Source of the DNA: a virus
IMG/VR virus record: IMGVR_UViG_3300043433_000128
Span: 1 to 60,147 of that record
Strand: one strand, 5' to 3'
DNA length: 60,147 nt
The notes under the pieces are model-generated. The model was not told where the DNA came from. It saw only the letters and a list, made by a program, of their open reading frames with translations, and did not search any database. Positions 1 to 60,147 of the stretch are shown here, piece by piece (within the stretch, counting starts at the first letter, position 1; each line of letters begins with the position of its first letter). Position numbers and translations under genes: made by a program.

Positions 1-1718
1 AATTGTAAACTTTTTTTATTTTTGATTAAGTCTTTTGCAAAATCAATAGCTTGTTTTTCATTACCGAATTTCTTCATTGCTCTAACACCATCAGAATAAT
101 GAACTTCAAAACCTTCATCGACTGAATATAATTTTAAAACCATAGATTCCATTGCTAATTCTAAGTCTTTATCTTTATCTGATACGACTGCATCTAATTC
201 AGCTTCTAAAGCTTTCTTTTTAGCTGTCATTTCTTTTAAGGTATTTAATAATGCAGTTTTAGCATCTCCTTCAGCCGCTTTCCAACTAGCTGCAGTGTCT
301 TTCATTGCATTAGTAACTTTAGTCCACTCAGTTTGAATCTTATTAATAGATCTTGCTTCGTTTACGTCATCGTTTTCAACTGATTCGCTAACAGAATCTT
401 TTAAAGACTTTAATTCTGCTTTTAATTTAGAATCTAAGCTTCTTTCAATACCCCAGTTAAATGATGCTTTAACTAACATTTCTAATGGTAAATTACCATT
501 TTTCTTTCCGTATGGAGAAGTTCTAATCCAATCGATAAAATGTTGTGCTAATTCTTTTGACATTTTGATACCTTCAGCACTTGAAGAATCACCATCTACG
601 ATACCTTGAAGTAATTTAGTTGCCATTCCATGAGAACCTTCATTAACTTCTGATTCGTAAAGGCCTTCAAATTTATCATTAATTCTATATGCAATATAAC
701 CAATAATTTCGTCTAATTCAAACATTTCATCGCTTAAATCTTCAATTACGGATTTTGCGCAATCTAATAAAGCGTTCATTTCTTTAATTGGCACTAAACC
801 ACCCATTCTACTGATAGCAGATCTTGAAACATTATAATTAGCTTCAAACACATCGTCAATTACATCAAACTCAGATGCTTTGTCTTCTTTAACTTTATAA
901 GTTTTACCTTGAAATTCAAATTCTTCTTCTCCGTCTTCTTTAGCTTTTGTAACTGCTGCACCAAATGCATTACCTTCAGTTAAAAGTGATTCTGCAACTG
1001 GCTTTAATTCTTTATCTTCATAAGTGTCAGCCATGTACCATTTACCGTCTCTTTCGTCGTATAAATAAGCGTATTCTGCACCTGATTGATTTGCAACACC
1101 TTTTAAATATTTAGCTACGTTTTTAACGTCAGCTTTAGTAGTCATGTCACCTTTTTCATTTCTATCTCTTCCGTAAAATAACGTGATGCCTTTTTCTGGA
1201 TTACTGAAATCCATTGGTTTATCACCAATTTTAGCATCTAAGTACGAAATACCAGCCTTACCCAATTTTAATAATTGATCTACTGATTTTGCGTCTTTAT
1301 AATTTTTTAACAATGGTACCATATTTTGTGGATAACCATCATAGTGTACATAAGTTGATACAATTTTACCAGACTTGTCAATTTTACCAATTTGAGATCT
1401 TGTACCTTCGTTGATAACTGCTTCGTTTGTTAATTCTTCACCTTTTTTAGGATCTTCTTTTTTAGGCTCACCTAATTTAACAATATCTTTTTCGATTTCT
1501 TCTGCTTCATCTTCATTAAAGATTTTAGCAACTAAGGCATTTCTTTTTTCTTCATCTAATTCTTGTAGTGAAGTAACACCCATTTCTTCAAGAGCTGCAC
1601 CGATTTTAGATACGATTTCTGCTCTTTTGGCTTTACCTTCTTCGTGAAGTTGAGCTGCCTTTGTTTGGTTTTTAACCTCAGTAAAGGACTTAAATGATGA
1701 AATTTTTTGTACTGACAT
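1..1718 (-). CDS. Acidic protein, probable virion/internal head protein (3' end off window)
   Basis: The frame is open from an ATG at 1718 to the left edge, about 572 codons with no stop, so the C-terminus is missing. I do not recognise a family. The protein is rich in Glu, Lys and Asp, with long helical stretches near the available end (Lys/Glu-rich, around residues 440-530). Its N-terminus reads MSVQKISSFKSFTEVKN; the SFKSFTE segment resembles the T4 capsid-targeting peptide (MKTYQEFIAE), though less closely than in the 6950-7318 and 34097-34906 proteins. It follows uvsW and has its own late-promoter-like site at 1750-1766. In T4 the neighbourhood of uvsW holds head genes, so an internal head role is plausible but is inference. 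Confidence 0.75.
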   Translation of the reverse strand, partial: MSVQKISSFKSFTEVKNQTKAAQLHEEGKAKRAEIVSKIGAALEEMGVTSLQELDEEKRNALVAKIFNEDEAEEIEKDIVKLGEPKKEDPKKGEELTNEAVINEGTRSQIGKIDKSGKIVSTYVHYDGYPQNMVPLLKNYKDAKSVDQLLKLGKAGISYLDAKIGDKPMDFSNPEKGITLFYGRDRNEKGDMTTKADVKNVAKYLKGVANQSGAEYAYLYDERDGKWYMADTYEDKELKPVAESLLTEGNAFGAAVTKAKEDGEEEFEFQGKTYKVKEDKASEFDVIDDVFEANYNVSRSAISRMGGLVPIKEMNALLDCAKSVIEDLSDEMFELDEIIGYIAYRINDKFEGLYESEVNEGSHGMATKLLQGIVDGDSSSAEGIKMSKELAQHFIDWIRTSPYGKKNGNLPLEMLVKASFNWGIERSLDSKLKAELKSLKDSVSESVENDDVNEARSINKIQTEWTKVTNAMKDTAASWKAAEGDAKTALLNTLKEMTAKKKALEAELDAVVSDKDKDLELAMESMVLKLYSVDEGFEVHYSDGVRAMKKFGNEKQAIDFAKDLIKNKKSLQ

Positions 1719-1749
1719 ATTCTTTTTTTATTTTTTAATAAGTTATTAT

Positions 1750-1766
1750 GTTAATTATATATCTCC
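1750..1766 (-). promoter_or_regulatory. Putative late promoter
   Basis: The minus strand reads GGAGATATATAATTAAC, about 32 bases before the ATG at 1718. It matches the GATATATAA core found before many structural genes in this window and overlaps the end of uvsW. Confidence 0.5.
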
Positions 1767-3263
1767 ATCAAAATCCACTTTCTTTACAGTGTATTCGAAT
1801 TTCTCTTGTTTGTATATAGATTGCCTTACTTTTCCATGTTTATAAAGGTAATTATCCCACTCTATTGTTCTAATATCGTCAACGAAATCGACAATTAATA
1901 CTTTGTCTTTTGAGTGATGTTGTCTCAATCCACGACCAATTGATTGTCTAATAATTACTTCAGACTTAAATGATTCCGTGAAAAATATGTTGTGAATTTT
2001 TTTGATCGAGATACCTGTAGAGAATGTTCCAAAACTTGCAACAATTACAATTTCCTCTCCAGCTTCCATCTTCTTTTTATATTCCTCTCTAATATCTGAA
2101 GCTGTTCCACCATCAACATAGAATACTCGCTTATTACTTTCTTGTCGCAGTTTTTCATATAATCTTTGACCATGTTCGATACGATGGAAAAGCACTAGTG
2201 AATTTCTGGGTATTCTTGAAATTACGTTTGAGATAAAATTAAGTCTGGCATCGCTCGTGATTACGAAGTTTTGTTCTAATGAAAATACGTCCTTACTGTC
2301 ATATTTATTCTGTGCAAGTTCCATAAATGCAGTTCTCTGTTTTGGAGTTGCATAGTTCATTTCAATAACTTTAACGACGCACTGTGCAATATGTCCTTGT
2401 TCTTGTAAGAAACTTGCCTTAACTTCGCTAATAACAGGTCCTGTCTGACTCATTAAGGTTAATTTGTCTAGAGTTCCATCTTTTGGTATGGTACCTGAAA
2501 GTCCAAATCTATATTTTGCATTAACACATTTGCTCAGGATTTCTTTGATTGATGCTCCTTTTGCCTTATGAGTTTCATCAACAATAACTGCGTCGAATTC
2601 TGCAAAGTATGCTGCATCTTTTTTAATTAAAGATTGATATGTTCCAATGATTATATTTTTATTGTTTTTGACCTCTTGTCCTGCAAATATTTGTTGGATT
2701 CTTAAATCAATTCGGTTTCGGTAGTTATATTCATGAAAATCTTCATGAGCCTGTACTACTAATGAAACGTTCGGTACAATAAAAAGTATTCTGGTAGCGT
2801 GTTGTTTTTCAAGCATATATGCAACAGTCATGAAACTAATCAGTGTCTTACCAGCAGATGTAGCTAACTCTGCAAGACACTTTCTAAACTTTAAAATGTT
2901 ATATGCAGTCTCGATTTGATAGTCTCGAGGAGTGAACTGTGAACCTTTAAAGAAGTCTAATGCCCATTCTTCAAATTGTTCTGCGTTAATATTTGAGTCA
3001 ATAAGTCTTTTAATACCTTCGATTTTAAGTTCAAATCTGTATTCTTTACATATTGACATGATATGACGCCAAAGTCCGGCAGGAATCCATTTATCATCTT
3101 TAATATATGATACGTATCCATCCCAAACTCCGCGTTTTACAAGAGGGTGAAACCTCCAACTTTCTATTCTTTTGGTTAAAGAGATTCTAATCTGCTCTAA
3201 CTCAATTTCAGTAGCTTCATCAATTCTTAAATATTGATTGTCTTCTGTTAATGTTAAAATCAA
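1755..3263 (-). CDS. uvsW: UvsW-like superfamily 2 helicase
   Basis: This is a DNA/RNA helicase expected to unwind recombination intermediates and R-loops and to drive the switch from origin- to recombination-dependent replication, as T4 UvsW does. Visible motifs are Walker A LATSAGKT (residues 133-140), DETH box (229-232), motif III SGT (256-258) and motif VI QSIGRGLRQ near residue 440. Its 502 residues match T4 UvsW (about 503), including an N-terminal region of roughly 110 residues before the helicase core. The start is TTG at 3263, because a TGA in frame just upstream excludes an earlier start. It lies next to uvsY, the same pairing as in T4. Confidence 0.93.
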   Translation of the reverse strand: MILTLTEDNQYLRIDEATEIELEQIRISLTKRIESWRFHPLVKRGVWDGYVSYIKDDKWIPAGLWRHIMSICKEYRFELKIEGIKRLIDSNINAEQFEEWALDFFKGSQFTPRDYQIETAYNILKFRKCLAELATSAGKTLISFMTVAYMLEKQHATRILFIVPNVSLVVQAHEDFHEYNYRNRIDLRIQQIFAGQEVKNNKNIIIGTYQSLIKKDAAYFAEFDAVIVDETHKAKGASIKEILSKCVNAKYRFGLSGTIPKDGTLDKLTLMSQTGPVISEVKASFLQEQGHIAQCVVKVIEMNYATPKQRTAFMELAQNKYDSKDVFSLEQNFVITSDARLNFISNVISRIPRNSLVLFHRIEHGQRLYEKLRQESNKRVFYVDGGTASDIREEYKKKMEAGEEIVIVASFGTFSTGISIKKIHNIFFTESFKSEVIIRQSIGRGLRQHHSKDKVLIVDFVDDIRTIEWDNYLYKHGKVRQSIYKQEKFEYTVKKVDFDGDI

Positions 3264-3280
3264 ACTTCATTCGATCTTTT

Positions 3281-3709
3281 TTACAACCTTGAAATATCTA
3301 GACGATTCTTTATTGCAAAGCCCATATTATCAAGTGTCTTAATTGATCCCTCAAAAAAACTTTTTTGAGTCACTAATAACTCAAGGATAGTTGTATCATC
3401 TGCGATGTCTGCTTCAACAAACTTTTCTCGCATTTTATCGGTTAATTTATAGTCATAGCTATAATATTCAACCCATTTATCTTTATATCTCTTGTCTACT
3501 GTTGCTTTTTGGGATTTGATACGATTCCCCATGGTTGCTAAGTGTTCAACCAGTATTTGGCGATAACTAAGCGTGTAAGCACTTACGCCTTCTAGATTAT
3601 TACCTATTTTTAATTCTTCGGTTAATCCTTTTATTTTAGAAGTCCAATCCTCTCTCTGTTTAATTAAATACTGATCAAGCTGCTGAATTTTATCTTTGGA
3701 TTCTGTCAT
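3281..3709 (-). CDS. uvsY: UvsY-like recombination mediator
   Basis: It probably loads the UvsX recombinase onto gp32-coated single-stranded DNA. The length (142 aa; T4 UvsY is 137), the mostly helical charged composition and the C-terminal segment with GFAIKN (near residues 129-134) fit UvsY; T4 UvsY has GFAIKH in the same place. It is immediately upstream of uvsW in the same operon, as in T4. No UvsX gene is in the window. The assignment rests on the C-terminal motif, size and synteny, since UvsY proteins diverge strongly. Confidence 0.8.
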   Translation of the reverse strand: MTESKDKIQQLDQYLIKQREDWTSKIKGLTEELKIGNNLEGVSAYTLSYRQILVEHLATMGNRIKSQKATVDKRYKDKWVEYYSYDYKLTDKMREKFVEADIADDTTILELLVTQKSFFEGSIKTLDNMGFAIKNRLDISRL

Positions 3710-3721
3710 ATAATTTTTGCT

Positions 3722-3940
3722 TTAAAAAAGTGAATTTCCCTTATTTGTTTCTTTAATGTATACCGAACTTTTAAACTTTGCCTTAAGTTTCGGTTTCGTC
3801 ATTGTAAATTCTTTGCCTTCATGAGAAATATTAGTTGACATGAAATCAATCATCAACTTTAGGTTTTTTCTCTTGTTTCTTTCGTTTTCAAAGTCTTCGA
3901 ATTGCTCTTCGATCATTTGTAAAAAATCTTTTTTTATCAT
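3722..3940 (-). CDS. Small hypothetical protein between primase and uvsY
   Basis: This is a 72-residue, highly charged protein with an N-terminal acidic helix (IEEQFEDFENER) and a basic C-terminal half (KPKLKAKFKSS). I do not recognise it. The start overlaps the end of the primase gene by four bases (ATGA), suggesting translational coupling. Its position between primase and UvsY suggests a replication or recombination accessory role, but nothing in the sequence proves that. Confidence 0.65.
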   Translation of the reverse strand: MIKKDFLQMIEEQFEDFENERNKRKNLKLMIDFMSTNISHEGKEFTMTKPKLKAKFKSSVYIKETNKGNSLF

Positions 3941-5061
3941 AAGTGATATGCATCAAGTTTTGAATCCGAAAAATAATCATTTATTTTAGATAAACATGAA
4001 TTCTTTGTAATCCATGCCGAAATAACTAAATCGTTTAAATCGCCTATTTGTTTAGGATATTTATCCCTTTCATTTTTGTCCATTTTCGATAGGAATTTAT
4101 CCCATTCCAAATCAATCTTAGTATCTTTAAAGAACTTTTCCCATGTAAAAATCTTCTTGCCTCGTTTTAGTTTCTCCATCATTTTCTTTTTACCAGTAGT
4201 ATCATTATCGAACATATATCGAATTGTCGGTATCTCATCAAATTCGGTAGTTGATCTACCTGCAGTTGCAAGTCCTATTGAATTTGAAATAAACATGGCA
4301 TCGATAGGTCCTTCAAACATTGTAACTTCTCTCTGAAAATCAACTAACATAACACCGAAAAGGGTGGAAAGTTTCTTAACACTTACTAATTCTTCTTCAC
4401 TTAGAGTTAACTCCAGCTTTGCCTCTTCATATATCTTTTCAAGGTCATATGTTAAATAACGAGAATTTGCCTTCTTTTCAAGGGATCTAGTTTGAAACCC
4501 GATCACTTTATCTTGAGGTGCTAGATTTAATACAACAATTCTTTTATCTTTTGGAGAATACATGAAGCGGTCTAATTTATTAGAAAGTAAACGTTTTCTT
4601 AGATAAAAGAATGCTGGATCGCCAGCTTCGACTTCTTTGAATCCAAACCATTCTCTAATTTGAGCTCGAGTTGGAGATAAATCATGTGTCATTTTAAAAA
4701 CATCATGCTCAAGAACTTCAATGTCATTGGTTTCCATTTTATGCTCTTGAATGTAATCAATAACTTGGATGGAATCATCAGTGCTTTGAAACTTGATGTG
4801 ATGATCTTTTAATAATTGGTATGCATTTGAATGTGTTGAACAGTTAAAGCAGTGGTATTGCAAAGTGTCCCAATACAAATTACCACGTTTCTTTTTATGG
4901 TCAGTACTTGAGTCACCGCAATAAGGACATGCCATCGTAATCCTACCTGGCATCTCTTTAATCATATGCTTGCTCGGCTCATGATGAGCTTTTACAATTG
5001 CTTGTTTTACCAAGCTCCTGATTTTTGCTTTAAGTTCCTCTGTTATTTTTTGATTTTGCAT
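3937..5061 (-). CDS. 61: DNA primase, T4 gp61-like
   Basis: It synthesises RNA primers for lagging-strand replication, normally together with the gp41 helicase (not in the window). An N-terminal zinc finger is visible as CPYC (residues 45-48) and CFNC (71-74). A Toprim-type catalytic core is visible as EGPIDA (250-255) and FDND (284-287). At 374 aa it is slightly longer than T4 gp61 (342). I chose the ATG at 5061 because the earlier in-frame TTG at 5088 lies inside the terminator hairpin of gp32. A TATATAAT-like promoter lies just before the ATG. Confidence 0.88.
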   Translation of the reverse strand: MQNQKITEELKAKIRSLVKQAIVKAHHEPSKHMIKEMPGRITMACPYCGDSSTDHKKKRGNLYWDTLQYHCFNCSTHSNAYQLLKDHHIKFQSTDDSIQVIDYIQEHKMETNDIEVLEHDVFKMTHDLSPTRAQIREWFGFKEVEAGDPAFFYLRKRLLSNKLDRFMYSPKDKRIVVLNLAPQDKVIGFQTRSLEKKANSRYLTYDLEKIYEEAKLELTLSEEELVSVKKLSTLFGVMLVDFQREVTMFEGPIDAMFISNSIGLATAGRSTTEFDEIPTIRYMFDNDTTGKKKMMEKLKRGKKIFTWEKFFKDTKIDLEWDKFLSKMDKNERDKYPKQIGDLNDLVISAWITKNSCLSKINDYFSDSKLDAYHL

Positions 5062-5076
5062 ACTTATTATATATGA
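5061..5076 (-). promoter_or_regulatory. Putative promoter of the primase gene
   Basis: The minus strand reads CATATATAATAAGT directly before the ATG, right after the gp32 terminator. The TATATAAT core resembles the late-promoter family in this window. The leader would be very short. Confidence 0.35.
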
Positions 5077-5104
5077 AAAAAGGGCCAAGTTTACACTTGA
5101 CCCT
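5076..5104 (-). terminator. Rho-independent terminator after gene 32
   Basis: On the minus strand AGGGTCAAG pairs with CTTGGCCCT (nine pairs, one G-T) around the loop TGTAAA and is followed by TTTTTT. It lies 20 bases after the gp32 stop codon. Confidence 0.88.
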
Positions 5105-5124
5105 CTAATCTTACCTAAATTATA

Positions 5125-6060
5125 TTAAATATCTAAATCATTTAAGAAATCATCTAAGTCGTCAGATGAATCTACGTTTGTAGAACCTGGGCTTGATGTC
5201 ATTGATTCAGGGAATTCAAAATCTGAAGATCCACCCGCAGTCTCAGCTACTTTTTCAGTCTTTGCTGGTGATTTTTTAGCAGCCTGTTTGTTAACAACGC
5301 TATCTAAAGAATCTCCTGGGTTTAAATAGTTTCTTAAGATACTATTAACGAAATCTAATGTTTCTTGATCCCATGCTTTGTATTCGTATGGCTCTAAACT
5401 TGGAGCTGCATCTAATTCAGCTTTAATTGTTGCCATAGTTTCTGCATTTCTTTCTGCTGGAGTACCGCTCATATCGATTGGACTCGTTTTAGAAGAGAAT
5501 TTAGATTTATCGTAGTTGTTAAAATCTCCTTGGCGAGTAATAATCAACTCAAAGTTTTTACCTGCAAATAAGTCAAATACTTGAGTTGGCTCACCAAATG
5601 CTGGTTTTAATTCTTCGTCAATTTTCTCTTTGATTTTATAACCAAATTTAAAGATCTTATATTGACCTTCTAATTCTGGGTTTTGTGGGTCTTTAATAAT
5701 CTTAACAAGAGCAAAATATTGTTCACGTCTTTTAAGTTTATCACTCATTTTACGGTCAACAGCTGAATCGCTTTTACGTAATTTAAAGAATACGTCTGCA
5801 ATAGGGCATTTGTCACCAACTGTCGATGGAGAATCTACCATTTTACCATCACCGTTTGCATTCGTCAACCAGTGTACGTATTTTTTTACTAATGAATTTC
5901 TTGGGTTTGAAGGGTTTGGAACGAAGCGAATCATTGCTTTGTATGTTCCATCTTTACCATCGTCCGCTGTGGGTTTGTAAAGATCGCTTCCAGATGAAGC
6001 TTGTGTTTCGTGAGTTTCAACGTCTGATACTCCTAGGTTAAAAATGTCAAAATCTGCCAT
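5125..6060 (-). CDS. 32: Single-stranded DNA-binding protein, T4 gp32-like
   Basis: It coats single-stranded DNA during replication, recombination and repair. The length is 311 aa (T4 gp32: 301). The core has YKIFKFGYKIKEKI and a FNNYDKSKF segment matching FSNYDESKF of T4 gp32, and the acidic C-terminus ends DSSDDLDDFLNDLDI, nearly the T4 ending that recruits partner proteins. The T4 zinc site (His plus three Cys) is mostly gone: the only cysteine is in DKCPIAD near residue 85. The gene has its own terminator and a 230-base leader, so it is probably transcribed as a highly expressed single gene. Confidence 0.92.
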   Translation of the reverse strand: MADFDIFNLGVSDVETHETQASSGSDLYKPTADDGKDGTYKAMIRFVPNPSNPRNSLVKKYVHWLTNANGDGKMVDSPSTVGDKCPIADVFFKLRKSDSAVDRKMSDKLKRREQYFALVKIIKDPQNPELEGQYKIFKFGYKIKEKIDEELKPAFGEPTQVFDLFAGKNFELIITRQGDFNNYDKSKFSSKTSPIDMSGTPAERNAETMATIKAELDAAPSLEPYEYKAWDQETLDFVNSILRNYLNPGDSLDSVVNKQAAKKSPAKTEKVAETAGGSSDFEFPESMTSSPGSTNVDSSDDLDDFLNDLDI

Positions 6061-6292
6061 GTCTTTAATTGCTTTAATTTTTGTTAATACTTTAATTGTT
6101 CTAAGTTTTTAAGGGCCCTTTAATTAACTTATGATAGTTATATAGAGAATGAATATTTTGTTTCACTTTCTATAATAATATATATCTTTTTTATTTGGGA
6201 AATGTGACACCTGAAGACTCTCTTTTTTGTTTATAAAATATTTTTAAGTACTTTTGAAACAAAAACTCACATAGTGAATATAACTAAAGTCT
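6061..6292 (-). other. Intergenic leader of gene 32
   Basis: This 232-base non-coding stretch is the longest in the window. It holds a host-type promoter candidate (6233-6265), a late-type AAAAGATATATATTATTATAG-like site near 6168-6188, and an A-rich stretch before the gp32 ATG with no Shine-Dalgarno sequence. I see no small ORF or stable RNA in it. Confidence 0.6.
6233..6265 (-). promoter_or_regulatory. Putative host sigma-A-type promoter for gene 32
   Basis: On the minus strand TTTTTG is followed by exactly 19 bases and then TATTTTAT. This approximates the Bacteroidota housekeeping pattern (-33 TTTG, about 19-21 bases, -7 TAnnTTTG), with mismatches at the end of the -7 box. Confidence 0.4.
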
Positions 6293-6949
6293 TTAAGCCT
6301 CTGGGTAAAATAAACTTCTGGCTAAATGATTTAAAAAGTAAGCGTCCACTAAGTCATCAAGAGGTTTCGGAACTTTTTTAACCGAACCGATTTCGTTTTG
6401 ACAGAATCTAAGCAGTGACGAGTTTTCCAACGAAGAATCATTAAGAATATTTTCCAGGAATTTAACCCACAGCTCGTCCTTTTTCATGTTACCCTTTCCA
6501 GCATGTTTCTTAATTGTCGAAGGAGCAATTGTCATCATGTCTAAGACTGTAAGCCTCGACATCATTTCCATTTTTAAGATTGCGGCTCCAGCAGCCATGT
6601 CAATAATATTATTAGTCCCAGCAGAAGAACCATAAGAAGAACCTTCAAAAGCAATCACAAAAGGAGTTTCATCGCCTGTAATTTCAATAATCATATTAAT
6701 GATATCGTTCGCTGTTTGAGTGTGTCTTTGGATCTTAATCATTTCGCTTTTTGAGTAAGCTTCATTATTAGTCCAGTCAGGTTGATGAGAGATCTGTGTA
6801 TCTTCAAGAAGATTTAATTCCTCTTGAATCTTTTGTTCTGCTTTAGTTCCAGAATTAGGTTTTAAATACCCAATAAAATTGTACTTGTTATCTGAAAAGA
6901 TACAAATACCTGGAGAATTTAACGAAAAGTCAATTGTTACGAAATTCAT
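6293..6949 (-). CDS. RuvC-like RNase H-fold nuclease (putative Holliday junction resolvase)
   Basis: It probably cleaves branched DNA before packaging or during recombination. It starts with TIDFSLNSPG (Asp7), typical of strand 1 of RuvC/RNase H-fold nucleases. A second acidic motif is FVIAFEGSSYG (Glu near 102), and the C-terminal region has KPLDDLVDAYFL (Asp near 199-203) as the last catalytic acidic cluster. Its 218 residues are near RuvC size. T4 uses the unrelated endonuclease VII (gp49), so this may be a functional replacement. It sits beside gp32, which fits. The exact substrate is not visible. Confidence 0.7.
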   Translation of the reverse strand: MNFVTIDFSLNSPGICIFSDNKYNFIGYLKPNSGTKAEQKIQEELNLLEDTQISHQPDWTNNEAYSKSEMIKIQRHTQTANDIINMIIEITGDETPFVIAFEGSSYGSSAGTNNIIDMAAGAAILKMEMMSRLTVLDMMTIAPSTIKKHAGKGNMKKDELWVKFLENILNDSSLENSSLLRFCQNEIGSVKKVPKPLDDLVDAYFLNHLARSLFYPEA

Positions 6950-7318
6950 TTAAATGTTTTTACCAAGAGAAGCACCAAGAGCGGCACCAACTAATCTTGA
7001 AGTTAGCATGTCATACATAATTCCACTTTGGATTCCTAAGATATTTGCAACTGTTTTACCGATAGTTTTACCAAGCGCAAATCCAGCAAGTCCACCAAAG
7101 ATACTTCCTAAAATACCTTCATTTGTTATTTGCTCATTAAATGCATTAATGTCATAAGATCCGTCCTCTTTTCTATAGGTCTTAGAGAATTCCTCTAGAG
7201 CAGCATCAACTTTAGCTTCAAGTTCATCAGTCCATTCAGTTTGAAGAGACTCATTTAATATCTGTAGTTCGACTGGTGTCATGTTTTGCTCAGCCATATA
7301 ATCTAAAAATGTTTTCAT
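6950..7318 (-). CDS. Small protein with T4-like capsid-targeting N-terminus and glycine zipper
   Basis: The first residues MKTFLDYMAEQ closely match the T4 capsid-targeting sequence MKTYQEFIAEA, with a possible prohead-protease site after MAE. Residues 68-115 form a Gly/Ala-rich hydrophobic stretch (GSIFGGLAGFALGKTIGKT) with glycine-zipper spacing, suggesting membrane association. Total length is 122 aa. The stop codon directly abuts the next ATG at 6949. A late-type promoter lies at 7321-7333. I infer an internal head protein ejected with the DNA, possibly acting at the host membrane; no family is recognised. Confidence 0.7.
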   Translation of the reverse strand: MKTFLDYMAEQNMTPVELQILNESLQTEWTDELEAKVDAALEEFSKTYRKEDGSYDINAFNEQITNEGILGSIFGGLAGFALGKTIGKTVANILGIQSGIMYDMLTSRLVGAALGASLGKNI

Positions 7319-7320
7319 AT

Positions 7321-7333
7321 ACTTATATATCTT
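7321..7333 (-). promoter_or_regulatory. Putative late promoter
   Basis: The minus strand reads AAGATATATAAGT just before the ATG at 7318, matching the GATATATAA core. Confidence 0.45.
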
Positions 7334-7883
7334 AATCTATTTCTAATGCAATATTAAATTTATTATAATAGAAGTTTAAATCAAATGTTGTAAATTCAGC
7401 GACATTAGAACTCATGTTTAAATCAAGTTCTGAAATCGAATTCATTATTGGTTTTTCAAATACAGCACTGATGATATGAATTCCTTCAGCATCCATGATT
7501 TGTAATTTAATATCGTTTATCCAAGGTTCTTTTACTGCTTTAGAATAATAATAAAGAAGCGTATCCTGCATTATCCAATAATTAATGTAACCATCTAAGA
7601 GCTGCATTGTAACTTTAAACTGACGATCAATTGTGTTTTGTATCGGAATAGAACCTCTATGATATGTTATTGTACCGTCGTTTGGTGAAACTTGAATCGG
7701 ATCAAAAGATATTCCCGGAAGATTAACACCTTGAATTGAATAGTTTATAAAATCAATTGGCTCAGTAATTAAATTACCTGGCATTCTATTCAAATACTTG
7801 CGATATTTGTCAGCAACTTCCTTAGGAATAAAAGTCCTTGGGAATTTAAAATTGAATAAGTTATTTCTACTATTTAAAATCAT
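7332..7883 (-). CDS. Tail-tube-like structural protein (gp19-fold, tentative)
   Basis: The 183 residues look like a tail-tube-type beta protein. A strand near residues 45-60 reads YSIQGVNLPGISFDPIQ, then DRQFKVTMQLLDGYINYWIMQD, then IKLQIMDAEG, and finally an alternating C-terminal strand FTTFDLNFYYNKFNIALEI. The LPGI segment and the NYW helix are typical of tube monomers and tube initiators of contractile tails. The start overlaps the preceding stop (TAATG), giving coupling. It could be the major tube gp19 or a gp54-like initiator; only a structure comparison would decide. Confidence 0.55.
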   Translation of the reverse strand: MILNSRNNLFNFKFPRTFIPKEVADKYRKYLNRMPGNLITEPIDFINYSIQGVNLPGISFDPIQVSPNDGTITYHRGSIPIQNTIDRQFKVTMQLLDGYINYWIMQDTLLYYYSKAVKEPWINDIKLQIMDAEGIHIISAVFEKPIMNSISELDLNMSSNVAEFTTFDLNFYYNKFNIALEID

Positions 7884-9946
7884 TATACGATGTTAACATT
7901 ACCGAAGTACAATAGTGATTCTGTACTTCCATTTTTAATATTTATGTAAAATTTGTCTGCAAATTGATTAGCATCTGACTGATCAAATCTAACTGCAACA
8001 GCTTTCGGTATTTTAAAGAAAACTTCTCCAGCTCCCATATCAACTCCTGGAAATCCAGGGTCATGTGAAATTCTTTGTTCAATAGTTCCACTTTTAATTA
8101 TAAGAACCATGTCTTCAGCATTTACTAAACTGATCGACTTTAATGTATCTCCATCAGGTTGAACAACTTTAAACTTAATAAAGTTATCAGAAACCTTTGA
8201 TAGATTAATAGTACCAATTCCTTCTTTTTCATAGACAAATCCGTTAGTTGCAGAAGCATTTGCTCCATCAACTGTAACATTTGCACTTCCAGCCATAATA
8301 CCATAAGTATCGAGTGCTACAGGAACATATTTAGTTTCGCCAACAGTTGGTCTAATTGAATTAACAAAGGCATTAAGTTCTCTATTAACACTAGTATTTG
8401 GTAAGGTATTGTAAACTACAGTAGGAGCAAAACTTGAATTTAAGTTTAACTTCAATAATTTCTTACCATATTTTTTAGGCTGTCCATATATAATAGAAGC
8501 AACCTTTAATATTTGTGTATTATCGGTTTCATTATAAACTCGCATATTTACAGTAATCAAAAAGTTACTTGAAATCGAAGAGTTCATAATTACCGGCCTG
8601 AATACGATTGGTTTATCAAATTCTGAGGTTTGTGTAAATGTATTTGTAAAGGTGTTAATATAATTAAGACCTAACTGCTCGCTTACTTGAACTTCGTAGA
8701 AAACAGTTAAATCATCTCCTGGTGTTTGCATTCTACTATTAATATAGTTTTCAAATCCAGCTATTGATCCATCCTTTGTTCCAAAAATATTGAAGTAATC
8801 TCCATCAGTTGCATGTTCTATATTAACAGCTAAATCAACAAATTCGTCTTCTTGTGGAAGTACTACTGATTTTCCCTCTCCTAATTTAATATATTCGTAT
8901 CCATTGTCTACAAAAACTTCACTGATTAATTTAAAATCAAATTCATAATTAATAGAAGTTGGGATTGATTCTAAAGTTCCAGGAGAACCAAAGAACGTAT
9001 TTTTAAAATCTTCATTTGTTGTATTTGAAAACATTTGAACCAATGAAGGTACCTTGATTTCAATATATTTTGAATATGAAGTTTCTCCTAAAATAAAAGG
9101 GTTTGGATTTTGAATCTCAAAACTTGAGCTATTTAAGTAAACTGTTGAGTTAAAATAGTTATAAACACCAGAGTTTCTTTTAACTTTAGTTTGAAATAAG
9201 AATCCATCATATCCTCTACCACTAAAAGAATATCCAGTTTTTAAATGTAACTTAATTGTATCATACCATACAGCTTGTACTGTGTTTGAAGATACTACAC
9301 CAAGTCCTGTAGAATCAGTTCCATTCCATTCAGTAGAATCTAAATAATTCAAACCATTTGTAAGAAGAGCCCAAGTGCCATCAATTCCTCCAGGAACTGC
9401 ATAGTATCTTCCAGATTCTCCGGCGGCTGTTTTAATGTCATTTCCTGTTTGTGCAACTGGAACTGAAAATAGAGAATTTGCTCTATTTGAAACTTCTATT
9501 TGACCTCCAATAAATTCGAATCCTGAAAGATCAGTATATTCATAAGAATATTTTCCGTTTGTAGTTGGAGTATATACGTAAATTGAACCTACTAAAAATC
9601 CATTCCCATTAGGAATATTAAATCCAGCGATATTATCAATGCTTGAATCAGTTAGATCAAACTTGTAAGTTTTTCCATTTGCAAGTAATAATTGTCTGCT
9701 TGCAAAATTATTTATAACAACATATCCATTTGAAGCACTAACTGTAAATTCTACAACGTCAGCTCCAAGTTCATGGATTAAAAATCTAGAAGCACTATCA
9801 TCACCGTCAACAGTATTCAAATACTTAAGTTGACTTCCATTATTATCATTTTCGATCTTTACCAAATCCACATTTGATTGATCGTGATAGATGAATTCCA
9901 TTAGAACGTCATCGTCTATTCTTAGGAATCTTGATGATTTTGCCAT
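7883..9946 (-). CDS. Large virion structural protein, beta-rich
   Basis: The 687-residue protein is rich in Asn, Ser, Thr and aromatic residues with few charged clusters, like fibre or baseplate-peripheral proteins. No domain is recognised. It lies between the putative spanin-like protein and the tube-like protein, downstream of two fibre genes, and ends in a TAATG overlap with the next gene. No signal peptide or membrane segment is seen. A tail-fibre or appendage role is inferred from composition and context only. Confidence 0.6.
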   Translation of the reverse strand: MAKSSRFLRIDDDVLMEFIYHDQSNVDLVKIENDNNGSQLKYLNTVDGDDSASRFLIHELGADVVEFTVSASNGYVVINNFASRQLLLANGKTYKFDLTDSSIDNIAGFNIPNGNGFLVGSIYVYTPTTNGKYSYEYTDLSGFEFIGGQIEVSNRANSLFSVPVAQTGNDIKTAAGESGRYYAVPGGIDGTWALLTNGLNYLDSTEWNGTDSTGLGVVSSNTVQAVWYDTIKLHLKTGYSFSGRGYDGFLFQTKVKRNSGVYNYFNSTVYLNSSSFEIQNPNPFILGETSYSKYIEIKVPSLVQMFSNTTNEDFKNTFFGSPGTLESIPTSINYEFDFKLISEVFVDNGYEYIKLGEGKSVVLPQEDEFVDLAVNIEHATDGDYFNIFGTKDGSIAGFENYINSRMQTPGDDLTVFYEVQVSEQLGLNYINTFTNTFTQTSEFDKPIVFRPVIMNSSISSNFLITVNMRVYNETDNTQILKVASIIYGQPKKYGKKLLKLNLNSSFAPTVVYNTLPNTSVNRELNAFVNSIRPTVGETKYVPVALDTYGIMAGSANVTVDGANASATNGFVYEKEGIGTINLSKVSDNFIKFKVVQPDGDTLKSISLVNAEDMVLIIKSGTIEQRISHDPGFPGVDMGAGEVFFKIPKAVAVRFDQSDANQFADKFYINIKNGSTESLLYFGNVNIV

Positions 9947-9960
9947 TTCTTTATAATTTT

Positions 9961-10794
9961 TTAAAATCTAAGCCATTTTGGGGACCAATATAATCCAATT
10001 CCAATTTGAGGTCCTACTGTTATTACGATATTTGGTGTTAAATTAATCCCATATCCAGCGCCGATACCAATAGAAAATCCAGCTTTCTTTTCATTTTTTT
10101 GATTTAGTTTATCGTTAACTAAATTAATATTTTCAATATTTGTAAATTCAATTCCAGGGTAAGGTGTTGTTATCTTTAGTGAGTTAACTCCATTTTCGTT
10201 TAAGATTGCGGCTTTTAACTCAATACCTTGTTCGAAATCAAATCTATTAGAAGTTACTGTAAGATTATTTGTTTTTGTATTTCTTAAAACATCTAATGTT
10301 GCATTAAACCTTCTCCAATTATATTTATCCCAATTTTTATCATCACTGAATTTAATTGTTGATGTCGAATCAGTTATTTTAATCACAGTACCTTTTGAAT
10401 TAATGATTGAATCTTTAACTCTAATCTCTGTTCTTAATAGTGAATTTATATTCTTAATGTCTTTATTCAAATTAAGAGCCTTTTGATAATCTGCAATCGC
10501 TTTTTTATTAGCGTCATTTAAAGAATTAATATCGAATTCATACGCTAATTTTTGAGCAACTAATTCTCCATTTTCGTTTCTTACAATTTTAATAGTATCT
10601 TGACTAGCTTTATAATTATTAAGTTCTCTATTAGCAACAACTTCTACCTGCTTAATTTCTCTTTTTAAGGAAGCATTAGAATTACATTGTTGTAAAAAAA
10701 GCAGAATAAACACTATAAGACCAATATAAAGAATATCGGTCTTAGTTAGTTTTAGATTTTTAATCCAATTTATTATTTTAGTAATGTATATCAT
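9961..10794 (-). CDS. Membrane-anchored coiled-coil protein, candidate spanin
   Basis: A single N-terminal membrane segment (DILYIGLIVFILLFLQ, about residues 20-35) is followed by a Cys (QQC), a long helical region (about 40-130), a central strand-rich part, and a C-terminus of glycine-rich amphipathic strands ending in WSPKWLRF. The last 45 residues (GFSIGIGAGYGINL and GPQIGIGLYW) resemble an outer-membrane beta-hairpin. This layout, inner-membrane anchor plus coiled coil plus outer-membrane-seeking end, fits a unimolecular spanin linking both membranes during lysis. The gene follows the fibre genes. Family membership is not certain. Confidence 0.5.
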   Translation of the reverse strand: MIYITKIINWIKNLKLTKTDILYIGLIVFILLFLQQCNSNASLKREIKQVEVVANRELNNYKASQDTIKIVRNENGELVAQKLAYEFDINSLNDANKKAIADYQKALNLNKDIKNINSLLRTEIRVKDSIINSKGTVIKITDSTSTIKFSDDKNWDKYNWRRFNATLDVLRNTKTNNLTVTSNRFDFEQGIELKAAILNENGVNSLKITTPYPGIEFTNIENINLVNDKLNQKNEKKAGFSIGIGAGYGINLTPNIVITVGPQIGIGLYWSPKWLRF

Positions 10795-10806
10795 ATTTTT
10801 AAAATA

Positions 10807-13302
10807 TTAGAATCCGCATTGTAACCATGTATTACCTCCATCAGAAGAGTATTCTAAAGATATTCCGGCAGATCCAAATGTACCTCCACCACCGGTACTA
10901 ATGTTAGCATTACCTCCATCAGAAGAGTATTCTAAAGATATTCCGGCAGATCCAAATGTACCTCCACCACCGGTACTAATGTTAGCATTACCATACATTG
11001 TTACGAGTACGTTATCTACTGCATTAAATTGAGATGGAGAAGCCGATATTGTCTGTGGCGTTGTTGTAACTGTAGGGAATGTTCCTGTAAAGTTGTTACC
11101 ATTAAAGCTACATCCAGCAGAACCACCATTTATGTAAGTGTTTGATGATAATCTAAATCTAACAACTGCACTAACACCAGGTCTAACTCTCATTGTACCA
11201 GAACCTGATATTGATATTGGGCTACTGCTTCCAGATCCAGTATAAGTGAAAGTGCCTCCATTATTACCTTGATTTACAAGGTCAGTATATACAACAGCGG
11301 ATGCATTAATATACGCAAATATTTGATATGTTCCTCCTGGATTATATTGACCAAAATTATTATCTTTGATGATATAGTCTATAGTTTTTCCATTTCCATT
11401 AAGATCTATTACCGAATGTTCAGTGAATTGGCCAACACCAGTATTTGCTATAGTTGTAAATGAAAAATTAGATAAACTTGGGCTAATAAACTTATAGAAA
11501 TGATCTGACGCCTTAATTCTATATTTAATATATCTAACGCTACCATTAACTGCAGTTACAGTGCCTGTTGTCATTAATGTTCCGGCTGAATTAGGATCAG
11601 TACCTAAATCATACACTTCAAATACTGAACCATCAGTTATTCCATCAACCGATGCATACGATACAGGAGTTGGGTATGTTACTGTGCTTTCTGGTATTAA
11701 TTCTACGTCGTTAGTGCTATCCCATGTAATTCCTCTCATTGCGCCAGGTGCTCCATGCGCTGAAACTTGTACTGTTAATGTAAATGTATTTGGGTAAGTT
11801 CCTGAACCCATAACAACATTTGTTACTGAATATCCAGTACCTGCTGTAAATCCAAGTGCGCTTAATTGTGTCGCGAAATAATAACCAGCAGCTGCAGTTA
11901 CTTGAATAAATGTTGTATATGAACTTCCTTGTGTTGCAGGTCCATATGCTATTTGCTGTGTTGGTGAACCAGAAACTGTATTATTTAAGTCATCTACTGC
12001 ATATAAGTTATTACCAGAAGGAGCTTGATTTCCTCCCATATCTTGCCAATAACAATCTTCATCTCCTAAATAAATTATCTGAGGAAGCTTTTTAATTTTA
12101 AAAGTACCTCCTGAATATGTAGAAATTGGAGTATCTGTTGTTGCTACTGTTGAAGAAATTCCATAAACATTAGGAGCTGGATTTGTAGCACTCATGCTAA
12201 TATCTGCACCTCCAACTAAGTGGACGTCATTATTAAGTACGTTTGCTGAACCTTGACTGTTTAAATTTATAGTACCTTGATTATCTTGTATTGTATATGA
12301 GAATGAGTTTAGATCCGGAACTGTATGTTGTAACTGTGAATTTGATCCTAACCAAGTTTTTCCATTACAAATATACCAGCCAGCATAATCATTAATTCCT
12401 TTACCAACACTTATTTTTAAAATGTCATCAATATTTGCTAAAGTTACTGTTTCTGAATTTACAAAATTTGAATTGTTGCTAAAAACAGACGGTAAAATCG
12501 AAACTATAGTTCCATAAGGTACTACTCCTCCAAGTTCATCGATACTTTTAAATACAACAGTACCATTATTATCGGAAGCTACTGCAATTTTATCCGCAGC
12601 TGCATTTGCATTTCCAATTTTTAATTGACCGTTAATTGTAACAGGTCTGTCAAATTCAACATCTCTATAATATGTAATACTAGCATCGCTTATGTTTAAT
12701 AATTCATTTCCAGTTGTGTTGTCAACGAAAATGTGTTTTTGAGCATGCCAAATAAGTGAAGTGTTTGCAATATTTTGGAATCCCATCGTAAACTTGTTGA
12801 TGGAATTTTGAGTGTCGTTTTCCATTCTAAAGTTGAATGAATTTCCAACAACATCAGAACTTGTAAATCTTAAATTATGTAAATAATTTGTTCTTCTATT
12901 AATAATCCACTGGTATGGTAATTGACCAGAAACTTGATTTTGGCCAACACCATATTCAGGATCAGTACTGATAAATCCAATACTAACTACTGGCGGATGT
13001 GTACTAATTGCTGGATTATGTATAGGTAAGATAGTATCTACAGGAACTGCTCCACCACCTGCTATATTTTTCCAATATGCTGTATTATTTGCTCCTTGAG
13101 TTCCTTCAGGTCCAGTTAAACCGATAGGACCTTGATAACCTTGAGCTCCTGTAATTCCAGTTGCTCCTTGATCACCAACAGGCCCTGTAAGTCCCATTGG
13201 TCCACCTCCATTAGCGACTAACTGATCAAAATTATAATTAATTTTGTCAAGCTTAATATTATCACTATCAGATAAATTTATCTGTTTCAGGTTTACTATC
13301 AT
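10807..13302 (-). CDS. Collagen-like, Collar-domain short tail fibre A
   Basis: The N-terminus (KINYNFDQLVANGG) leads into a Gly-X-Y collagen-like stretch (about residues 36-70, GPMGLTGPVGDQG and on). The middle (about 260-345) has a phage tail Collar-like domain: PYGTIVSILPS, then GWYICNGKTW, then TVPDLNSFSYTI, as in gp12-type short fibres. The C-terminal half is a chain of Gly/Thr/Ser-rich beta segments, ending in a perfect 26-residue tandem duplication (NANISTGGGGTFGSAG and on). Total length is 831 aa. It is paralogous to the fibre at 13337-15661 in its N-terminal and Collar parts. Its tip is a likely receptor-binding region. Confidence 0.75.
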   Translation of the reverse strand: MIVNLKQINLSDSDNIKLDKINYNFDQLVANGGGPMGLTGPVGDQGATGITGAQGYQGPIGLTGPEGTQGANNTAYWKNIAGGGAVPVDTILPIHNPAISTHPPVVSIGFISTDPEYGVGQNQVSGQLPYQWIINRRTNYLHNLRFTSSDVVGNSFNFRMENDTQNSINKFTMGFQNIANTSLIWHAQKHIFVDNTTGNELLNISDASITYYRDVEFDRPVTINGQLKIGNANAAADKIAVASDNNGTVVFKSIDELGGVVPYGTIVSILPSVFSNNSNFVNSETVTLANIDDILKISVGKGINDYAGWYICNGKTWLGSNSQLQHTVPDLNSFSYTIQDNQGTINLNSQGSANVLNNDVHLVGGADISMSATNPAPNVYGISSTVATTDTPISTYSGGTFKIKKLPQIIYLGDEDCYWQDMGGNQAPSGNNLYAVDDLNNTVSGSPTQQIAYGPATQGSSYTTFIQVTAAAGYYFATQLSALGFTAGTGYSVTNVVMGSGTYPNTFTLTVQVSAHGAPGAMRGITWDSTNDVELIPESTVTYPTPVSYASVDGITDGSVFEVYDLGTDPNSAGTLMTTGTVTAVNGSVRYIKYRIKASDHFYKFISPSLSNFSFTTIANTGVGQFTEHSVIDLNGNGKTIDYIIKDNNFGQYNPGGTYQIFAYINASAVVYTDLVNQGNNGGTFTYTGSGSSSPISISGSGTMRVRPGVSAVVRFRLSSNTYINGGSAGCSFNGNNFTGTFPTVTTTPQTISASPSQFNAVDNVLVTMYGNANISTGGGGTFGSAGISLEYSSDGGNANISTGGGGTFGSAGISLEYSSDGGNTWLQCGF
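10831..10992 (-). repeat. Perfect 78-bp tandem duplication in fibre A
   Basis: Two identical 78-base copies lie at 10831-10908 and 10909-10986, followed by six more matching bases. The unit is 26 codons, so the frame is kept. No base differs between copies, suggesting a recent duplication or an assembly artefact. Confidence 0.97.
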
Positions 13303-13316
13303 TTCTTATTCTATAT

Positions 13317-13332
13317 TTAGATTATATATTCC
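13317..13332 (-). promoter_or_regulatory. Putative late promoter of fibre A
   Basis: The minus strand reads GGAATATATAATCTAA, 15 bases before the ATG at 13302. It is nearly identical to the site before the 15665-20182 gene (20201-20216). Confidence 0.55.
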
Positions 13333-13336
13333 TTTT

Positions 13337-15661
13337 TTATGGACACTGGAATGGCAGTGTGATTGTACCATACGTTTGATCTATCGCTGAAGAATGTACT
13401 GCTTCGATTCCCATTCCATTTTCATAGATTCTTCTAAATTTTAAAGAAGATCCAGGTGCATTTTGACTAATAATATTAACAAGTGGTGGAGTAACTGGAT
13501 TAAAGCTTCCAACGTTTGGTAACCAATTTTGATGTACAAAAATTCTGGATCCTTCAACATATACGGACCAAAGAGCTACTGTAATATCATAAATAACATT
13601 AACGTCATCAGTTTCAACATAACAAGTTTTCCAATTTGAAAATGAAGGTATCACGTTACATGCTGCATGTCCACTAGTACTTGATGTTGTAAGAGGATTT
13701 GAAGGATTTGGGAATCCAGCGTTAAACATTAAAATATATTTAGTAACTAATGTTTCACCTTGAAAACTAGAACCATCCCAATATCTTCTAACACCAGGGC
13801 TTCCAGATGTTACTTCACGATACCAACCTTCTAATAGAATAAAATTATTTTGATCTAATATTTGAGTTGCAGTTTCAAACGACGTAGTATTTATTATATA
13901 TGTTGATAGCGAACCATTCTGAGAACCACTAATTGCTAAATCGGTAATTTCTCCATTTAATTCCTCGATGTTTTCATGGTAAACTAAATCAACGTAAGTT
14001 GATGTTAAAACAGAACATGTTGTCGGCAAACTAAAAGTAGCAGTTACATTATTCCATTGTCTCCAGACCTTCTGTCCACTTTGAGAAATTCTCATATAAA
14101 AACCTGAAGCTGCAAAATTAGTTGTTCCTGCATTATATAAGTATACACCAGGAAGAGTACCTGAATTTTCCCAATTTGTAATTGCTCCTCCATTCCAAGA
14201 ATATTGAATTGTAGTCGGAGTAATAATATTACAAATTTGAGTTCCTCCTCCGTTTGTTACCCTATAAACTAAATCAATATTAGTTGTTACTGGTGGCGGT
14301 GGCGGTGCACTTCCATCAGCATTAACCCATGTTAAATCATTTCTTTCTAAATAAACAATATGAACCATTCTACTTGCGTATAGTTCTACATTACCACCTG
14401 AAGTGCCTAAGTCTATTGTATCATTTGGTGTAGGTGATGTGTTATTATCTTCCCATACATTCGTGAACTGTGTTGTATATTCACCAACACCACTATATAC
14501 CGCTTCCATCGATATATCATAACCTCCAATTATTATTGGGGCATTATCTCCATTAGTAACCAACTCTTGTCCTCCTCCATTTGAAGCAATCGTATAATTA
14601 AAAGAATTTAAGTTCGGTGTTAAATACGATGAAATATTTGTGTCAAACTGCCAAGTTTCTCCATTACATAAATACCATCCTTCAAAATCAGTACCTATCT
14701 TTCCTCTACCGTATTTATTTTTCAGTGGTGGATTTCCAGGATCTTGATTTACAGTTTCATTTAGATAAAAGTTGTTTGAATTAAAATCCTCTTCTCTAAT
14801 TGAAATAATCGAACCTATTGGAAAGTTTTCAAAAACACTTTTCTTATTTTTCCAATCAGTTGTACCGTTAGTATCTGAAGAAACTAATATAAACCCCTCT
14901 GTAGGAGTTTTATCATATATAAATGTATCGTTTGATCTGAAATGAGCTCCAGAATCTACTATTGCTATTGATTGTTGCTGGCCACCTCCATAATTATTTT
15001 GACTAATTTTTATTAGTGAATACTTAAGGTCATGCGCAAATTGAGGATTTCCTAGATTTCCAATTGTATTTAATTTAGTATTTTCAGCAAGATGTATTAA
15101 TTCAAATCCAGCATCAGAAGTTACAAATTTACCAATATGAAGTTCTACCTGTCCGTTATTATTTAAAAGTCTCCAGTCAGAAACTTTACCATCATGTTGT
15201 AATCTTAAGTTTATTTTTGGACTTAAAGGATCGTTAGTTACTTTAATATTTGAAAGCATCGAATATTGATTGTAATCAGCAACACCAGTATATAATGGAT
15301 CTGTTGAATCAATACCAACTCTCATTACTATTGATGAATATTGAATTGGCGTTAAATCGTTTTTCTTTGGGAATAAATATTCAACATCATTTGTAGTATC
15401 ATTATAATAAATCCAATCATCAGGTGCAAATTGACCCTGTGGCCCTTGATTTCCTTGAGGACCAATATAACCTTGAGGACCTTGAACTCCTGTTGGACCA
15501 AACGGACCATCAATACCAGCATATCCCTGAGGACCTGGAATTCCACCGTTTGACAACTGAGTAAAATTAAAATTAATCTTATCAATCTTGTCTTTAGACC
15601 ACCAGGCAGTACTGTTTGGATCTAGATCACTCTTAAATATTTCTTTAATATTAATAGCCAT
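13337..15661 (-). CDS. Collagen-like, Collar-domain short tail fibre B
   Basis: This 774-residue fibre has the same layout as the next gene: N-terminal DKINFNFTQLSNGG, a Gly-X-Y stretch (about residues 38-78, GPQGYAGIDGPFGPTG and on), and a Collar-like region with FPIGSIISIREEDF, GWYLCNGETW and LTPNLNSFNYTI (about 275-355). After that the two diverge: the C-terminal 350 residues here show unrelated strand-rich repeats with YREVTSG and WRQWNN motifs, including a proline run PPPPPV near 440. Gene B ends just before the promoter of gene A. It is likely a receptor-binding or baseplate short fibre. Confidence 0.75.
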   Translation of the reverse strand: MAINIKEIFKSDLDPNSTAWWSKDKIDKINFNFTQLSNGGIPGPQGYAGIDGPFGPTGVQGPQGYIGPQGNQGPQGQFAPDDWIYYNDTTNDVEYLFPKKNDLTPIQYSSIVMRVGIDSTDPLYTGVADYNQYSMLSNIKVTNDPLSPKINLRLQHDGKVSDWRLLNNNGQVELHIGKFVTSDAGFELIHLAENTKLNTIGNLGNPQFAHDLKYSLIKISQNNYGGGQQQSIAIVDSGAHFRSNDTFIYDKTPTEGFILVSSDTNGTTDWKNKKSVFENFPIGSIISIREEDFNSNNFYLNETVNQDPGNPPLKNKYGRGKIGTDFEGWYLCNGETWQFDTNISSYLTPNLNSFNYTIASNGGGQELVTNGDNAPIIIGGYDISMEAVYSGVGEYTTQFTNVWEDNNTSPTPNDTIDLGTSGGNVELYASRMVHIVYLERNDLTWVNADGSAPPPPPVTTNIDLVYRVTNGGGTQICNIITPTTIQYSWNGGAITNWENSGTLPGVYLYNAGTTNFAASGFYMRISQSGQKVWRQWNNVTATFSLPTTCSVLTSTYVDLVYHENIEELNGEITDLAISGSQNGSLSTYIINTTSFETATQILDQNNFILLEGWYREVTSGSPGVRRYWDGSSFQGETLVTKYILMFNAGFPNPSNPLTTSSTSGHAACNVIPSFSNWKTCYVETDDVNVIYDITVALWSVYVEGSRIFVHQNWLPNVGSFNPVTPPLVNIISQNAPGSSLKFRRIYENGMGIEAVHSSAIDQTYGTITLPFQCP

Positions 15662-15664
15662 TAA

Positions 15665-18600
15665 TTATGCTTGTATTTTAACATGGACTTTGAAATTATA
15701 GGTATACCCACGTCTTTTATTATATATCAGTCTAAAACTTAAGCCATCATTTTGATAACTTTGAATATTGAAGTTTGTTAATTTATTAAAACCATTTTCA
15801 GTTAATTCAGAAGTATTCAAAACAGATATAAAATTAGTAGCAAGATCTTTTCCTTCAACTCCATAAATATCAATGTTATCAATAATAAATCTTGTTGAAA
15901 TATTTGCATTTGCATACAACTTTAAATCATCATCAATAGAAGATTTATCCCCAAACGAATTTATCGGATTTACATACTTCTTAAATTTAATTCTAATTCC
16001 ATCTTCAATAAGTTCTCCTAGTATTGCATCCGGTAAATAAAAATCAGCGATAACTTGATATTCGTCTTCAAACCAATGTATTGTTTCAACATTAACATTA
16101 TTGACCCTAACCTTGTCAAGTGATTCTAATGTTTTTTCTTGAACATTAGTGAATTTTGTAATGTCATATGAATCCTTAACTTTCATGATCGTTGAAACCA
16201 TAAAGTTTTTCTTTTCTACGGGACTTAATGTTCCATGTGCTGTTCTAAATGCACCTCCTGGTAAAGATTTAATAAAGTAATCGTTAGCATATTTCGATTT
16301 AAACAAATTAATATTCTTTTTATCAATCGCGATCTCTCCAATAACTGGATATAGCGGCAATTTATCAGAAGTTTGAGAAAGTTTTAAAATACTTTTTGAA
16401 TCCTCGTCATTAACTTTATGATAAAAATAATTATTAATAAATCCATAATCAGAGCTATTGTTCTTATATGATTCAAATGCAACTCCTCTATTATTATTAG
16501 AATTATAAATAATAAGATTTCTATCACTTATTTGAGGAAGTTCAGGCGGTGTTGGCTGGAATGGTAATACCTTTCCGGCGTGAATATCTGTAAAACTTAT
16601 TACATTATTGAAAAGCGGATTATAGTCTCCGTTCATTCTTCTCAACATTGCGATATATCCTCCATCTTCTCTATCTACAATTATACTTCCAATTTCTCCT
16701 GAAGATAATCGATACGCCTTTGGTCTATCAGGATCAGTCTCTGATTTAATTATAGATGGTTTAATAACATCCACTCCAGATTCTATCGAAAGAACAAAAT
16801 CATTATTTGTAATTTTACCTGATTTATCAACGTTAATATAATTAACTTCTCCAAATTTATTAAATCTATTTGCGAAATTATAAGCATTTATTTCGTTTAA
16901 TAAATTTGCAAACTCGTTTTTACCACCCTGATAGTATTTAAAAATATAACTAGCAGAAGGTACTAAAGAAAAATCTTGTGGATTTAATCTAACTCCACCA
17001 GGAACTTCTTTACCAGTTGCGGTATCAAAAAGATACGGCCATCCTGAAACAAGAACGCTTTCATCATTTAAAATACTAACAACTTTTACAGCATAAGTAT
17101 CTCCTAATGCTGTAAAATATATCCAAGAATATTCACCAAATTCATCAGGTCTTACGTATTTTGTAAATTTAGCAGTACCATCAATAACTGAAGGAGCTGA
17201 AGCATTTAAAACAGCTTCATCATTTATTCCAGAAAAACTAGAGTTTTGAAAATCAATAAAGAATGGAATATCAGTATTTAAAGGTAAACCTGTTCCGATA
17301 TCGTTAATATCTTTTAAGGTATACATTAAATACCTGTTTATTTCTCCCTCTTTATTTTCAACAACATTTAGCTCGATAACTATACAAATAAATTTGAAAG
17401 CATCATTTTTCACAGTGCTTACAACCACTGAATTGTTGGTTATTGGGTTTCCATTGGAATCAACTTCCATATAGTAAGAAAATACAACTCCAAACTTATA
17501 ATCCGTAACATTCGAATCTGATATAAATTCAGTTGGTACTTCCTTTATATTTTCTTTTCTTTTTAAATAAGAATATCTAAGTCCTCTAAAAACGGTAGAA
17601 GAATTTTTAATACTATTTCCTTCATCAAATTTAGTCCATAATCTCTTGGCTGTATTATCATACCAAATATCATCGACCATATCATAATATCCATTCCAAT
17701 TAAAGTAAGATTCAAAATAATTAAAAGACGTATCCTTTAATTTGTTAACACTAACACCACCGTCACCGGCAAAATCAGTGTAATTATTAAAATCAAGCCT
17801 ACCATTACCTTGTAAACTTTTTGGAATTCTATTAATATGGAAATGTTCCATGTTCATATACTCAACCTTTCTTGGAGAGTCAATTTCAATATTTGGAGAA
17901 AGATTATCTTCACCAAACGCCTCATTAACATTTAGTATGTATGGCAAGTTTCTTGCATTAGATGCATCTTTGAGATTAAACTTACAAATTGTTGGAACCA
18001 TTCTACTATTTAAAGCAGTTTCCTTTAACTTGTTTTCATTCAATCTATCGTATTCATTTCTAATAATTCTAGCAGATGCTGTTTCTTGTATTTTTTCAGC
18101 TTCAAGAACATCGCTTAATCCTTCAAAAAATTCAAAGGCATCTATGTCAATTGGTATAAACTGAGGTTCATTTGGAGTTTCGGTTTGGTTTATGTAATTT
18201 GGATTTTTAATGATATATGTACCAGAATCATATTGTAAATCACCTATATTTGAATTTCTTTCTGAATAAAAATCAAAGTCAAAATCTTTAAAATCGTAAG
18301 CTGAAAATAAACCATGCTCCGTTCTATACACATCATATATTTCAAAAACGCTATCATTAGATAATGTCACCTTTGAATCTAGCACGATTCTATACGTATC
18401 AGTTTCAATTGGATCCTTTTCTATTTCTATGATTTGAATAAATTTATTATTGTCTTTTAATTTTACCCATTCTCCAACTTTAACATTTCCAATTTCACTT
18501 GATTTTACTAGAATCGACTGACCTTCACTTGAACCACCAATCATAGTATACATATCCCAATGTAAAAAGTTAGTTGTAATTCCAGGAGGAACTAGTGAAT

Positions 18601-20182
18601 TTGTTAAACCAACACTGTTTGCTTCTGCTGAATTAATTTCTACAAAATCAACAAGATTCTGTCCATAAACTCCAAATACACTTTGTCTTCTCTTATTGCC
18701 TGATAGAAAATCTTCAATGATAACAGAGCTTCCATCAACTCTTGTTTGATATGTTACAATCTCTCCATTTCTAATAGCTTGGGATATTGCAATTGCAATT
18801 TGTTGTAAACTTCCTTGTGTTGAGAATTTATTATTAACTGCTCTCGCTGCCGGTATATTAGAATCTGCTATAATTAAAAAGTCTCCTAAATTATAGTTAG
18901 AAATTTCAATTTCAGTTTTATCTCCAATAAATAATCTATCATTTGTTGAAGGTGTTGCAGTAACTGTAAACTTAATAAATCCTCTAGGATTTGGTTTCTT
19001 AGAAATTGAAGTTATTGTTTTTCCAGTTTTACCATATCCTCTAAAAAGAGAATCAATGTCTCCAGTAGAATTAATTAAAAACTTATTGTACTGAGAAATA
19101 GAAGAACCTTTTAAATTATAAAAAGTACCTTCTCTGTCTTTAACGTATCTTAAAGTAGGTATATTAAAATCAGCAGGAGTTGGGATCATATCAATATCTA
19201 TAAGTCCTGTTCCTGTTAAATCATATTGCGTTTGATATGTGTTTTGAACTATCTTAACGGATCCATCTGAATCAGCGACTTCACTTACAAAAGATCCTTC
19301 TGTTAAATCATCAACATATAATCCAAAGTATCTGTATATCTTGTAATCACTTGCGGTAACGTCATCAAATAAAAATTCCAGGTTAATTACATTAGCAATT
19401 GCAAGTCCATTTCTTTCAAAACCACCTGTAATTATCTCATTGCTAAAAAATTCAGGGTAATCTACTTGAGTGTAATATTTGTCGAACTGTTCAGCTTTAC
19501 TACTAAAACCTCCGTTTACTGTGTCAATTCCATTAAAGAATGATTGAGAACCCTCTTTAAAATTTACACTGATTGCTGCTTTTGGAAATTGTTTATCATT
19601 GATGTGATTCGATAAATATTCTCCTAATTTTGAAGAGTTACTTAAATCAAACGTTTTAACGATAGTTGCATTCTTAAGAATTTCTAGAATTCTATCATTT
19701 TGACCTAAAGTATCATCAGCATATTCTCTTTTATATTCAACATCTTCAATTCTGTAAACCACAAATTTAGATGGCATCTTTCTTTCAAGCCAAATCGGAG
19801 CAAATATTTTATATTGCTCATCATATAGTTTGGTTTCATTATGAATTGCACCATAATGATATTGATCTTCGTGTTGAAATTGATAATCAGAGTATACTGT
19901 TGTATCTGAAAACTTTCTAAGTACTTTATATTTTTCGATCGATGATAAACCTTTGTAGAAAGAAGCAATGTCGTATGAGTATCTTCCGGAAGATTTTAAC
20001 TCAAACTTTTGATATTCGATTCTTGAAAGTTCTTTACTTGCTCTAAATGAACTCAAAAACAAATCACCAATAGAGTTAACAACTAACTTTACATTAGTTG
20101 TTAACTTTGGGTTTGTTCTTAATATTGCGAAAGATTTATTATCTACTGAATTATCTTCAATATTGGTATTAATTGTAGCCAT
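15665..20182 (-). CDS. Giant virion structural protein
   Basis: This is the longest protein in the window, about 1505 aa. No domain is recognised. It is acidic, rich in Asn, Asp, Ser, Phe and Tyr, with no signal peptide or membrane segment, consistent with a baseplate-peripheral or tail-appendage protein. I chose the ATG at 20182 over the GTG at 20191, because the A-rich leader and late promoter fit either but ATG dominates here. It is followed three bases later by collagen-like fibre B, so it may be the proximal part that anchors the fibres. That is inference from order only. Confidence 0.65.
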   Translation of the reverse strand: MATINTNIEDNSVDNKSFAILRTNPKLTTNVKLVVNSIGDLFLSSFRASKELSRIEYQKFELKSSGRYSYDIASFYKGLSSIEKYKVLRKFSDTTVYSDYQFQHEDQYHYGAIHNETKLYDEQYKIFAPIWLERKMPSKFVVYRIEDVEYKREYADDTLGQNDRILEILKNATIVKTFDLSNSSKLGEYLSNHINDKQFPKAAISVNFKEGSQSFFNGIDTVNGGFSSKAEQFDKYYTQVDYPEFFSNEIITGGFERNGLAIANVINLEFLFDDVTASDYKIYRYFGLYVDDLTEGSFVSEVADSDGSVKIVQNTYQTQYDLTGTGLIDIDMIPTPADFNIPTLRYVKDREGTFYNLKGSSISQYNKFLINSTGDIDSLFRGYGKTGKTITSISKKPNPRGFIKFTVTATPSTNDRLFIGDKTEIEISNYNLGDFLIIADSNIPAARAVNNKFSTQGSLQQIAIAISQAIRNGEIVTYQTRVDGSSVIIEDFLSGNKRRQSVFGVYGQNLVDFVEINSAEANSVGLTNSLVPPGITTNFLHWDMYTMIGGSSEGQSILVKSSEIGNVKVGEWVKLKDNNKFIQIIEIEKDPIETDTYRIVLDSKVTLSNDSVFEIYDVYRTEHGLFSAYDFKDFDFDFYSERNSNIGDLQYDSGTYIIKNPNYINQTETPNEPQFIPIDIDAFEFFEGLSDVLEAEKIQETASARIIRNEYDRLNENKLKETALNSRMVPTICKFNLKDASNARNLPYILNVNEAFGEDNLSPNIEIDSPRKVEYMNMEHFHINRIPKSLQGNGRLDFNNYTDFAGDGGVSVNKLKDTSFNYFESYFNWNGYYDMVDDIWYDNTAKRLWTKFDEGNSIKNSSTVFRGLRYSYLKRKENIKEVPTEFISDSNVTDYKFGVVFSYYMEVDSNGNPITNNSVVVSTVKNDAFKFICIVIELNVVENKEGEINRYLMYTLKDINDIGTGLPLNTDIPFFIDFQNSSFSGINDEAVLNASAPSVIDGTAKFTKYVRPDEFGEYSWIYFTALGDTYAVKVVSILNDESVLVSGWPYLFDTATGKEVPGGVRLNPQDFSLVPSASYIFKYYQGGKNEFANLLNEINAYNFANRFNKFGEVNYINVDKSGKITNNDFVLSIESGVDVIKPSIIKSETDPDRPKAYRLSSGEIGSIIVDREDGGYIAMLRRMNGDYNPLFNNVISFTDIHAGKVLPFQPTPPELPQISDRNLIIYNSNNNRGVAFESYKNNSSDYGFINNYFYHKVNDEDSKSILKLSQTSDKLPLYPVIGEIAIDKKNINLFKSKYANDYFIKSLPGGAFRTAHGTLSPVEKKNFMVSTIMKVKDSYDITKFTNVQEKTLESLDKVRVNNVNVETIHWFEDEYQVIADFYLPDAILGELIEDGIRIKFKKYVNPINSFGDKSSIDDDLKLYANANISTRFIIDNIDIYGVEGKDLATNFISVLNTSELTENGFNKLTNFNIQSYQNDGLSFRLIYNKRRGYTYNFKVHVKIQA

Positions 20183-20200
20183 ACAGGACACTCTTTTTAT

Positions 20201-20216
20201 TTAGATTATATATCAC
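20201..20216 (-). promoter_or_regulatory. Putative late promoter of the giant structural gene
   Basis: The minus strand reads GTGATATATAATCTAA, 18 bases before the ATG at 20182. It shares ATATATAATCTAA with the site at 13317-13332. Confidence 0.55.
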
Positions 20217-20247
20217 AGATTACCGAGACATAAAATCAAAGAGTGGT

Positions 20248-23200
20248 TTACCACTGTGTTATCTCTGGATATGAAAAGTCAATCGTATTATCTGTTAAAT
20301 ATCTTCTACGTCCTTTGTTATTTCCAACATTTGTGTTATAGTTAGTTAACATTGAACTAGTAATATTATTAATGTTCTTACCTTGTGTTGTGTATTTAGC
20401 ATAAACTTCAATATCAAATTGGAATTCATTTTTACCTAAGTCTAAAATATCGATTCCGATCTTTTTAGCATATGTTAAATTTGTAAATACGTTTGTTGTA
20501 ACTCCACCAACTCTACCAATACCTGAAGATCCAGCACCAAAGTAATCTGTCATTCTATATTGGAAAACTAAGTCTAATGAAATTGCATTTGCGCTTCCAC
20601 CTGGAATAATTTTCTTACCATTTTTATTAGATGCGTTAACAACTAAAGATCCTAAATTAAGAGGCGCAATATATAGGAAAGATCCACAAGATCTACCACC
20701 TAATAAATATTTGTCTTCTGGTGAGAATCCATTTTTAATTGTTGTTCTAACTCCAGCAGATCCAGCATTATTTATAGTATCTAATAATCTAAATGGCGTT
20801 TGTTTCTTACCATGTAAATCATCAGCTCTTAATACTGCAGTTTTTGGCATACCAACCATACCATTACTAGCTATATTGATTGCAGAATTTCCAGAAAGTA
20901 ATAAAGGATGGTCGACATGCATAAATATTCCATTAGAATATGTTTGTTGTCCTACTGTTCCAATAGTTGTTTTATCTGGTGTAGTTCCAGTGGAAGATCC
21001 ATTATCAAATGAACCAGCCCAAATAAAATCAGATGCTAATGCTCCATTGTACGAATAAGCACTAATAGAAGCCGAAGAGAAATCAGTTACTTTTGTTGGT
21101 GAAACTACTGGTTCAGCATTAACACCCCAATTAAACGTTAAACCATACTCATAAGTATCATAACCAGTAGCATCGGATGGATCAACATCGCCGATTGTAT
21201 TCTCATTATACACATATAAATTATCATCATTTGCAATGTTTCTGAATCTTGAATAAATGAATTGACCGTTCAACTGAGTCGACTGATCTGGTCCATTATT
21301 AAAGTAATCTTCAACTGAACCCTGAATATTTTGATAAACTACAGGTACAAGATCATATTTTGCTTCTGACGTGTAATATGTATCGTTTGCATAAGTAGGG
21401 TCCTGAACTCCAGTTCCTAATCCAAATAGAGTATTAGTAGTTGAAACAGCTGCAGGTTTTGTAGTGTCTCCTAATATTCTTGCAATTAATTCTAAATCAG
21501 TTGCTTTAGTATTTGAAAGTTCTATTTTAAAGTTCTTAGTAACAATTGTACCTTTTCCATTTGCCGGAACTTCATTGACATAATATCCTGCAAATAATTG
21601 AACGGTTGTATTATTAGTTACTGGCGTAATGTTTCCATCTTCATCAATAATTCTTACCATTAATTCTCCAGTAGTACCTTCGATCACGGCTCTTAAACTT
21701 AATATTTCGTTTTGCAACGCTAATAGTTTTTCGTAAACAGTGATAGGTGCTTGTTGGTCTGTTAAGAATCCTGAAGCAATTGTATTTGCACTATGTGAAT
21801 ATGTTGTATCTCCAACTGTAAATGATTCTCCAACATGTGTAAATACTCCAGCTGCTTCTAGGTCTTGCTGAATTTGAACTTTTAAAGCATCCATTTCGTT
21901 TGCTTTAATTACAGTTCCTAAAGCATCTGTATTAATTTCACCTTGTGGGAATTCAATTTTGTAAATTTCAGACCATTCAGATTCTACTGGATTCGCAGGG
22001 AAACCAGCTTCTGAAATTGACTTAATCATAAATTCTACAACTTCTCCCGGCGTAATTGATATGTCTAATGAATTGAAGTTAACTGCGTTTGCATCCTCTT
22101 CACTTTCAATAATCCATTCATATTTTCCTTCAGCATTCATTTGTCTCTTTCTGACAGGTCCTAAAACCTCAACCCAGTTTGAGAATGCTGCTGTTTTTTC
22201 GGTTTGATTTGTAGCATCAACGAATTTAATTTGATCGACAGTTGCAGTTTTACCGGTAGTTGAAACATAACGGTATCTAATTTTAAACTGTACAACTTCT
22301 TGGGAAACTTGGTTTCCTATTTTTTTAGGTTCTGGGATAGCCCAAAATCCTCTAACTTTATATTTTGGATCAACTGTCTGTAAATCTGAAGATTCAGCAG
22401 AAGATTTGATTTCAGTAACTACTGAAGAAAACAATTTCGCTTCAGAATCTTTTTGTGAAATTAAAGAGTTAAGCTCATTTTTATGAATGTCTTTCTCTGC
22501 AGTTGAACTAAATTTCTTAGTGTTAATTAGAGATTTCTTTTGTTTGATTGACTCATCTAACTTTTTAAGTGTTTGTTCAGTTGAAATCTTATCAGCCTTA
22601 AGTTGTTTAATCTTATCGGTTGTAGTATTATCAGTAAGATGTTTATTTATTTGAACTACTTTAAAGTTTCCTGTGTCAATTACAGGTGCACTTGGAACAA
22701 TACCAACTGCTGCGGGTGGAATGTAATCTACCTTAAGCGATTTAATAAATTGTCCAAAATCAGAAACCTCATTTTTATAATATTCAGCAAGAGTCATCGT
22801 AACTCCTGACGTATTTGTGATTTCTAATTCATTTGAATAGAAACCAATACCTGGAGAATAGTTTTCTGCTGGTATTTTAGAAATTGGATCGATTGGTTTA
22901 ACAAAGACAACTTGTCTTTCATTAAAACCAACTTTAATTTCAATGTCTAAATTAGTATCTACGTCTTTATAGATTCCTAATTGATTTACTCCTAACTTAA
23001 CAGATTCAGAACCTTCTAATAATAACAACTCAACTTGTGATGTTGAATTATCAATTGAAACGATTTGGTATCTTGTTCTATAATTTCCTGAATTAACGAT
23101 TAATGAATCTCCAACTTTTAGAGTTTCAGTATCTTTAAGAGACTTTGTAGAGTCAGAATATGTTAATTTGTTAAGTGTATATAATTTAACGGTTTTTGTT

Positions 23201-23898
23201 TGAGAAATTCCATCAATAACTTGTGTTTTTTCAGCATTATCGATTTTGATAACGTCCAAAAATCCAGTGTACTGAATCATTCTCATCGGCATATCTAAAA
23301 CTTCAGCATCAATGTAGTGTAAATAACCATTGCTTGCTAATTCGTTTTTAAATGTAGCATAATCAATTTCGCTACCACCTTTATATATTTCGTCGAATGC
23401 AGTTACTGATCCTAAATCATTTTCATTAAATACAAATCTCTCAACATAAACCTTTTCGGTTTCTACTGGAATTTGACCAGTAACATCTAAGTTTACTGTT
23501 AATAATGGATTTAAAAAGTCTTCGAAAAACTCGTTTAATTTTGTACTAAATGTAGTTGGTGCTGCAAGATTTGTAATTGAAGGAGAAGGTCCTTTCAATC
23601 TTGCAGTATGGATAGTTCTATAAGATCCATCCTTTAATCTAACATTTGCATTAGATCCTTCAAGTCCACTAATCGAATTAATATTAGTATTTAAACGCTC
23701 AATTTCTCTCTTCAAATATCCGAATGCCGGTATTTGAATAGTTTCCATTGTGTTTGTCTTACTGTTGAAAAGGTCAATAACCACTGTTTCTTTATCAGTG
23801 GTTATTGCTTCATTAATTCTATTGAATGTTTCTAAAGAGTTAGTGTTTAACTCTAAGAATTGCTCAAGTAATTGTGATATTGAATTGCTAGCGCTCAT
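20248..23898 (-). CDS. Large virion structural protein with central coiled coil
   Basis: The 1216-residue protein has no recognised domain. Around residues 425-500 there is a Lys/Glu/Gln-rich coiled coil (TTDKIKQLKADKISTEQTLK), flanked by beta-rich halves; the C-terminal half is Gly/Asn/Thr-rich and resembles fibre shafts. A second helical patch (YEKLLALQNEILSLRAVIEG) lies near residue 730. It follows the 23900-25840 gene with one base between stop and start. Context downstream of gp6 and gp7 suggests an outer baseplate or fibre-attachment protein, filling the place of T4 gp8-gp11, but no homology is visible. Confidence 0.62.
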   Translation of the reverse strand: MSASNSISQLLEQFLELNTNSLETFNRINEAITTDKETVVIDLFNSKTNTMETIQIPAFGYLKREIERLNTNINSISGLEGSNANVRLKDGSYRTIHTARLKGPSPSITNLAAPTTFSTKLNEFFEDFLNPLLTVNLDVTGQIPVETEKVYVERFVFNENDLGSVTAFDEIYKGGSEIDYATFKNELASNGYLHYIDAEVLDMPMRMIQYTGFLDVIKIDNAEKTQVIDGISQTKTVKLYTLNKLTYSDSTKSLKDTETLKVGDSLIVNSGNYRTRYQIVSIDNSTSQVELLLLEGSESVKLGVNQLGIYKDVDTNLDIEIKVGFNERQVVFVKPIDPISKIPAENYSPGIGFYSNELEITNTSGVTMTLAEYYKNEVSDFGQFIKSLKVDYIPPAAVGIVPSAPVIDTGNFKVVQINKHLTDNTTTDKIKQLKADKISTEQTLKKLDESIKQKKSLINTKKFSSTAEKDIHKNELNSLISQKDSEAKLFSSVVTEIKSSAESSDLQTVDPKYKVRGFWAIPEPKKIGNQVSQEVVQFKIRYRYVSTTGKTATVDQIKFVDATNQTEKTAAFSNWVEVLGPVRKRQMNAEGKYEWIIESEEDANAVNFNSLDISITPGEVVEFMIKSISEAGFPANPVESEWSEIYKIEFPQGEINTDALGTVIKANEMDALKVQIQQDLEAAGVFTHVGESFTVGDTTYSHSANTIASGFLTDQQAPITVYEKLLALQNEILSLRAVIEGTTGELMVRIIDEDGNITPVTNNTTVQLFAGYYVNEVPANGKGTIVTKNFKIELSNTKATDLELIARILGDTTKPAAVSTTNTLFGLGTGVQDPTYANDTYYTSEAKYDLVPVVYQNIQGSVEDYFNNGPDQSTQLNGQFIYSRFRNIANDDNLYVYNENTIGDVDPSDATGYDTYEYGLTFNWGVNAEPVVSPTKVTDFSSASISAYSYNGALASDFIWAGSFDNGSSTGTTPDKTTIGTVGQQTYSNGIFMHVDHPLLLSGNSAINIASNGMVGMPKTAVLRADDLHGKKQTPFRLLDTINNAGSAGVRTTIKNGFSPEDKYLLGGRSCGSFLYIAPLNLGSLVVNASNKNGKKIIPGGSANAISLDLVFQYRMTDYFGAGSSGIGRVGGVTTNVFTNLTYAKKIGIDILDLGKNEFQFDIEVYAKYTTQGKNINNITSSMLTNYNTNVGNNKGRRRYLTDNTIDFSYPEITQW

Positions 23899-23899
23899 A

Positions 23900-25840
23900 T
23901 TATCTTATAATTTCAAGTTCAAATGTCTTGTTTATTTCATCGACACATATAAACTCAGCGTATGGTTTTAAACTAAGAATGTTAGAAGTTTCTAAAGATC
24001 CTTTTAAAACCCAACCAGCATGTTTATCAGTGTAGATATTAATTTTGTATGTTCCTAACGATGGTATCGCATTTTTAAAAGCTAGTTTAATAACTTGTCC
24101 TTTTTTCCATGTATTAATACTATCGTCTAGGTATATATTCAAATCTCCTGTTAACACTCCGGAGTTTGTATTAATTCTTAGTAAGTTATCAAATGGCTTA
24201 ATTCTTGTAATCATACCAGTTGAGGCAGTTAAATTTAGGTTAAATAGATTTGAGTTATTTACTAAATTACCTGCAGTTCCTCCAACAATATCATATTCAA
24301 ATATATCATTTAAAGCATATCCATTATTATCATTTAAGATTTTAATGTTTGTTGGGTTCGTTTTATCAATTTTAACCCCATTTCCTGCGATTAAAACATC
24401 AGTGTTATATTGAACTTCAGTTGGTATACTTCCGCTAATAACTTGATTTAATCTAGCATTAACTGAAGTAATCATGTCGATAATTGAAGTTGATGTTGCA
24501 AAATTAAGAGCTGCATTTTCAAGAGCAACTTCTAATTCTGAAATTCTCGCTGCAAAATCAACAGCTTGATTTGATGTCATTAAAACATCTTCAACTTGTG
24601 CCAATCTATCAACAATTGATGCATATCTATTATTTGCTTCGACCATTAATCTTGCTGCATTTTCAAGGGCAGTTGTTGTGTCCAAGAAAATGTCCATTGA
24701 GAACGTCGAGTAATCATTAATGTTTGACTCTAATCCTACATTATCTAATGATGAATTAAATTTAACATTAAGTTTAAGTGCAAATGCATTACCATTTAAA
24801 CCAGTAACATCGTTTGGCTTATATTTGGTTAATTCTGGAATATACCAACCCGTTGTGTTTAGATCATTTTTAAAATTATCTAATAATATGATTCCATATA
24901 GATTCGTACTTCTATTTGCTACATTTGATTTTGAATATAAATCATAATAAACTAAGATTGCATTAAATCTAAAGTCTCCACCTCTTTTAGAATAATCTAA
25001 AAAGTTATTTAATTTAGGGTCAGTTGCAATTTTAGCATATATTGATTGATTCCATTCAATACCGTAATTATATGTGTTTTGATCTAGACTAATTTCACCA
25101 GTACCACCAATACCTACAGAATCAGCAATAGCATCCATTGTTAAATTAGCATCAGGATGTTGTTGTCCAAATCTACCATTGATTGCACCATTATTTAGGT
25201 TAACATCATATGCGCTTGCAGTAGTATTATAGTTAGATGATTTGAATAAAATATCTGGAGTATAACCAACAGAAGATGGAACGTTTACAAATATTTCATT
25301 GTAAGTATTTCCTTGATAGTTTTTATCATTCGAAACGTCGATATTTCCAAGGTATTTTACAAGTCTATTGTAATTATTACCAGCATTTGTAGTATCTTCA
25401 TTTTCGATTGCTCTTGAATATCCTGAAACTACTTGTTGTGAGTTTGCAGGTTTTACAGTAAAAGCACCTAAATGATGTAGCCATTTAAAGAAAACCTTTT
25501 CAGCGTCAGAAGAATAGATTGAACTATCAAAATCATCATCATTTAAGATAAAATTTTCAAAGTTCAATGCATAATTTTGCATTGTTTGGGCAAAATTCAC
25601 ATTTGCATCGGCATTTGGGATATACTGAGACCCAGAAGCTTGGTACATGTTTTTAAATTCAATGTAATTCTCACCGTTAGATAGTGTAGAAACGACAGGA
25701 AGCTCTAACAATGCAAACTTAGAATACTCAAAATTAATATCTGGGTTATAATAAGCTCTTGTAAGATCCCTTGCTGCACTTGAAAACGCGTACATAGTTC
25801 CTCCTTGTTCTTGAGGTATTCTTATTAATGGTGTTGCCAT
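23900..25840 (-). CDS. Virion structural protein, baseplate/fibre region
   Basis: The 646-residue protein starts MATPLIRIPQEQGGTMYAFSSAARDLTRAYYNP. The first 400 residues are Asn/Tyr-rich and probably globular. Residues 395-460 are helical and Ala-rich (ENAARLMVEANNRYASIVDR), likely a trimeric coiled coil. The C-terminal 180 residues look like a beta domain. This globular head, coiled coil and beta tip layout is common in trimeric phage fibres. It follows gp7 and a small fibre-like protein in the wedge operon. No family is recognised. Confidence 0.6.
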   Translation of the reverse strand: MATPLIRIPQEQGGTMYAFSSAARDLTRAYYNPDINFEYSKFALLELPVVSTLSNGENYIEFKNMYQASGSQYIPNADANVNFAQTMQNYALNFENFILNDDDFDSSIYSSDAEKVFFKWLHHLGAFTVKPANSQQVVSGYSRAIENEDTTNAGNNYNRLVKYLGNIDVSNDKNYQGNTYNEIFVNVPSSVGYTPDILFKSSNYNTTASAYDVNLNNGAINGRFGQQHPDANLTMDAIADSVGIGGTGEISLDQNTYNYGIEWNQSIYAKIATDPKLNNFLDYSKRGGDFRFNAILVYYDLYSKSNVANRSTNLYGIILLDNFKNDLNTTGWYIPELTKYKPNDVTGLNGNAFALKLNVKFNSSLDNVGLESNINDYSTFSMDIFLDTTTALENAARLMVEANNRYASIVDRLAQVEDVLMTSNQAVDFAARISELEVALENAALNFATSTSIIDMITSVNARLNQVISGSIPTEVQYNTDVLIAGNGVKIDKTNPTNIKILNDNNGYALNDIFEYDIVGGTAGNLVNNSNLFNLNLTASTGMITRIKPFDNLLRINTNSGVLTGDLNIYLDDSINTWKKGQVIKLAFKNAIPSLGTYKINIYTDKHAGWVLKGSLETSNILSLKPYAEFICVDEINKTFELEIIR

Positions 25841-25862
25841 TTAAGCTTGATTTTTATTTTTA

Positions 25863-26426
25863 TTAATATACAACTATAGAATTCATCGCTGAAATAACAT
25901 AGAATAAATCAGTGATTGTAGAATATCTAAGTGTGATTGATCCTCCGTCCAAAACATCGATAGAAGTTGCTCCAGCGAAATTAGTAACATCAAATGCAAT
26001 ATCTCCACCTGAAGGAATTAATACAATTTCTTGTCCATTTTCAGCAGCAGAAAGTATAATTGGTGCAGAAAATTGAGGAGCATCTAAAATATAAGTTGCA
26101 GCATCATAACTTCCAGTAGGAAGTGTAAGTACTCCATCTTCGATAGAAGCGACTAATCCTTTATTAAAGAAAGCTTTTTGGGTGAACGTAGATTCTACAT
26201 TAGCGATTAATTCAGTTGTAGTAACTTTGAAGGTATCGATTGTTCCATTGTTTACTTTCAATGTACCACCTTTAACTTCTCCTGTTAATGAAAGAGTCTG
26301 AGTAGTTGTGTTCAATAACGATGCAATATCTGCTAATTCAGAGTTTAGAGCATTAAAATTGTTATTAATTACAATTCTAGACGAAGAAACACTATCAGTT
26401 CCTAAGATTGTTGTTATACTTGCCAT
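25863..26426 (-). CDS. Small fibre-like structural protein
   Basis: The 187 residues begin with a short helical segment (VINNNFNALNSELADIASLLN), as in trimeric fibre stalks, followed by regular beta-strand repeats such as GEVKGGTLKVNNGTIDTFKV and a C-terminal strand-rich domain. Few charged residues are present. It lies directly after gp7 in the wedge operon. A small trimeric pin or fibre is the best guess; no family is recognised. Confidence 0.6.
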   Translation of the reverse strand: MASITTILGTDSVSSSRIVINNNFNALNSELADIASLLNTTTQTLSLTGEVKGGTLKVNNGTIDTFKVTTTELIANVESTFTQKAFFNKGLVASIEDGVLTLPTGSYDAATYILDAPQFSAPIILSAAENGQEIVLIPSGGDIAFDVTNFAGATSIDVLDGGSITLRYSTITDLFYVISAMNSIVVY

Positions 26427-26427
26427 T

Positions 26428-29400
26428 TTAAATGATTTTTAATATATTTTTATTTATTGTGTTTTTATTTCCATTAACATCAGTTAACTCTAATTCAATA
26501 TTATAGTCTCCTTTATGTTTAAATAAGTATGTCAACCACATATTACTATAATATATATCATCAATATTTTGACTAATATTTTTTAATGTCCATTTTTGAG
26601 ATACTATCCCAGGCATATTAGTGGTATCGAAAGAAAATGTAACATGATTTAACATGTTAACTTCCATGTGGGTGTCAATAATACATATATCATTGAAATC
26701 TGGGTTATAACTCGTAAAATGAATTTCAGAACCTGCAACTATTACACCACCCGAAATTAAAGAAGCTATTTCAAATTCAGCATCTCCACCACCTGTTGGT
26801 ATTTTTACAAGATCATTTATTGTATATCCAAATCCTTGATTTGAAATTCCAAATGTATCAATAGCACCTGCAATATCTGAAAAGATATCGATAGTTAAAC
26901 CAGACCCTGTACCGTATACTGTAGGTTGATTTAATCCTGGCGAATATCCTGTACCTGGTGCTGTTAATATTATCGAATCAACTACTCCACTTACTAAAAA
27001 CCCAACACTAGAAAAATCATGTGTTCTAGAAGGTTCTTGAGCTACTGCAAGTATGTAAGTACATTCATCATTAATTCCATCTCCATTATTATCAACTAAA
27101 ACTGGGTTAAAGTTAAACTTTGAAAATAAAGGATGCGCTGTTGCACTTAATCCTGAAAGTTCATTAGCAACGTTAATCCAAGCAGTCAAATCTGTTGAAC
27201 CAGTAGGATATGTTGATGTTATTTGATATGTATCTGTTATTTCAATGTTTGTGACTGGATCAATTTGCTTAATATACATTGTAGAATATTGGTTCGAATG
27301 ACCCATATCCTGTCTAATGTCGAATTTAAACGAAGAGTTAATGTCAGCACCGACTCTCATCATGTCCCAATTAACTTCTTCACCATCATTCCAAATATGT
27401 GTTTTTAATTCTTTCCATTGGTATGGTCCTGCTGTTTCATTAAATCCTGAAACTGTTGAATTATCAACATATCTTCTAACAGTTGAGAACTCTACCCCAT
27501 TTTCAACATCGTGAACATAGTTTGCCCTGTCTAAAGTTAAATAGTATGTCGCTATAATACTATCAATGTCTGCTGTGTTCTCTCTAGACCAATCCCAGTC
27601 ACTACCTGCTACATCATAAGAATATTTGTATTGATTCCAATTTAATTTAGGAAGCATTCTTTGGAATAATCCATAAACTTCAACATTCTTGCTTTTTACT
27701 TCAAAATAGTCAGCAGCTTTATAAGAACTTCTTACATTATATAAATCATAAATTGCTAGTTCTACTGAATAATTCCCAGTATATGGAAGGACTATCGGAA
27801 ATTGTTGGTATTCTGGATGAAATTCTCCAGCATTATCAACATATCCAACACCACCTCTAAATGATTTTAAATATCCATTAGGTCCTGAAATTATCCATTC
27901 CATTTCATAGATTCCTTGTTTCCACCAGTTCTCCCATGTTAATAGGTGATTTCCAGTATCATCAGCATCCATATATGAAAATTCTGCAGAGTCCCATGAA
28001 TCAATAAATGATTCCGCATTTAATATTACTGGACATCCTACTGGAATCCCAACTAATGTATTAAATGTTGACATGTCAGTATTGTAATATCCATTATAGA
28101 AGTTTTGGATCGATTCGCTAATTTGTTCTCTATCCGTATTTGTAAGAGCTCCAAAATCTTGATAAATTCCAGTTAATCTATAATCAACCTTTCTTAAATC
28201 TTCAATAAATAATTGTCTCTCCTTTGGAAATCTACTAAAATCAACATTTTGTCCAGCGTTCTGTACTTTTATTGAGTGTTGGTTGTTCCAAACATTTAAG
28301 TTAAATTGAGAAAAGTAATCCCCTTCTCCAGTAATATCAACTATTTTTGCTTGAAGAGGTAGAAAATCTTTTTGAAGCTTATTCTTAAGTCCATATAATT
28401 TTATTAATACTTCGTCTGGAGAATAATCTGTCGATTCTTTAACTGTTGGGATATCCCATTCGTCAACTCCGCCGTCAGCCTCATTTAAACGATAAACAAT
28501 ACTAAAACGACTTGTCTTTTTAAGGTTAGAACTTGGAAGTTCATGTCCTTTATTTTTATCTGCTAAAAATCCAACAGCATCTTGATTTGGTACAGCAACT
28601 GCTTTTAATTTACCAAAGTTTTCAGATTGCTCGTTGATGTTTAACCAGTATTCTTTTAGGGTTAAGTTACTATAACCAAAGAAATCGATCGCATTTAAGA
28701 TCGCTTTATATGTTCCAATAAATGGTTTAATAGTACTTGCTTGTAATAATAACTCCTTTCTTTTTTGGTTTAATAACAACCAGTCTGGAGCCAATTCTTT
28801 AATATCTGAATCCTTAAGAATCATATAATCCTCAGGGCTTAATGTCATGCCGATATTTGAAAGCAATACTGCTAATCTTTCATCTTCCTCTTCAGTTTCT
28901 CCATAAATTCTAATTGTTGCAATAAGAGTTTCATTTCCATTTGCATCAATTTCAGTTATATCTAAAAGTCTAGTGTGGAAGTTGTCCTCATTACTCATTA
29001 GAGCAACATTACATTTAATCGGGCTTAATGGAAGAGAATTATTGATTATCTTTACACCATTTGAATTAACACCAGATGATTCACTAGAATCTAAAAGGGT
29101 AAATGTTTGAATACTATCCCTTTGAATCTCTAATTGACCGTCATTATTCTTTGTGCTATATAAAAATATGTCTTCACTAAAATCATATCCACTAAAAAAT
29201 TCAAACTTAAATGAACTAGTACCAAGATTTTCAGATATTGGAGTAACAAATTTAGTATTTCCTAAAGGTCCTACAACCTCTTCTAAAATATAAATTGTTA
29301 GAGTCTCGTACAAACCAACAGACACATTTGGTAAATAACAAACACCCTCCCATATATTCTTTTCAGAACTATATAGAAGGTTAAGGTCGTTGGACTCACT

Positions 29401-29430
29401 GTCAAAGAATCTTAAATTTTTATATGCCAT
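26428..29430 (-). CDS. 7: Baseplate wedge protein, gp7-like
   Basis: At 1000 aa and placed after gp6, it matches T4 gp7 (1032 aa) in size and order. The gp7 call rests mainly on this synteny. Residues 195-270 hold a conserved-looking helical segment (LAPDWLLLNQKRKELLLQ, then FIGTYKAILNAIDFFGYSN), as in wedge proteins that contact gp6. The C-terminal end has PKD/Ig-like segments, for example HVTFSFDTTN followed by WTLKN and GDYNIELELTDVNGN. A small ORF separates it from gp6. It should form part of the six wedges of the baseplate. Confidence 0.65.
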   Translation of the reverse strand: MAYKNLRFFDSESNDLNLLYSSEKNIWEGVCYLPNVSVGLYETLTIYILEEVVGPLGNTKFVTPISENLGTSSFKFEFFSGYDFSEDIFLYSTKNNDGQLEIQRDSIQTFTLLDSSESSGVNSNGVKIINNSLPLSPIKCNVALMSNEDNFHTRLLDITEIDANGNETLIATIRIYGETEEEDERLAVLLSNIGMTLSPEDYMILKDSDIKELAPDWLLLNQKRKELLLQASTIKPFIGTYKAILNAIDFFGYSNLTLKEYWLNINEQSENFGKLKAVAVPNQDAVGFLADKNKGHELPSSNLKKTSRFSIVYRLNEADGGVDEWDIPTVKESTDYSPDEVLIKLYGLKNKLQKDFLPLQAKIVDITGEGDYFSQFNLNVWNNQHSIKVQNAGQNVDFSRFPKERQLFIEDLRKVDYRLTGIYQDFGALTNTDREQISESIQNFYNGYYNTDMSTFNTLVGIPVGCPVILNAESFIDSWDSAEFSYMDADDTGNHLLTWENWWKQGIYEMEWIISGPNGYLKSFRGGVGYVDNAGEFHPEYQQFPIVLPYTGNYSVELAIYDLYNVRSSYKAADYFEVKSKNVEVYGLFQRMLPKLNWNQYKYSYDVAGSDWDWSRENTADIDSIIATYYLTLDRANYVHDVENGVEFSTVRRYVDNSTVSGFNETAGPYQWKELKTHIWNDGEEVNWDMMRVGADINSSFKFDIRQDMGHSNQYSTMYIKQIDPVTNIEITDTYQITSTYPTGSTDLTAWINVANELSGLSATAHPLFSKFNFNPVLVDNNGDGINDECTYILAVAQEPSRTHDFSSVGFLVSGVVDSIILTAPGTGYSPGLNQPTVYGTGSGLTIDIFSDIAGAIDTFGISNQGFGYTINDLVKIPTGGGDAEFEIASLISGGVIVAGSEIHFTSYNPDFNDICIIDTHMEVNMLNHVTFSFDTTNMPGIVSQKWTLKNISQNIDDIYYSNMWLTYLFKHKGDYNIELELTDVNGNKNTINKNILKII

Positions 29431-29432
29431 TT

Positions 29433-29702
29433 TTATTTAACTTTTTTATCGTTCTTTCTAATAGTAAACGATTTGTATGCTTTTAAGTATGTTACTGAAT
29501 CTACCCAGTCCGCAACAACATGCTGGATTAGGATTATAAAGTCATTCATTGTATCATTCCTTTGTATGTATTTAGATACTGAATTTATAAGCATGTTTTC
29601 ACGGTAGTCATTTCCTTCATGAAGCCTTTGGTCCACTGCAGATAATCTACTGTCATATGATTTTACCTTTCGTACTCTAAATAAATTACTAAATAAATCC
29701 AT
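29433..29702 (-). CDS. Small protein between gp6 and gp7
   Basis: The 89-residue basic protein (RVRKVKSYDSRLSAVDQRLH near the start) is mostly helical, with a Trp-containing central helix and a Lys-rich end. I do not recognise it. Its ATG overlaps the stop of gp6 (TAATG) and gp7 starts three bases after its stop, so the three are probably translated together. It may be a small wedge component or assembly factor; this is inference from position. Confidence 0.65.
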   Translation of the reverse strand: MDLFSNLFRVRKVKSYDSRLSAVDQRLHEGNDYRENMLINSVSKYIQRNDTMNDFIILIQHVVADWVDSVTYLKAYKSFTIRKNDKKVK

Positions 29703-31522
29703 TATAGTGCTTTTCTATTTTGTGCTTGTACTCTACTAAAAATAGTATTCGGTACTGGTGGCTCATCAAAGTAAATTGAAAGTGCTGCCATTTCTCCCAT
29801 TTTCGCGTCATCTAAAACAACTGCTCCATCTCGATCTTTCCAACCTCCTCTGAATAAAGCAACCTCTTCTTTCTCAAGAATAATATCACCAAAAGAATCA
29901 AGGTTAATTACATTTTCTGGTAAAGCAGCTCCTTGTTCAAAGTTTACATTATTTACAGTAACAGTTCTTTTAAAGAATACGTATCTTTGTTTTCCATTTC
30001 CTATATCTTCAAGAATTGGAGTACTTGGTGTAACTGTAACAGTTTCACTTGTGTAATATCCATTTCGTCTAGCAGTTTCCTCTTTCTCTGAAACAAATCT
30101 AACATTTACTGAATCAATACCCTCAACTCCTTCTAAAAGAGCAATAATATCTGATTTTGGTAAACGATCTCTTCTTGTGATATTAATTAAATAGTCCGAT
30201 ATTTTAGAACGAATAGAAGTATAAAGATTTGCTTTATTGAATCCTTCGAAATAACGAACTTTAATATCCATTCTAAATAATTGAACTTTGGGTTCAACAA
30301 TTTTTACTTCAGTTGTTACCATTTGTTGTCCTGATTCCTCAAGAACTTTTAATATTCCGTTCTTCTCATCTTCAGAAAAGAAAAACTCTTCTTGATTAAT
30401 ATTAAAATAATCATTGTTTTTTGTAAGTTTTCTTGCAGTGTCTGGCAACATGAACAAATAAATTACATTATCATCATCAATATAACCATCTTCTGTTGTA
30501 TTGTACGCATCTAAATAAGAGAACATTCCATATCTTGAAAGAAATGATTCATAATTTTCAGGAGTAGCTAAAACAAAAGAGTGACTTTGCATTGGTGCAA
30601 TTAATTTAGTCAACTCAATAGGCTCTGGATCAGAACCCATAACAGGTGCTGTTGTGAATGATGCTTCTAATAATTGATTCAAATTATACGAATTTCCTAA
30701 AGAATCGAATCCTTCAGTTTCAAATTTAAAACCAAGGTCTTTAGAACCTGTTAAATTACCTTTAGATCCTTCAGTGATTACGTATTCAATACTAATACTA
30801 GAACCTTCAGGTGGAATCATACCAAAAGAACCATTTCCAAAATAAATATCAAGTCCTCCAGTAATACCGGTTTTAACCATATATCCTTTAGTATTGGCTT
30901 TCATGTCATACAGCGAATCATATTTTGTCCAAAGTTCGCTATTAACACTAACTTTAACCGAATGGTGATCTGTATTCTTTTTGATAATTAAATTAAATGA
31001 TTGTAATTTAGCACCAGTACCTGTAACTCCCTGTTTCTCAACTTTACCTTGAACAACCGGAATATAAATATATTCTGGGTTGCTTTTTTCAATTCTAAAT
31101 TGATCGTTGTTTGTTTTTAAAACGTAAGGTAAATTATTTTTAGTCGACTTAATAATTGTATTCGCTGGAATATTGATGGAGTCTCCTGCTATTTCATTAA
31201 AAGCACTAGTATTTAATCTTACTTTAATTTCTCCAATTGCTGAAGTTCCTCTAAATGGGTCATGACCTGCAAGTCTTGCAAGTCCATATATAGATTCTGG
31301 ATTTTGAGCTGTTAAAATGTTTTGCTCAACTGTAGCATCTTCAATGTAAAAGAAAACTAAGTTTGTAAGTTCTGTTAATACCTCAATAATTTGAGCGAAC
31401 GGTGATGATGTTGAAAACAAATCACCAGATCGACCATATAATCTACTAATATATGTCTTGGTATCAGCCAACATTTCGCTAGATTTAATCCTAGCCTTTG
31501 ATAAAAATTTAAGTTCTGCCAT
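29702..31522 (-). CDS. 6: Baseplate wedge protein gp6 (baseplate J family)
   Basis: This is the inner wedge protein whose dimers form the baseplate ring. The N-terminus (SSPFAQIIEVLTELTNLVFFYIEDA, about residues 40-64) and following NPESIYGLARLAGHDPFRGTSA are typical of gp6/baseplate J proteins, and a C-terminal GVEGIDSVNVRFV segment near residue 470 fits the same family. Its 606 residues are close to T4 gp6 (660). It directly follows gp25, the standard partner order in contractile tails. Confidence 0.87.
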   Translation of the reverse strand: MAELKFLSKARIKSSEMLADTKTYISRLYGRSGDLFSTSSPFAQIIEVLTELTNLVFFYIEDATVEQNILTAQNPESIYGLARLAGHDPFRGTSAIGEIKVRLNTSAFNEIAGDSINIPANTIIKSTKNNLPYVLKTNNDQFRIEKSNPEYIYIPVVQGKVEKQGVTGTGAKLQSFNLIIKKNTDHHSVKVSVNSELWTKYDSLYDMKANTKGYMVKTGITGGLDIYFGNGSFGMIPPEGSSISIEYVITEGSKGNLTGSKDLGFKFETEGFDSLGNSYNLNQLLEASFTTAPVMGSDPEPIELTKLIAPMQSHSFVLATPENYESFLSRYGMFSYLDAYNTTEDGYIDDDNVIYLFMLPDTARKLTKNNDYFNINQEEFFFSEDEKNGILKVLEESGQQMVTTEVKIVEPKVQLFRMDIKVRYFEGFNKANLYTSIRSKISDYLINITRRDRLPKSDIIALLEGVEGIDSVNVRFVSEKEETARRNGYYTSETVTVTPSTPILEDIGNGKQRYVFFKRTVTVNNVNFEQGAALPENVINLDSFGDIILEKEEVALFRGGWKDRDGAVVLDDAKMGEMAALSIYFDEPPVPNTIFSRVQAQNRKAL

Positions 31523-31534
31523 CTTATTTATATT

Positions 31535-31888
31535 TTATACATATAGTCCAATTCCATATCTACCATCGATAGTTATGTCAATAAAGACCATATTTCTTTC
31601 TGTTTCTTGTGTAAATTCAACGCTTACACTAACTGGATATTTATACGAAAGTGGACAATATCTATCAATCCCAGCTTCAATCATCCCCTGTAACATCGTA
31701 TCATTATATCTAAATGAATAAACATAATCCTCAATGTTTAATCCAAAATCAGCATTCCCCATAACCTCTCCTTTATTCGTAAAAATAAGTGTTTCGATTT
31801 GGGTTAATAGCATTTGAATATCATCATCTGCTTGTAATTGTTCTGCATCAAAGTTCGGATCGCCCAGCGCTTTTATATATAATTCCAT
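31535..31888 (-). CDS. 25: Baseplate wedge protein gp25 (GPW/gp25 family)
   Basis: This small wedge core protein nucleates the sheath together with gp6 and gp53. The sequence has the family signature: a helix with LLTQIETLIFTNKGEVMG, then ADFGLNIEDYVYSF (residues about 27-58). At 117 aa it is the usual length (T4 gp25: 132). A TATATATT sequence lies before its ATG. It is immediately followed by gp6. Confidence 0.92.
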   Translation of the reverse strand: MELYIKALGDPNFDAEQLQADDDIQMLLTQIETLIFTNKGEVMGNADFGLNIEDYVYSFRYNDTMLQGMIEAGIDRYCPLSYKYPVSVSVEFTQETERNMVFIDITIDGRYGIGLYV

Positions 31889-31904
31889 AGTAATATATAT
31901 TTGT

Positions 31905-32735
31905 TTAAGAATGCATCATCCAGTCGGTACCTTCGTCTGATTTAATTTCTTCGATTAATTTGTCAAGTTCATCTTCGCCTAGACCTTTAATTAAATCTGG
32001 GTTAACTTGAATATTTCCAGGAAGCGTAAATCCAAATATTCCTAGTTTTTGTCCTAAAGAAATTTTGATTTTTGCTGCACAATATCTAAAGAAAGCCTCA
32101 TCTTGGAAAAGTGCACATTCTGGGATTGTTTCATAAACATTAAGAATTACATTTTTCTTAGGAGATTCTCCGGTAAATCTTAACTCATGTGTTAATTGGT
32201 TATAGTTATAACTTAATGGATTCTTCATGATTTGACGTGCTAAATCAAAGAAACTCTCGTTAATTACAAAATATTGTAAATTTTCAGCAGCAGCTCCAGT
32301 TTTAGTTCCACCATACATTCCTCCCATTAACATTCTTTCAATCGCAAAATCACCTTGAGTCCAGTTAATATCTTGAGATCCTCCCCAGTTAGAACCAACT
32401 TCTCCTAATCCATAAACTGAATACACTTCATTCCCTCCAGTTACTGGATCCATTCCAGGTAAGGTAAAACTTCTTGTCTTTTTAAAATGATCTGTTGAAA
32501 ATAATTCGATCGGTAAAACCATAAAGTTTTCTCGAACTGAATATTCATAGTTTTTATAGAACCATTTTTTAGCTCTTTTAACTATATTTTGAACTTCACT
32601 TTTAGGTAAATTCATTGGAATCATACAAGATCCTGTAATTTCGTCAGCTAATTCGTTAACAAACTCATTAAAACATCCACTATCCCATGTTGGATCCACT
32701 AAAGAATTTTGACCTCCTACTATTATTTCGCTCAT
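31905..32735 (-). CDS. Virion protein, possibly neck protein (gp13-like)
   Basis: The 276-residue protein has an N-terminal helical segment (SEVQNIVKRAKKWFYKNYEYSV, about residues 46-67), a central Gly-rich loop region (GGMYGGTKTGAAAE), a beta part, and an acidic C-terminal helix (GLGEDELDKLIEEIKSDEG). The N-terminal helix with a Trp-Phe-Tyr face is reminiscent of T4 gp13-type neck proteins, but the match is weak. It lies just before gp25. A virion component is likely; the gp13 assignment is a guess. Confidence 0.55.
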   Translation of the reverse strand: MSEIIVGGQNSLVDPTWDSGCFNEFVNELADEITGSCMIPMNLPKSEVQNIVKRAKKWFYKNYEYSVRENFMVLPIELFSTDHFKKTRSFTLPGMDPVTGGNEVYSVYGLGEVGSNWGGSQDINWTQGDFAIERMLMGGMYGGTKTGAAAENLQYFVINESFFDLARQIMKNPLSYNYNQLTHELRFTGESPKKNVILNVYETIPECALFQDEAFFRYCAAKIKISLGQKLGIFGFTLPGNIQVNPDLIKGLGEDELDKLIEEIKSDEGTDWMMHS

Positions 32736-32750
32736 CTTATTATTTTATTT

Positions 32751-34043
32751 TTATATTGCCTGTGATTTAACGATTTCGACATCATTAAATTTTGCAAGTT
32801 TTTTATCAAACATACCCTCTCTGAAGATACCACCGTTCATAGTTCCTTTAAATGTTCCTTTACCATATACATAGCAATCGCTTGCAATACAAGATCCATG
32901 AACATAGGATCCATCAATTTTTGAACTGTTAATCTGTGTTGATGAATAAAAATTACAATAATGAATATCTGATCCATTAACGTCACATCCATACATATCA
33001 CACTCGGTGAATTCTCCTCTTAGAAAACAATCTACAAATTCATAACCTCTAAGATCTACACAATATTCTAATCGACCGTTTTTGACTTGAATTCTACCAG
33101 AATCCGAATCATAGTTAATATGTCCTTTAGAAAGATCGCCATGTGTAAATAGTTTCATCACTCTTTCTTTTACACTTTGCCAATAAAGATCGACTACTTT
33201 TGCATCTTCTTTTAAATCAACTGTAAATTTAACATCTTTCCAATTTTTTGAAATTGTTTTCCAATCTTTACGCGCATCAATAATTCTCTTATTTTCTGAA
33301 ATTATCTTTTTAAGCTCGATCGCATTTAATGAAGTGAAATCGGTATTTTCAGTTGATTTCCATAATTGAAGTAGGAACTGGTCAACTAAATGCAATATTG
33401 TAGTTGTTTTCTTTTCCCAATCTGCACCACCAACATATCTAAATTCAAGATAGTTTTTGTGTCTTTTATCGAAATTGATACCATAATATTTAGTATCTGG
33501 GTAAATAAAGTTTTGTTGGTTAATATAATTTCCATCAAAGAAATAAGTATCTTCTTTTGGAAGTACAAATTTGATAGATTTAGCATATGCTGAATTTTCT
33601 CTTTTTGGAAAGAACTTAAATACCTGCTCTTCATTAAAATCAAGAATAAATTTAAGAACATTCATTTTTGAAATTCTGTATTTATTCTCTATTTTAGATT
33701 TATCAAAAGAAAGGTTTAAGTGGATTGACGATCTGTCATTTGTATAGCCATTTTCTTCGATCCATTTACAAACATTGATAATCATCAATCTTGCTGCAAA
33801 ATATGGAAGAGCACCAGTAACAAGCTCTAATAATTTGGCTCCACCCGACATGTCAGGTTCAATTTTAAATTCATCTTGCGTTACTTCAAAGTCACTATGT
33901 GCCTTGTCTTCAACATGAATCTTTTTGCCTAGTAGTTTTGCTAACTTTTTAGCAGTTTCGTCTGCACTAAAATTTGAATAGAATTCAAATTCAACACCAA
34001 CTAAGGCGTTTTGTAAAACGTTTGAATCGTTTAGGTTATTCAT
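32751..34043 (-). CDS. Amidoligase-like enzyme fused to a pentapeptide-like beta-helix
   Basis: Residues 1-215 fit the COOH-NH2 amidoligase (glutamine synthetase/GCS-like) pattern: VGVEFEF (15-21), EPDMS then LLELVTGALP (62-80), SIHLNLSF (106-113) and YLEFRYVGG (198-206). These acidic and basic positions correspond to ATP/metal and substrate sites in that fold, which joins amino and carboxyl groups. Residues about 325-405 contain repeats such as LRGYEFVDCFLRGEF and CDMYGCDVNGSDIHYCNF, like a right-handed pentapeptide beta-helix. It has its own late-type promoter and lies in the tail block, which suggests virion-related modification. Substrate unknown. Confidence 0.6.
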   Translation of the reverse strand: MNNLNDSNVLQNALVGVEFEFYSNFSADETAKKLAKLLGKKIHVEDKAHSDFEVTQDEFKIEPDMSGGAKLLELVTGALPYFAARLMIINVCKWIEENGYTNDRSSIHLNLSFDKSKIENKYRISKMNVLKFILDFNEEQVFKFFPKRENSAYAKSIKFVLPKEDTYFFDGNYINQQNFIYPDTKYYGINFDKRHKNYLEFRYVGGADWEKKTTTILHLVDQFLLQLWKSTENTDFTSLNAIELKKIISENKRIIDARKDWKTISKNWKDVKFTVDLKEDAKVVDLYWQSVKERVMKLFTHGDLSKGHINYDSDSGRIQVKNGRLEYCVDLRGYEFVDCFLRGEFTECDMYGCDVNGSDIHYCNFYSSTQINSSKIDGSYVHGSCIASDCYVYGKGTFKGTMNGGIFREGMFDKKLAKFNDVEIVKSQAI

Positions 34044-34068
34044 TATTATCTAGATATTATTACTTAAG

Positions 34069-34084
34069 TTAAGTTATATATCTA
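34069..34084 (-). promoter_or_regulatory. Putative late promoter of the amidoligase-like gene
   Basis: The minus strand reads TAGATATATAACTTAA, 25 bases before the ATG at 34043. It shares ATATATAACTTAA with the site before the S1 gene. Confidence 0.55.
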
Positions 34085-34096
34085 AAATAAAATAAC

Positions 34097-34906
34097 CTAT
34101 ACCATAGAATCAAGCTTTGCTTGTAACTTTTTTAAGGTCTTTTGATAATCTACAATTGACTTTCTTTTCCATTCAATATTCATTTGTTTCCAAGAAGCGA
34201 TTCTTTTAGCGATTCCATTATCACGCTCTGAATTATAGAATGACTCGTCATTATTGTAGTTTTTAGCAGCATCTCTACTTACAATTTCATCCCACGTTGG
34301 CCATTCATACCATGATTCTTTAGAATTATCTTTAATAGATTGAACGACTTCAGCATCAGTTAATTTAGAATTTGTTTCAGCATCTTCAGTTGCTCTTTTA
34401 ATTCTAACTTCGTAGTTCTGAATTTCTTGGTTAAGTTTTTCAAGCTTAGACATTTTCTTAATCTTCTCAGAGTATTCTTTTGAAATTTCGCTAGCTCCTG
34501 TTTTAGGGATATTTGTTTTAACAATATATCTATAGTGAAGTCTTTGGATATTGTGACCACCTGCATAAATTGCTTCGGTCATAAAACTATAAGTAGTTCC
34601 TTCTCTTTGGATTTGAGAAGAGATTTCAATATTTCCTTTAGCACTTTTGCGAACATTAAGTGTTATTAGTGAATCTGTTGGTAGAGTATACATCTCTATA
34701 GATTTAACCATATCATAGATTAAGTTTAATCTGGCGCTTTCTCTATCATACTTAGTGAATTCCTGTTTGAACGTTTCAACAAACCATTTTTCAGTAGCAG
34801 CTACCATCTCGACGATTGTAGGTTCCAATGAATCTAATATAACGTTAACTATATTATTTTGATTGGATTCGTTAATGAATTGTCCGTATGTTTTGAATTT
34901 GTTCAT
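34097..34906 (-). CDS. Putative internal head protein with capsid-targeting N-terminus
   Basis: The protein begins MNKFKTYGQFINESNQ; TYGQFINE matches TYQEFIAE of the T4 capsid-targeting sequence, with a possible prohead-protease cut after INE. The remaining 255 residues are charged and largely helical with two coiled-coil stretches (SEKIKKMSKLEKLNQEIQNY near 150; the Lys-rich C-terminus). I chose the ATG at 34906; an upstream TTG (34945) would add 13 residues that hide this motif and run into the promoter-like element. It is preceded by the terminator of S1 and one of three shared intergenic elements. No enzymatic motif is visible. Confidence 0.7.
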   Translation of the reverse strand: MNKFKTYGQFINESNQNNIVNVILDSLEPTIVEMVAATEKWFVETFKQEFTKYDRESARLNLIYDMVKSIEMYTLPTDSLITLNVRKSAKGNIEISSQIQREGTTYSFMTEAIYAGGHNIQRLHYRYIVKTNIPKTGASEISKEYSEKIKKMSKLEKLNQEIQNYEVRIKRATEDAETNSKLTDAEVVQSIKDNSKESWYEWPTWDEIVSRDAAKNYNNDESFYNSERDNGIAKRIASWKQMNIEWKRKSIVDYQKTLKKLQAKLDSMV

Positions 34907-34918
34907 ATTGTATTTATC

Positions 34919-34943
34919 TTTTAATTTATATGTAAATATAAAC
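34919..34943 (-). promoter_or_regulatory. Shared intergenic element, copy A (promoter-like)
   Basis: The minus strand has TTTATATTTACATAT followed by AAATTAAAA, 13 bases before the ATG at 34906. The same sequence occurs at 50205-50228 and 54231-54255. TATATTTA resembles the Bacteroidota -7 box TAnnTTTG. Confidence 0.5.
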
Positions 34944-34972
34944 AAAAAAACCCAGATCCGAAAATCTGGGTT
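34943..34972 (-). terminator. Rho-independent terminator after the S1 gene
   Basis: On the minus strand AACCCAGAT pairs with ATCTGGGTT around a six-base loop and is followed by a T-run. Confidence 0.9.
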
Positions 34973-34982
34973 GTTAAATTTA

Positions 34983-35000
34983 TGTTAAAGTTATTAACAA
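34983..35000 (-). repeat. TTGTTAATAACTTTAAC element, copy A
   Basis: Minus-strand ATTGTTAATAACTTTAAC directly follows the S1 stop codon. Closely similar copies follow two other stop codons (50275-50288 and 54294-54308), each about 50-75 bases before a copy of the promoter-like element. Confidence 0.6.
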
Positions 35001-35001
35001 T

Positions 35002-36213
35002 TTATAGTTTTAAGAAAACTTTTCTTGTATCAACTTCAATTCTTATAACCTGAACGGTGATGTTATCATTTTTTGAAATTGAATTAATTTCAATACCATC
35101 AGGTAATTCAGATACGTGTAATAATCCAACAATACCATCTCCAATGTCAACGAATACTCCGTAATCCTTAACAGATTTTATAGTACCTTTAACTTCCACT
35201 GGGAATGATTTGTATTTATTTGCAATCTCCTTCCATGGATCTACTGTTTCAACATACTCTAATTGAGTTAATGTGATTTTCTCATCAGTGATGATTTCTT
35301 TTACAATAAAAGTAATCTCGTCACCTGGATTAATTTCTCTTGCTTTATGTTTCTTCGCAAATTCAGGGTTTAAGTCATTTGCATGGATCATTCCAGTTAA
35401 ACAACCATCAAACTCAACGAATACTCCGTATTTAGCAGAACCTGTAACGTTTCCAGTTTTAGTTTCTCCCATATTACTTCTAAGTTCTTCAACTTTACCA
35501 GGGATCAGTGCTTGTAAGTATTTTCTATGTGAAACGATTACTGTACCTCTTTCTGGAGAGTAACTCATAGGAACTACATACATTTGAGTGTTCAATACTG
35601 ATTCAAAGTCTGCAAGTTTGTTAATTCCTGCAAGAGAACCTGGCATGAAACAGTCAATACCTTGTACATTTACGAAATAACCTCCATTTGGAATCATTCC
35701 AGTTACTGTTCCAATATAAGCAGTGTTTTGTGTTTCTGCTGATTGTAACATTTTTCTTAATGCCGCTGCTTTGATTCCAGCTTCAACTGAACCTACGATA
35801 AATCCTCTTGAGTTTGAGCTTCTATCTGCAACGATTTCAACTGCTAATTTCTCTCCTGGGATTAATCTTGCTTTAGAGATTTTCGACTCTCTATTTACAT
35901 CAACATATACCATTTCTCTGTGGCCAATATCGATTGAAGCCCATTCTTGGTCAACTGAATATACAGTACCTGTATGAGTTTCTCCGATAACAACATTAAA
36001 TACTTGTGGTTCTGTTGATTCGAATCTTTCCATTAAATCAAGTAATTCTTGAGCATATGGAGCTCTTGAATAAACTTTAACACCAGCTGGCGCCTTAATG
36101 TGTAAATTTGGTTTTCTGAAGTTTGTTGGGCAATCTGCCAAATGTGCATCCCAATCAAAATCGGGATTTCCTTCAGTTGGGAATTGTTTTTTTGTTTTAA
36201 CGCCTTGTGACAT
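35002..36213 (-). CDS. rpsA: Ribosomal protein S1 homologue with four S1 domains
   Basis: Four S1/OB repeats are visible: about 77-145 (GETHTGTVYSVDQEWASIDIG), 165-232 (YIGTVTGMIPNGGYFVNV), 250-318 (KTGNVTGSAKYGVFVEFDG) and 338-403 (VKGTIKSVKDYGVFVDIGDG). The last two keep the canonical RNA-binding strands. At 403 aa it is shorter than six-domain cellular S1. It should bind mRNA and possibly the 30S subunit, influencing which messages initiate. It has its own late-type promoter and a strong terminator, so it is a single-gene unit inside the tail block. Nothing resembles a virion-assembly motif. It could instead be an RNA-binding protein without ribosome contact. Confidence 0.88.
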   Translation of the reverse strand: MSQGVKTKKQFPTEGNPDFDWDAHLADCPTNFRKPNLHIKAPAGVKVYSRAPYAQELLDLMERFESTEPQVFNVVIGETHTGTVYSVDQEWASIDIGHREMVYVDVNRESKISKARLIPGEKLAVEIVADRSSNSRGFIVGSVEAGIKAAALRKMLQSAETQNTAYIGTVTGMIPNGGYFVNVQGIDCFMPGSLAGINKLADFESVLNTQMYVVPMSYSPERGTVIVSHRKYLQALIPGKVEELRSNMGETKTGNVTGSAKYGVFVEFDGCLTGMIHANDLNPEFAKKHKAREINPGDEITFIVKEIITDEKITLTQLEYVETVDPWKEIANKYKSFPVEVKGTIKSVKDYGVFVDIGDGIVGLLHVSELPDGIEINSISKNDNITVQVIRIEVDTRKVFLKL

Positions 36214-36239
36214 TGTTTTAATTTTAAAAAGGTTAATAA

Positions 36240-36255
36240 TTAAGTTATATATTTA
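36240..36255 (-). promoter_or_regulatory. Putative late promoter of the S1 gene
   Basis: The minus strand reads TAAATATATAACTTAA, 26 bases before the ATG at 36213. Confidence 0.55.
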
Positions 36256-36259
36256 TTTT

Positions 36260-38185
36260 TTAGAAAGTTGTTGGGCTTACACCAACCATCGGAATCGGTG
36301 GACCAGAAGGTACTATGAATCCACCAAGATATAAGAATTTAACTCCTAATAAATGTTTTGCACATGCAACTGCAACTGCAGAAGCAACAGACTTTGAGGC
36401 TACTGGCGTTAGTGGTTGCATTTTAAATCTCTTACCAGTATTCCATGCTTTTCTCAAATCATTAGCAAGGGCACTTTTATTACCATAAGATATTGGCGCA
36501 TATTTTCCTCCTAGTGGTGGAACAGAAGTACATGGTGTTATTGGCGGTGCTGGTTTAAACGGCTGGACTGCAGTGCTTTTCCAATAATCAATAATAGTCT
36601 GAGCCATTAAATCATATCCATCTCCTCCCTGTGAATCCTCTTCTAGATTTCCAGTCATAGAGTTACCCCATTTTCTTAGAAGGTCATACCACTTATTTTT
36701 TTCAGCAAGGTATCTTAAAACTTTACGTGTGTTTCTTTTTAATTCTGCATTCTCATAAATAAATTTATCAAAAAAGCTGGTACCACTATTATCTTTTTGT
36801 ATGTTTCTATCAGAATAGCCTTCCATTCGTTCATCTATTTCTTTAAAGTAAACAAATTTACAAATATCGGCAGCATTCAACCAATTAGGTATTCTGGTCT
36901 TATCATCAATATGTTCCTCTTGGAAGATGTACTCATTTATTGGATTTGGTATATTACTGGCCTTTGGTAGTCCATATAATTTTTTAATTGCATCTTCTTT
37001 TTTAAGAGTTTTATCTTCTGATAGAATTTCTTTAATTAAATCACTTTCTGACAGAGAGTTCTTATATTGATTCTCGTATTTTTTAAGTTCTGATTTAAAA
37101 CCATCTTCAATATCCTGCTTAGTAATTCCAAATACACTGGAAGAACCTTGTTTATTAAATTTTTCGATCAAATCATTTCTATAAGATTCAGCCTTTGCAA
37201 GTGCTTTTTTATGAGCAACACTGTCTTTTATATCATCATAAGTATTTCCTTTTACCCCTAGTATTTCAAATACTTTTGACTTTACTTTTTTACCAAAAGC
37301 TTTATTGTGACCGATATCTAGGCGATCTACCCATTCCCCATATTCCGGAGATCCATCATTTTGATAAACAACTCGAAGTGCGATATTTTTAGCACGTTCA
37401 TCATCAGTCATTTTAGGAATCGAAGGTCTTTGTTTTTTATCAACAAAAGGATCTTTAACCTCTTCAATAACAGTGACTCCTTCTGGTTTGATTTCAAGAA
37501 TTATCGTCTTGTTTATCTCTTTTAATAGGGTAGTCCCGTCAGGGCCATAAACGCCCTTAAAAATATAATTATAAGTTCCGGATTTGGTTGGTGCAAGTAT
37601 GTGTAGTACATTGTCTGTCGCAATCTGGATTGGTTGATCCACTCCATTGATAGAATATAATAATTTGTAGTTAATTCCTTCAGTAAATCCGGAAATTGTC
37701 ATGGTGACATATTTTTCAGGTTCTCCAGGCTTTGAAGCATCTTCTAATAAATTATAGTCAATTTCACCAATAACCGGTGGTTTCTCTTCTATTGGACATG
37801 TTGAAGGAAAGAATGGATAAAATATAAACTTTTCTAAGTTATCTTTATTTTTTTCAGTCCATTTCTCAAGTTCACAATAAGTATCGAAATTAGTATCTGG
37901 GCCTGGTGCCTTTTCAAACATGTCAGCATATTTTGAATTAGAGAATTTGCTTTCAAAATCTACTTCCTCTTCATCATAAATTTTCTTGAATGCTTTTTTA
38001 AAACCCTCTTCAAGAATTGGTTTTTGACCAGATTGATGAGTGTTTCCGAACATTGTTTGCGAGGTTTTTACGCTATTAAAATATTCACCAGCAAGAAATA
38101 CAGCAAATTCATCTATACTTGATGCACTCAAGCTAGATAATTTTGCAGATACTTTGTTAATAAAAATTGGCCATTGAGCAGGCAT
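36260..38185 (-). CDS. Baseplate/hub-associated structural protein, unrecognised
   Basis: The 641-residue protein directly follows the gp5-like spike gene. The first 120 residues look helical (KVSAKLSSLSASSIDEFAVFLAG); residues about 135-240 hold an Ig-like beta region (EKYVTMTISGFTEGINYKLLYS); residues 250-520 are charged and helical. The C-terminal 60 residues are hydrophobic and Pro/Gly-rich (LLGVKFLYLGGFIVPSGPPI). No domain is recognised. It may be a hub or tail-tip protein given its neighbour and late promoter. Confidence 0.62.
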   Translation of the reverse strand: MPAQWPIFINKVSAKLSSLSASSIDEFAVFLAGEYFNSVKTSQTMFGNTHQSGQKPILEEGFKKAFKKIYDEEEVDFESKFSNSKYADMFEKAPGPDTNFDTYCELEKWTEKNKDNLEKFIFYPFFPSTCPIEEKPPVIGEIDYNLLEDASKPGEPEKYVTMTISGFTEGINYKLLYSINGVDQPIQIATDNVLHILAPTKSGTYNYIFKGVYGPDGTTLLKEINKTIILEIKPEGVTVIEEVKDPFVDKKQRPSIPKMTDDERAKNIALRVVYQNDGSPEYGEWVDRLDIGHNKAFGKKVKSKVFEILGVKGNTYDDIKDSVAHKKALAKAESYRNDLIEKFNKQGSSSVFGITKQDIEDGFKSELKKYENQYKNSLSESDLIKEILSEDKTLKKEDAIKKLYGLPKASNIPNPINEYIFQEEHIDDKTRIPNWLNAADICKFVYFKEIDERMEGYSDRNIQKDNSGTSFFDKFIYENAELKRNTRKVLRYLAEKNKWYDLLRKWGNSMTGNLEEDSQGGDGYDLMAQTIIDYWKSTAVQPFKPAPPITPCTSVPPLGGKYAPISYGNKSALANDLRKAWNTGKRFKMQPLTPVASKSVASAVAVACAKHLLGVKFLYLGGFIVPSGPPIPMVGVSPTTF

Positions 38186-38196
38186 AATATACGTTT

Positions 38197-38212
38197 TAGA
38201 AATTATATATCC
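38197..38212 (-). promoter_or_regulatory. Putative late promoter
   Basis: The minus strand reads GGATATATAATTTCTA, 11 bases before the ATG at 38185. Confidence 0.5.
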
Positions 38213-38931
38213 TATTTACCTTTTTGTTGGTAGTCCTTGTGTGATGATTTTAAGCTACTAACTGTTGAAGGTGTTTTAGCAGCAGGAGGTCCTGAAGGAC
38301 CAACTCCAGTTGGGTGAAAATGGTTTTTATAATCATCTAATAGTTTATTCAACCATTTTTCTAGAGAAACTCCTCGAACTGCAGGTTCAGATTCATCTTC
38401 GCTACCCTCTCCAGTATTACTTAAGAATATGTTTCCAGAATCAAGGAATATCTTTTCACTCGTAGATATTTTAATAAAACCTTTTTCGTCAATTTGAATT
38501 AGGGGTCTTTCTTTTGCTCCACTTCCTCGAGTAATTACAAGTCCGTCATCTGGTGAGTGATAGATTCTAATGTTTCTTACCTCATCATATACTAATGAAA
38601 CAACATCATGTGCTGCGCCAGATGATTCTAGAACATCTTTCTTTAATGCTTTATTTTGATTGATTTGAAACCAATATTCTGGATGATATATGTTACCATT
38701 GTCGAATCTTACAGCGACAATAGTCCCAATGTTTGGTGTATTATGAGCACCGACAAAATCACGATTCATTGGAGTTGCCCATGGAATTGCATCATTCGGT
38801 AATTTATCAAACTTACCGAAAACTTTAACACGGCATCTTCCAAGAAACTTAGGGTCAGCATTATCCACAACCTCACCGATCCAGTGGGTTTCCCTAATAT
38901 TATCTTTGTCTAATTCTTTATCTGTTGCCAT
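38212..38931 (-). CDS. 5: gp5-like baseplate spike protein without lysozyme domain
   Basis: This is the central membrane-piercing spike under the hub. Residues 16-90 form the gp5-type OB fold (HWIGEVVDNADPKFLGRCRV, then IPWATPMN), close to the T4 gp5 N-terminus WWIGVVEDRMDPLKLGR. T4 gp5 continues with a lysozyme, but here residues about 105-175 go straight into beta-prism-like strands (IQIDEKGFIKISTSEKIFLD). H204-F-H206 in NHFHPTGVGPSGPP may bind a metal ion at the tip. At 239 aa it is much shorter than T4 gp5 (575). It is coupled to the upstream gene by TAATG. Confidence 0.83.
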   Translation of the reverse strand: MATDKELDKDNIRETHWIGEVVDNADPKFLGRCRVKVFGKFDKLPNDAIPWATPMNRDFVGAHNTPNIGTIVAVRFDNGNIYHPEYWFQINQNKALKKDVLESSGAAHDVVSLVYDEVRNIRIYHSPDDGLVITRGSGAKERPLIQIDEKGFIKISTSEKIFLDSGNIFLSNTGEGSEDESEPAVRGVSLEKWLNKLLDDYKNHFHPTGVGPSGPPAAKTPSTVSSLKSSHKDYQQKGK

Positions 38932-40178
38932 TAATCGTAAGCATTTCCTAAGTTTTTAACTGCATTTTTTGCTCCTTTATCTAGGGCTTGTTTGACAGTA
39001 CCACCAGCGGCAACATTAGCAATATTTGATGGAATTACATTACCTAAATCTTTTGCAACCTGTTGTATATCTGATGCTTCATCAACTCTTTTAATAAAAT
39101 TTGAATATACGTTTTCAAATGATGGTATTCTGTTTACCGTTTTATCGCGGGCCATTTGAGCCAACTCTCTTTTCTTATCTTCCGCAAACTTTTTAGCAGA
39201 ATCTTTAGCTTTCTCAGATATTTCATCGATCTTACCTTTGAATTTATCTTTTGCAAATTCCATAGGAGATTTTGAAGTGGCATCAAAGAATTCTGAATCC
39301 GGAGCTGGTGATAATTGATTTGTTGTGTATGTTAAAGGATCAACTATTCCATTAAGTACTCTTGCTTCTACTTTCTTGCTAGCCTCATATTTAATAGTAA
39401 TAGCATTTGATACTGGTCCGTCAGGATTTTTAGAAAGGTCGGCAAAAATATTAGATCCAGAAGCCAAATCAAATTCACAATAATTTAATCCTATCATAAA
39501 ATAAGGTCGCCCACCAGTCCCCATGATTTTTTCATTTTCATTTGAAGTGTCAACTGTTGGTTTAATATTTGAAGGAAAATCTTTAAGAGCTGTATCTTTA
39601 TTAATTCCTCCTACTTTTGTTGCTGTTTTAGATTGAATTGTTCTAATTTCAGTAACATAAATCCACATTCTAAATTTTCTTAAATTCGCTGGTACAATAT
39701 AACCCCATTTACGCTCATCAAATATTGCTCTTCTATATAAATGCATTAAACCGGCAATTGGTAAATTTAATGATTCTAAAGTTTCAATTTCAATTTTTGC
39801 ATCATCTCCACCCCAGTAGCTATTTAGTGGATCATATTGTTGTAATCTTTCTAATCCCTTAAGCGATTGCCAGTACCATGGTAATTCCATGTTAATTGTA
39901 TAAAGAGCATCTCTAAATGCTTGAAGATCTTCTAATCTTTCTTTATAAAAAGAATTTTGACTTGCAACTATTTGTTTTGTTAAATCACTATCTTTCTCTG
40001 TCGACGTGGATCCGGCAAGACTTTCTATAAATCTTTCAGCAGGTCCTGCCAATAGTGGTGAATGTTCTTCGTCAAACCAGTCAAACATTAGTGCAAACGA
40101 AAGGTAAGTAGGATCCTGATATGGGTACTTCTTATATGAACCTTTTCTAAAGTCGTTTGGTGTTTTAAAATCTGACAT
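38931..40178 (-). CDS. Baseplate tube/hub protein (gp48/gp54-like, tentative)
   Basis: The 415-residue protein lies between gp27-like and gp5-like genes. It has an aromatic-rich N-terminal half (PYQDPTYLSFALMFDWFDEE, then LPWYWQSLKGLERLQQYDP), a beta segment RKFRMWIYVTEIRTIQ (about 167-182), and a later PYFMIGLNYCEFDLASG then AITIKYEASKKVEARVLNGIV typical of tail-tube-like strands. The last 120 residues are Lys/Glu/Ala-rich helices. This suggests a tube-initiator or hub protein like T4 gp48 or gp54. Confidence 0.55.
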   Translation of the reverse strand: MSDFKTPNDFRKGSYKKYPYQDPTYLSFALMFDWFDEEHSPLLAGPAERFIESLAGSTSTEKDSDLTKQIVASQNSFYKERLEDLQAFRDALYTINMELPWYWQSLKGLERLQQYDPLNSYWGGDDAKIEIETLESLNLPIAGLMHLYRRAIFDERKWGYIVPANLRKFRMWIYVTEIRTIQSKTATKVGGINKDTALKDFPSNIKPTVDTSNENEKIMGTGGRPYFMIGLNYCEFDLASGSNIFADLSKNPDGPVSNAITIKYEASKKVEARVLNGIVDPLTYTTNQLSPAPDSEFFDATSKSPMEFAKDKFKGKIDEISEKAKDSAKKFAEDKKRELAQMARDKTVNRIPSFENVYSNFIKRVDEASDIQQVAKDLGNVIPSNIANVAAGGTVKQALDKGAKNAVKNLGNAYD

Positions 40179-40191
40179 ATATTATCTATCT

Positions 40192-42372
40192 TTATTTTTT
40201 CATTAGTTCAGCCTCTGCTGCTGCTTGAGCCTGTTTTAACACATCTTGTCCGTCTGTTCCTTCAACTTTACCATTCATAGGAGATTCGCCTTTATTTCTT
40301 TTAATAGCTTCACCAGATAAAGTGTATTTTCCTATATATGTTCCAGGTTCTTCACCACTTACTGTCTCCCATTGATAAACTTTACCAGAGTTAGATTCAG
40401 TTACAGCACCAGGATAACCAAAACGTTCTCCAGGTTTCCATTCTCTAAATGTCCATGATGAAGTTTCTTTAACTTCTTGGTCTTTATATGTTAATATAAC
40501 TTCAATGTCGTATTTACCTGTTTTATCTTTAAATGTATCTTTAGGAATCGTTGCCTCAGTATTCCATATTTTTTCATTCCACGCACTTCCTTCTTTTTTA
40601 TCTTCCATAAAAACCGAAGTTTCAGCTTCATATTCAGAAGGTCCTTTAAATTTAATTTTAACTTTAGGAGTTTCTGTTACTAACGATTTGTCGTCTGCTT
40701 TCCAAGATATTTTTATAGGCTGTTCAAACCAGAATCCTAATTTATAACTGCTAGCTCGTTTGATCCATTCAATATCTAATGAAAGAACTGGTTCTTTTAC
40801 CGGCTCTGGTGCTGGTTGTGGAGGCGTAGGGGCCGGTGGAGGCGCAACAGGTGGCGTTGGAGCAGGTGGTGGAGTAGTTGCAGGTGCAACTGTTTCCGGG
40901 TTAATATTGTTAACCCTACTCGGCCATTCCCTTCTTAATAGATTTAACTCTTGTTTTACAGAAGGAGCACCCGCTTTATATAGATATTTGAAGCCACCGA
41001 TTACGTAATATCCGCTTAAGAACTCGTCAACTATCATTTCACCTGGATTTAATCCGCCATTTTCTTTGTCGGTTGGTTTTGAATCAAACCCATCCTTTTC
41101 CTTTTTTTCTTTTACTAGATTTTCAGCATCTAGTCTTTGTCTTTCTCCAGTATAAATTACAACTGGGATTTTATGGTATCTATGAAGCGCTGGATTAAAT
41201 GTTGCTAATTCAATATCTAAAGACATTTTTGTAACTTCAGCCATATTCTGTACATTATTAATTGCAGAATACTCATAATTCAAATGTGTGTTTGAAGTTT
41301 CAGGATCTCCGCATTTTCTACCAACATACTTATATTTGATTTCGTTTTTATAGCGATCCTCATCTCTACGACCTTTCATCGGTTCTTCGATGTCCTTCAT
41401 ATTTTTACTAGCTAAAGGTTCGATATCATGAGAAACTAATCCCTCATCTGAATCATTTTCAAAATATTGAAGAACTCTTTTATATCCATTTTTTCGTGCT
41501 GAAGCTCCTGCTTTATTTTTAAGCGCTTGCTTTACTATAAATAAATTAGATCCTTGGTCTCTTTTATGATTAGTTAAAACGAGTGGTCTTTTTGTTTTAT
41601 TAACGCCTTCTGCTGGAGCCTGTGGAGTATCTGCTAATTCCTTTTCGAATGCAGCTATCATCTCCTCAATGTTTTCTTCAGAATCCATTAATTTATTTAA
41701 GTTAACATAGTTCACATAGTAATATGGGTCGATACAAAACGTCTGGAAGCTATCCTCGTCAATGTAGGAGTGGCGAACCAAATCTTCTAATGTATCAAAC
41801 ATAGAATTGTATGGTATAACCAGATTCATGGAATCATCAGTAGAATCAATGTTTGTTGCAACACCTAGTTTTAAATCGTTTGCTATTGATTCAATATGGT
41901 CTAATGAACCACCAACACCATAAGATTTACAATCTTCAGCATATAAACCTGGAACCTTTATTCTACCGGTGAATACATATTTATTTCCGCGGCCTTCTCC
42001 TCTTTGAGGCGGTGCAGAAGCATTCGAAATATCAAAATCGATTCGGATATCTTTGTATTGGTCTTTATCTAATGTACCCATTCTAAAATTAATAACATCG
42101 CCATCTCTTGGAAATGAATCAACTCCAAAAACACCTTCAGTATCTATGATTGATATGTCTATTGTCGGTACTGGAACTGTGCAATCTAATTCCATTGAAA
42201 GAATTTCCCAATCGCTAAAAGTATAACCATTGATTGATACCATTAAAATATAACCCTTGCTTGTATTTGCTTTCTCATTACCTTCACCTTCACCAAGCGA
42301 AGCAAATTTAACCTTGTCTAATTTAATAGTAGGTTCAGTTATAGTAAGAATATGATTGTCAATTGATGCCAT
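40192..42372 (-). CDS. 27: Baseplate hub protein gp27-like with Pro-rich linker and Ig-like extension
   Basis: The N-terminal 500 residues resemble the gp27/VgrG hub that forms the ring above the spike: an initial beta domain (YILMVSINGYTFSDWEILSM, about 41-60), then FTGRIKVPGLYAEDCKSYG, and MFDTLEDLVRHSYIDEDSFQ with FCIDPYYYVNYVNLNKLM. A proline-rich linker (PPPAPTPPVAPPPAPTPP) near residues 515-535 leads to an Ig-like C-terminal region (LSLDIEWIKRASSYKLGFWF onward). T4 gp27 has 391 residues and lacks that extension; here the total is 726. It lies between gp53 and the 415-residue hub protein and is coupled by TAATG to gp53. Confidence 0.75.
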   Translation of the reverse strand: MASIDNHILTITEPTIKLDKVKFASLGEGEGNEKANTSKGYILMVSINGYTFSDWEILSMELDCTVPVPTIDISIIDTEGVFGVDSFPRDGDVINFRMGTLDKDQYKDIRIDFDISNASAPPQRGEGRGNKYVFTGRIKVPGLYAEDCKSYGVGGSLDHIESIANDLKLGVATNIDSTDDSMNLVIPYNSMFDTLEDLVRHSYIDEDSFQTFCIDPYYYVNYVNLNKLMDSEENIEEMIAAFEKELADTPQAPAEGVNKTKRPLVLTNHKRDQGSNLFIVKQALKNKAGASARKNGYKRVLQYFENDSDEGLVSHDIEPLASKNMKDIEEPMKGRRDEDRYKNEIKYKYVGRKCGDPETSNTHLNYEYSAINNVQNMAEVTKMSLDIELATFNPALHRYHKIPVVIYTGERQRLDAENLVKEKKEKDGFDSKPTDKENGGLNPGEMIVDEFLSGYYVIGGFKYLYKAGAPSVKQELNLLRREWPSRVNNINPETVAPATTPPPAPTPPVAPPPAPTPPQPAPEPVKEPVLSLDIEWIKRASSYKLGFWFEQPIKISWKADDKSLVTETPKVKIKFKGPSEYEAETSVFMEDKKEGSAWNEKIWNTEATIPKDTFKDKTGKYDIEVILTYKDQEVKETSSWTFREWKPGERFGYPGAVTESNSGKVYQWETVSGEEPGTYIGKYTLSGEAIKRNKGESPMNGKVEGTDGQDVLKQAQAAAEAELMKK

Positions 42373-42869
42373 TAAATAGTAATAAATCCGTTTCCGATAT
42401 TAATGTTAGAATCACCTTCTTTTAAAATATTAGGTGGTAATATTTGTTTTGCTCCATTTGCTTTTTGAGCTGCTTTTCTTTGTAGATATTCAATTCTTTT
42501 AGCATCTTTAACTGGAAGCCTTTTCGTGTCAATAAATTGGTCTCTAATTGAGATTTCATTTGCAGGTCCAACAAGTCTTATTGGTTTAATTGTGCTAAGA
42601 ACTGAAGTATTTACTGGAATTTCTAAAACATCTCCCTCTGCAATAATAAAAGGATTTGATATTCCATTCCATTTTAATATATAATCACAATAATCAGCGT
42701 CTCTATAATATTTTAAAGAGATTAAATCAATTCTACCAACTTGATCTTCAGTCACTGTATGTTCTGCTATAATATCTACGTTATTCGTAAAAATTACAGT
42801 TGGCATCGTAAAGACGTATTTAGAGCTATCAGTAGATCTTTGCTTTTTTTCTAGAGTATTAAATCTCAT
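42372..42869 (-). CDS. 53: Baseplate wedge protein gp53-like (LysM-like domain)
   Basis: The 165 residues contain a LysM-like segment: GRIDLISLKYYRDADYCDYI, then LKWNGISNPFIIAEGDVLEIP (about 45-86). gp53 of T4-like phages carries such a fold and clamps neighbouring wedges together. T4 gp53 is 196 aa. The start and the gp27 stop form a TAATG coupling. Placement beside gp27 supports the call, though LysM-like wedge proteins also exist in other contractile systems. Confidence 0.75.
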   Translation of the reverse strand: MRFNTLEKKQRSTDSSKYVFTMPTVIFTNNVDIIAEHTVTEDQVGRIDLISLKYYRDADYCDYILKWNGISNPFIIAEGDVLEIPVNTSVLSTIKPIRLVGPANEISIRDQFIDTKRLPVKDAKRIEYLQRKAAQKANGAKQILPPNILKEGDSNINIGNGFITI

Positions 42870-42884
42870 TATTGTTTTTTATTT

Positions 42885-44756
42885 TTATCCATTACTTACT
42901 TTTCTAAAGACATTAATAAAATTATCCTTAGTAACACCTGTTCTATCTTTGTTACCATAAGCACTAACATCTGTAGTTAGATTAATATCGGCAACATCGT
43001 CTGGTTGCAAGTAGAATCTACCCCTTCCCGAGTTAAACATTGATTCAATTTCAGCTTTATCTCTAGGGCGACCTGGTTTTAATTTAATTACAGCAACTAA
43101 TTTTTCCGGGAAATCCTGAACCGAATTAGCACCTTCAAATGTAATCTCACAATCAGTCATTGCTAAATTACCAATAACCATAATCGGGTCTAGCGGATTT
43201 CCAATTGTTAAATGCCAGTTTCCTGTTGGATCTCCAGTTAATAGCGATGCAGCAGCCTGGGCACCTTGTGGTGTGTTAAACATCTCCATAGCTGGACCAC
43301 CAATCAAGTTATTTATCATCTTGTTATCTTTTAATGCAGCAAGTGCTCCACTAGCATCTCCTTTAAGAAGTGCATCAAATGCATTCCCACCGCCTTTAAG
43401 GGCTCCACCAAATAGTTTACCCATATCTTCAACAATAGATCCTGCAAATCCAAGATAATCTCCAGATTTTAATTTGTTTAAATTTCCTAGTGGTTTTGCT
43501 GCTCCGCCTCCTCCTCCAATATATCTTACTGATCCTCCCCAGAATGGAGCATTATTATATGTAAGCGCTAGAAGATTTGATAATTGATCGAGCATCATTA
43601 ACTTAGGATTTGCTCCTTCAAAACTTCTTAATTCATATTCAAATCTTAAAGAGAATTCTTGGCTAAAATTAAGTCCCTGTTCCCTGATCAAAACCTTTTT
43701 AATAACGTTAAGAGGTCCAAATACGTGGTTTGGATATGTGTTTGAGAATTGGTCAAAATCAGCATTCTGATCTCTAGCATTTGATTCTACAGCTCCACGA
43801 CCTGCAGCACCATTAGCCATTGCAGACAATACCTTACTATTATTAACCATACTACCAAATTTACCAGCTGAAGCTTCTCTACTCGGTGATGTGATTGTTT
43901 GCATTTCTGATTCAGCTTCTTTCCATCCAAATCCATGTGAAAATTTAAGTATTTCGGCCATTGAATTTCCTGGAGCCTCTCCAAGCCAAGTAACTGCTCT
44001 TGCGATATCTGGTTGCATTAAGTCAACCATGTTTCCATCAGCACCCATTTGCTTTGGTGAAATAATATCATCAGCTGCTGGATATGCAAATCTCCTAAGA
44101 GTAATAAGCATACTGTTCGGTATTTTATTAAAATATTTAGCAAGTGCAAAATCAGAGTAATTGTAGCGATAACCCATATTCCCTGTTTTAGAACCGGTTA
44201 TTTCAATAATTTGAGTAACTGTAGGATTTATTAGTCTTTTAGGATCTATTTTTTGATAGATTGTTCCACCACTAGCACTACTAGCAAATCCGTTAGATTC
44301 ACCCTCAAGCGGAGTTCCTTTATAATTTATTAAAGAATAATTGTTGAAGTGAGAATATGGTCTTTGTAATGAAGGTACTGTTGGTCCTTTTGCTGGTTCA
44401 TTAGTTCCAGTGTTAGTAGTAGTTTCACTGCCCTTTGGTGTATAACTTTCAGATGGTTGAATATCCGCATAATATTTAGACCCTCCAGCACCAACAATTT
44501 TAAATTCGCCGTCTTTTCTAACTGCTCTATTTTTAGTATCGTCAAGTTTTACAGCAGATTTTAATCCATTACTTTTACCTCTAGTTCCAGAATGAACTCC
44601 ATCCGGTGTTCCACCGTCGATCATTCCAAATTCCTTACCGATAACATTATTATATGCACTAATAAATCCTTTACCTAAAGAACTGTCTTTTGCGACTTTG
44701 AATGAAGATTTTGCTTTATCAGCCGCTCTATCAAACCATCCTTTTTCTGTTGCCAT
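42885..44756 (-). CDS. Baseplate hub/tail-tube structural protein
   Basis: The 623-residue protein starts the tail operon. After a Lys/Gly-rich N-terminus, residues 190-290 hold LITLRRFAYPAADDI and a helical EAPGNSMAEILKFSHGFGWK segment. Residues about 345-395 contain LNFSQEFSLRFEYELRSFEG. The region near 520-590 (WHLTIGNPLDPIMVIGNLAM, then CEITFEGANSVQDFPEKLV) looks like tube-type beta strands. Gly/Ala-rich stretches lie between. I infer a tube-initiating baseplate protein (T4 gp48/gp54 role). Confidence 0.55.
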   Translation of the reverse strand: MATEKGWFDRAADKAKSSFKVAKDSSLGKGFISAYNNVIGKEFGMIDGGTPDGVHSGTRGKSNGLKSAVKLDDTKNRAVRKDGEFKIVGAGGSKYYADIQPSESYTPKGSETTTNTGTNEPAKGPTVPSLQRPYSHFNNYSLINYKGTPLEGESNGFASSASGGTIYQKIDPKRLINPTVTQIIEITGSKTGNMGYRYNYSDFALAKYFNKIPNSMLITLRRFAYPAADDIISPKQMGADGNMVDLMQPDIARAVTWLGEAPGNSMAEILKFSHGFGWKEAESEMQTITSPSREASAGKFGSMVNNSKVLSAMANGAAGRGAVESNARDQNADFDQFSNTYPNHVFGPLNVIKKVLIREQGLNFSQEFSLRFEYELRSFEGANPKLMMLDQLSNLLALTYNNAPFWGGSVRYIGGGGGAAKPLGNLNKLKSGDYLGFAGSIVEDMGKLFGGALKGGGNAFDALLKGDASGALAALKDNKMINNLIGGPAMEMFNTPQGAQAAASLLTGDPTGNWHLTIGNPLDPIMVIGNLAMTDCEITFEGANSVQDFPEKLVAVIKLKPGRPRDKAEIESMFNSGRGRFYLQPDDVADINLTTDVSAYGNKDRTGVTKDNFINVFRKVSNG

Positions 44757-44773
44757 TCTTGTTAAATATATTT

Positions 44774-44789
44774 ATTAAGTATATATCTA
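44774..44789 (-). promoter_or_regulatory. Putative late promoter of the tail operon
   Basis: The minus strand reads TAGATATATACTTAAT, 18 bases before the ATG at 44756. It could drive the whole run of baseplate genes to its left. Confidence 0.5.
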
Positions 44790-44799
44790 AGAAACTGGA

Positions 44800-45387
44800 C
44801 TATTCTAAGTTATCGTAATCGGCAGATAGAGGTCTATATAATAGTTTTTCAAAATAACCCTTTTCTTTTCCAGCCCTTTCGCCCAAGAATTTTTTAATAT
44901 GAGCTTCAAAAACACCCTTACTTTCATAATGATATTTTCCTTTTGAGTATGTAGATCTATTTGTAAGTTCATATAAATCTCTAATTGCTTTCTCGACTAA
45001 AAAATCTTGTATGTTATTATATAACTCGCTAATTTCATTATATGTCCGAGTACATAACACAGAATCTACTACAATTAAAAATGATTCCCATTTAGAATCG
45101 ATATGCTCTTGAAATTCTTTTACGCTTGCTATTTTTTGACGAGCAATTCTAAATGAAGTAACTCCACCTTCGAATGTTTTTTCAAATCGCATATCAAACA
45201 TATATCTCTTAAGAAAATCAATATCATCGTAGAACTTTAGGATGCGAACCTGATACCTTGGCATTTTATCGTTAAATTCCACATCATGGATAATTGCTTT
45301 AACCGGAAACACTATATTGCTATATCGGTTGTTTGAAATTAGAACATGTATTTGTTCACCTTTTGAAAAAAGTTTATGTCTAATCAT
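44800..45387 (-). CDS. Hypothetical protein
   Basis: The 195-residue protein starts MIRHKLFSKGEQIHVLIS. I chose the ATG at 45387 over an in-frame TTG at 45411. The N-terminal third looks like beta strands (SNIVFPVKAIIHDVEFND), and the rest is helical and charged (YNNIQDFLVEKAIRDLYELT). No family is recognised. It overlaps the upstream gene by eight bases and is the last gene before the tail operon promoter, so it ends the accessory block. A structural or assembly role cannot be excluded. Confidence 0.65.
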   Translation of the reverse strand: MIRHKLFSKGEQIHVLISNNRYSNIVFPVKAIIHDVEFNDKMPRYQVRILKFYDDIDFLKRYMFDMRFEKTFEGGVTSFRIARQKIASVKEFQEHIDSKWESFLIVVDSVLCTRTYNEISELYNNIQDFLVEKAIRDLYELTNRSTYSKGKYHYESKGVFEAHIKKFLGERAGKEKGYFEKLLYRPLSADYDNLE

Positions 45388-45787
45388 TTTTGATAGTATT
45401 AACCGAATCAAAAAGAGTTATGATTCGTTCTTCGATTTTTTCTTTCGTGTTAATTACTGTTAGGGAGATTGAGTAATCTCTTTCGCTGTTTAATTGAACC
45501 ATTCCCTTAAAATTATTAATAATTTCAAAATCAAGGTTTTTAAACAAATAAATTACGCGGTTTACATTCATCGTATCAGAACGTAAACATCGCGTAATTT
45601 CATTGATTATTGTTAATCCTATAATTGAATTGCTTGGATCTTGGCCGTAAGGATCAGATTTAATAAGTTTATTTTTAATAGAAACGTGATCGATAACTTT
45701 TACCATATCCTTTTCCGTATTTCTTATAAACCTATTAAATTCTCTTCTTGACGGGCACAATACACATTCAATTGATAAATTATTCAT
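45380..45787 (-). CDS. Hypothetical protein
   Basis: The 135-residue protein begins MNNLSIECVLCPSRREFNRF. It has mixed alpha/beta character (NVNRVIYLFKNLDFEIINNF and DYSISLTVINTKEKIEERI) and two nearby cysteines, but no recognised motif. It overlaps the next gene and follows 45795-46103 after seven bases, so it belongs to the same transcription unit. Confidence 0.6.
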   Translation of the reverse strand: MNNLSIECVLCPSRREFNRFIRNTEKDMVKVIDHVSIKNKLIKSDPYGQDPSNSIIGLTIINEITRCLRSDTMNVNRVIYLFKNLDFEIINNFKGMVQLNSERDYSISLTVINTKEKIEERIITLFDSVNTIKND

Positions 45788-45794
45788 TTAGTTG

Positions 45795-46103
45795 TTAATC
45801 ATTTAAAGAAAGACGGTCAAGTTGTTTCTTTAAACTTTTTATTTTTTCAAGTTTCTCTTCAGAATTTGGAATGTAATCTACTCCCCAATCTTCGATAACT
45901 TTTATTTGGTGTTTGCTCTTTGAATTACCGAAAGATAATCCAATATCAACGCAAAGTTCGTTAATGAACCTTAATTTTGCGGTTGAATCTTCAAAATCAT
46001 AAACAGTTGTCGATTCAAAAGATTCTCCAGCTGAATTAATATTGTCATCAACAACAGTTTTTATAACACCATTATCTGCTAGTGTTATTTTAACTGTTTG
46101 CAT
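45795..46103 (-). CDS. Small hypothetical protein
   Basis: The 102-residue acidic protein begins MQTVKITLADNGVIKTVVDD, with N-terminal beta strands and a C-terminal helix (EEKLEKIKSLKKQLDRLSLND) likely to form a coiled coil. No family is recognised. Its start overlaps the upstream gene by 14 bases. Confidence 0.6.
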   Translation of the reverse strand: MQTVKITLADNGVIKTVVDDNINSAGESFESTTVYDFEDSTAKLRFINELCVDIGLSFGNSKSKHQIKVIEDWGVDYIPNSEEKLEKIKSLKKQLDRLSLND

Positions 46104-46482
46104 TTGTTCTAGATTTTAATGAGTTAGACGCGTCTTTCATTAATTTTCTAGCTGCTTTTTTATCTTCTTTACGAGTTGCTTTATTCTTAATAGATAAACC
46201 AAAGAATGCCTCTTCAAGCATTGCAATTTCAGCGTCATTATAACCAATAGATGCCCATGTTTTTTTCAAATCATTTGCTTTAGTTTGTAAAGCATTTTCA
46301 GTTGCATCTAAATTTCTTTTAACGTTAGCTTCATGAGCTTCGTTTCCTGCTTCTCGCATCTTGTTATACCAAGCCTGTCCTGGTTCAGAAAATCTTCCAA
46401 ACATGTTTTTGATTTTCAAATAACCGATTGCTCTAAATTGAGCTCTTCTTTGTCTTCTAGACTGTGTCGTTGTTTTTGCCAT
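46090..46482 (-). CDS. Small basic protein
   Basis: The 130-residue protein is strongly basic, starting MAKTTTQSRRQRRAQFRAIG and ending in a Lys/Arg-rich helix (KATRKEDKKAARKLMKDASN). The middle (TKANDLKKTWASIGYNDAEI) is helical. The composition suggests nucleic-acid contact or DNA packing in the head, but no family is recognised. It overlaps both neighbours, consistent with coupled translation. Confidence 0.6.
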   Translation of the reverse strand: MAKTTTQSRRQRRAQFRAIGYLKIKNMFGRFSEPGQAWYNKMREAGNEAHEANVKRNLDATENALQTKANDLKKTWASIGYNDAEIAMLEEAFFGLSIKNKATRKEDKKAARKLMKDASNSLKSRTNANS

Positions 46483-47059
46483 TATAGTAATTGTTAATAA
46501 AAATTGTTACTTCTTGTGTTAAATATTCTTGTAGTTTATTTATCTCAATTTGTGAGACTGCCACCTTGGCAATTGTACTAATTAAATTCTCTTTGTCCTC
46601 ATCTGCGTTTTCAATTAACATATCGAATATTTGTTTATTTGGTATGTTTAAATTAATCGTCGTTTGGAAGGGTTCCATGTTTTTCTTAGATAGTTTAGCA
46701 ACTAACTCTTCTAATGGAGATTTTTCTGGTTCAGTTTGAACTTCTTTTACAGCCTTTTTTACTGGTTTCTGTTCTGTTTTAATTCCGGCTGAAATTTCAT
46801 TTAATGATTGTGCTCCGGGAAAAGGTAACTCATCACCAACTACTTTTTCTAAGAATTCATCAATAACGTCATTAAAGATCTGAGATCCATCTGTAAAATA
46901 TGTAAATTTTGAATCGCTCTCTTTTACTTCAACTACTTTTCCAAAGTAATCTCCTTTTTTCCATTGATATTTTATAACAGTGTCTTTCACTAATTCCATT
47001 GTTTGCGTTTTTTGATAATTATATTCTTTTTTCGAAAATTGTTTCTTAATCCAATTCAT
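46457..47059 (-). CDS. Hypothetical protein with SH3-like N-terminal segment
   Basis: About 200 residues. After a basic start (MNWIKKQFSKKEYNYQK) there is a small beta segment (VIKYQWKKGDYFGKVVEVKE) like an SH3 barrel, a Lys/Pro/Glu-rich linker (KTEQKPVKKAVKEVQTEPEK), and a C-terminal helical part rich in Ile and Asn. Three in-frame ATGs exist (47080, 47074, 47059); I use the last because it gives the smallest overlap with the upstream gene, but this is uncertain. Function unknown. Confidence 0.58.
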   Translation of the reverse strand: MNWIKKQFSKKEYNYQKTQTMELVKDTVIKYQWKKGDYFGKVVEVKESDSKFTYFTDGSQIFNDVIDEFLEKVVGDELPFPGAQSLNEISAGIKTEQKPVKKAVKEVQTEPEKSPLEELVAKLSKKNMEPFQTTINLNIPNKQIFDMLIENADEDKENLISTIAKVAVSQIEINKLQEYLTQEVTIFINNYYNGKNNDTV

Positions 47060-47261
47060 AGAACTCCGGATCATTTTCATTTCTATTATAGTATTTAGTT
47101 TCGAATTCCTCTATATAATCAATTCCTTCACTATTTCCCATCATTGCATCGACATTTTTAATATATCGAATATAGAAAGAATTGCTGCCATATTCTTTTA
47201 AATATGTTATAAGAACCTCCGGTTCTGGTATTATTTTTTTATTAAAACTCATTCCATGCAA
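47046..47261 (-). CDS. Small hypothetical acidic protein
   Basis: The 71-residue protein overlaps the end of the dCMP deaminase gene by 20 bases and overlaps the start of the next gene. It is rich in Glu, Tyr and Asn (GIDYIEEFETKYYNRNENDP). No motif is recognised. Confidence 0.55.
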   Translation of the reverse strand: MHGMSFNKKIIPEPEVLITYLKEYGSNSFYIRYIKNVDAMMGNSEGIDYIEEFETKYYNRNENDPEFYELD

Positions 47262-47757
47262 TTACGTGTTCAACATCTATTCCTGCCGTTTTAAGTAACT
47301 CGACGCCGCTCATATCTCTATAATCTTCTGTGTAATATACTTTCTTAATACCGGATTGTATGATTAATTTTGCACAATCAAAACAAGGACATGTTGTTGT
47401 ATACAAATCAGCTCCTTCACAACTCATTGTTGATTTTGCAACTTTCATAATTGCGTTTGATTCAGCATGTAGAACTTCACGTTTAGTTACTTGTCGATGT
47501 GCGCAACCTGATTCAGTATCAGATATTGTCCATCCATTTTCTTCTAGTAATTCTGCTTGTTCTGGAAAGTCCCATCCTGTTTTTTCAACACATTCACATG
47601 CATTATCGAATCCATGTGGAGTTCCATTGTAACCAAATGAGATTACTTGTTTATCTTTAACAATAACACAACCCACTTTTCTACGCTCGGCATAGCTAAG
47701 CTTGGCGAACTGATATGCAACTTGCATATAAATTATTTCTGTCGGTATTTTAGGCAT
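47242..47757 (-). CDS. cd: dCMP deaminase
   Basis: It converts dCMP to dUMP, feeding dTMP synthesis during phage DNA replication. The zinc site is plain: H97-A-E99 in EVLHAESNAIMK and P124-C125-F-D-C128 in TTCPCFDCAKLI. The N-terminal part has YAERRKVGCVIVKD and a GYNGTPHGF loop, as in the T4 Cd family, and an extra cysteine cluster (DNACECVEK) that may bind a second zinc. At 171 aa it is slightly shorter than T4 Cd (193). It follows a strong palindromic terminator. Confidence 0.93.
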   Translation of the reverse strand: MPKIPTEIIYMQVAYQFAKLSYAERRKVGCVIVKDKQVISFGYNGTPHGFDNACECVEKTGWDFPEQAELLEENGWTISDTESGCAHRQVTKREVLHAESNAIMKVAKSTMSCEGADLYTTTCPCFDCAKLIIQSGIKKVYYTEDYRDMSGVELLKTAGIDVEHVIAWNEF

Positions 47758-47800
47758 AAAAAAAGTCTATATATGTTGTATTATATATAGACTTTTTATT
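47758..47800 (-). terminator. Palindromic terminator with embedded promoter-like sequence
   Basis: AAAAAGTCTATATAT and ATATATAGACTTTTT form a long, A+T-rich inverted repeat between the acidic protein gene and the dCMP deaminase gene. The T-run fits termination. The stem also contains TATATAAT just upstream of the deaminase ATG, so it might serve both functions. Confidence 0.65.
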
Positions 47801-47816
47801 TAGTTTAATCGGGAGT

Positions 47817-48296
47817 TTATTCAACGTCGTCCGCGTCAACAGCGTCCTTCATTTCTTTTATCTCATTTATTTTCTTAGCAAATGCTTCAGACATTTTATT
47901 TAAACATGCTTCATAAGCTTCTGTTTCCATGTCAGCTTTCATTTCTTTAAGAGTATTTGCTGCTAATCCAGCAACTAGTGATGCATTTTCAGCCATGTAA
48001 GTTTCTACAGTGTGCTCATCATGTGCATCTTCTTCCCAAACTTTAGCTTCAGATTTTAATGCTTCATAGCATTCTTTTAACATTTCAGAAACTGGTTTAA
48101 CGACTTCTTTAGCGCCATCATCAGTACCTAAATTAGCTTCTCCAGCCTCGTCAACACCTTGAATTTCTTCAGCTTCCTCTTCAGTCTCTTCTTTAGTTTT
48201 AACTTCCGGAGTTCCTTCAATAGATACTTCTGCTTCTATTTCCTCAGCTCTGTCCATTTCTGAAACAAAGTCTTCGAATTTTTTAATACTTGCCAT
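47817..48296 (-). CDS. Acidic protein with capsid-targeting-like N-terminus
   Basis: The 159 residues are highly acidic (EEAEEIQGVDEAGEANLGTD) and mostly helical, like T4 head-core or internal proteins. The N-terminus MASIKKFEDFVSEMDRAEE resembles the T4 capsid-targeting sequence, with a possible prohead-protease cut after FVSE. A late-type promoter lies at 48324-48340. No family is recognised. A prohead core role is inferred. Confidence 0.65.
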   Translation of the reverse strand: MASIKKFEDFVSEMDRAEEIEAEVSIEGTPEVKTKEETEEEAEEIQGVDEAGEANLGTDDGAKEVVKPVSEMLKECYEALKSEAKVWEEDAHDEHTVETYMAENASLVAGLAANTLKEMKADMETEAYEACLNKMSEAFAKKINEIKEMKDAVDADDVE

Positions 48297-48323
48297 AATT
48301 TAATATTTTTTTATAGATTGTTA

Positions 48324-48340
48324 TAGATTTTATATATCTT
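48324..48340 (-). promoter_or_regulatory. Putative late promoter
   Basis: The minus strand reads AAGATATATAAAATCTA, 28 bases before the ATG at 48296. Confidence 0.5.
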
Positions 48341-48647
48341 ATTTTTTCAAGTAATTAAAACTATCTGATAAAAAGTAATCTCGTATACCAAGATAGTGAA
48401 TTAATATAAAGAATATAGAACCTCCCGGTAGCAGAAATATAGTCGCCAGTCCGAGAGTTTTGCTAATATTTTTAAGCTGTGAAACTACATGTTTTCCCTC
48501 TTCTTTTGTCAACTTTCTTTTTTCAATAAGAGCTGAAGTTATAAGTTTAGACATGTCTTTTGTCTCAATACCCTCTTTTTTGAGAGCATCTATAAATAAA
48601 CTGACATCTTTTTTAATTTTGTCAAGTTCAATCGTTTTTTGTTTCAC
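48339..48647 (-). CDS. Small membrane protein with LETM1-like helix
   Basis: The 102 residues have a charged helical N-terminal half (DKIKKDVSLFIDALKKEGIE) and a hydrophobic segment near 66-87 (GLATIFLLPGGSIFFILIHY). The LxKxLGL-to-LLPGG layout is like the short LETM1-type proteins of bacteria, though this is from memory. One membrane segment is expected. A role in lysis or membrane binding is possible but unproven. Confidence 0.55.
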   Translation of the reverse strand: MKQKTIELDKIKKDVSLFIDALKKEGIETKDMSKLITSALIEKRKLTKEEGKHVVSQLKNISKTLGLATIFLLPGGSIFFILIHYLGIRDYFLSDSFNYLKK

Positions 48648-48663
48648 AGAATATTCTATATTT

Positions 48664-49581
48664 TTAGCTATATATTAAGGTAAAATCCTTTTCGTATTTT
48701 TGTAGGGCCAATTCTTTTGCTTTAGCTTCTATTTCAATATCAAGTTCCATTCCATAAGTTTCGATGTACTCATATAAGTAATCTGCATGTGCTCTGATAA
48801 TAGCACTAGAATCTTCATGTAATTTCTTTGCACTTGAATAGTGGCATAGCTGTCGAATGCCTTCGGGCCATGTTGAAGCGGCTAGTCGAAGAGCATCTTC
48901 TTCTGGCATCGGATCTTCATAACATCTATGGTGATGGTAATCGAATGTGATTGGTGTTCCTATTGCCTCATAAATTCGATATAAATCCGATACTGAATAC
49001 TGTGCAGGTTTATCATCATTCTCGACAACCAATCTTGACCGTGCTGATGTAGATAACAATTTAAAGTTATCGATAAATCTCTGTATTGCAGCTTCTTTGT
49101 CACCATAAGATCCACCAACATGAATATTCATTGAATAATATTGATTAGCAGGAAGCCCCATTGTGTCCATGATAAATGCATGCTGGTCTAATTCTTTGAT
49201 TGTTGTATCTACTGTTTTTTGAGTTGGACTTGGTAAAACACAGAACTGACCTGGATGGAATCCAACTCGCTGACCATATTTTTGAACAAGAGAGCCGGCG
49301 CCTTTAAGTAAATTTTCGATTATTGACCAATTTGGTAAATCAGTAAGTTCATATTCAGACATCCATGGAAACATACTTGAAGACATTCGATACACTTTAA
49401 CTCCGTTCTTATTATTCCATTTAATAATTTCAATCATGTCTCGAACGTTTGCTTCTGCAAGTTCACCAGCATATTTGATTCCTCGAGCATCAAATGTTTT
49501 CTTAATCATCGAGCGGCCAATTTTTATGCCAGCTTTGTCTAGTGTTAGATTGATACAACAGTATCCGTAATTTACATTCAT
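48664..49581 (-). CDS. uvsE: UV-damage endonuclease UvsE (UVDE family)
   Basis: This TIM-barrel metal endonuclease nicks 5' of UV photoproducts. It has family motifs: GYCCINLTL at the N-terminus, VGFHPGQ (106-112), NIHVGG (152-157), ENDD (187-190) and DYHHHRC (214-220), which supply the metal-binding His, Glu and Asp residues. Its 305 residues are near the usual bacterial length of about 300. T4 uses the unrelated DenV glycosylase for the same task. It lies between small unknown genes and is probably expressed with the accessory block. Confidence 0.93.
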   Translation of the reverse strand: MNVNYGYCCINLTLDKAGIKIGRSMIKKTFDARGIKYAGELAEANVRDMIEIIKWNNKNGVKVYRMSSSMFPWMSEYELTDLPNWSIIENLLKGAGSLVQKYGQRVGFHPGQFCVLPSPTQKTVDTTIKELDQHAFIMDTMGLPANQYYSMNIHVGGSYGDKEAAIQRFIDNFKLLSTSARSRLVVENDDKPAQYSVSDLYRIYEAIGTPITFDYHHHRCYEDPMPEEDALRLAASTWPEGIRQLCHYSSAKKLHEDSSAIIRAHADYLYEYIETYGMELDIEIEAKAKELALQKYEKDFTLIYS

Positions 49582-49605
49582 ATATTTTATATTAGATAAC
49601 TTAAA

Positions 49606-49917
49606 TTAGTTTAGAACTGGCATTCCAACATTGTACATCAGTTGTGCAAAGAATTTAAAACCTTTGTATGAAATTCCATCTGCACTTCCAATAGCTCTCA
49701 TCAAATCATTATTTACGAATGCTTGTACAAATCCACCACCTGGATAACCAATATCCCATTTAGTACAAAGTATTGAAGTACCTATATTAATGATGTGGGC
49801 TTTTTCATCTTCAGTTAAATTTGCTAAAGTTAACCATCCGATAGTACTACCTGCATTTTCATCAAAATATCTCGTTACTAATTCTTTTATTACTTGTATT
49901 TTTTCAAAAGTTTCCAT
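49606..49917 (-). CDS. Hypothetical protein
   Basis: The 103 residues begin METFEKIQVIKELVTRYFDE and end YKGFKFFAQLMYNVGMPVLN. A helical N-terminus is followed by a GTSILCTKWDIGYPGGGFVQ loop. No family is recognised. It follows 49922-50194 after four bases and is probably co-transcribed. Confidence 0.62.
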   Translation of the reverse strand: METFEKIQVIKELVTRYFDENAGSTIGWLTLANLTEDEKAHIINIGTSILCTKWDIGYPGGGFVQAFVNNDLMRAIGSADGISYKGFKFFAQLMYNVGMPVLN

Positions 49918-49921
49918 ATGA

Positions 49922-50194
49922 TTATTGATTTAAAGTTTCTAATTTAGGGTAACGATTACAGATATCGAAGATTCTGATAATTTTTGATGCTAATTCTGTT
50001 GTTAATTTTAGGGCTTCAATTTGAAGATCTGCATATAAATATCCATCAAATAAACCGTAAAGTTTGTTTTGAATATTGAAAGATGCTTCATCTTCGATTT
50101 CTTCTGAGTACGATACTTCTTTAATTAAAGAAAGAATTTCGAATCGAGTTTCATCATTCATATTTTCGTGTCTGTCAAAATTTGTGTAAGTCAT
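49922..50194 (-). CDS. Small acidic hypothetical protein
   Basis: The 90-residue, mostly helical and acidic protein (RFEILSLIKEVSYSEEIEDE) has no recognised motif. It starts a unit after the terminator at 50231-50259 and is preceded by copy B of the shared promoter-like element. Confidence 0.62.
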   Translation of the reverse strand: MTYTNFDRHENMNDETRFEILSLIKEVSYSEEIEDEASFNIQNKLYGLFDGYLYADLQIEALKLTTELASKIIRIFDICNRYPKLETLNQ

Positions 50195-50204
50195 AATTCG
50201 TTTG

Positions 50205-50228
50205 TTTTAATTTGATATGTAAATATAA
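50205..50228 (-). promoter_or_regulatory. Shared intergenic element, copy B (promoter-like)
   Basis: Minus-strand TTATATTTACATAT followed by CAAATTAAAA, 10 bases before the ATG at 50194. It matches copies A and C. Confidence 0.5.
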
Positions 50229-50230
50229 TC

Positions 50231-50259
50231 AAAAAACCCGACATAAAAAAATGTCGGGT
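50231..50259 (-). terminator. Rho-independent terminator after the small membrane protein gene
   Basis: On the minus strand ACCCGACAT pairs with ATGTCGGGT around TTTTTT and is followed by TTTTT. Confidence 0.92.
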
Positions 50260-50274
50260 GAATTATTTTCAAAA

Positions 50275-50288
50275 AGTTATTAACAATT
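50275..50288 (-). repeat. TTGTTAATAACTTT element, copy B
   Basis: Minus-strand TTGTTAATAACTTT directly follows the stop codon of the small membrane protein gene and precedes the terminator and copy B of the promoter-like element. Confidence 0.55.
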
Positions 50289-50632
50289 TACTTCCAAAAA
50301 ATTTGGATGCATACAAGTACTAAGGATATTATTAATGAAACGACCGTTTTTGTAGTTAGAGGTTCTCCCATTATGATGTAGGTTAATATTGAAAAGGCAA
50401 CCATTCCTGTCGCAAATCCTAAAAACCTACCGGGCCATATCTCTCCTCCATAATATTCAGCAACTAATCGAGTTGCAACAATAAACATATAAGATATTGT
50501 GCTTCCTCCTATCAGTGCAACTATGATTGGATTCTTTTTAAACCATGGCCATACGAATTGACCATTAGTTTGAAACCATATCATCGATTGTCCTAATAAA
50601 AATAATAGGATTCCATATATTAGACTCTTCAT
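50288..50632 (-). CDS. Small integral membrane protein, four predicted helices
   Basis: The 114 residues contain about four hydrophobic segments (MKSLIYGILLFLLGQSMIWF; PIIVALIGGSTISYMFIVAT; FLGFATGMVAFSILTYIIMG; VVSLIISLVLVCIQIFW). A GEPLT segment precedes the last helix, like small multidrug-resistance/EamA-type transporters, though I would not assign a substrate. It is coupled to rnhB by TAATG. It might be a holin-like protein, but four helices with this pattern fit a small transporter better. Confidence 0.65.
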   Translation of the reverse strand: MKSLIYGILLFLLGQSMIWFQTNGQFVWPWFKKNPIIVALIGGSTISYMFIVATRLVAEYYGGEIWPGRFLGFATGMVAFSILTYIIMGEPLTTKTVVSLIISLVLVCIQIFWK

Positions 50633-51264
50633 TAGAATAATGAGGTGGTCTCGGTTAAAAGGTGTGATATAAAACTAGGTCTATGAGATTCACTAGGACC
50701 CATTTCTTTAATTGCTTTAATATGTTGTGCTGTTCCATATCCTTTGTTTGAATTCCAGCCATATCCCGGAGTTTCAATGTCCAAATCTTTCATCATAGCA
50801 TCCCTTTCGGTTTTTGCTAAGATACTTGCAGCAGCAATTGAGATATATTTATTGTCTCCACCTACTATTGTATCAAATGGCATACCTTCAAATCCATGAA
50901 ATTGATCTCCATCGACTAATATAAAATCAAATTTGAATTTGGATTGGACATTTTCTAGACAACGCTGCATTCCGATTAAGGTGGCTTTAAGAATATTTGT
51001 TGATTCTATTTCATCTGGATAGATGTGTTCGATATGGTACGCTAGTGCATTCTCCTCAACAATTTTTCTAGCATCTTTTCTTTGCTGTTCATTAAGTAAT
51101 TTAGAATCTTTAATTAGTGGATTCTCAAATCCAAATGGCATAATACATGCTGCGACTGTAACAGGTCCTGCAAGAGCTCCGCGACCTGCTTCATCAAGCC
51201 CAATTTCTATAACTGATTCGTCACCAGAATATGATGACTTTAATAATATTTGTCTAGTTTCCAT
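50632..51264 (-). CDS. rnhB: Ribonuclease HII
   Basis: It removes RNA primers and misincorporated ribonucleotides from DNA. The catalytic DEAGRG is at residues 24-29, followed by LAGPVTVAAC, SKLLNEQQRK (54-63), LVDGDQF (D118) and AAASILAKTERD (144-155), all RNase HII hallmarks. At 210 aa it is full length. T4 uses a different nuclease (Rnh, a FEN-type enzyme), so this is another substitution in a T4-like background. Confidence 0.94.
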   Translation of the reverse strand: METRQILLKSSYSGDESVIEIGLDEAGRGALAGPVTVAACIMPFGFENPLIKDSKLLNEQQRKDARKIVEENALAYHIEHIYPDEIESTNILKATLIGMQRCLENVQSKFKFDFILVDGDQFHGFEGMPFDTIVGGDNKYISIAAASILAKTERDAMMKDLDIETPGYGWNSNKGYGTAQHIKAIKEMGPSESHRPSFISHLLTETTSLF

Positions 51265-51311
51265 CTATATATTTTTATACATATTATATAGATGGATTCT
51301 AGATTGTTTCT

Positions 51312-52022
51312 TTATTTTTCAGGATTATCAATTCTCCATTTGTCGTAACGATCTACAACTTCTTGAAGTATTTTAGCTCTAACAATATCTTTATTTCCGA
51401 AGATATGTTCTCCAACACCATTTACGCCTTTCATTAATTGCATAAATCCAGGTAATCCAGCATGTGCTTTAGGTATATCATATTGACTAACGTCTCCAGT
51501 TACTAGAACTTTAGAACTTTTACCCATTCTTGTTGTGAATAACATTAATTGCTTGAATGTTGCATTTTGAGCCTCATCTAAAATCATGAAGGCATCATCA
51601 AAAGTATCTCCTCGCATGAAAGCAAGTGGTTTGAATTCTATTAAACCATAATGAATAAGGCTTTCGATTAATTCATCACCTGCAATTTTCTTAAAGTTAG
51701 AAATATAAGATTGCATGTATGGATCAATTTTATCGGCAATATCTCCTGGTAAGAATCCTAGTTTTTCTCCAGATTCTTGGATTGGTTTACATAAAATAAT
51801 CTTCTTGACCTTTTTTTCAGCAAGTAACAATAAGGATGTGTAGCATGCAGTAAATGTTTTTGAGGTTCCGGCCGGGCCGGAACAAAATGTGATTTGATTC
51901 TTAAGAATCTGTTGGACGTATTCTCTTTGATTGTCTCGTAAATTAACATGTTTGATATTGTCTTCTTTAACTGACATTCGTTTAACACTAGGTGTTGGTT
52001 CTGAATTAGTCTTTTTCTGCAT
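51312..52022 (-). CDS. phoH: PhoH-like ATPase
   Basis: This is a P-loop ATPase of the PhoH family, common in marine T4-like phages, and thought to act as an RNA-linked helicase or nuclease partner. Walker A GPAGTSKT is at residues 49-56 and Walker B LDEAQNAT at 148-155; LVTGDVSQYDIPK near 190 is also typical. The 236-residue length fits phage PhoH. It is flanked by UVR-like small proteins and RNase HII. Confidence 0.9.
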   Translation of the reverse strand: MQKKTNSEPTPSVKRMSVKEDNIKHVNLRDNQREYVQQILKNQITFCSGPAGTSKTFTACYTSLLLLAEKKVKKIILCKPIQESGEKLGFLPGDIADKIDPYMQSYISNFKKIAGDELIESLIHYGLIEFKPLAFMRGDTFDDAFMILDEAQNATFKQLMLFTTRMGKSSKVLVTGDVSQYDIPKAHAGLPGFMQLMKGVNGVGEHIFGNKDIVRAKILQEVVDRYDKWRIDNPEK

Positions 52023-52036
52023 AAATTGAGATATAT

Positions 52037-52294
52037 TTAGTCGCCCGCCATTATGACAAGGTCTTTCAATTTCTTAAGTGTTTCGCATTTTTCGTATTCT
52101 TCGAGCGCAACAAAATACTCGATTAGGACATCAATGAATTTACTTCTTTGTCCGATTCCATGTGGAATATCGATTGTACTTTTACCATCTTGGTATACAA
52201 CAAACCTATTAACGGTTTTTGTAAAGTTGCGGGTAATTATGTAGTAGCTGGATCTCATCAGAGAGTCTCTTTCCTCTCCTGTTATATTTTCCAT
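52037..52294 (-). CDS. Small protein with UVR-like C-terminal helix (paralogue 1)
   Basis: The 85 residues end in FVALEEYEKCETLKKLKDLV, a variant of the UVR motif (two antiparallel helices in UvrB/UvrC and some chaperone-associated proteins). Two other proteins in this block share the same ending (52585-52842 and 53927-54220). The N-terminal parts differ, with a strand-rich KTVNRFVVYQDGKSTIDI here. UVR domains bind partner proteins, so it may be an adaptor. It lies directly after phoH's upstream hairpin leader. Confidence 0.6.
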   Translation of the reverse strand: MENITGEERDSLMRSSYYIITRNFTKTVNRFVVYQDGKSTIDIPHGIGQRSKFIDVLIEYFVALEEYEKCETLKKLKDLVIMAGD

Positions 52295-52312
52295 CTTTTA
52301 ATATTGTTTTTA

Positions 52313-52340
52313 TTAGAAGCCACTTAAAGTAGCAATCTAA
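52313..52340 (-). other. Hairpin in the leader of the 52037-52294 gene
   Basis: On the minus strand TTAGATTGCTAC and GTGGCTTCTAA can pair around TTTAA with a two-base internal mismatch and a bulge. It has no T-run, so it is not a classical terminator. It may be an RNA-processing or stability element. Confidence 0.35.
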
Positions 52341-52381
52341 TGTATATATTTAGATGGCAATGTATTTGTCAATCTCCGGGT

Positions 52382-52402
52382 GAAAAATGGTACTATACCA
52401 TT
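52382..52402 (-). terminator. Weak terminator after the bS21 gene
   Basis: On the minus strand AATGGTA pairs with TACCATT around a three-base loop and is followed by TTTT. It lies 10 bases after the bS21 stop. Confidence 0.5.
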
Positions 52403-52411
52403 ATATTATAG

Positions 52412-52594
52412 TTATTCGTCCTGGAATGATTGTCTATATTTTGCCTTGCTTTTTTCTGATCTTTTAGTGACAGAAGGTTTTACATATTCCTCTCTTTCCC
52501 TAAGTTCTTTAAGCTGTTTGGTGGCAAAAGTTTTGTGCTTTAAAGTTTTAAGCGCCTTTTCTATATTTTGATTATCTACTTTAATTATAAGCAT
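52412..52594 (-). CDS. rpsU: Ribosomal protein bS21
   Basis: The 60 residues read like a Bacteroidota bS21: MLIIKVDNQNIEKALKTLK at the start, then ELREREEYVKPSVTKRSEKS and KAKYRQSF. The start is the ATG at 52594, because a TTG-type extension upstream (to 52630) lies in the previous gene and is not bS21-like. Tyr53 falls near the position of the Tyr reported to touch the anti-Shine-Dalgarno in Flavobacterium ribosomes. Phage-encoded bS21 is known from other phages. It could replace the host bS21 and change initiation. Its leader has no Shine-Dalgarno sequence. Confidence 0.88.
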   Translation of the reverse strand: MLIIKVDNQNIEKALKTLKHKTFATKQLKELREREEYVKPSVTKRSEKSKAKYRQSFQDE

Positions 52595-52842
52595 GAAAGT
52601 TTGTCTATTATTTTTTTGAGTTCTTTGCACTTTTCATATTCTTCTCTTTCTTTAAAGAAATTCAGTACATTTTGAACACCTTCTATTTTATCTTCAACTG
52701 GAGCGTTATGATTTAATGCTCCCATCTTGTCTTTGATTATAGAACTATATATTAGTTCCATCATATCTTCTCTTGAAGATTCATGTAACTTTTTAATGAA
52801 TTTTGTTTCGTTGTTTTCGTACTCGTCTAAATCATCCATCAC
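52585..52842 (-). CDS. Small protein with UVR-like C-terminal helix (paralogue 2)
   Basis: The 85 residues start with an acidic helix (MMDDLDEYENNETKFIKKLH) and end FFKEREEYEKCKELKKIIDK. The C-terminal EEYEKC helix is shared with 52037-52294 and 53927-54220. It overlaps dnaJ by ATGA at its start and the bS21 ATG at its end, so all three are likely translated together. UVR-like helices act in protein binding, so partnership with the DnaJ homologue or ribosome is possible but unproven. Confidence 0.65.
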   Translation of the reverse strand: MMDDLDEYENNETKFIKKLHESSREDMMELIYSSIIKDKMGALNHNAPVEDKIEGVQNVLNFFKEREEYEKCKELKKIIDKLSCL

Positions 52843-53660
52843 AAATTTTTAATCTTTTTAAGTATTTCAATTTGGTCTTCGGTTAAATGAATCGGTAAAG
52901 TTCTAAGCTTCACCATTAAATTACCAAATCCTTCTTGATTATATATTGGCATTCCTTTGTCAACAACCCTGAGTATTTTAAAATCATGAGAACCTTCTGG
53001 GACTTTAATCTTTACAGTGTGTACTTTTGTTTTAACTTCAAAATCACCTCCTAATAACATATCAATCCATGATAGACTGAGGTCGACATAAATATCATTA
53101 CCATTTACTATTAAATCAGCATCTGGTAGAACATTTATTGTTAAAATTACGTCTCCTGCTGGGGCTCCGGTATTGATTGGGTGTTTTGCTCCTCTTCCAG
53201 GGACCTTGAGTTTAGTTCCGTTTGGAATTCCTCTAGGGATATTAATATTGAAGCCGCCAGTTCCGACATCGACATATCTTCTTGTTCCTTCATAACTTTC
53301 TTCTATTGTTATATTTAGTGACACTCTGACATCAGAACCTCTAGCATTTCCGCCAAATGATTGATTAAACATATCGGTGAAATCTCCGCCAAATGTAGAA
53401 AACAGATCTTCCCATTGATCACTATTATATGCTCTTTGGTCTGGTCTTCTAAAAGCAGTATATCCAGAATTCTTGTTATCGTGTAGTTTTCTTTTTGTAG
53501 GATCTCCTAAAATCTCGTAAGCTTCTGAGATTTGTTTGAACTTAGTGTCATCCCCTCCAGTTTTATCTGGATGGTGTTCCTTTACAAGCTTTCTATATGA
53601 TTTTTTAATATCATCTTGTGAAGCATTTTTAGAAACGTTAAGAGTTTCATAATAATTCAT
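52839..53660 (-). CDS. dnaJ: DnaJ-like co-chaperone without zinc fingers
   Basis: An N-terminal J domain is clear: YYETLNVSKNASQDDIKKSY with HPD at residues 30-32. A short linker and two beta-sandwich substrate-binding domains follow (VRVSLNITIEESYEGTRRYV near 105-130 and GDFEVKTKVHTVKIKVPEGS near 200-225). The CxxCxGxG repeats are absent, so this is a type II (CbpA-like) DnaJ. It would stimulate the host DnaK. At 273 aa it is slightly short. T4 lacks DnaJ. It begins a run with the UVR-like protein and bS21. Confidence 0.92.
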   Translation of the reverse strand: MNYYETLNVSKNASQDDIKKSYRKLVKEHHPDKTGGDDTKFKQISEAYEILGDPTKRKLHDNKNSGYTAFRRPDQRAYNSDQWEDLFSTFGGDFTDMFNQSFGGNARGSDVRVSLNITIEESYEGTRRYVDVGTGGFNINIPRGIPNGTKLKVPGRGAKHPINTGAPAGDVILTINVLPDADLIVNGNDIYVDLSLSWIDMLLGGDFEVKTKVHTVKIKVPEGSHDFKILRVVDKGMPIYNQEGFGNLMVKLRTLPIHLTEDQIEILKKIKNL

Positions 53661-53664
53661 TAGG

Positions 53665-53877
53665 CTATTTTGAAGAGTTTGGTGCTACTGTTTTTACCCT
53701 AATAGTTTGTTTTCTTTCAGGAATAGGTCGGGTACGAACTTGTTTTTTCGCGTTCTCTTTTTTCTCGGCAATTTGAGATTTTTTATGGATATTAATTTCT
53801 CTAACTTGCTTATTTTCTAAAAGTGTCGCGATGCGCTCTAAACTATCCGCAATTCTTTTTAATGTTTCGTCTTCCAT
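53665..53877 (-). CDS. Small basic coiled-coil protein
   Basis: The 70 residues have a predicted N-terminal coiled coil (TLKRIADSLERIATLLENKQ) and a very basic C-terminal half (KKENAKKQVRTRPIPERKQT). No family is recognised; an RNA- or ribosome-binding role is possible given dnaJ and bS21 downstream, but this is inference. A TTTAATATATAATATAG promoter-like site precedes it. Confidence 0.6.
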   Translation of the reverse strand: MEDETLKRIADSLERIATLLENKQVREINIHKKSQIAEKKENAKKQVRTRPIPERKQTIRVKTVAPNSSK

Positions 53878-53896
53878 ATTACTTTATTACTTTATT

Positions 53897-53914
53897 ACTA
53901 TATTATATATTAAA
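53897..53914 (-). promoter_or_regulatory. Putative promoter before the dnaJ/bS21 unit
   Basis: Minus-strand TTTAATATATAATATAG just after the terminator at 53916-53938; ATATATAA core. Confidence 0.4.
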
Positions 53915-53915
53915 G

Positions 53916-53938
53916 AAAAAAGGAGCTTAGGCTCCTTT
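53916..53938 (-). terminator. Rho-independent terminator overlapping the stop of the 53927-54220 gene
   Basis: AAAGGAGC pairs with GCTCCTTT around a four-base loop and a T-run follows on the minus strand. The stop codon TAA at 53927-53929 sits in the loop. Confidence 0.85.
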
Positions 53939-54220
53939 GTTAATTTCGTCTAATATCTTTTTAATCTTAGAACATTTTTCATATTCCTCTAATTCTACAA
54001 ATATAGCTAACATATCATTCAGCGTATTTACCAGAGGTGCGATGCTAATTCCTCGATAAATCATCTCATGAATATCAATTCCATTTTTGATTATCATGTT
54101 ATAGTTTTCGTTTGCTAGCTTAAGTTTTAAATCATATAATATTTCTTGCATACGAGTATCTTTTAATATTGATTCAATGTCGAATGTTTCTTCAAATCCT
54201 TCGTAAAAATCGTCTTCCAT
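53927..54220 (-). CDS. Small protein with UVR-like C-terminal helix (paralogue 3)
   Basis: The 97 residues begin with an acidic region (MEDDFYEGFEETFDIESIL), and end FVELEEYEKCSKIKKILDEI, the third copy of the EEYEKC helix. Its stop codon lies within the terminator hairpin. It is preceded by copy C of the shared promoter-like element. Function unknown; see the paralogues. Confidence 0.62.
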   Translation of the reverse strand: MEDDFYEGFEETFDIESILKDTRMQEILYDLKLKLANENYNMIIKNGIDIHEMIYRGISIAPLVNTLNDMLAIFVELEEYEKCSKIKKILDEINKGA

Positions 54221-54230
54221 AGTTGTTATC

Positions 54231-54255
54231 TTTAATTTGATATGTAAATATAAAC
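54231..54255 (-). promoter_or_regulatory. Shared intergenic element, copy C (promoter-like)
   Basis: Minus-strand GTTTATATTTACATAT followed by CAAATTAAA, 10 bases before the ATG at 54220. It matches copies A and B. Confidence 0.5.
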
Positions 54256-54293
54256 ATAATATTTCAATCGGTAAAACTTTTTATGTTAATTTT

Positions 54294-54308
54294 TTGTTAA
54301 AGTTATTA
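54294..54308 (-). repeat. TTGTTAATAACTTTAAC element, copy C (partly in gene end)
   Basis: Minus-strand TGTTAATAACTTTAAC overlaps the stop of the glycosyltransferase gene (TGT TAA). Unlike copies A and B, no strong terminator lies between it and the promoter-like element. Confidence 0.5.
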
Positions 54309-55133
54309 ACAATTAACCTTGATTGCTTTAGATTGAATCTCATCTATTTTAGATTGTATTGTATTATTTTCTAAAGATTCACTATAATGTATTGCTAATC
54401 CTGCATTTTTATTTGATTCGCTATTTCTTTGAGCATATAGTCGATATCTTTCTTCAACATATTCTTTGCCCATAAATTTATAATGTAATAGTTTTATAGG
54501 AAAATCATTAAATGTTTCTAAAACCTCAAATTGCATTTTCCATCTACCCCATGGATGTCCATTCCATTCGCCAACTGGTCTAATTTCAACCGGAACTGGA
54601 TGTACTATATCTCCATTTAATTTAGAATTTAGTTCAATCTCATGGCAACCTTCAATCCATTCTAAAGATTCTATTAGGTTTGGATTAATTAAAATGGGCT
54701 TCGAATACCATGGATCTGGAGTTCCATGCCCGATTTCATCGTATATTTGACCATGAGATTCTGGAAAACTTTGTGATACCATTTGAAACCCTGCTGGAAA
54801 TATTACGGGTGAATTTGATTGTTGCAAGAATTCGATAATATTTGGGTGTATTATAAATTCATCACAGTCACTTACAATAATATAATCCGCTTTTCCTTTG
54901 GCCTCTTCAATACATTTATGCTTTAAATCTAAATGGACATAATCGTCAAAGGTTTCTCCGGTACTATATGTTCGAACTTCAACATTATCCCATTCTCTAC
55001 ATAGTGTTACCGTGTTATCTGTTGATTCATTATCTAGGACAATTATTCTTTCACAAAAACTAGAATAGTGTCTTAGATAATAAGGAAGCATACGCTCCTC
55101 ATTCCAGACTGTTACATATGCCCATATCTTCAT
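54306..55133 (-). CDS. Glycosyltransferase, GT2-like
   Basis: The 275 residues begin MKIWAYVTVWNEERMLPYYL, as in the GT2-type glycosyltransferases that start with a NEE motif, then FCERIIVLDNESTDNTVTLC and the metal/nucleotide-sugar motif D89-C-D91 (IIVSDCDEFIIHP). A C-terminal part with WNGHPWGRWKMQ and a helical segment completes it. It probably transfers a sugar to DNA, cell-surface or fibre protein. It lies near a double glycosyltransferase and a collagen-like fibre, so fibre glycosylation is an attractive but unproven option. Confidence 0.85.
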   Translation of the reverse strand: MKIWAYVTVWNEERMLPYYLRHYSSFCERIIVLDNESTDNTVTLCREWDNVEVRTYSTGETFDDYVHLDLKHKCIEEAKGKADYIIVSDCDEFIIHPNIIEFLQQSNSPVIFPAGFQMVSQSFPESHGQIYDEIGHGTPDPWYSKPILINPNLIESLEWIEGCHEIELNSKLNGDIVHPVPVEIRPVGEWNGHPWGRWKMQFEVLETFNDFPIKLLHYKFMGKEYVEERYRLYAQRNSESNKNAGLAIHYSESLENNTIQSKIDEIQSKAIKVNC

Positions 55134-55135
55134 GG

Positions 55136-55861
55136 TTACGAAAGTATTGGTAGACCTGATATTTTTAACATCACGTTCATTGTTGCAACAACATCACCTT
55201 CGCAATATTCTTTAATCTTTTCTAGATTTCCATTCCAATATTCTGGTGTTGTATTTTCAGCCTTCATGATTAATTTAGGGGAAGGAATGTTAAGACAATC
55301 ACAAATTAAATCAAGGGAAGTACTACTCCATCCTGCAAATTTCCATATCTCATAAGTATCTAATAAACAGTTTTCCCATGGTTTTTTCTTTTGTAAATGA
55401 AATTGAACAGGAACTTTAACGCCATTTATAATGGCTCTTTTTATTAGATATGGAAAATCAAAGTTTTTAATATTATGTCCAATAAATTGAATTCCTGGAT
55501 TTGCATTAAAAATCGATTGAGCGGTTCCCATAAATTCTTTAAGAATTTGAGCTTCGTCATCTCCATAAAAAGACTTAATTTTTGATGATGAAAACTCTCC
55601 GCTTTCATCAAATTTTATTTGACCAATAGAGATAACAATAATCTTTCCGAATTCTGGAGATAATGCTGACATTCTATCATAAAGTTCGCTATCACTAAGT
55701 AATCGTAATTGTGATTCTGTAGATCTGTGTTGTTCTGCTTTTTTAGACCAGTATTTTTCAATACTTGGTTTTGTTGCTTTAAATGAATCATAACTATTGA
55801 ATTCTGAAACGGTTTCAATATCGATAAACAACATCGATTTTAATTCTTTTTGACTATACAT
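55136..55861 (-). CDS. 3'-5' exonuclease, DnaQ/PolB-like
   Basis: An RNase H-fold 3'-5' exonuclease, of the type with predicted PolB-like exonuclease domain. Exo I is DIE (14-16) in LFIDIETVSEF, Exo II is GHNIKNFDFPYL near 130, and Exo III is YCEGDVVAT near 220. At 241 aa it lacks a polymerase part. It may proofread or process DNA ends. It lies between two glycosyltransferase genes and may be part of an unrelated insertion in that block. Confidence 0.85.
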   Translation of the reverse strand: MYSQKELKSMLFIDIETVSEFNSYDSFKATKPSIEKYWSKKAEQHRSTESQLRLLSDSELYDRMSALSPEFGKIIVISIGQIKFDESGEFSSSKIKSFYGDDEAQILKEFMGTAQSIFNANPGIQFIGHNIKNFDFPYLIKRAIINGVKVPVQFHLQKKKPWENCLLDTYEIWKFAGWSSTSLDLICDCLNIPSPKLIMKAENTTPEYWNGNLEKIKEYCEGDVVATMNVMLKISGLPILS

Positions 55862-56093
55862 CTTTTAAATCTTTAGAAATATTATAAATTGATACAGGAT
55901 ATCGGCACTTAGTTCCATTCCGATCTTTATCGTCTGTCATCCAAAACCAAGCATGTCCATAGTGTTTAGTTAAACTTTCATTTAATTCAATAATCGGACC
56001 AAACATAGGACTTCCCGCAAATCTAAAATGATAACATTCTCCTACCTTTGGTTTAACTACGTATATCTTCTGTTCTTTTTTATTCTTTGCCAT
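55854..56093 (-). CDS. Small hypothetical protein
   Basis: The 79 residues begin MAKNKKEQKIYVVKPKVGEC with a beta-strand pattern (YHFRFAGSPMFGPIIELNES) like a small SH3 barrel. It overlaps the exonuclease start by eight bases. No family is recognised. Confidence 0.6.
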   Translation of the reverse strand: MAKNKKEQKIYVVKPKVGECYHFRFAGSPMFGPIIELNESLTKHYGHAWFWMTDDKDRNGTKCRYPVSIYNISKDLKDV

Positions 56094-56124
56094 ATACTAA
56101 TTATATGGATATTTTTAAAAAAGT

Positions 56125-56346
56125 TTATAGTTCAGATAAAAAATCTAGGTGGTCGTGAGATTGTCTAAGTTTTAAATAATCGGTGAATGATATAGACAAT
56201 TCAACCCACCCTCCTGTTATTGATTGAGGTACATCAGAAATACTGATAAAATAATGAGGTACTTCTTTTGTTCTATCCAATAAGAAGTCGACCATAAGAT
56301 CGACTTCTCTATTGTGAACCCATATTTTAACGAATATGTTATTCAT
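56125..56346 (-). CDS. Small hypothetical protein
   Basis: The 73 residues (MNNIFVKIWVHNREVDLMVD at the start) show alternating beta strands and a C-terminal helix. It overlaps the end of the double glycosyltransferase gene by eight bases. No family is recognised. Confidence 0.58.
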   Translation of the reverse strand: MNNIFVKIWVHNREVDLMVDFLLDRTKEVPHYFISISDVPQSITGGWVELSISFTDYLKLRQSHDHLDFLSEL

Positions 56347-58168
56347 TTTCAGTGTATGTTATATTTGCAGCCATTTCAGATTCTCCGTATCTAGGTTCTG
56401 TATTTAAAGGTGCTTCAGGATTTTCATCATAAGCCCAATCCTTTAAACCAAGTTCTTCAAATCTATCTTTGATTTGTTCATTATAATAATAAGAAATTGT
56501 TCTTACTCTTCTTTGAATATCAGCTCTAGCTAAATCGTGTGTGTTTTGTCCAGTTGCGTTATTGTATAAAAATTGAACATATCCTAATTTAGGAATTTTG
56601 CATGTTATTGTTTTTAAGAAAGTTCTTACGATCAATTCATAATCATCTGCTATTGTAAGATTTCTATTATGTCCACCAATTTCAAAATAGGTCGATCTTC
56701 TCCACGCTCTTACGTGGTTTGGAACACCAACAATATGTCTAATTGTTTTGGGATTGATATTATGTTGAGTTGCAACTTTCATCATCTGTCCATTATACTC
56801 CTCATCTCTATAAGATCCATACGCAAAAGCAAATCCTTCAGGATATGTTTGACATTCCCAATTTTCATTAACCTCTAACGTGTCATTAAAAAAGAATCCA
56901 GCCTCTGGATGTTTCTTTGCTGCTTTATATAAATCTTCAGTACACCATGGAACTAATAAATCGTCATGGTCTAATTCTGCAAGAATAAATCCTTTAGCAA
57001 GAGTACAACATCTCCACTTTACTTCTCCGATATTACCTCCACTTTTTTCTCTAAAGTCATATAATTTAACTCGAGGATCTTTACTCGCAATTTCTTCAGC
57101 GATTTTTAAGGTTTTACCACCATCTGCTGAATCGTTTACCAGTACCCATTCCCAATTTGAATAGGTCTGATCTAGTAATGATTTGTACGTGTTCCAGAGT
57201 TTATCTCCAGTGTTATATATTGGAGTAAAGTATGAAACCATTTCTGAATCTTCAAGTGAATCCGGGCTTAACATCGTGTTCATAGAACATTGATATGCTG
57301 ATTGACCTACCTCTTCGATAGAGACATTATTTGGAATATTAATCCATTTTCTACGAAATTGTAGAGGCATTGCAGCAAGGTATGGAAATTCTTGCCAACT
57401 TTCTCCACGAGAAATAATACAATCAGGTTTAAAAACAGAAAGATGTATATTTATATTTTCGTCAGATTTTAGATATTTTACTTCTAAATTATCGGCTTCA
57501 TAATATAAAACTTTATATGATTTTAATTCTGGTTCATCTTGACCTATATAAAGAATCTTCGGAACTTTAGCTGATGATTTCTTTTCAAGTGCATTATAAT
57601 AACATAATACATTTTCAATAAAATAGAATTGCTCTGGATTTTTGTTATGTAATTTTTCTATAAATTCTCCATCTGCAGTATATCCTGAACCATACAAATT
57701 ATCTTTATGTAAGCTTGAGTGTATAAGCCATTGTGCTAGATCAATTTCTCTTACTCTAACATTTTCAGGTTTTGCATATCTAATGTCAACTCCTGAAAAA
57801 TCGATACCTCCGACTTTTTGTGAAAAGATAACCGCTTTTTTATCTTCTAACTTTGCTTTTTTAATGGTACTGTAGAAATTTTCATGCAGAATATTATCAT
57901 CATCTAAGTGATAGATCCAACCTTCTAATTTTTGAATTATCGGGTTTAATTGGCTTAGTCCCCATCCATCCCCTTTTCTAAAGTGGAATTGTGTATTTTC
58001 ATCGCTTAGTCTATTTAATAATTCGGCATCAATATCTTTTAATACTTTTGTGTCGAATACAATGTGCCAAGTTACTTTACATCCTTTTGGTATGTTGTTA
58101 AAAACAGAATCCCTAACCTTTTCTAAATTATTTAGTCTAGTGCTTCTAGTAATTATTTGAAATTTCAT
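56339..58168 (-). CDS. Two-domain glycosyltransferase
   Basis: Residues 1-195 form a GT-A-like domain with D89-D-D91 in WIYHLDDDNILHENF. Residues about 205-300 are a spacer (KVPKILYIGQDEPELKSYKV) that may be a small Rossmann-like fold. Residues 311-600 form a second, GT2 domain: FTPIYNTGDKLWNTYKSLLD, QTYSNWEWVLVNDSADGG, and D400-H-D402 in LAELDHDDLLVPW. A HNRNLTIADDYELIVRTFL motif near 510 fits the acceptor-side region. Two active sites in one chain suggest sequential sugar additions. It follows the oxygenase-like gene with 17 bases between. Confidence 0.85.
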   Translation of the reverse strand: MKFQIITRSTRLNNLEKVRDSVFNNIPKGCKVTWHIVFDTKVLKDIDAELLNRLSDENTQFHFRKGDGWGLSQLNPIIQKLEGWIYHLDDDNILHENFYSTIKKAKLEDKKAVIFSQKVGGIDFSGVDIRYAKPENVRVREIDLAQWLIHSSLHKDNLYGSGYTADGEFIEKLHNKNPEQFYFIENVLCYYNALEKKSSAKVPKILYIGQDEPELKSYKVLYYEADNLEVKYLKSDENINIHLSVFKPDCIISRGESWQEFPYLAAMPLQFRRKWINIPNNVSIEEVGQSAYQCSMNTMLSPDSLEDSEMVSYFTPIYNTGDKLWNTYKSLLDQTYSNWEWVLVNDSADGGKTLKIAEEIASKDPRVKLYDFREKSGGNIGEVKWRCCTLAKGFILAELDHDDLLVPWCTEDLYKAAKKHPEAGFFFNDTLEVNENWECQTYPEGFAFAYGSYRDEEYNGQMMKVATQHNINPKTIRHIVGVPNHVRAWRRSTYFEIGGHNRNLTIADDYELIVRTFLKTITCKIPKLGYVQFLYNNATGQNTHDLARADIQRRVRTISYYYNEQIKDRFEELGLKDWAYDENPEAPLNTEPRYGESEMAANITYTENE

Positions 58169-58185
58169 ATTATATTATTAAGTTA

Positions 58186-59133
58186 TTATACGTCAAAAAA
58201 GAACATGTGGAAGAATCTTGAGTTATCTATTGCATCTCCAAAATACTGAGTAGCAGCATGGATGTTCTTAGCATCGAACAATACTAATCTATTATAAACA
58301 TTTCCAACCTCATCTATTTTTTCAAAATGAGTTCCATCATAAAAATTCATCTCAGCATTTTTACCCTGGAAAGCTCTAACATAGTTTATTGTTTTTCTTT
58401 TCTCATCATTAAAGCTATAATCACCGGTAACTTTACTTCTGTAGAAAGCAGTTCCAGTTGATGGTGGAGCGTCTGGCGTTAAGAATACGATTCCAGCGTA
58501 AGTTTGATTATCTACATGGTAAACAATCGGCTGATCTGCTGTACAGAATTGAAATATACCATTTGCATATGCATCATAATTCCAGTTATAGATTGGTTTT
58601 CCAATTATCTCTTCAAGCTTTTCTTTCATACCATAGATTGAGAATCTATTGATTGCTCTTTCCCCTTTGTGATATGCTGAAGGTGAGAATTCAATTTCTT
58701 TTATTGCCCATTCTCTAATAAAATCCGGATCTTTGTAAAAGTTATCTACGACGATAACTCCCTTATTTTCATTTGAAACACCAGAATAATATGATACCCA
58801 TTTAGCAAAAGATTCAATTTCATAAGAAGTTCCTGTTGTTCCATTCGTATCTTCTGTTGATACAATTACCTTCTTAAAAATATCTGTTTTTCGGATGTTT
58901 ATTTCGAAACCGATATTAGTTTCTTTTAAATTAGGATAAAAATTAGATACATCTGTTCTTTCATGAAATTTACATGATGCCTTTCCATCTTTTACAAAGA
59001 TGTCAGTTACTTTGCTATAATCTGCTGCAAAGATCCAGCCTTTAATTAAATATGATGTTGGTTTCTTTTCTACCGAATCAACATACATTAATATGTTTTC
59101 GGAAGTTGTTAAATGTGATATAATGTCTGCCAT
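58186..59133 (-). CDS. 2OG-Fe(II) oxygenase-like protein
   Basis: The C-terminal half (about residues 125-315) has a 2-oxoglutarate/Fe(II) oxygenase pattern: DNFYKDPDFIREWA, H206-x-D208 in IVYHVDNQTYAG, distal H292 in DAKNIHAATQYF, and R306 in NSRFFHMFFF. A separate N-terminal domain of about 115 residues is strand-rich. Such enzymes hydroxylate proteins, nucleic acids or small molecules. It lies between a collagen-like fibre and a double glycosyltransferase, so hydroxylation before glycosylation is plausible. The substrate is inferred only. Confidence 0.75.
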   Translation of the reverse strand: MADIISHLTTSENILMYVDSVEKKPTSYLIKGWIFAADYSKVTDIFVKDGKASCKFHERTDVSNFYPNLKETNIGFEINIRKTDIFKKVIVSTEDTNGTTGTSYEIESFAKWVSYYSGVSNENKGVIVVDNFYKDPDFIREWAIKEIEFSPSAYHKGERAINRFSIYGMKEKLEEIIGKPIYNWNYDAYANGIFQFCTADQPIVYHVDNQTYAGIVFLTPDAPPSTGTAFYRSKVTGDYSFNDEKRKTINYVRAFQGKNAEMNFYDGTHFEKIDEVGNVYNRLVLFDAKNIHAATQYFGDAIDNSRFFHMFFFDV

Positions 59134-59176
59134 ATTTATTATATGATTAAAATTAGATTAGTTTATTATCATACTA

Positions 59177-59193
59177 CATTATTATATATCAAT
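59177..59193 (-). promoter_or_regulatory. Putative late promoter of the oxygenase-like gene
   Basis: Minus-strand ATTGATATATAATAATG lies right after the fibre terminator, 44 bases before the ATG at 59133. Confidence 0.5.
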
Positions 59194-59219
59194 AAAAAAG
59201 GGGACCTTACGATCCCCTT
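59192..59219 (-). terminator. Rho-independent terminator after the collagen-like fibre gene
   Basis: On the minus strand AAGGGGATC pairs with GGTCCCCTT around GTAA and is followed by TTTT. Confidence 0.93.
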
Positions 59220-59239
59220 AGTTTTAATATGAAATTAGA

Positions 59240-60147
59240 TTATTTTTTAAGTAATTCAATTTCTGCTTTTAATTCATTGATTGCTTGAATCAATAAAGGT
59301 ACGATTTTTTCGTATTGTACTGTGATGTAATTTTCTCCAGTTTTAGAATTTCCATTCTCGTCCATATCAAATGGTGCTGGTTTAATTACTTCAGGTAATA
59401 CTTCTTGAATCTCCTGAGCGATTACTCCGACTTGTTGTCTATAATCATTATATCCAAACTCTTCTGCTAATTTGTTTTGAGTATAAGATACACCTCTTAT
59501 TTTTCCAACTTTTTCAAGTGCATTTTCGATAGGTTCGATATTATCCTTAAGTCTTCTATCTGAATAATATGCGATGATATCGTTAGTTGCAACAATTTGA
59601 CCAGCAACGTTAGTAGGACCAACGCCAACTCCTAAAGAGTTAAAATGCCAATTGGCACCCCAACCTCCACCACCAGCAGGACCTGTTGCTCCTGTCGCTC
59701 CAGTAGGACCCGCAGGACCTTGAGGTCCAGTAGAACCAGTTGATCCAGTAGGACCAGCAACTCCTTGGAAACCTTGTGCTCCAGTTGAACCTGTTGATCC
59801 AGTAGATCCAGTTGCTCCGGTTGGACCAGCAACTCCTTGGAAACCTTGAGCTCCAGTTGCACCAGTTGCTCCATTGGTTCCATTAGTTCCAGCAGCACCA
59901 GTAAATCCTTGGAAACCTCTAGCACCCTGAGCTCCAGTAGCTCCAGCGGCTCCAGTTGAACCTGTAGCTCCTTGCGCTCCAGTAGCTCCAGCGGCTCCAG
60001 TTGAACCTGTAGCTCCTTGCGCTCCAGTTGCACCGTTAGTTCCATTGGTTCCAGCAGCACCTTGCGCTCCAGTTGCTCCTTGAGCTCCAGTTGCTCCATT
60101 GGTTCCATTAGTTCCAGCAGCACCAGTAAATCCTTGGAAACCTCTAG
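59240..60147 (-). CDS. Collagen-like tail fibre with S74 chaperone (5' end off window)
   Basis: Only the C-terminal 302 residues are in the window; the frame is open to the right edge. About 160 residues of uninterrupted Gly-X-Y triplets ([19 protein letters not shown]-type, Thr/Ala/Ser/Gln-rich, few Pro and no Lys) are followed by [19 protein letters not shown] and an intramolecular chaperone domain of the S74 type: [27 protein letters not shown] and [14 protein letters not shown]. The Ser of SDRRLKDNI is the usual self-cleavage site, with the conserved Lys and Asp following. It should trimerise and cleave. It is the first gene of the likely fibre-modification block. Confidence 0.9.
59930..60023 (-). 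repeat. 45-bp tandem repeats in the collagen-like gene
   Basis: Two copies of a 45-base unit (15 codons, five Gly-X-Y triplets) lie in tandem, and longer similar blocks recur nearby: the stretch at about 59868-59922 recurs at 60093-60147. This explains codon-level similarity and possible repeat-number change. Confidence 0.85.

Follow-up and report, generated by a model that had tools for sequence, protein, structure and literature searches.

Bacteroidota ribosomes select start codons without the help of Shine-Dalgarno (SD) pairing by a mechanism still under debate, with ribosomal protein bS1 as the usual suspect, and the locus described here raises the question of whether a phage may supply the ribosome with a bS1 of its own. 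The window, a linear IMG/VR virus record of 60 kb (60,147 nucleotides) which, given its form and size, may be a fragment, encodes a protein with S1 domains and, elsewhere, a bS21. In huge phages, rpS1 has been reported together with rpS21 in genomes where SD sequences are rare, and the idea of translation redirection was proposed, with a true rpS1 being hard to confirm (Al-Shayeb 2020, PMC7162821). S1 domains are frequent in RNA-binding proteins and were left out as ambiguous in another survey (Mizuno 2019).

A four-domain S1 protein related to bacterial bS1

The initial annotation described a four-domain S1 protein encoded by the phage, and this description is borne out by the exact ORF (Table 1), Pfam S1 matches above cut-off, an alignment to bS1 domains D1-D4 and a four-barrel structural model. 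Compared with Escherichia coli bS1, the protein aligned by phmmer over bS1 residues 22-341 (4.7e-39), and with the family profile (PDB) the alignment spanned D1-D4 end to end (E = 1.1e-52). AlphaFold predicted four β-barrel repeats at residues ~79-142, 166-228, 251-316 and 339-402, preceded by short helices, with a mean pLDDT of 76 and a pTM of 0.45, the latter making the packing of the domains unreliable. Foldseek ranked highest, for this model, the bS1 chains of two 30S complexes in mRNA delivery, 9gut (E = 2e-25) and 9guv (2e-22).

Homology to bacterial bS1 (rpsA) extends over the docking and RNA-binding core, D1-D4, while D5-D6 are absent, giving four domains where six are usual in Bacteroidetes bS1 (PMC6705787). 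Identity to bacterial bS1 is only 23-26%, and the scores fall below the curated bS1 equivalog cut-offs (136.7 against 524 bits for NF004952 and 135.9 against 577 for TIGR00717). Judged from its sequence, the protein is a phage bS1 paralogue by homology and not a bS1 equivalog by curated score. Across 24 phage sequences, D2 is the most conserved domain (78.8% mean pairwise identity), with Y179 and F189 invariant, and the RNA-face residues of D3 and D4 are invariant in the phage S1 alignment.

In a maximum-likelihood tree, all 32 sampled phage S1s fell on one side of a 100/100 branch and the bacterial S1s on the other, in a tree with long branches and only 8 bacterial rows. Huge phages of 462-735 kb belong to the phage clade, as do the Prevotella Lak phages. 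Pairwise identity of the window S1 is 23% to the bS1 of Flavobacterium johnsoniae and 25% to that of E. coli, nearly equal distances, these two sharing 44%, so that a recent capture from a host does not explain the gene. The Lak S1 (L108 and L111, from Prevotella Lak phages) can be aligned with residues 12-307 of the window S1 and no further, and may therefore have three S1 domains, not four. GenBank matches labelled as phage (Acinetobacter phage MD-2021a contigs and MT83xxxx "Bacteriophage sp." records) resemble bacterial chromosome with rpsA and were excluded from the phage S1 set, some being reused as bacterial references; L112, L113 and other MT83xxxx records appear to be such chromosomal sequences and are likely misfiled. 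The contig L083 (ONCO01000010.1), binned as an Erysipelotrichaceae MAG, encodes homologues of the window phage S1 and of its baseplate genes, and so probably comes from a phage and was misbinned.

Table 1. Features of the S1 locus and associated genes in the window
Feature	Coordinates	Strand	Description
Amidoligase_2-like protein, downstream of S1	32751..34043	-	Pfam PF12224, 28.5 bits; synteny
Intrinsic terminator 3' of S1	34949..34972	-	Hairpin recurs in relatives
Phage S1 gene	35002..36213	-	ORF of 403 aa, ATG start, four S1/OB domains
Domain D4	35008..35202	-	Residues 338-402; canonical S1 RNA-binding type
Domain D3	35260..35466	-	Residues 250-318; canonical S1 RNA-binding type
Domain D2	35518..35724	-	Residues 164-232; Y179 and F189 match OB2 pocket F120/F130
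Domain D1	35788..35979	-	Residues 79-142; D95/G97/R99 equivalent to E. coli D39/G41/K43 (alignment)
Predicted N-terminal docking helix	36022..36057	-	Residues 53-64 (YAQELLDLMERF); helix 54-64 in model; YAQ
F19-x-W21 motif, N-terminal extension	36151..36159	-	Also present in two Bacteroidota bS1s
Leader element ATTAACCTTTTTAA	36224..36237	-	Conserved just upstream of S1 start
TATATAA promoter-like element of S1	36245..36251	-	32-38 nt before S1 ATG; conserved in relatives
Tail-block protein, upstream neighbour	36260..38185	-	Synteny
gp5-like baseplate OB protein (Phage_base_V)	38212..38931	-	PF04717; two genes upstream of S1
Phage bS21	52412..52594	-	60 aa; TIGR00030, 42.9 bits against cut-off 29

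S1 is a core gene of the tail module

The placement of S1 inside the tail block, as first annotated, agrees with the gp5-like baseplate protein found close upstream. At least 479 IMG/VR stretches encode S1 relatives. Among the 80 loci picked by an S1 search of IMG/VR, with S1 identity down to ~50%, the order gp5-like baseplate gene, S1, amidoligase-like gene and next tail gene was found in 80/80 wherever the contig reaches. Because these loci had been selected by S1, we repeated the search with a different tail gene (31905-32735) and recovered S1 in the slot in 70/70 loci with enough upstream DNA; this second set was drawn from the closest 80 of 488, so that it covers close relatives, and it shared some contigs with the first. 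The constancy of the slot in both searches makes S1 a core gene of the window clade. Beyond this clade, the 462-kb phage LR756500 carries S1 in the same tail-module slot, and in LR745206 and LR756502, as well as in LR756504 and LR756501, it adjoins other genes homologous to window genes. The Amidoligase_2-like enzyme near S1 is likewise kept in the tail block across the clade.

Conserved elements flank the S1 gene

A late-promoter-like site and a terminator belonging to S1 itself had also been annotated, and both recur in relatives. Of 26 S1 leaders, 23 contain the TATATAA element, where shuffled sequences gave 3.4 on average and 8 at most, and a hairpin equivalent to the terminator follows S1 in 18/25 relatives, with stems that differ in sequence yet pair in a covarying manner, such as CCCAGAT/ATCTGGG and CCCGAGAT/ATCTCGGG. 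Conservation of the promoter-like element and of the terminator means that both ends of the single-gene unit are conserved, and the S1 unit is presumably monocistronic. To judge from the structural neighbourhood, the promoter-like element would be used late. A sigma-70 promoter scan showed no excess over shuffles and was discarded. Closer to the start codon, a motif of the ATTAACCTTTTTAA class marks 18 of the 26 S1 leaders (3.5 on average and at most 9 in shuffles) and is found before 6/56 other window genes, counts that are only descriptive because the pattern was written after the leaders had been inspected; the element is possibly a translational operator or a start-site element.

A predicted Bacteroidota-type docking signature

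In E. coli, bS1 contacts uS2 through Phe5, Gln7, Phe9 and Glu10 of its N-terminal helix and through Asp39 and Lys43 of the D1 loop, while the OB2 residues Lys117, Phe120 and Phe130 contact mRNA (PMC10123108; PMC4288201). Among 24 phage S1 sequences, the Phe5 equivalent is Tyr in 23, and the equivalents of Gln7 (Gln55 in the window) and Asp39 are Gln and Asp, respectively, in all 24, as is Arg or Lys at the position of Lys43 (residue 99). The residue corresponding to Phe9, which is essential in E. coli bS1, is Leu, Phe or Met, mostly Leu, and the Glu10 equivalent is variable. Four of the five members of the uS2-docking set F5/Q7/F9/D39/K43 appear to be retained in kind, on a helix alignment that is short. 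In the OB2 pocket, the Phe120 equivalent is Tyr and the Phe130 equivalent Phe in 24/24 sequences, with Lys117 lost or variable. On the ribosomal side, F. johnsoniae uS2 retains the D188/NDD zinc pocket, and where E. coli has Phe32 it too has an aromatic side chain. For E. coli uS2 and for both F. johnsoniae proteins, bS1 and uS2, the sequences compared are those of the PDB.

N-terminal to the helix lies an F-x-W motif, with F19 and W21 invariant in 24/24 phage S1 sequences. The motif reads FNW in F. johnsoniae bS1 (9zcd, an entry that also contains the 7jil bS21 sequence) and FNW or FDW in Lak S1, and it recurs in the gut Bacteroidota-type S1 L112 (ENFDWDAF, FDWDA), which scores 970 bits on NF004953. 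It is missing in the E. coli and Acinetobacter bS1s and in the other huge-phage S1s read. Scanning bacterial genomes with the phage S1 alignment returned a single divergent contig, L083, and a pattern scan of viral contigs for Bacteroidota S1 found none, which limits the Bacteroidota comparison to 9zcd and L112. With two bacterial examples behind it, the Bacteroidota-type F-x-W docking signature is a supported lead and not proof.

bS21 is an optional companion

The best PDB match of the window bS21 is that of F. johnsoniae (7jil). According to the initial annotation, S1 and bS21 formed a possible phage system to redirect initiation; both are indeed in the window, but their co-occurrence in related phages, which the annotation had proposed to check, proved not to be obligate, and the idea of a linked pair is not supported. 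We found bS21 in 31/50 IMG/VR records of the S1 clade (21/34 plus 10/16, the 16 having been chosen by S1 or by neighbour gene, and many records being fragments) and in 4/7 S1-carrying huge-phage records; conversely, S1 is present in 5/6 named huge-phage records with a window-like bS21. In the subclade L012-L030 (L012, L015, L019, L022 and L026-L030), bS21 was found in 0/9 records, all of which have S1, and searches of LR756500 and of two circular Lak records, 540217 and 543529 bases long, did not find it either. In the three of this subclade that were read (G012, G013 and G008), DnaJ, two small ORFs and PhoH still follow one another, bS21 alone is gone and S1 is kept, and a related record carries bS21 at that DnaJ-PhoH locus. 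The absence of bS21 from an intact locus in a subclade that keeps S1 leads us to reject obligate pairing: bS21 is optional and no obligate partner of S1. Since bS1 and bS21 are in contact on the E. coli ribosome (PMC10123108), cooperation is plausible where a phage encodes both.

Neither the window bS21 nor that of the IMG/VR relatives read is preceded by an SD, and an SD-autoregulated bS21 copy was rejected. The bS21 gene of the 735-kb phage LR756501 (L122) has a strong SD (AAAGGAGG) before its ATG, which recalls the SD-autoregulated rpsU of Flavobacteriales; the window-clade leaders lack one. Around bS21 and PhoH, small proteins of 85-97 aa (49922-50194, 52037-52294, 52585-52842 and 53927-54220, all on the minus strand) have a common EEYEKC..LKK-type tail and resemble paralogues.

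Host and leader sequences

The window phage is T4-like, with UvsW, a gp32-like SSB, PhoH and a gp5-like baseplate protein. Matches to its baseplate wedge protein came from the huge phages, Lak phages, phages of Tenacibaculum and the Flavobacterium phage MaF61, and these matches, together with the affinity of bS21, point to Bacteroidota bacteria as the probable hosts. Collagen-like G-x-x repeat tail proteins are encoded at 10807-15661 (minus strand) and 59632-60123, and an ORF at the contig end looks like a collagen-like repeat read out of frame.

Neither AGGAG nor GGAGG occurs at -20 to -4 of any window gene (0/57), in keeping with the earlier annotation, which had S1 act where SD sequences are missing, and over the same 57 genes A peaks at -15 to -11. 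Leaders in F. johnsoniae are alike, with A enriched at -15 to -11, a region said to lie near bS1 (PMC6847099), and the pattern is a general Bacteroidota one. The A-rich leaders that had been attributed to late, structural genes amount to a slight excess (0.546 A in the structural block against 0.490 A), a trend only (permutation p = 0.07). With F. johnsoniae ribosomes, added F. johnsoniae bS1 lifts initiation on an SD-less mRNA ~2-fold and hardly affects rpsU (PMC9976891), a result that supports a bS1 role in SD-less initiation, not phage specificity.

A model for phage S1 and its alternatives

We consider it reasonably probable that the protein is a phage bS1 paralogue that joins the Bacteroidota 30S subunit, with docking predicted from residue conservation, and promotes SD-less initiation. 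S1 would be made from its own promoter alongside the tail genes and would dock on the host 30S by gripping uS2 with its N-terminal F-x-W/YAQ helix region and with the basic loop of D1, either replacing host bS1 or sitting alongside it. D2 would then be placed at the mRNA exit, D3-D4 would hold single-stranded A/U-rich leaders, and initiation on SD-less phage mRNAs would rise. Where encoded, bS21 would reinforce the same site, S1 being able to act without it. The model is backed by D1-D4 homology, docking-type residues, core-gene status and conserved flanking elements; low identity, the failed equivalog cut-offs, the replacement of Phe9 by L/M/F, the loss of K117 and the missing D5-D6 count against it. 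When S1 is expressed, that it binds ribosomes, that it displaces the host protein and which mRNAs it prefers are deductions from sequence. A further-reaching version, in which an ancient phage-specific bS1 builds specialised Bacteroidota ribosomes by itself via the F-x-W dock, possibly controlling itself through the leader element and with bS21 as an optional helper, is tentative and on balance doubtful.

The protein could instead work off the ribosome as an RNA chaperone, shielding late phage mRNAs from the RNases of the host by coating them or opening up their leaders, with no docking on the 30S. Extraribosomal roles of bS1 include RNA protection from RNase E (PMC10123108), the D3/D4 RNA face is conserved and the docking helix matches E. 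coli only in part; a pure chaperone, however, would need D3/D4-type domains only, yet the protein retains D1-D2, whose E. coli counterparts bind to the ribosome but hardly to RNA, with D2 changing least of all, and we regard this reading as unlikely. The same predicted docking site would also serve a decoy that takes uS2 or host mRNA, displaces host bS1 and shuts down host translation, and the missing D5-D6 could disfavour host mRNAs that need them. Such a competitor would need D1 alone, whereas mRNA-binding D3 and D4 are kept and conserved, and, phage genes being as SD-less as Bacteroidota genes reportedly are (PMC6847099), shut-off would strike phage mRNA too, making a decoy quite improbable.

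The location of the gene among tail genes would suit a component of the virion or of tail assembly, too, in which the OB folds play a structural part: the place of S1 in the baseplate/tail module is invariant, and OB folds occur in baseplate proteins too, as in the PF04717 protein nearby. The similarity is nevertheless specific to bS1 over four domains with RNA-face residues kept, the promoter-like element and terminator set S1 apart, and in 634-735 kb and Lak phages S1 adjoins other genes, so that its place is not bound to one tail partner; we judge a structural role very unlikely. Phages often carry host genes and this one is clearly homologous to rpsA, yet recent capture of a host rpsA fragment without a selected role has next to no probability and is rejected by the tree, in which the phage proteins form a single clade on a long branch from all eight bacterial S1s, and by conservation in every relative tested.

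Relation to known systems

The window protein, by the preferred reading a phage bS1 that would act on the 30S subunit, shares with the huge-phage rpS1-like proteins several S1 domains, SD-poor genomes, a possible rpS21 and the redirection hypothesis (PMC7162821). Beyond that report, the S1s of the huge-phage records, Lak phages and window clade form a single family that has docking-type residues; within the window clade, S1 has a fixed slot and is independent of bS21. With bacterial bS1 (E. coli; F. johnsoniae 9zcd), the protein has in common the D1-D4 order, docking helix region, D1 loop and RNA-binding D3/D4, and with the Flavobacterium protein also F-x-W; besides having fewer domains, low identity and sub-cut-off scores, it differs in a longer N-terminal extension. 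Cyanophage PhiMa05 also encodes a bS1, but that protein tracks the Vampirovibrionia host rpsA and its gene adjoins other ribosomal protein genes (PMC13157829); MW495066, a record of a Microcystis phage that includes rpsA, was matched by the Bacteroidota bS1 query and not by the window S1. Bacteroidetes phage bS21 is similarly a phage ribosomal protein proposed to redirect initiation in late infection (Chen et al. 2022, PMC9723584). It is a different gene, lying on the opposite strand among terminase and capsid genes, whereas the window bS21 lies on the same strand between small ORFs near DnaJ/PhoH, and window-clade S1 persists where bS21 is absent.

In the open-access literature searched, we found no paper on the phage S1 family, its slot, F-x-W or the S1-without-bS21 subclade. 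Phage S1 and the redirection idea were known earlier; a coherent S1 gene family and its Bacteroidota-type docking signature are new. A viral bS1 cut down to four domains, retained as a core gene and bearing an N-terminal signature of Bacteroidota type, is a small natural tool for the question of SD-less initiation, and phage S1 is a case of possible viral ribosome specialisation independent of bS21.
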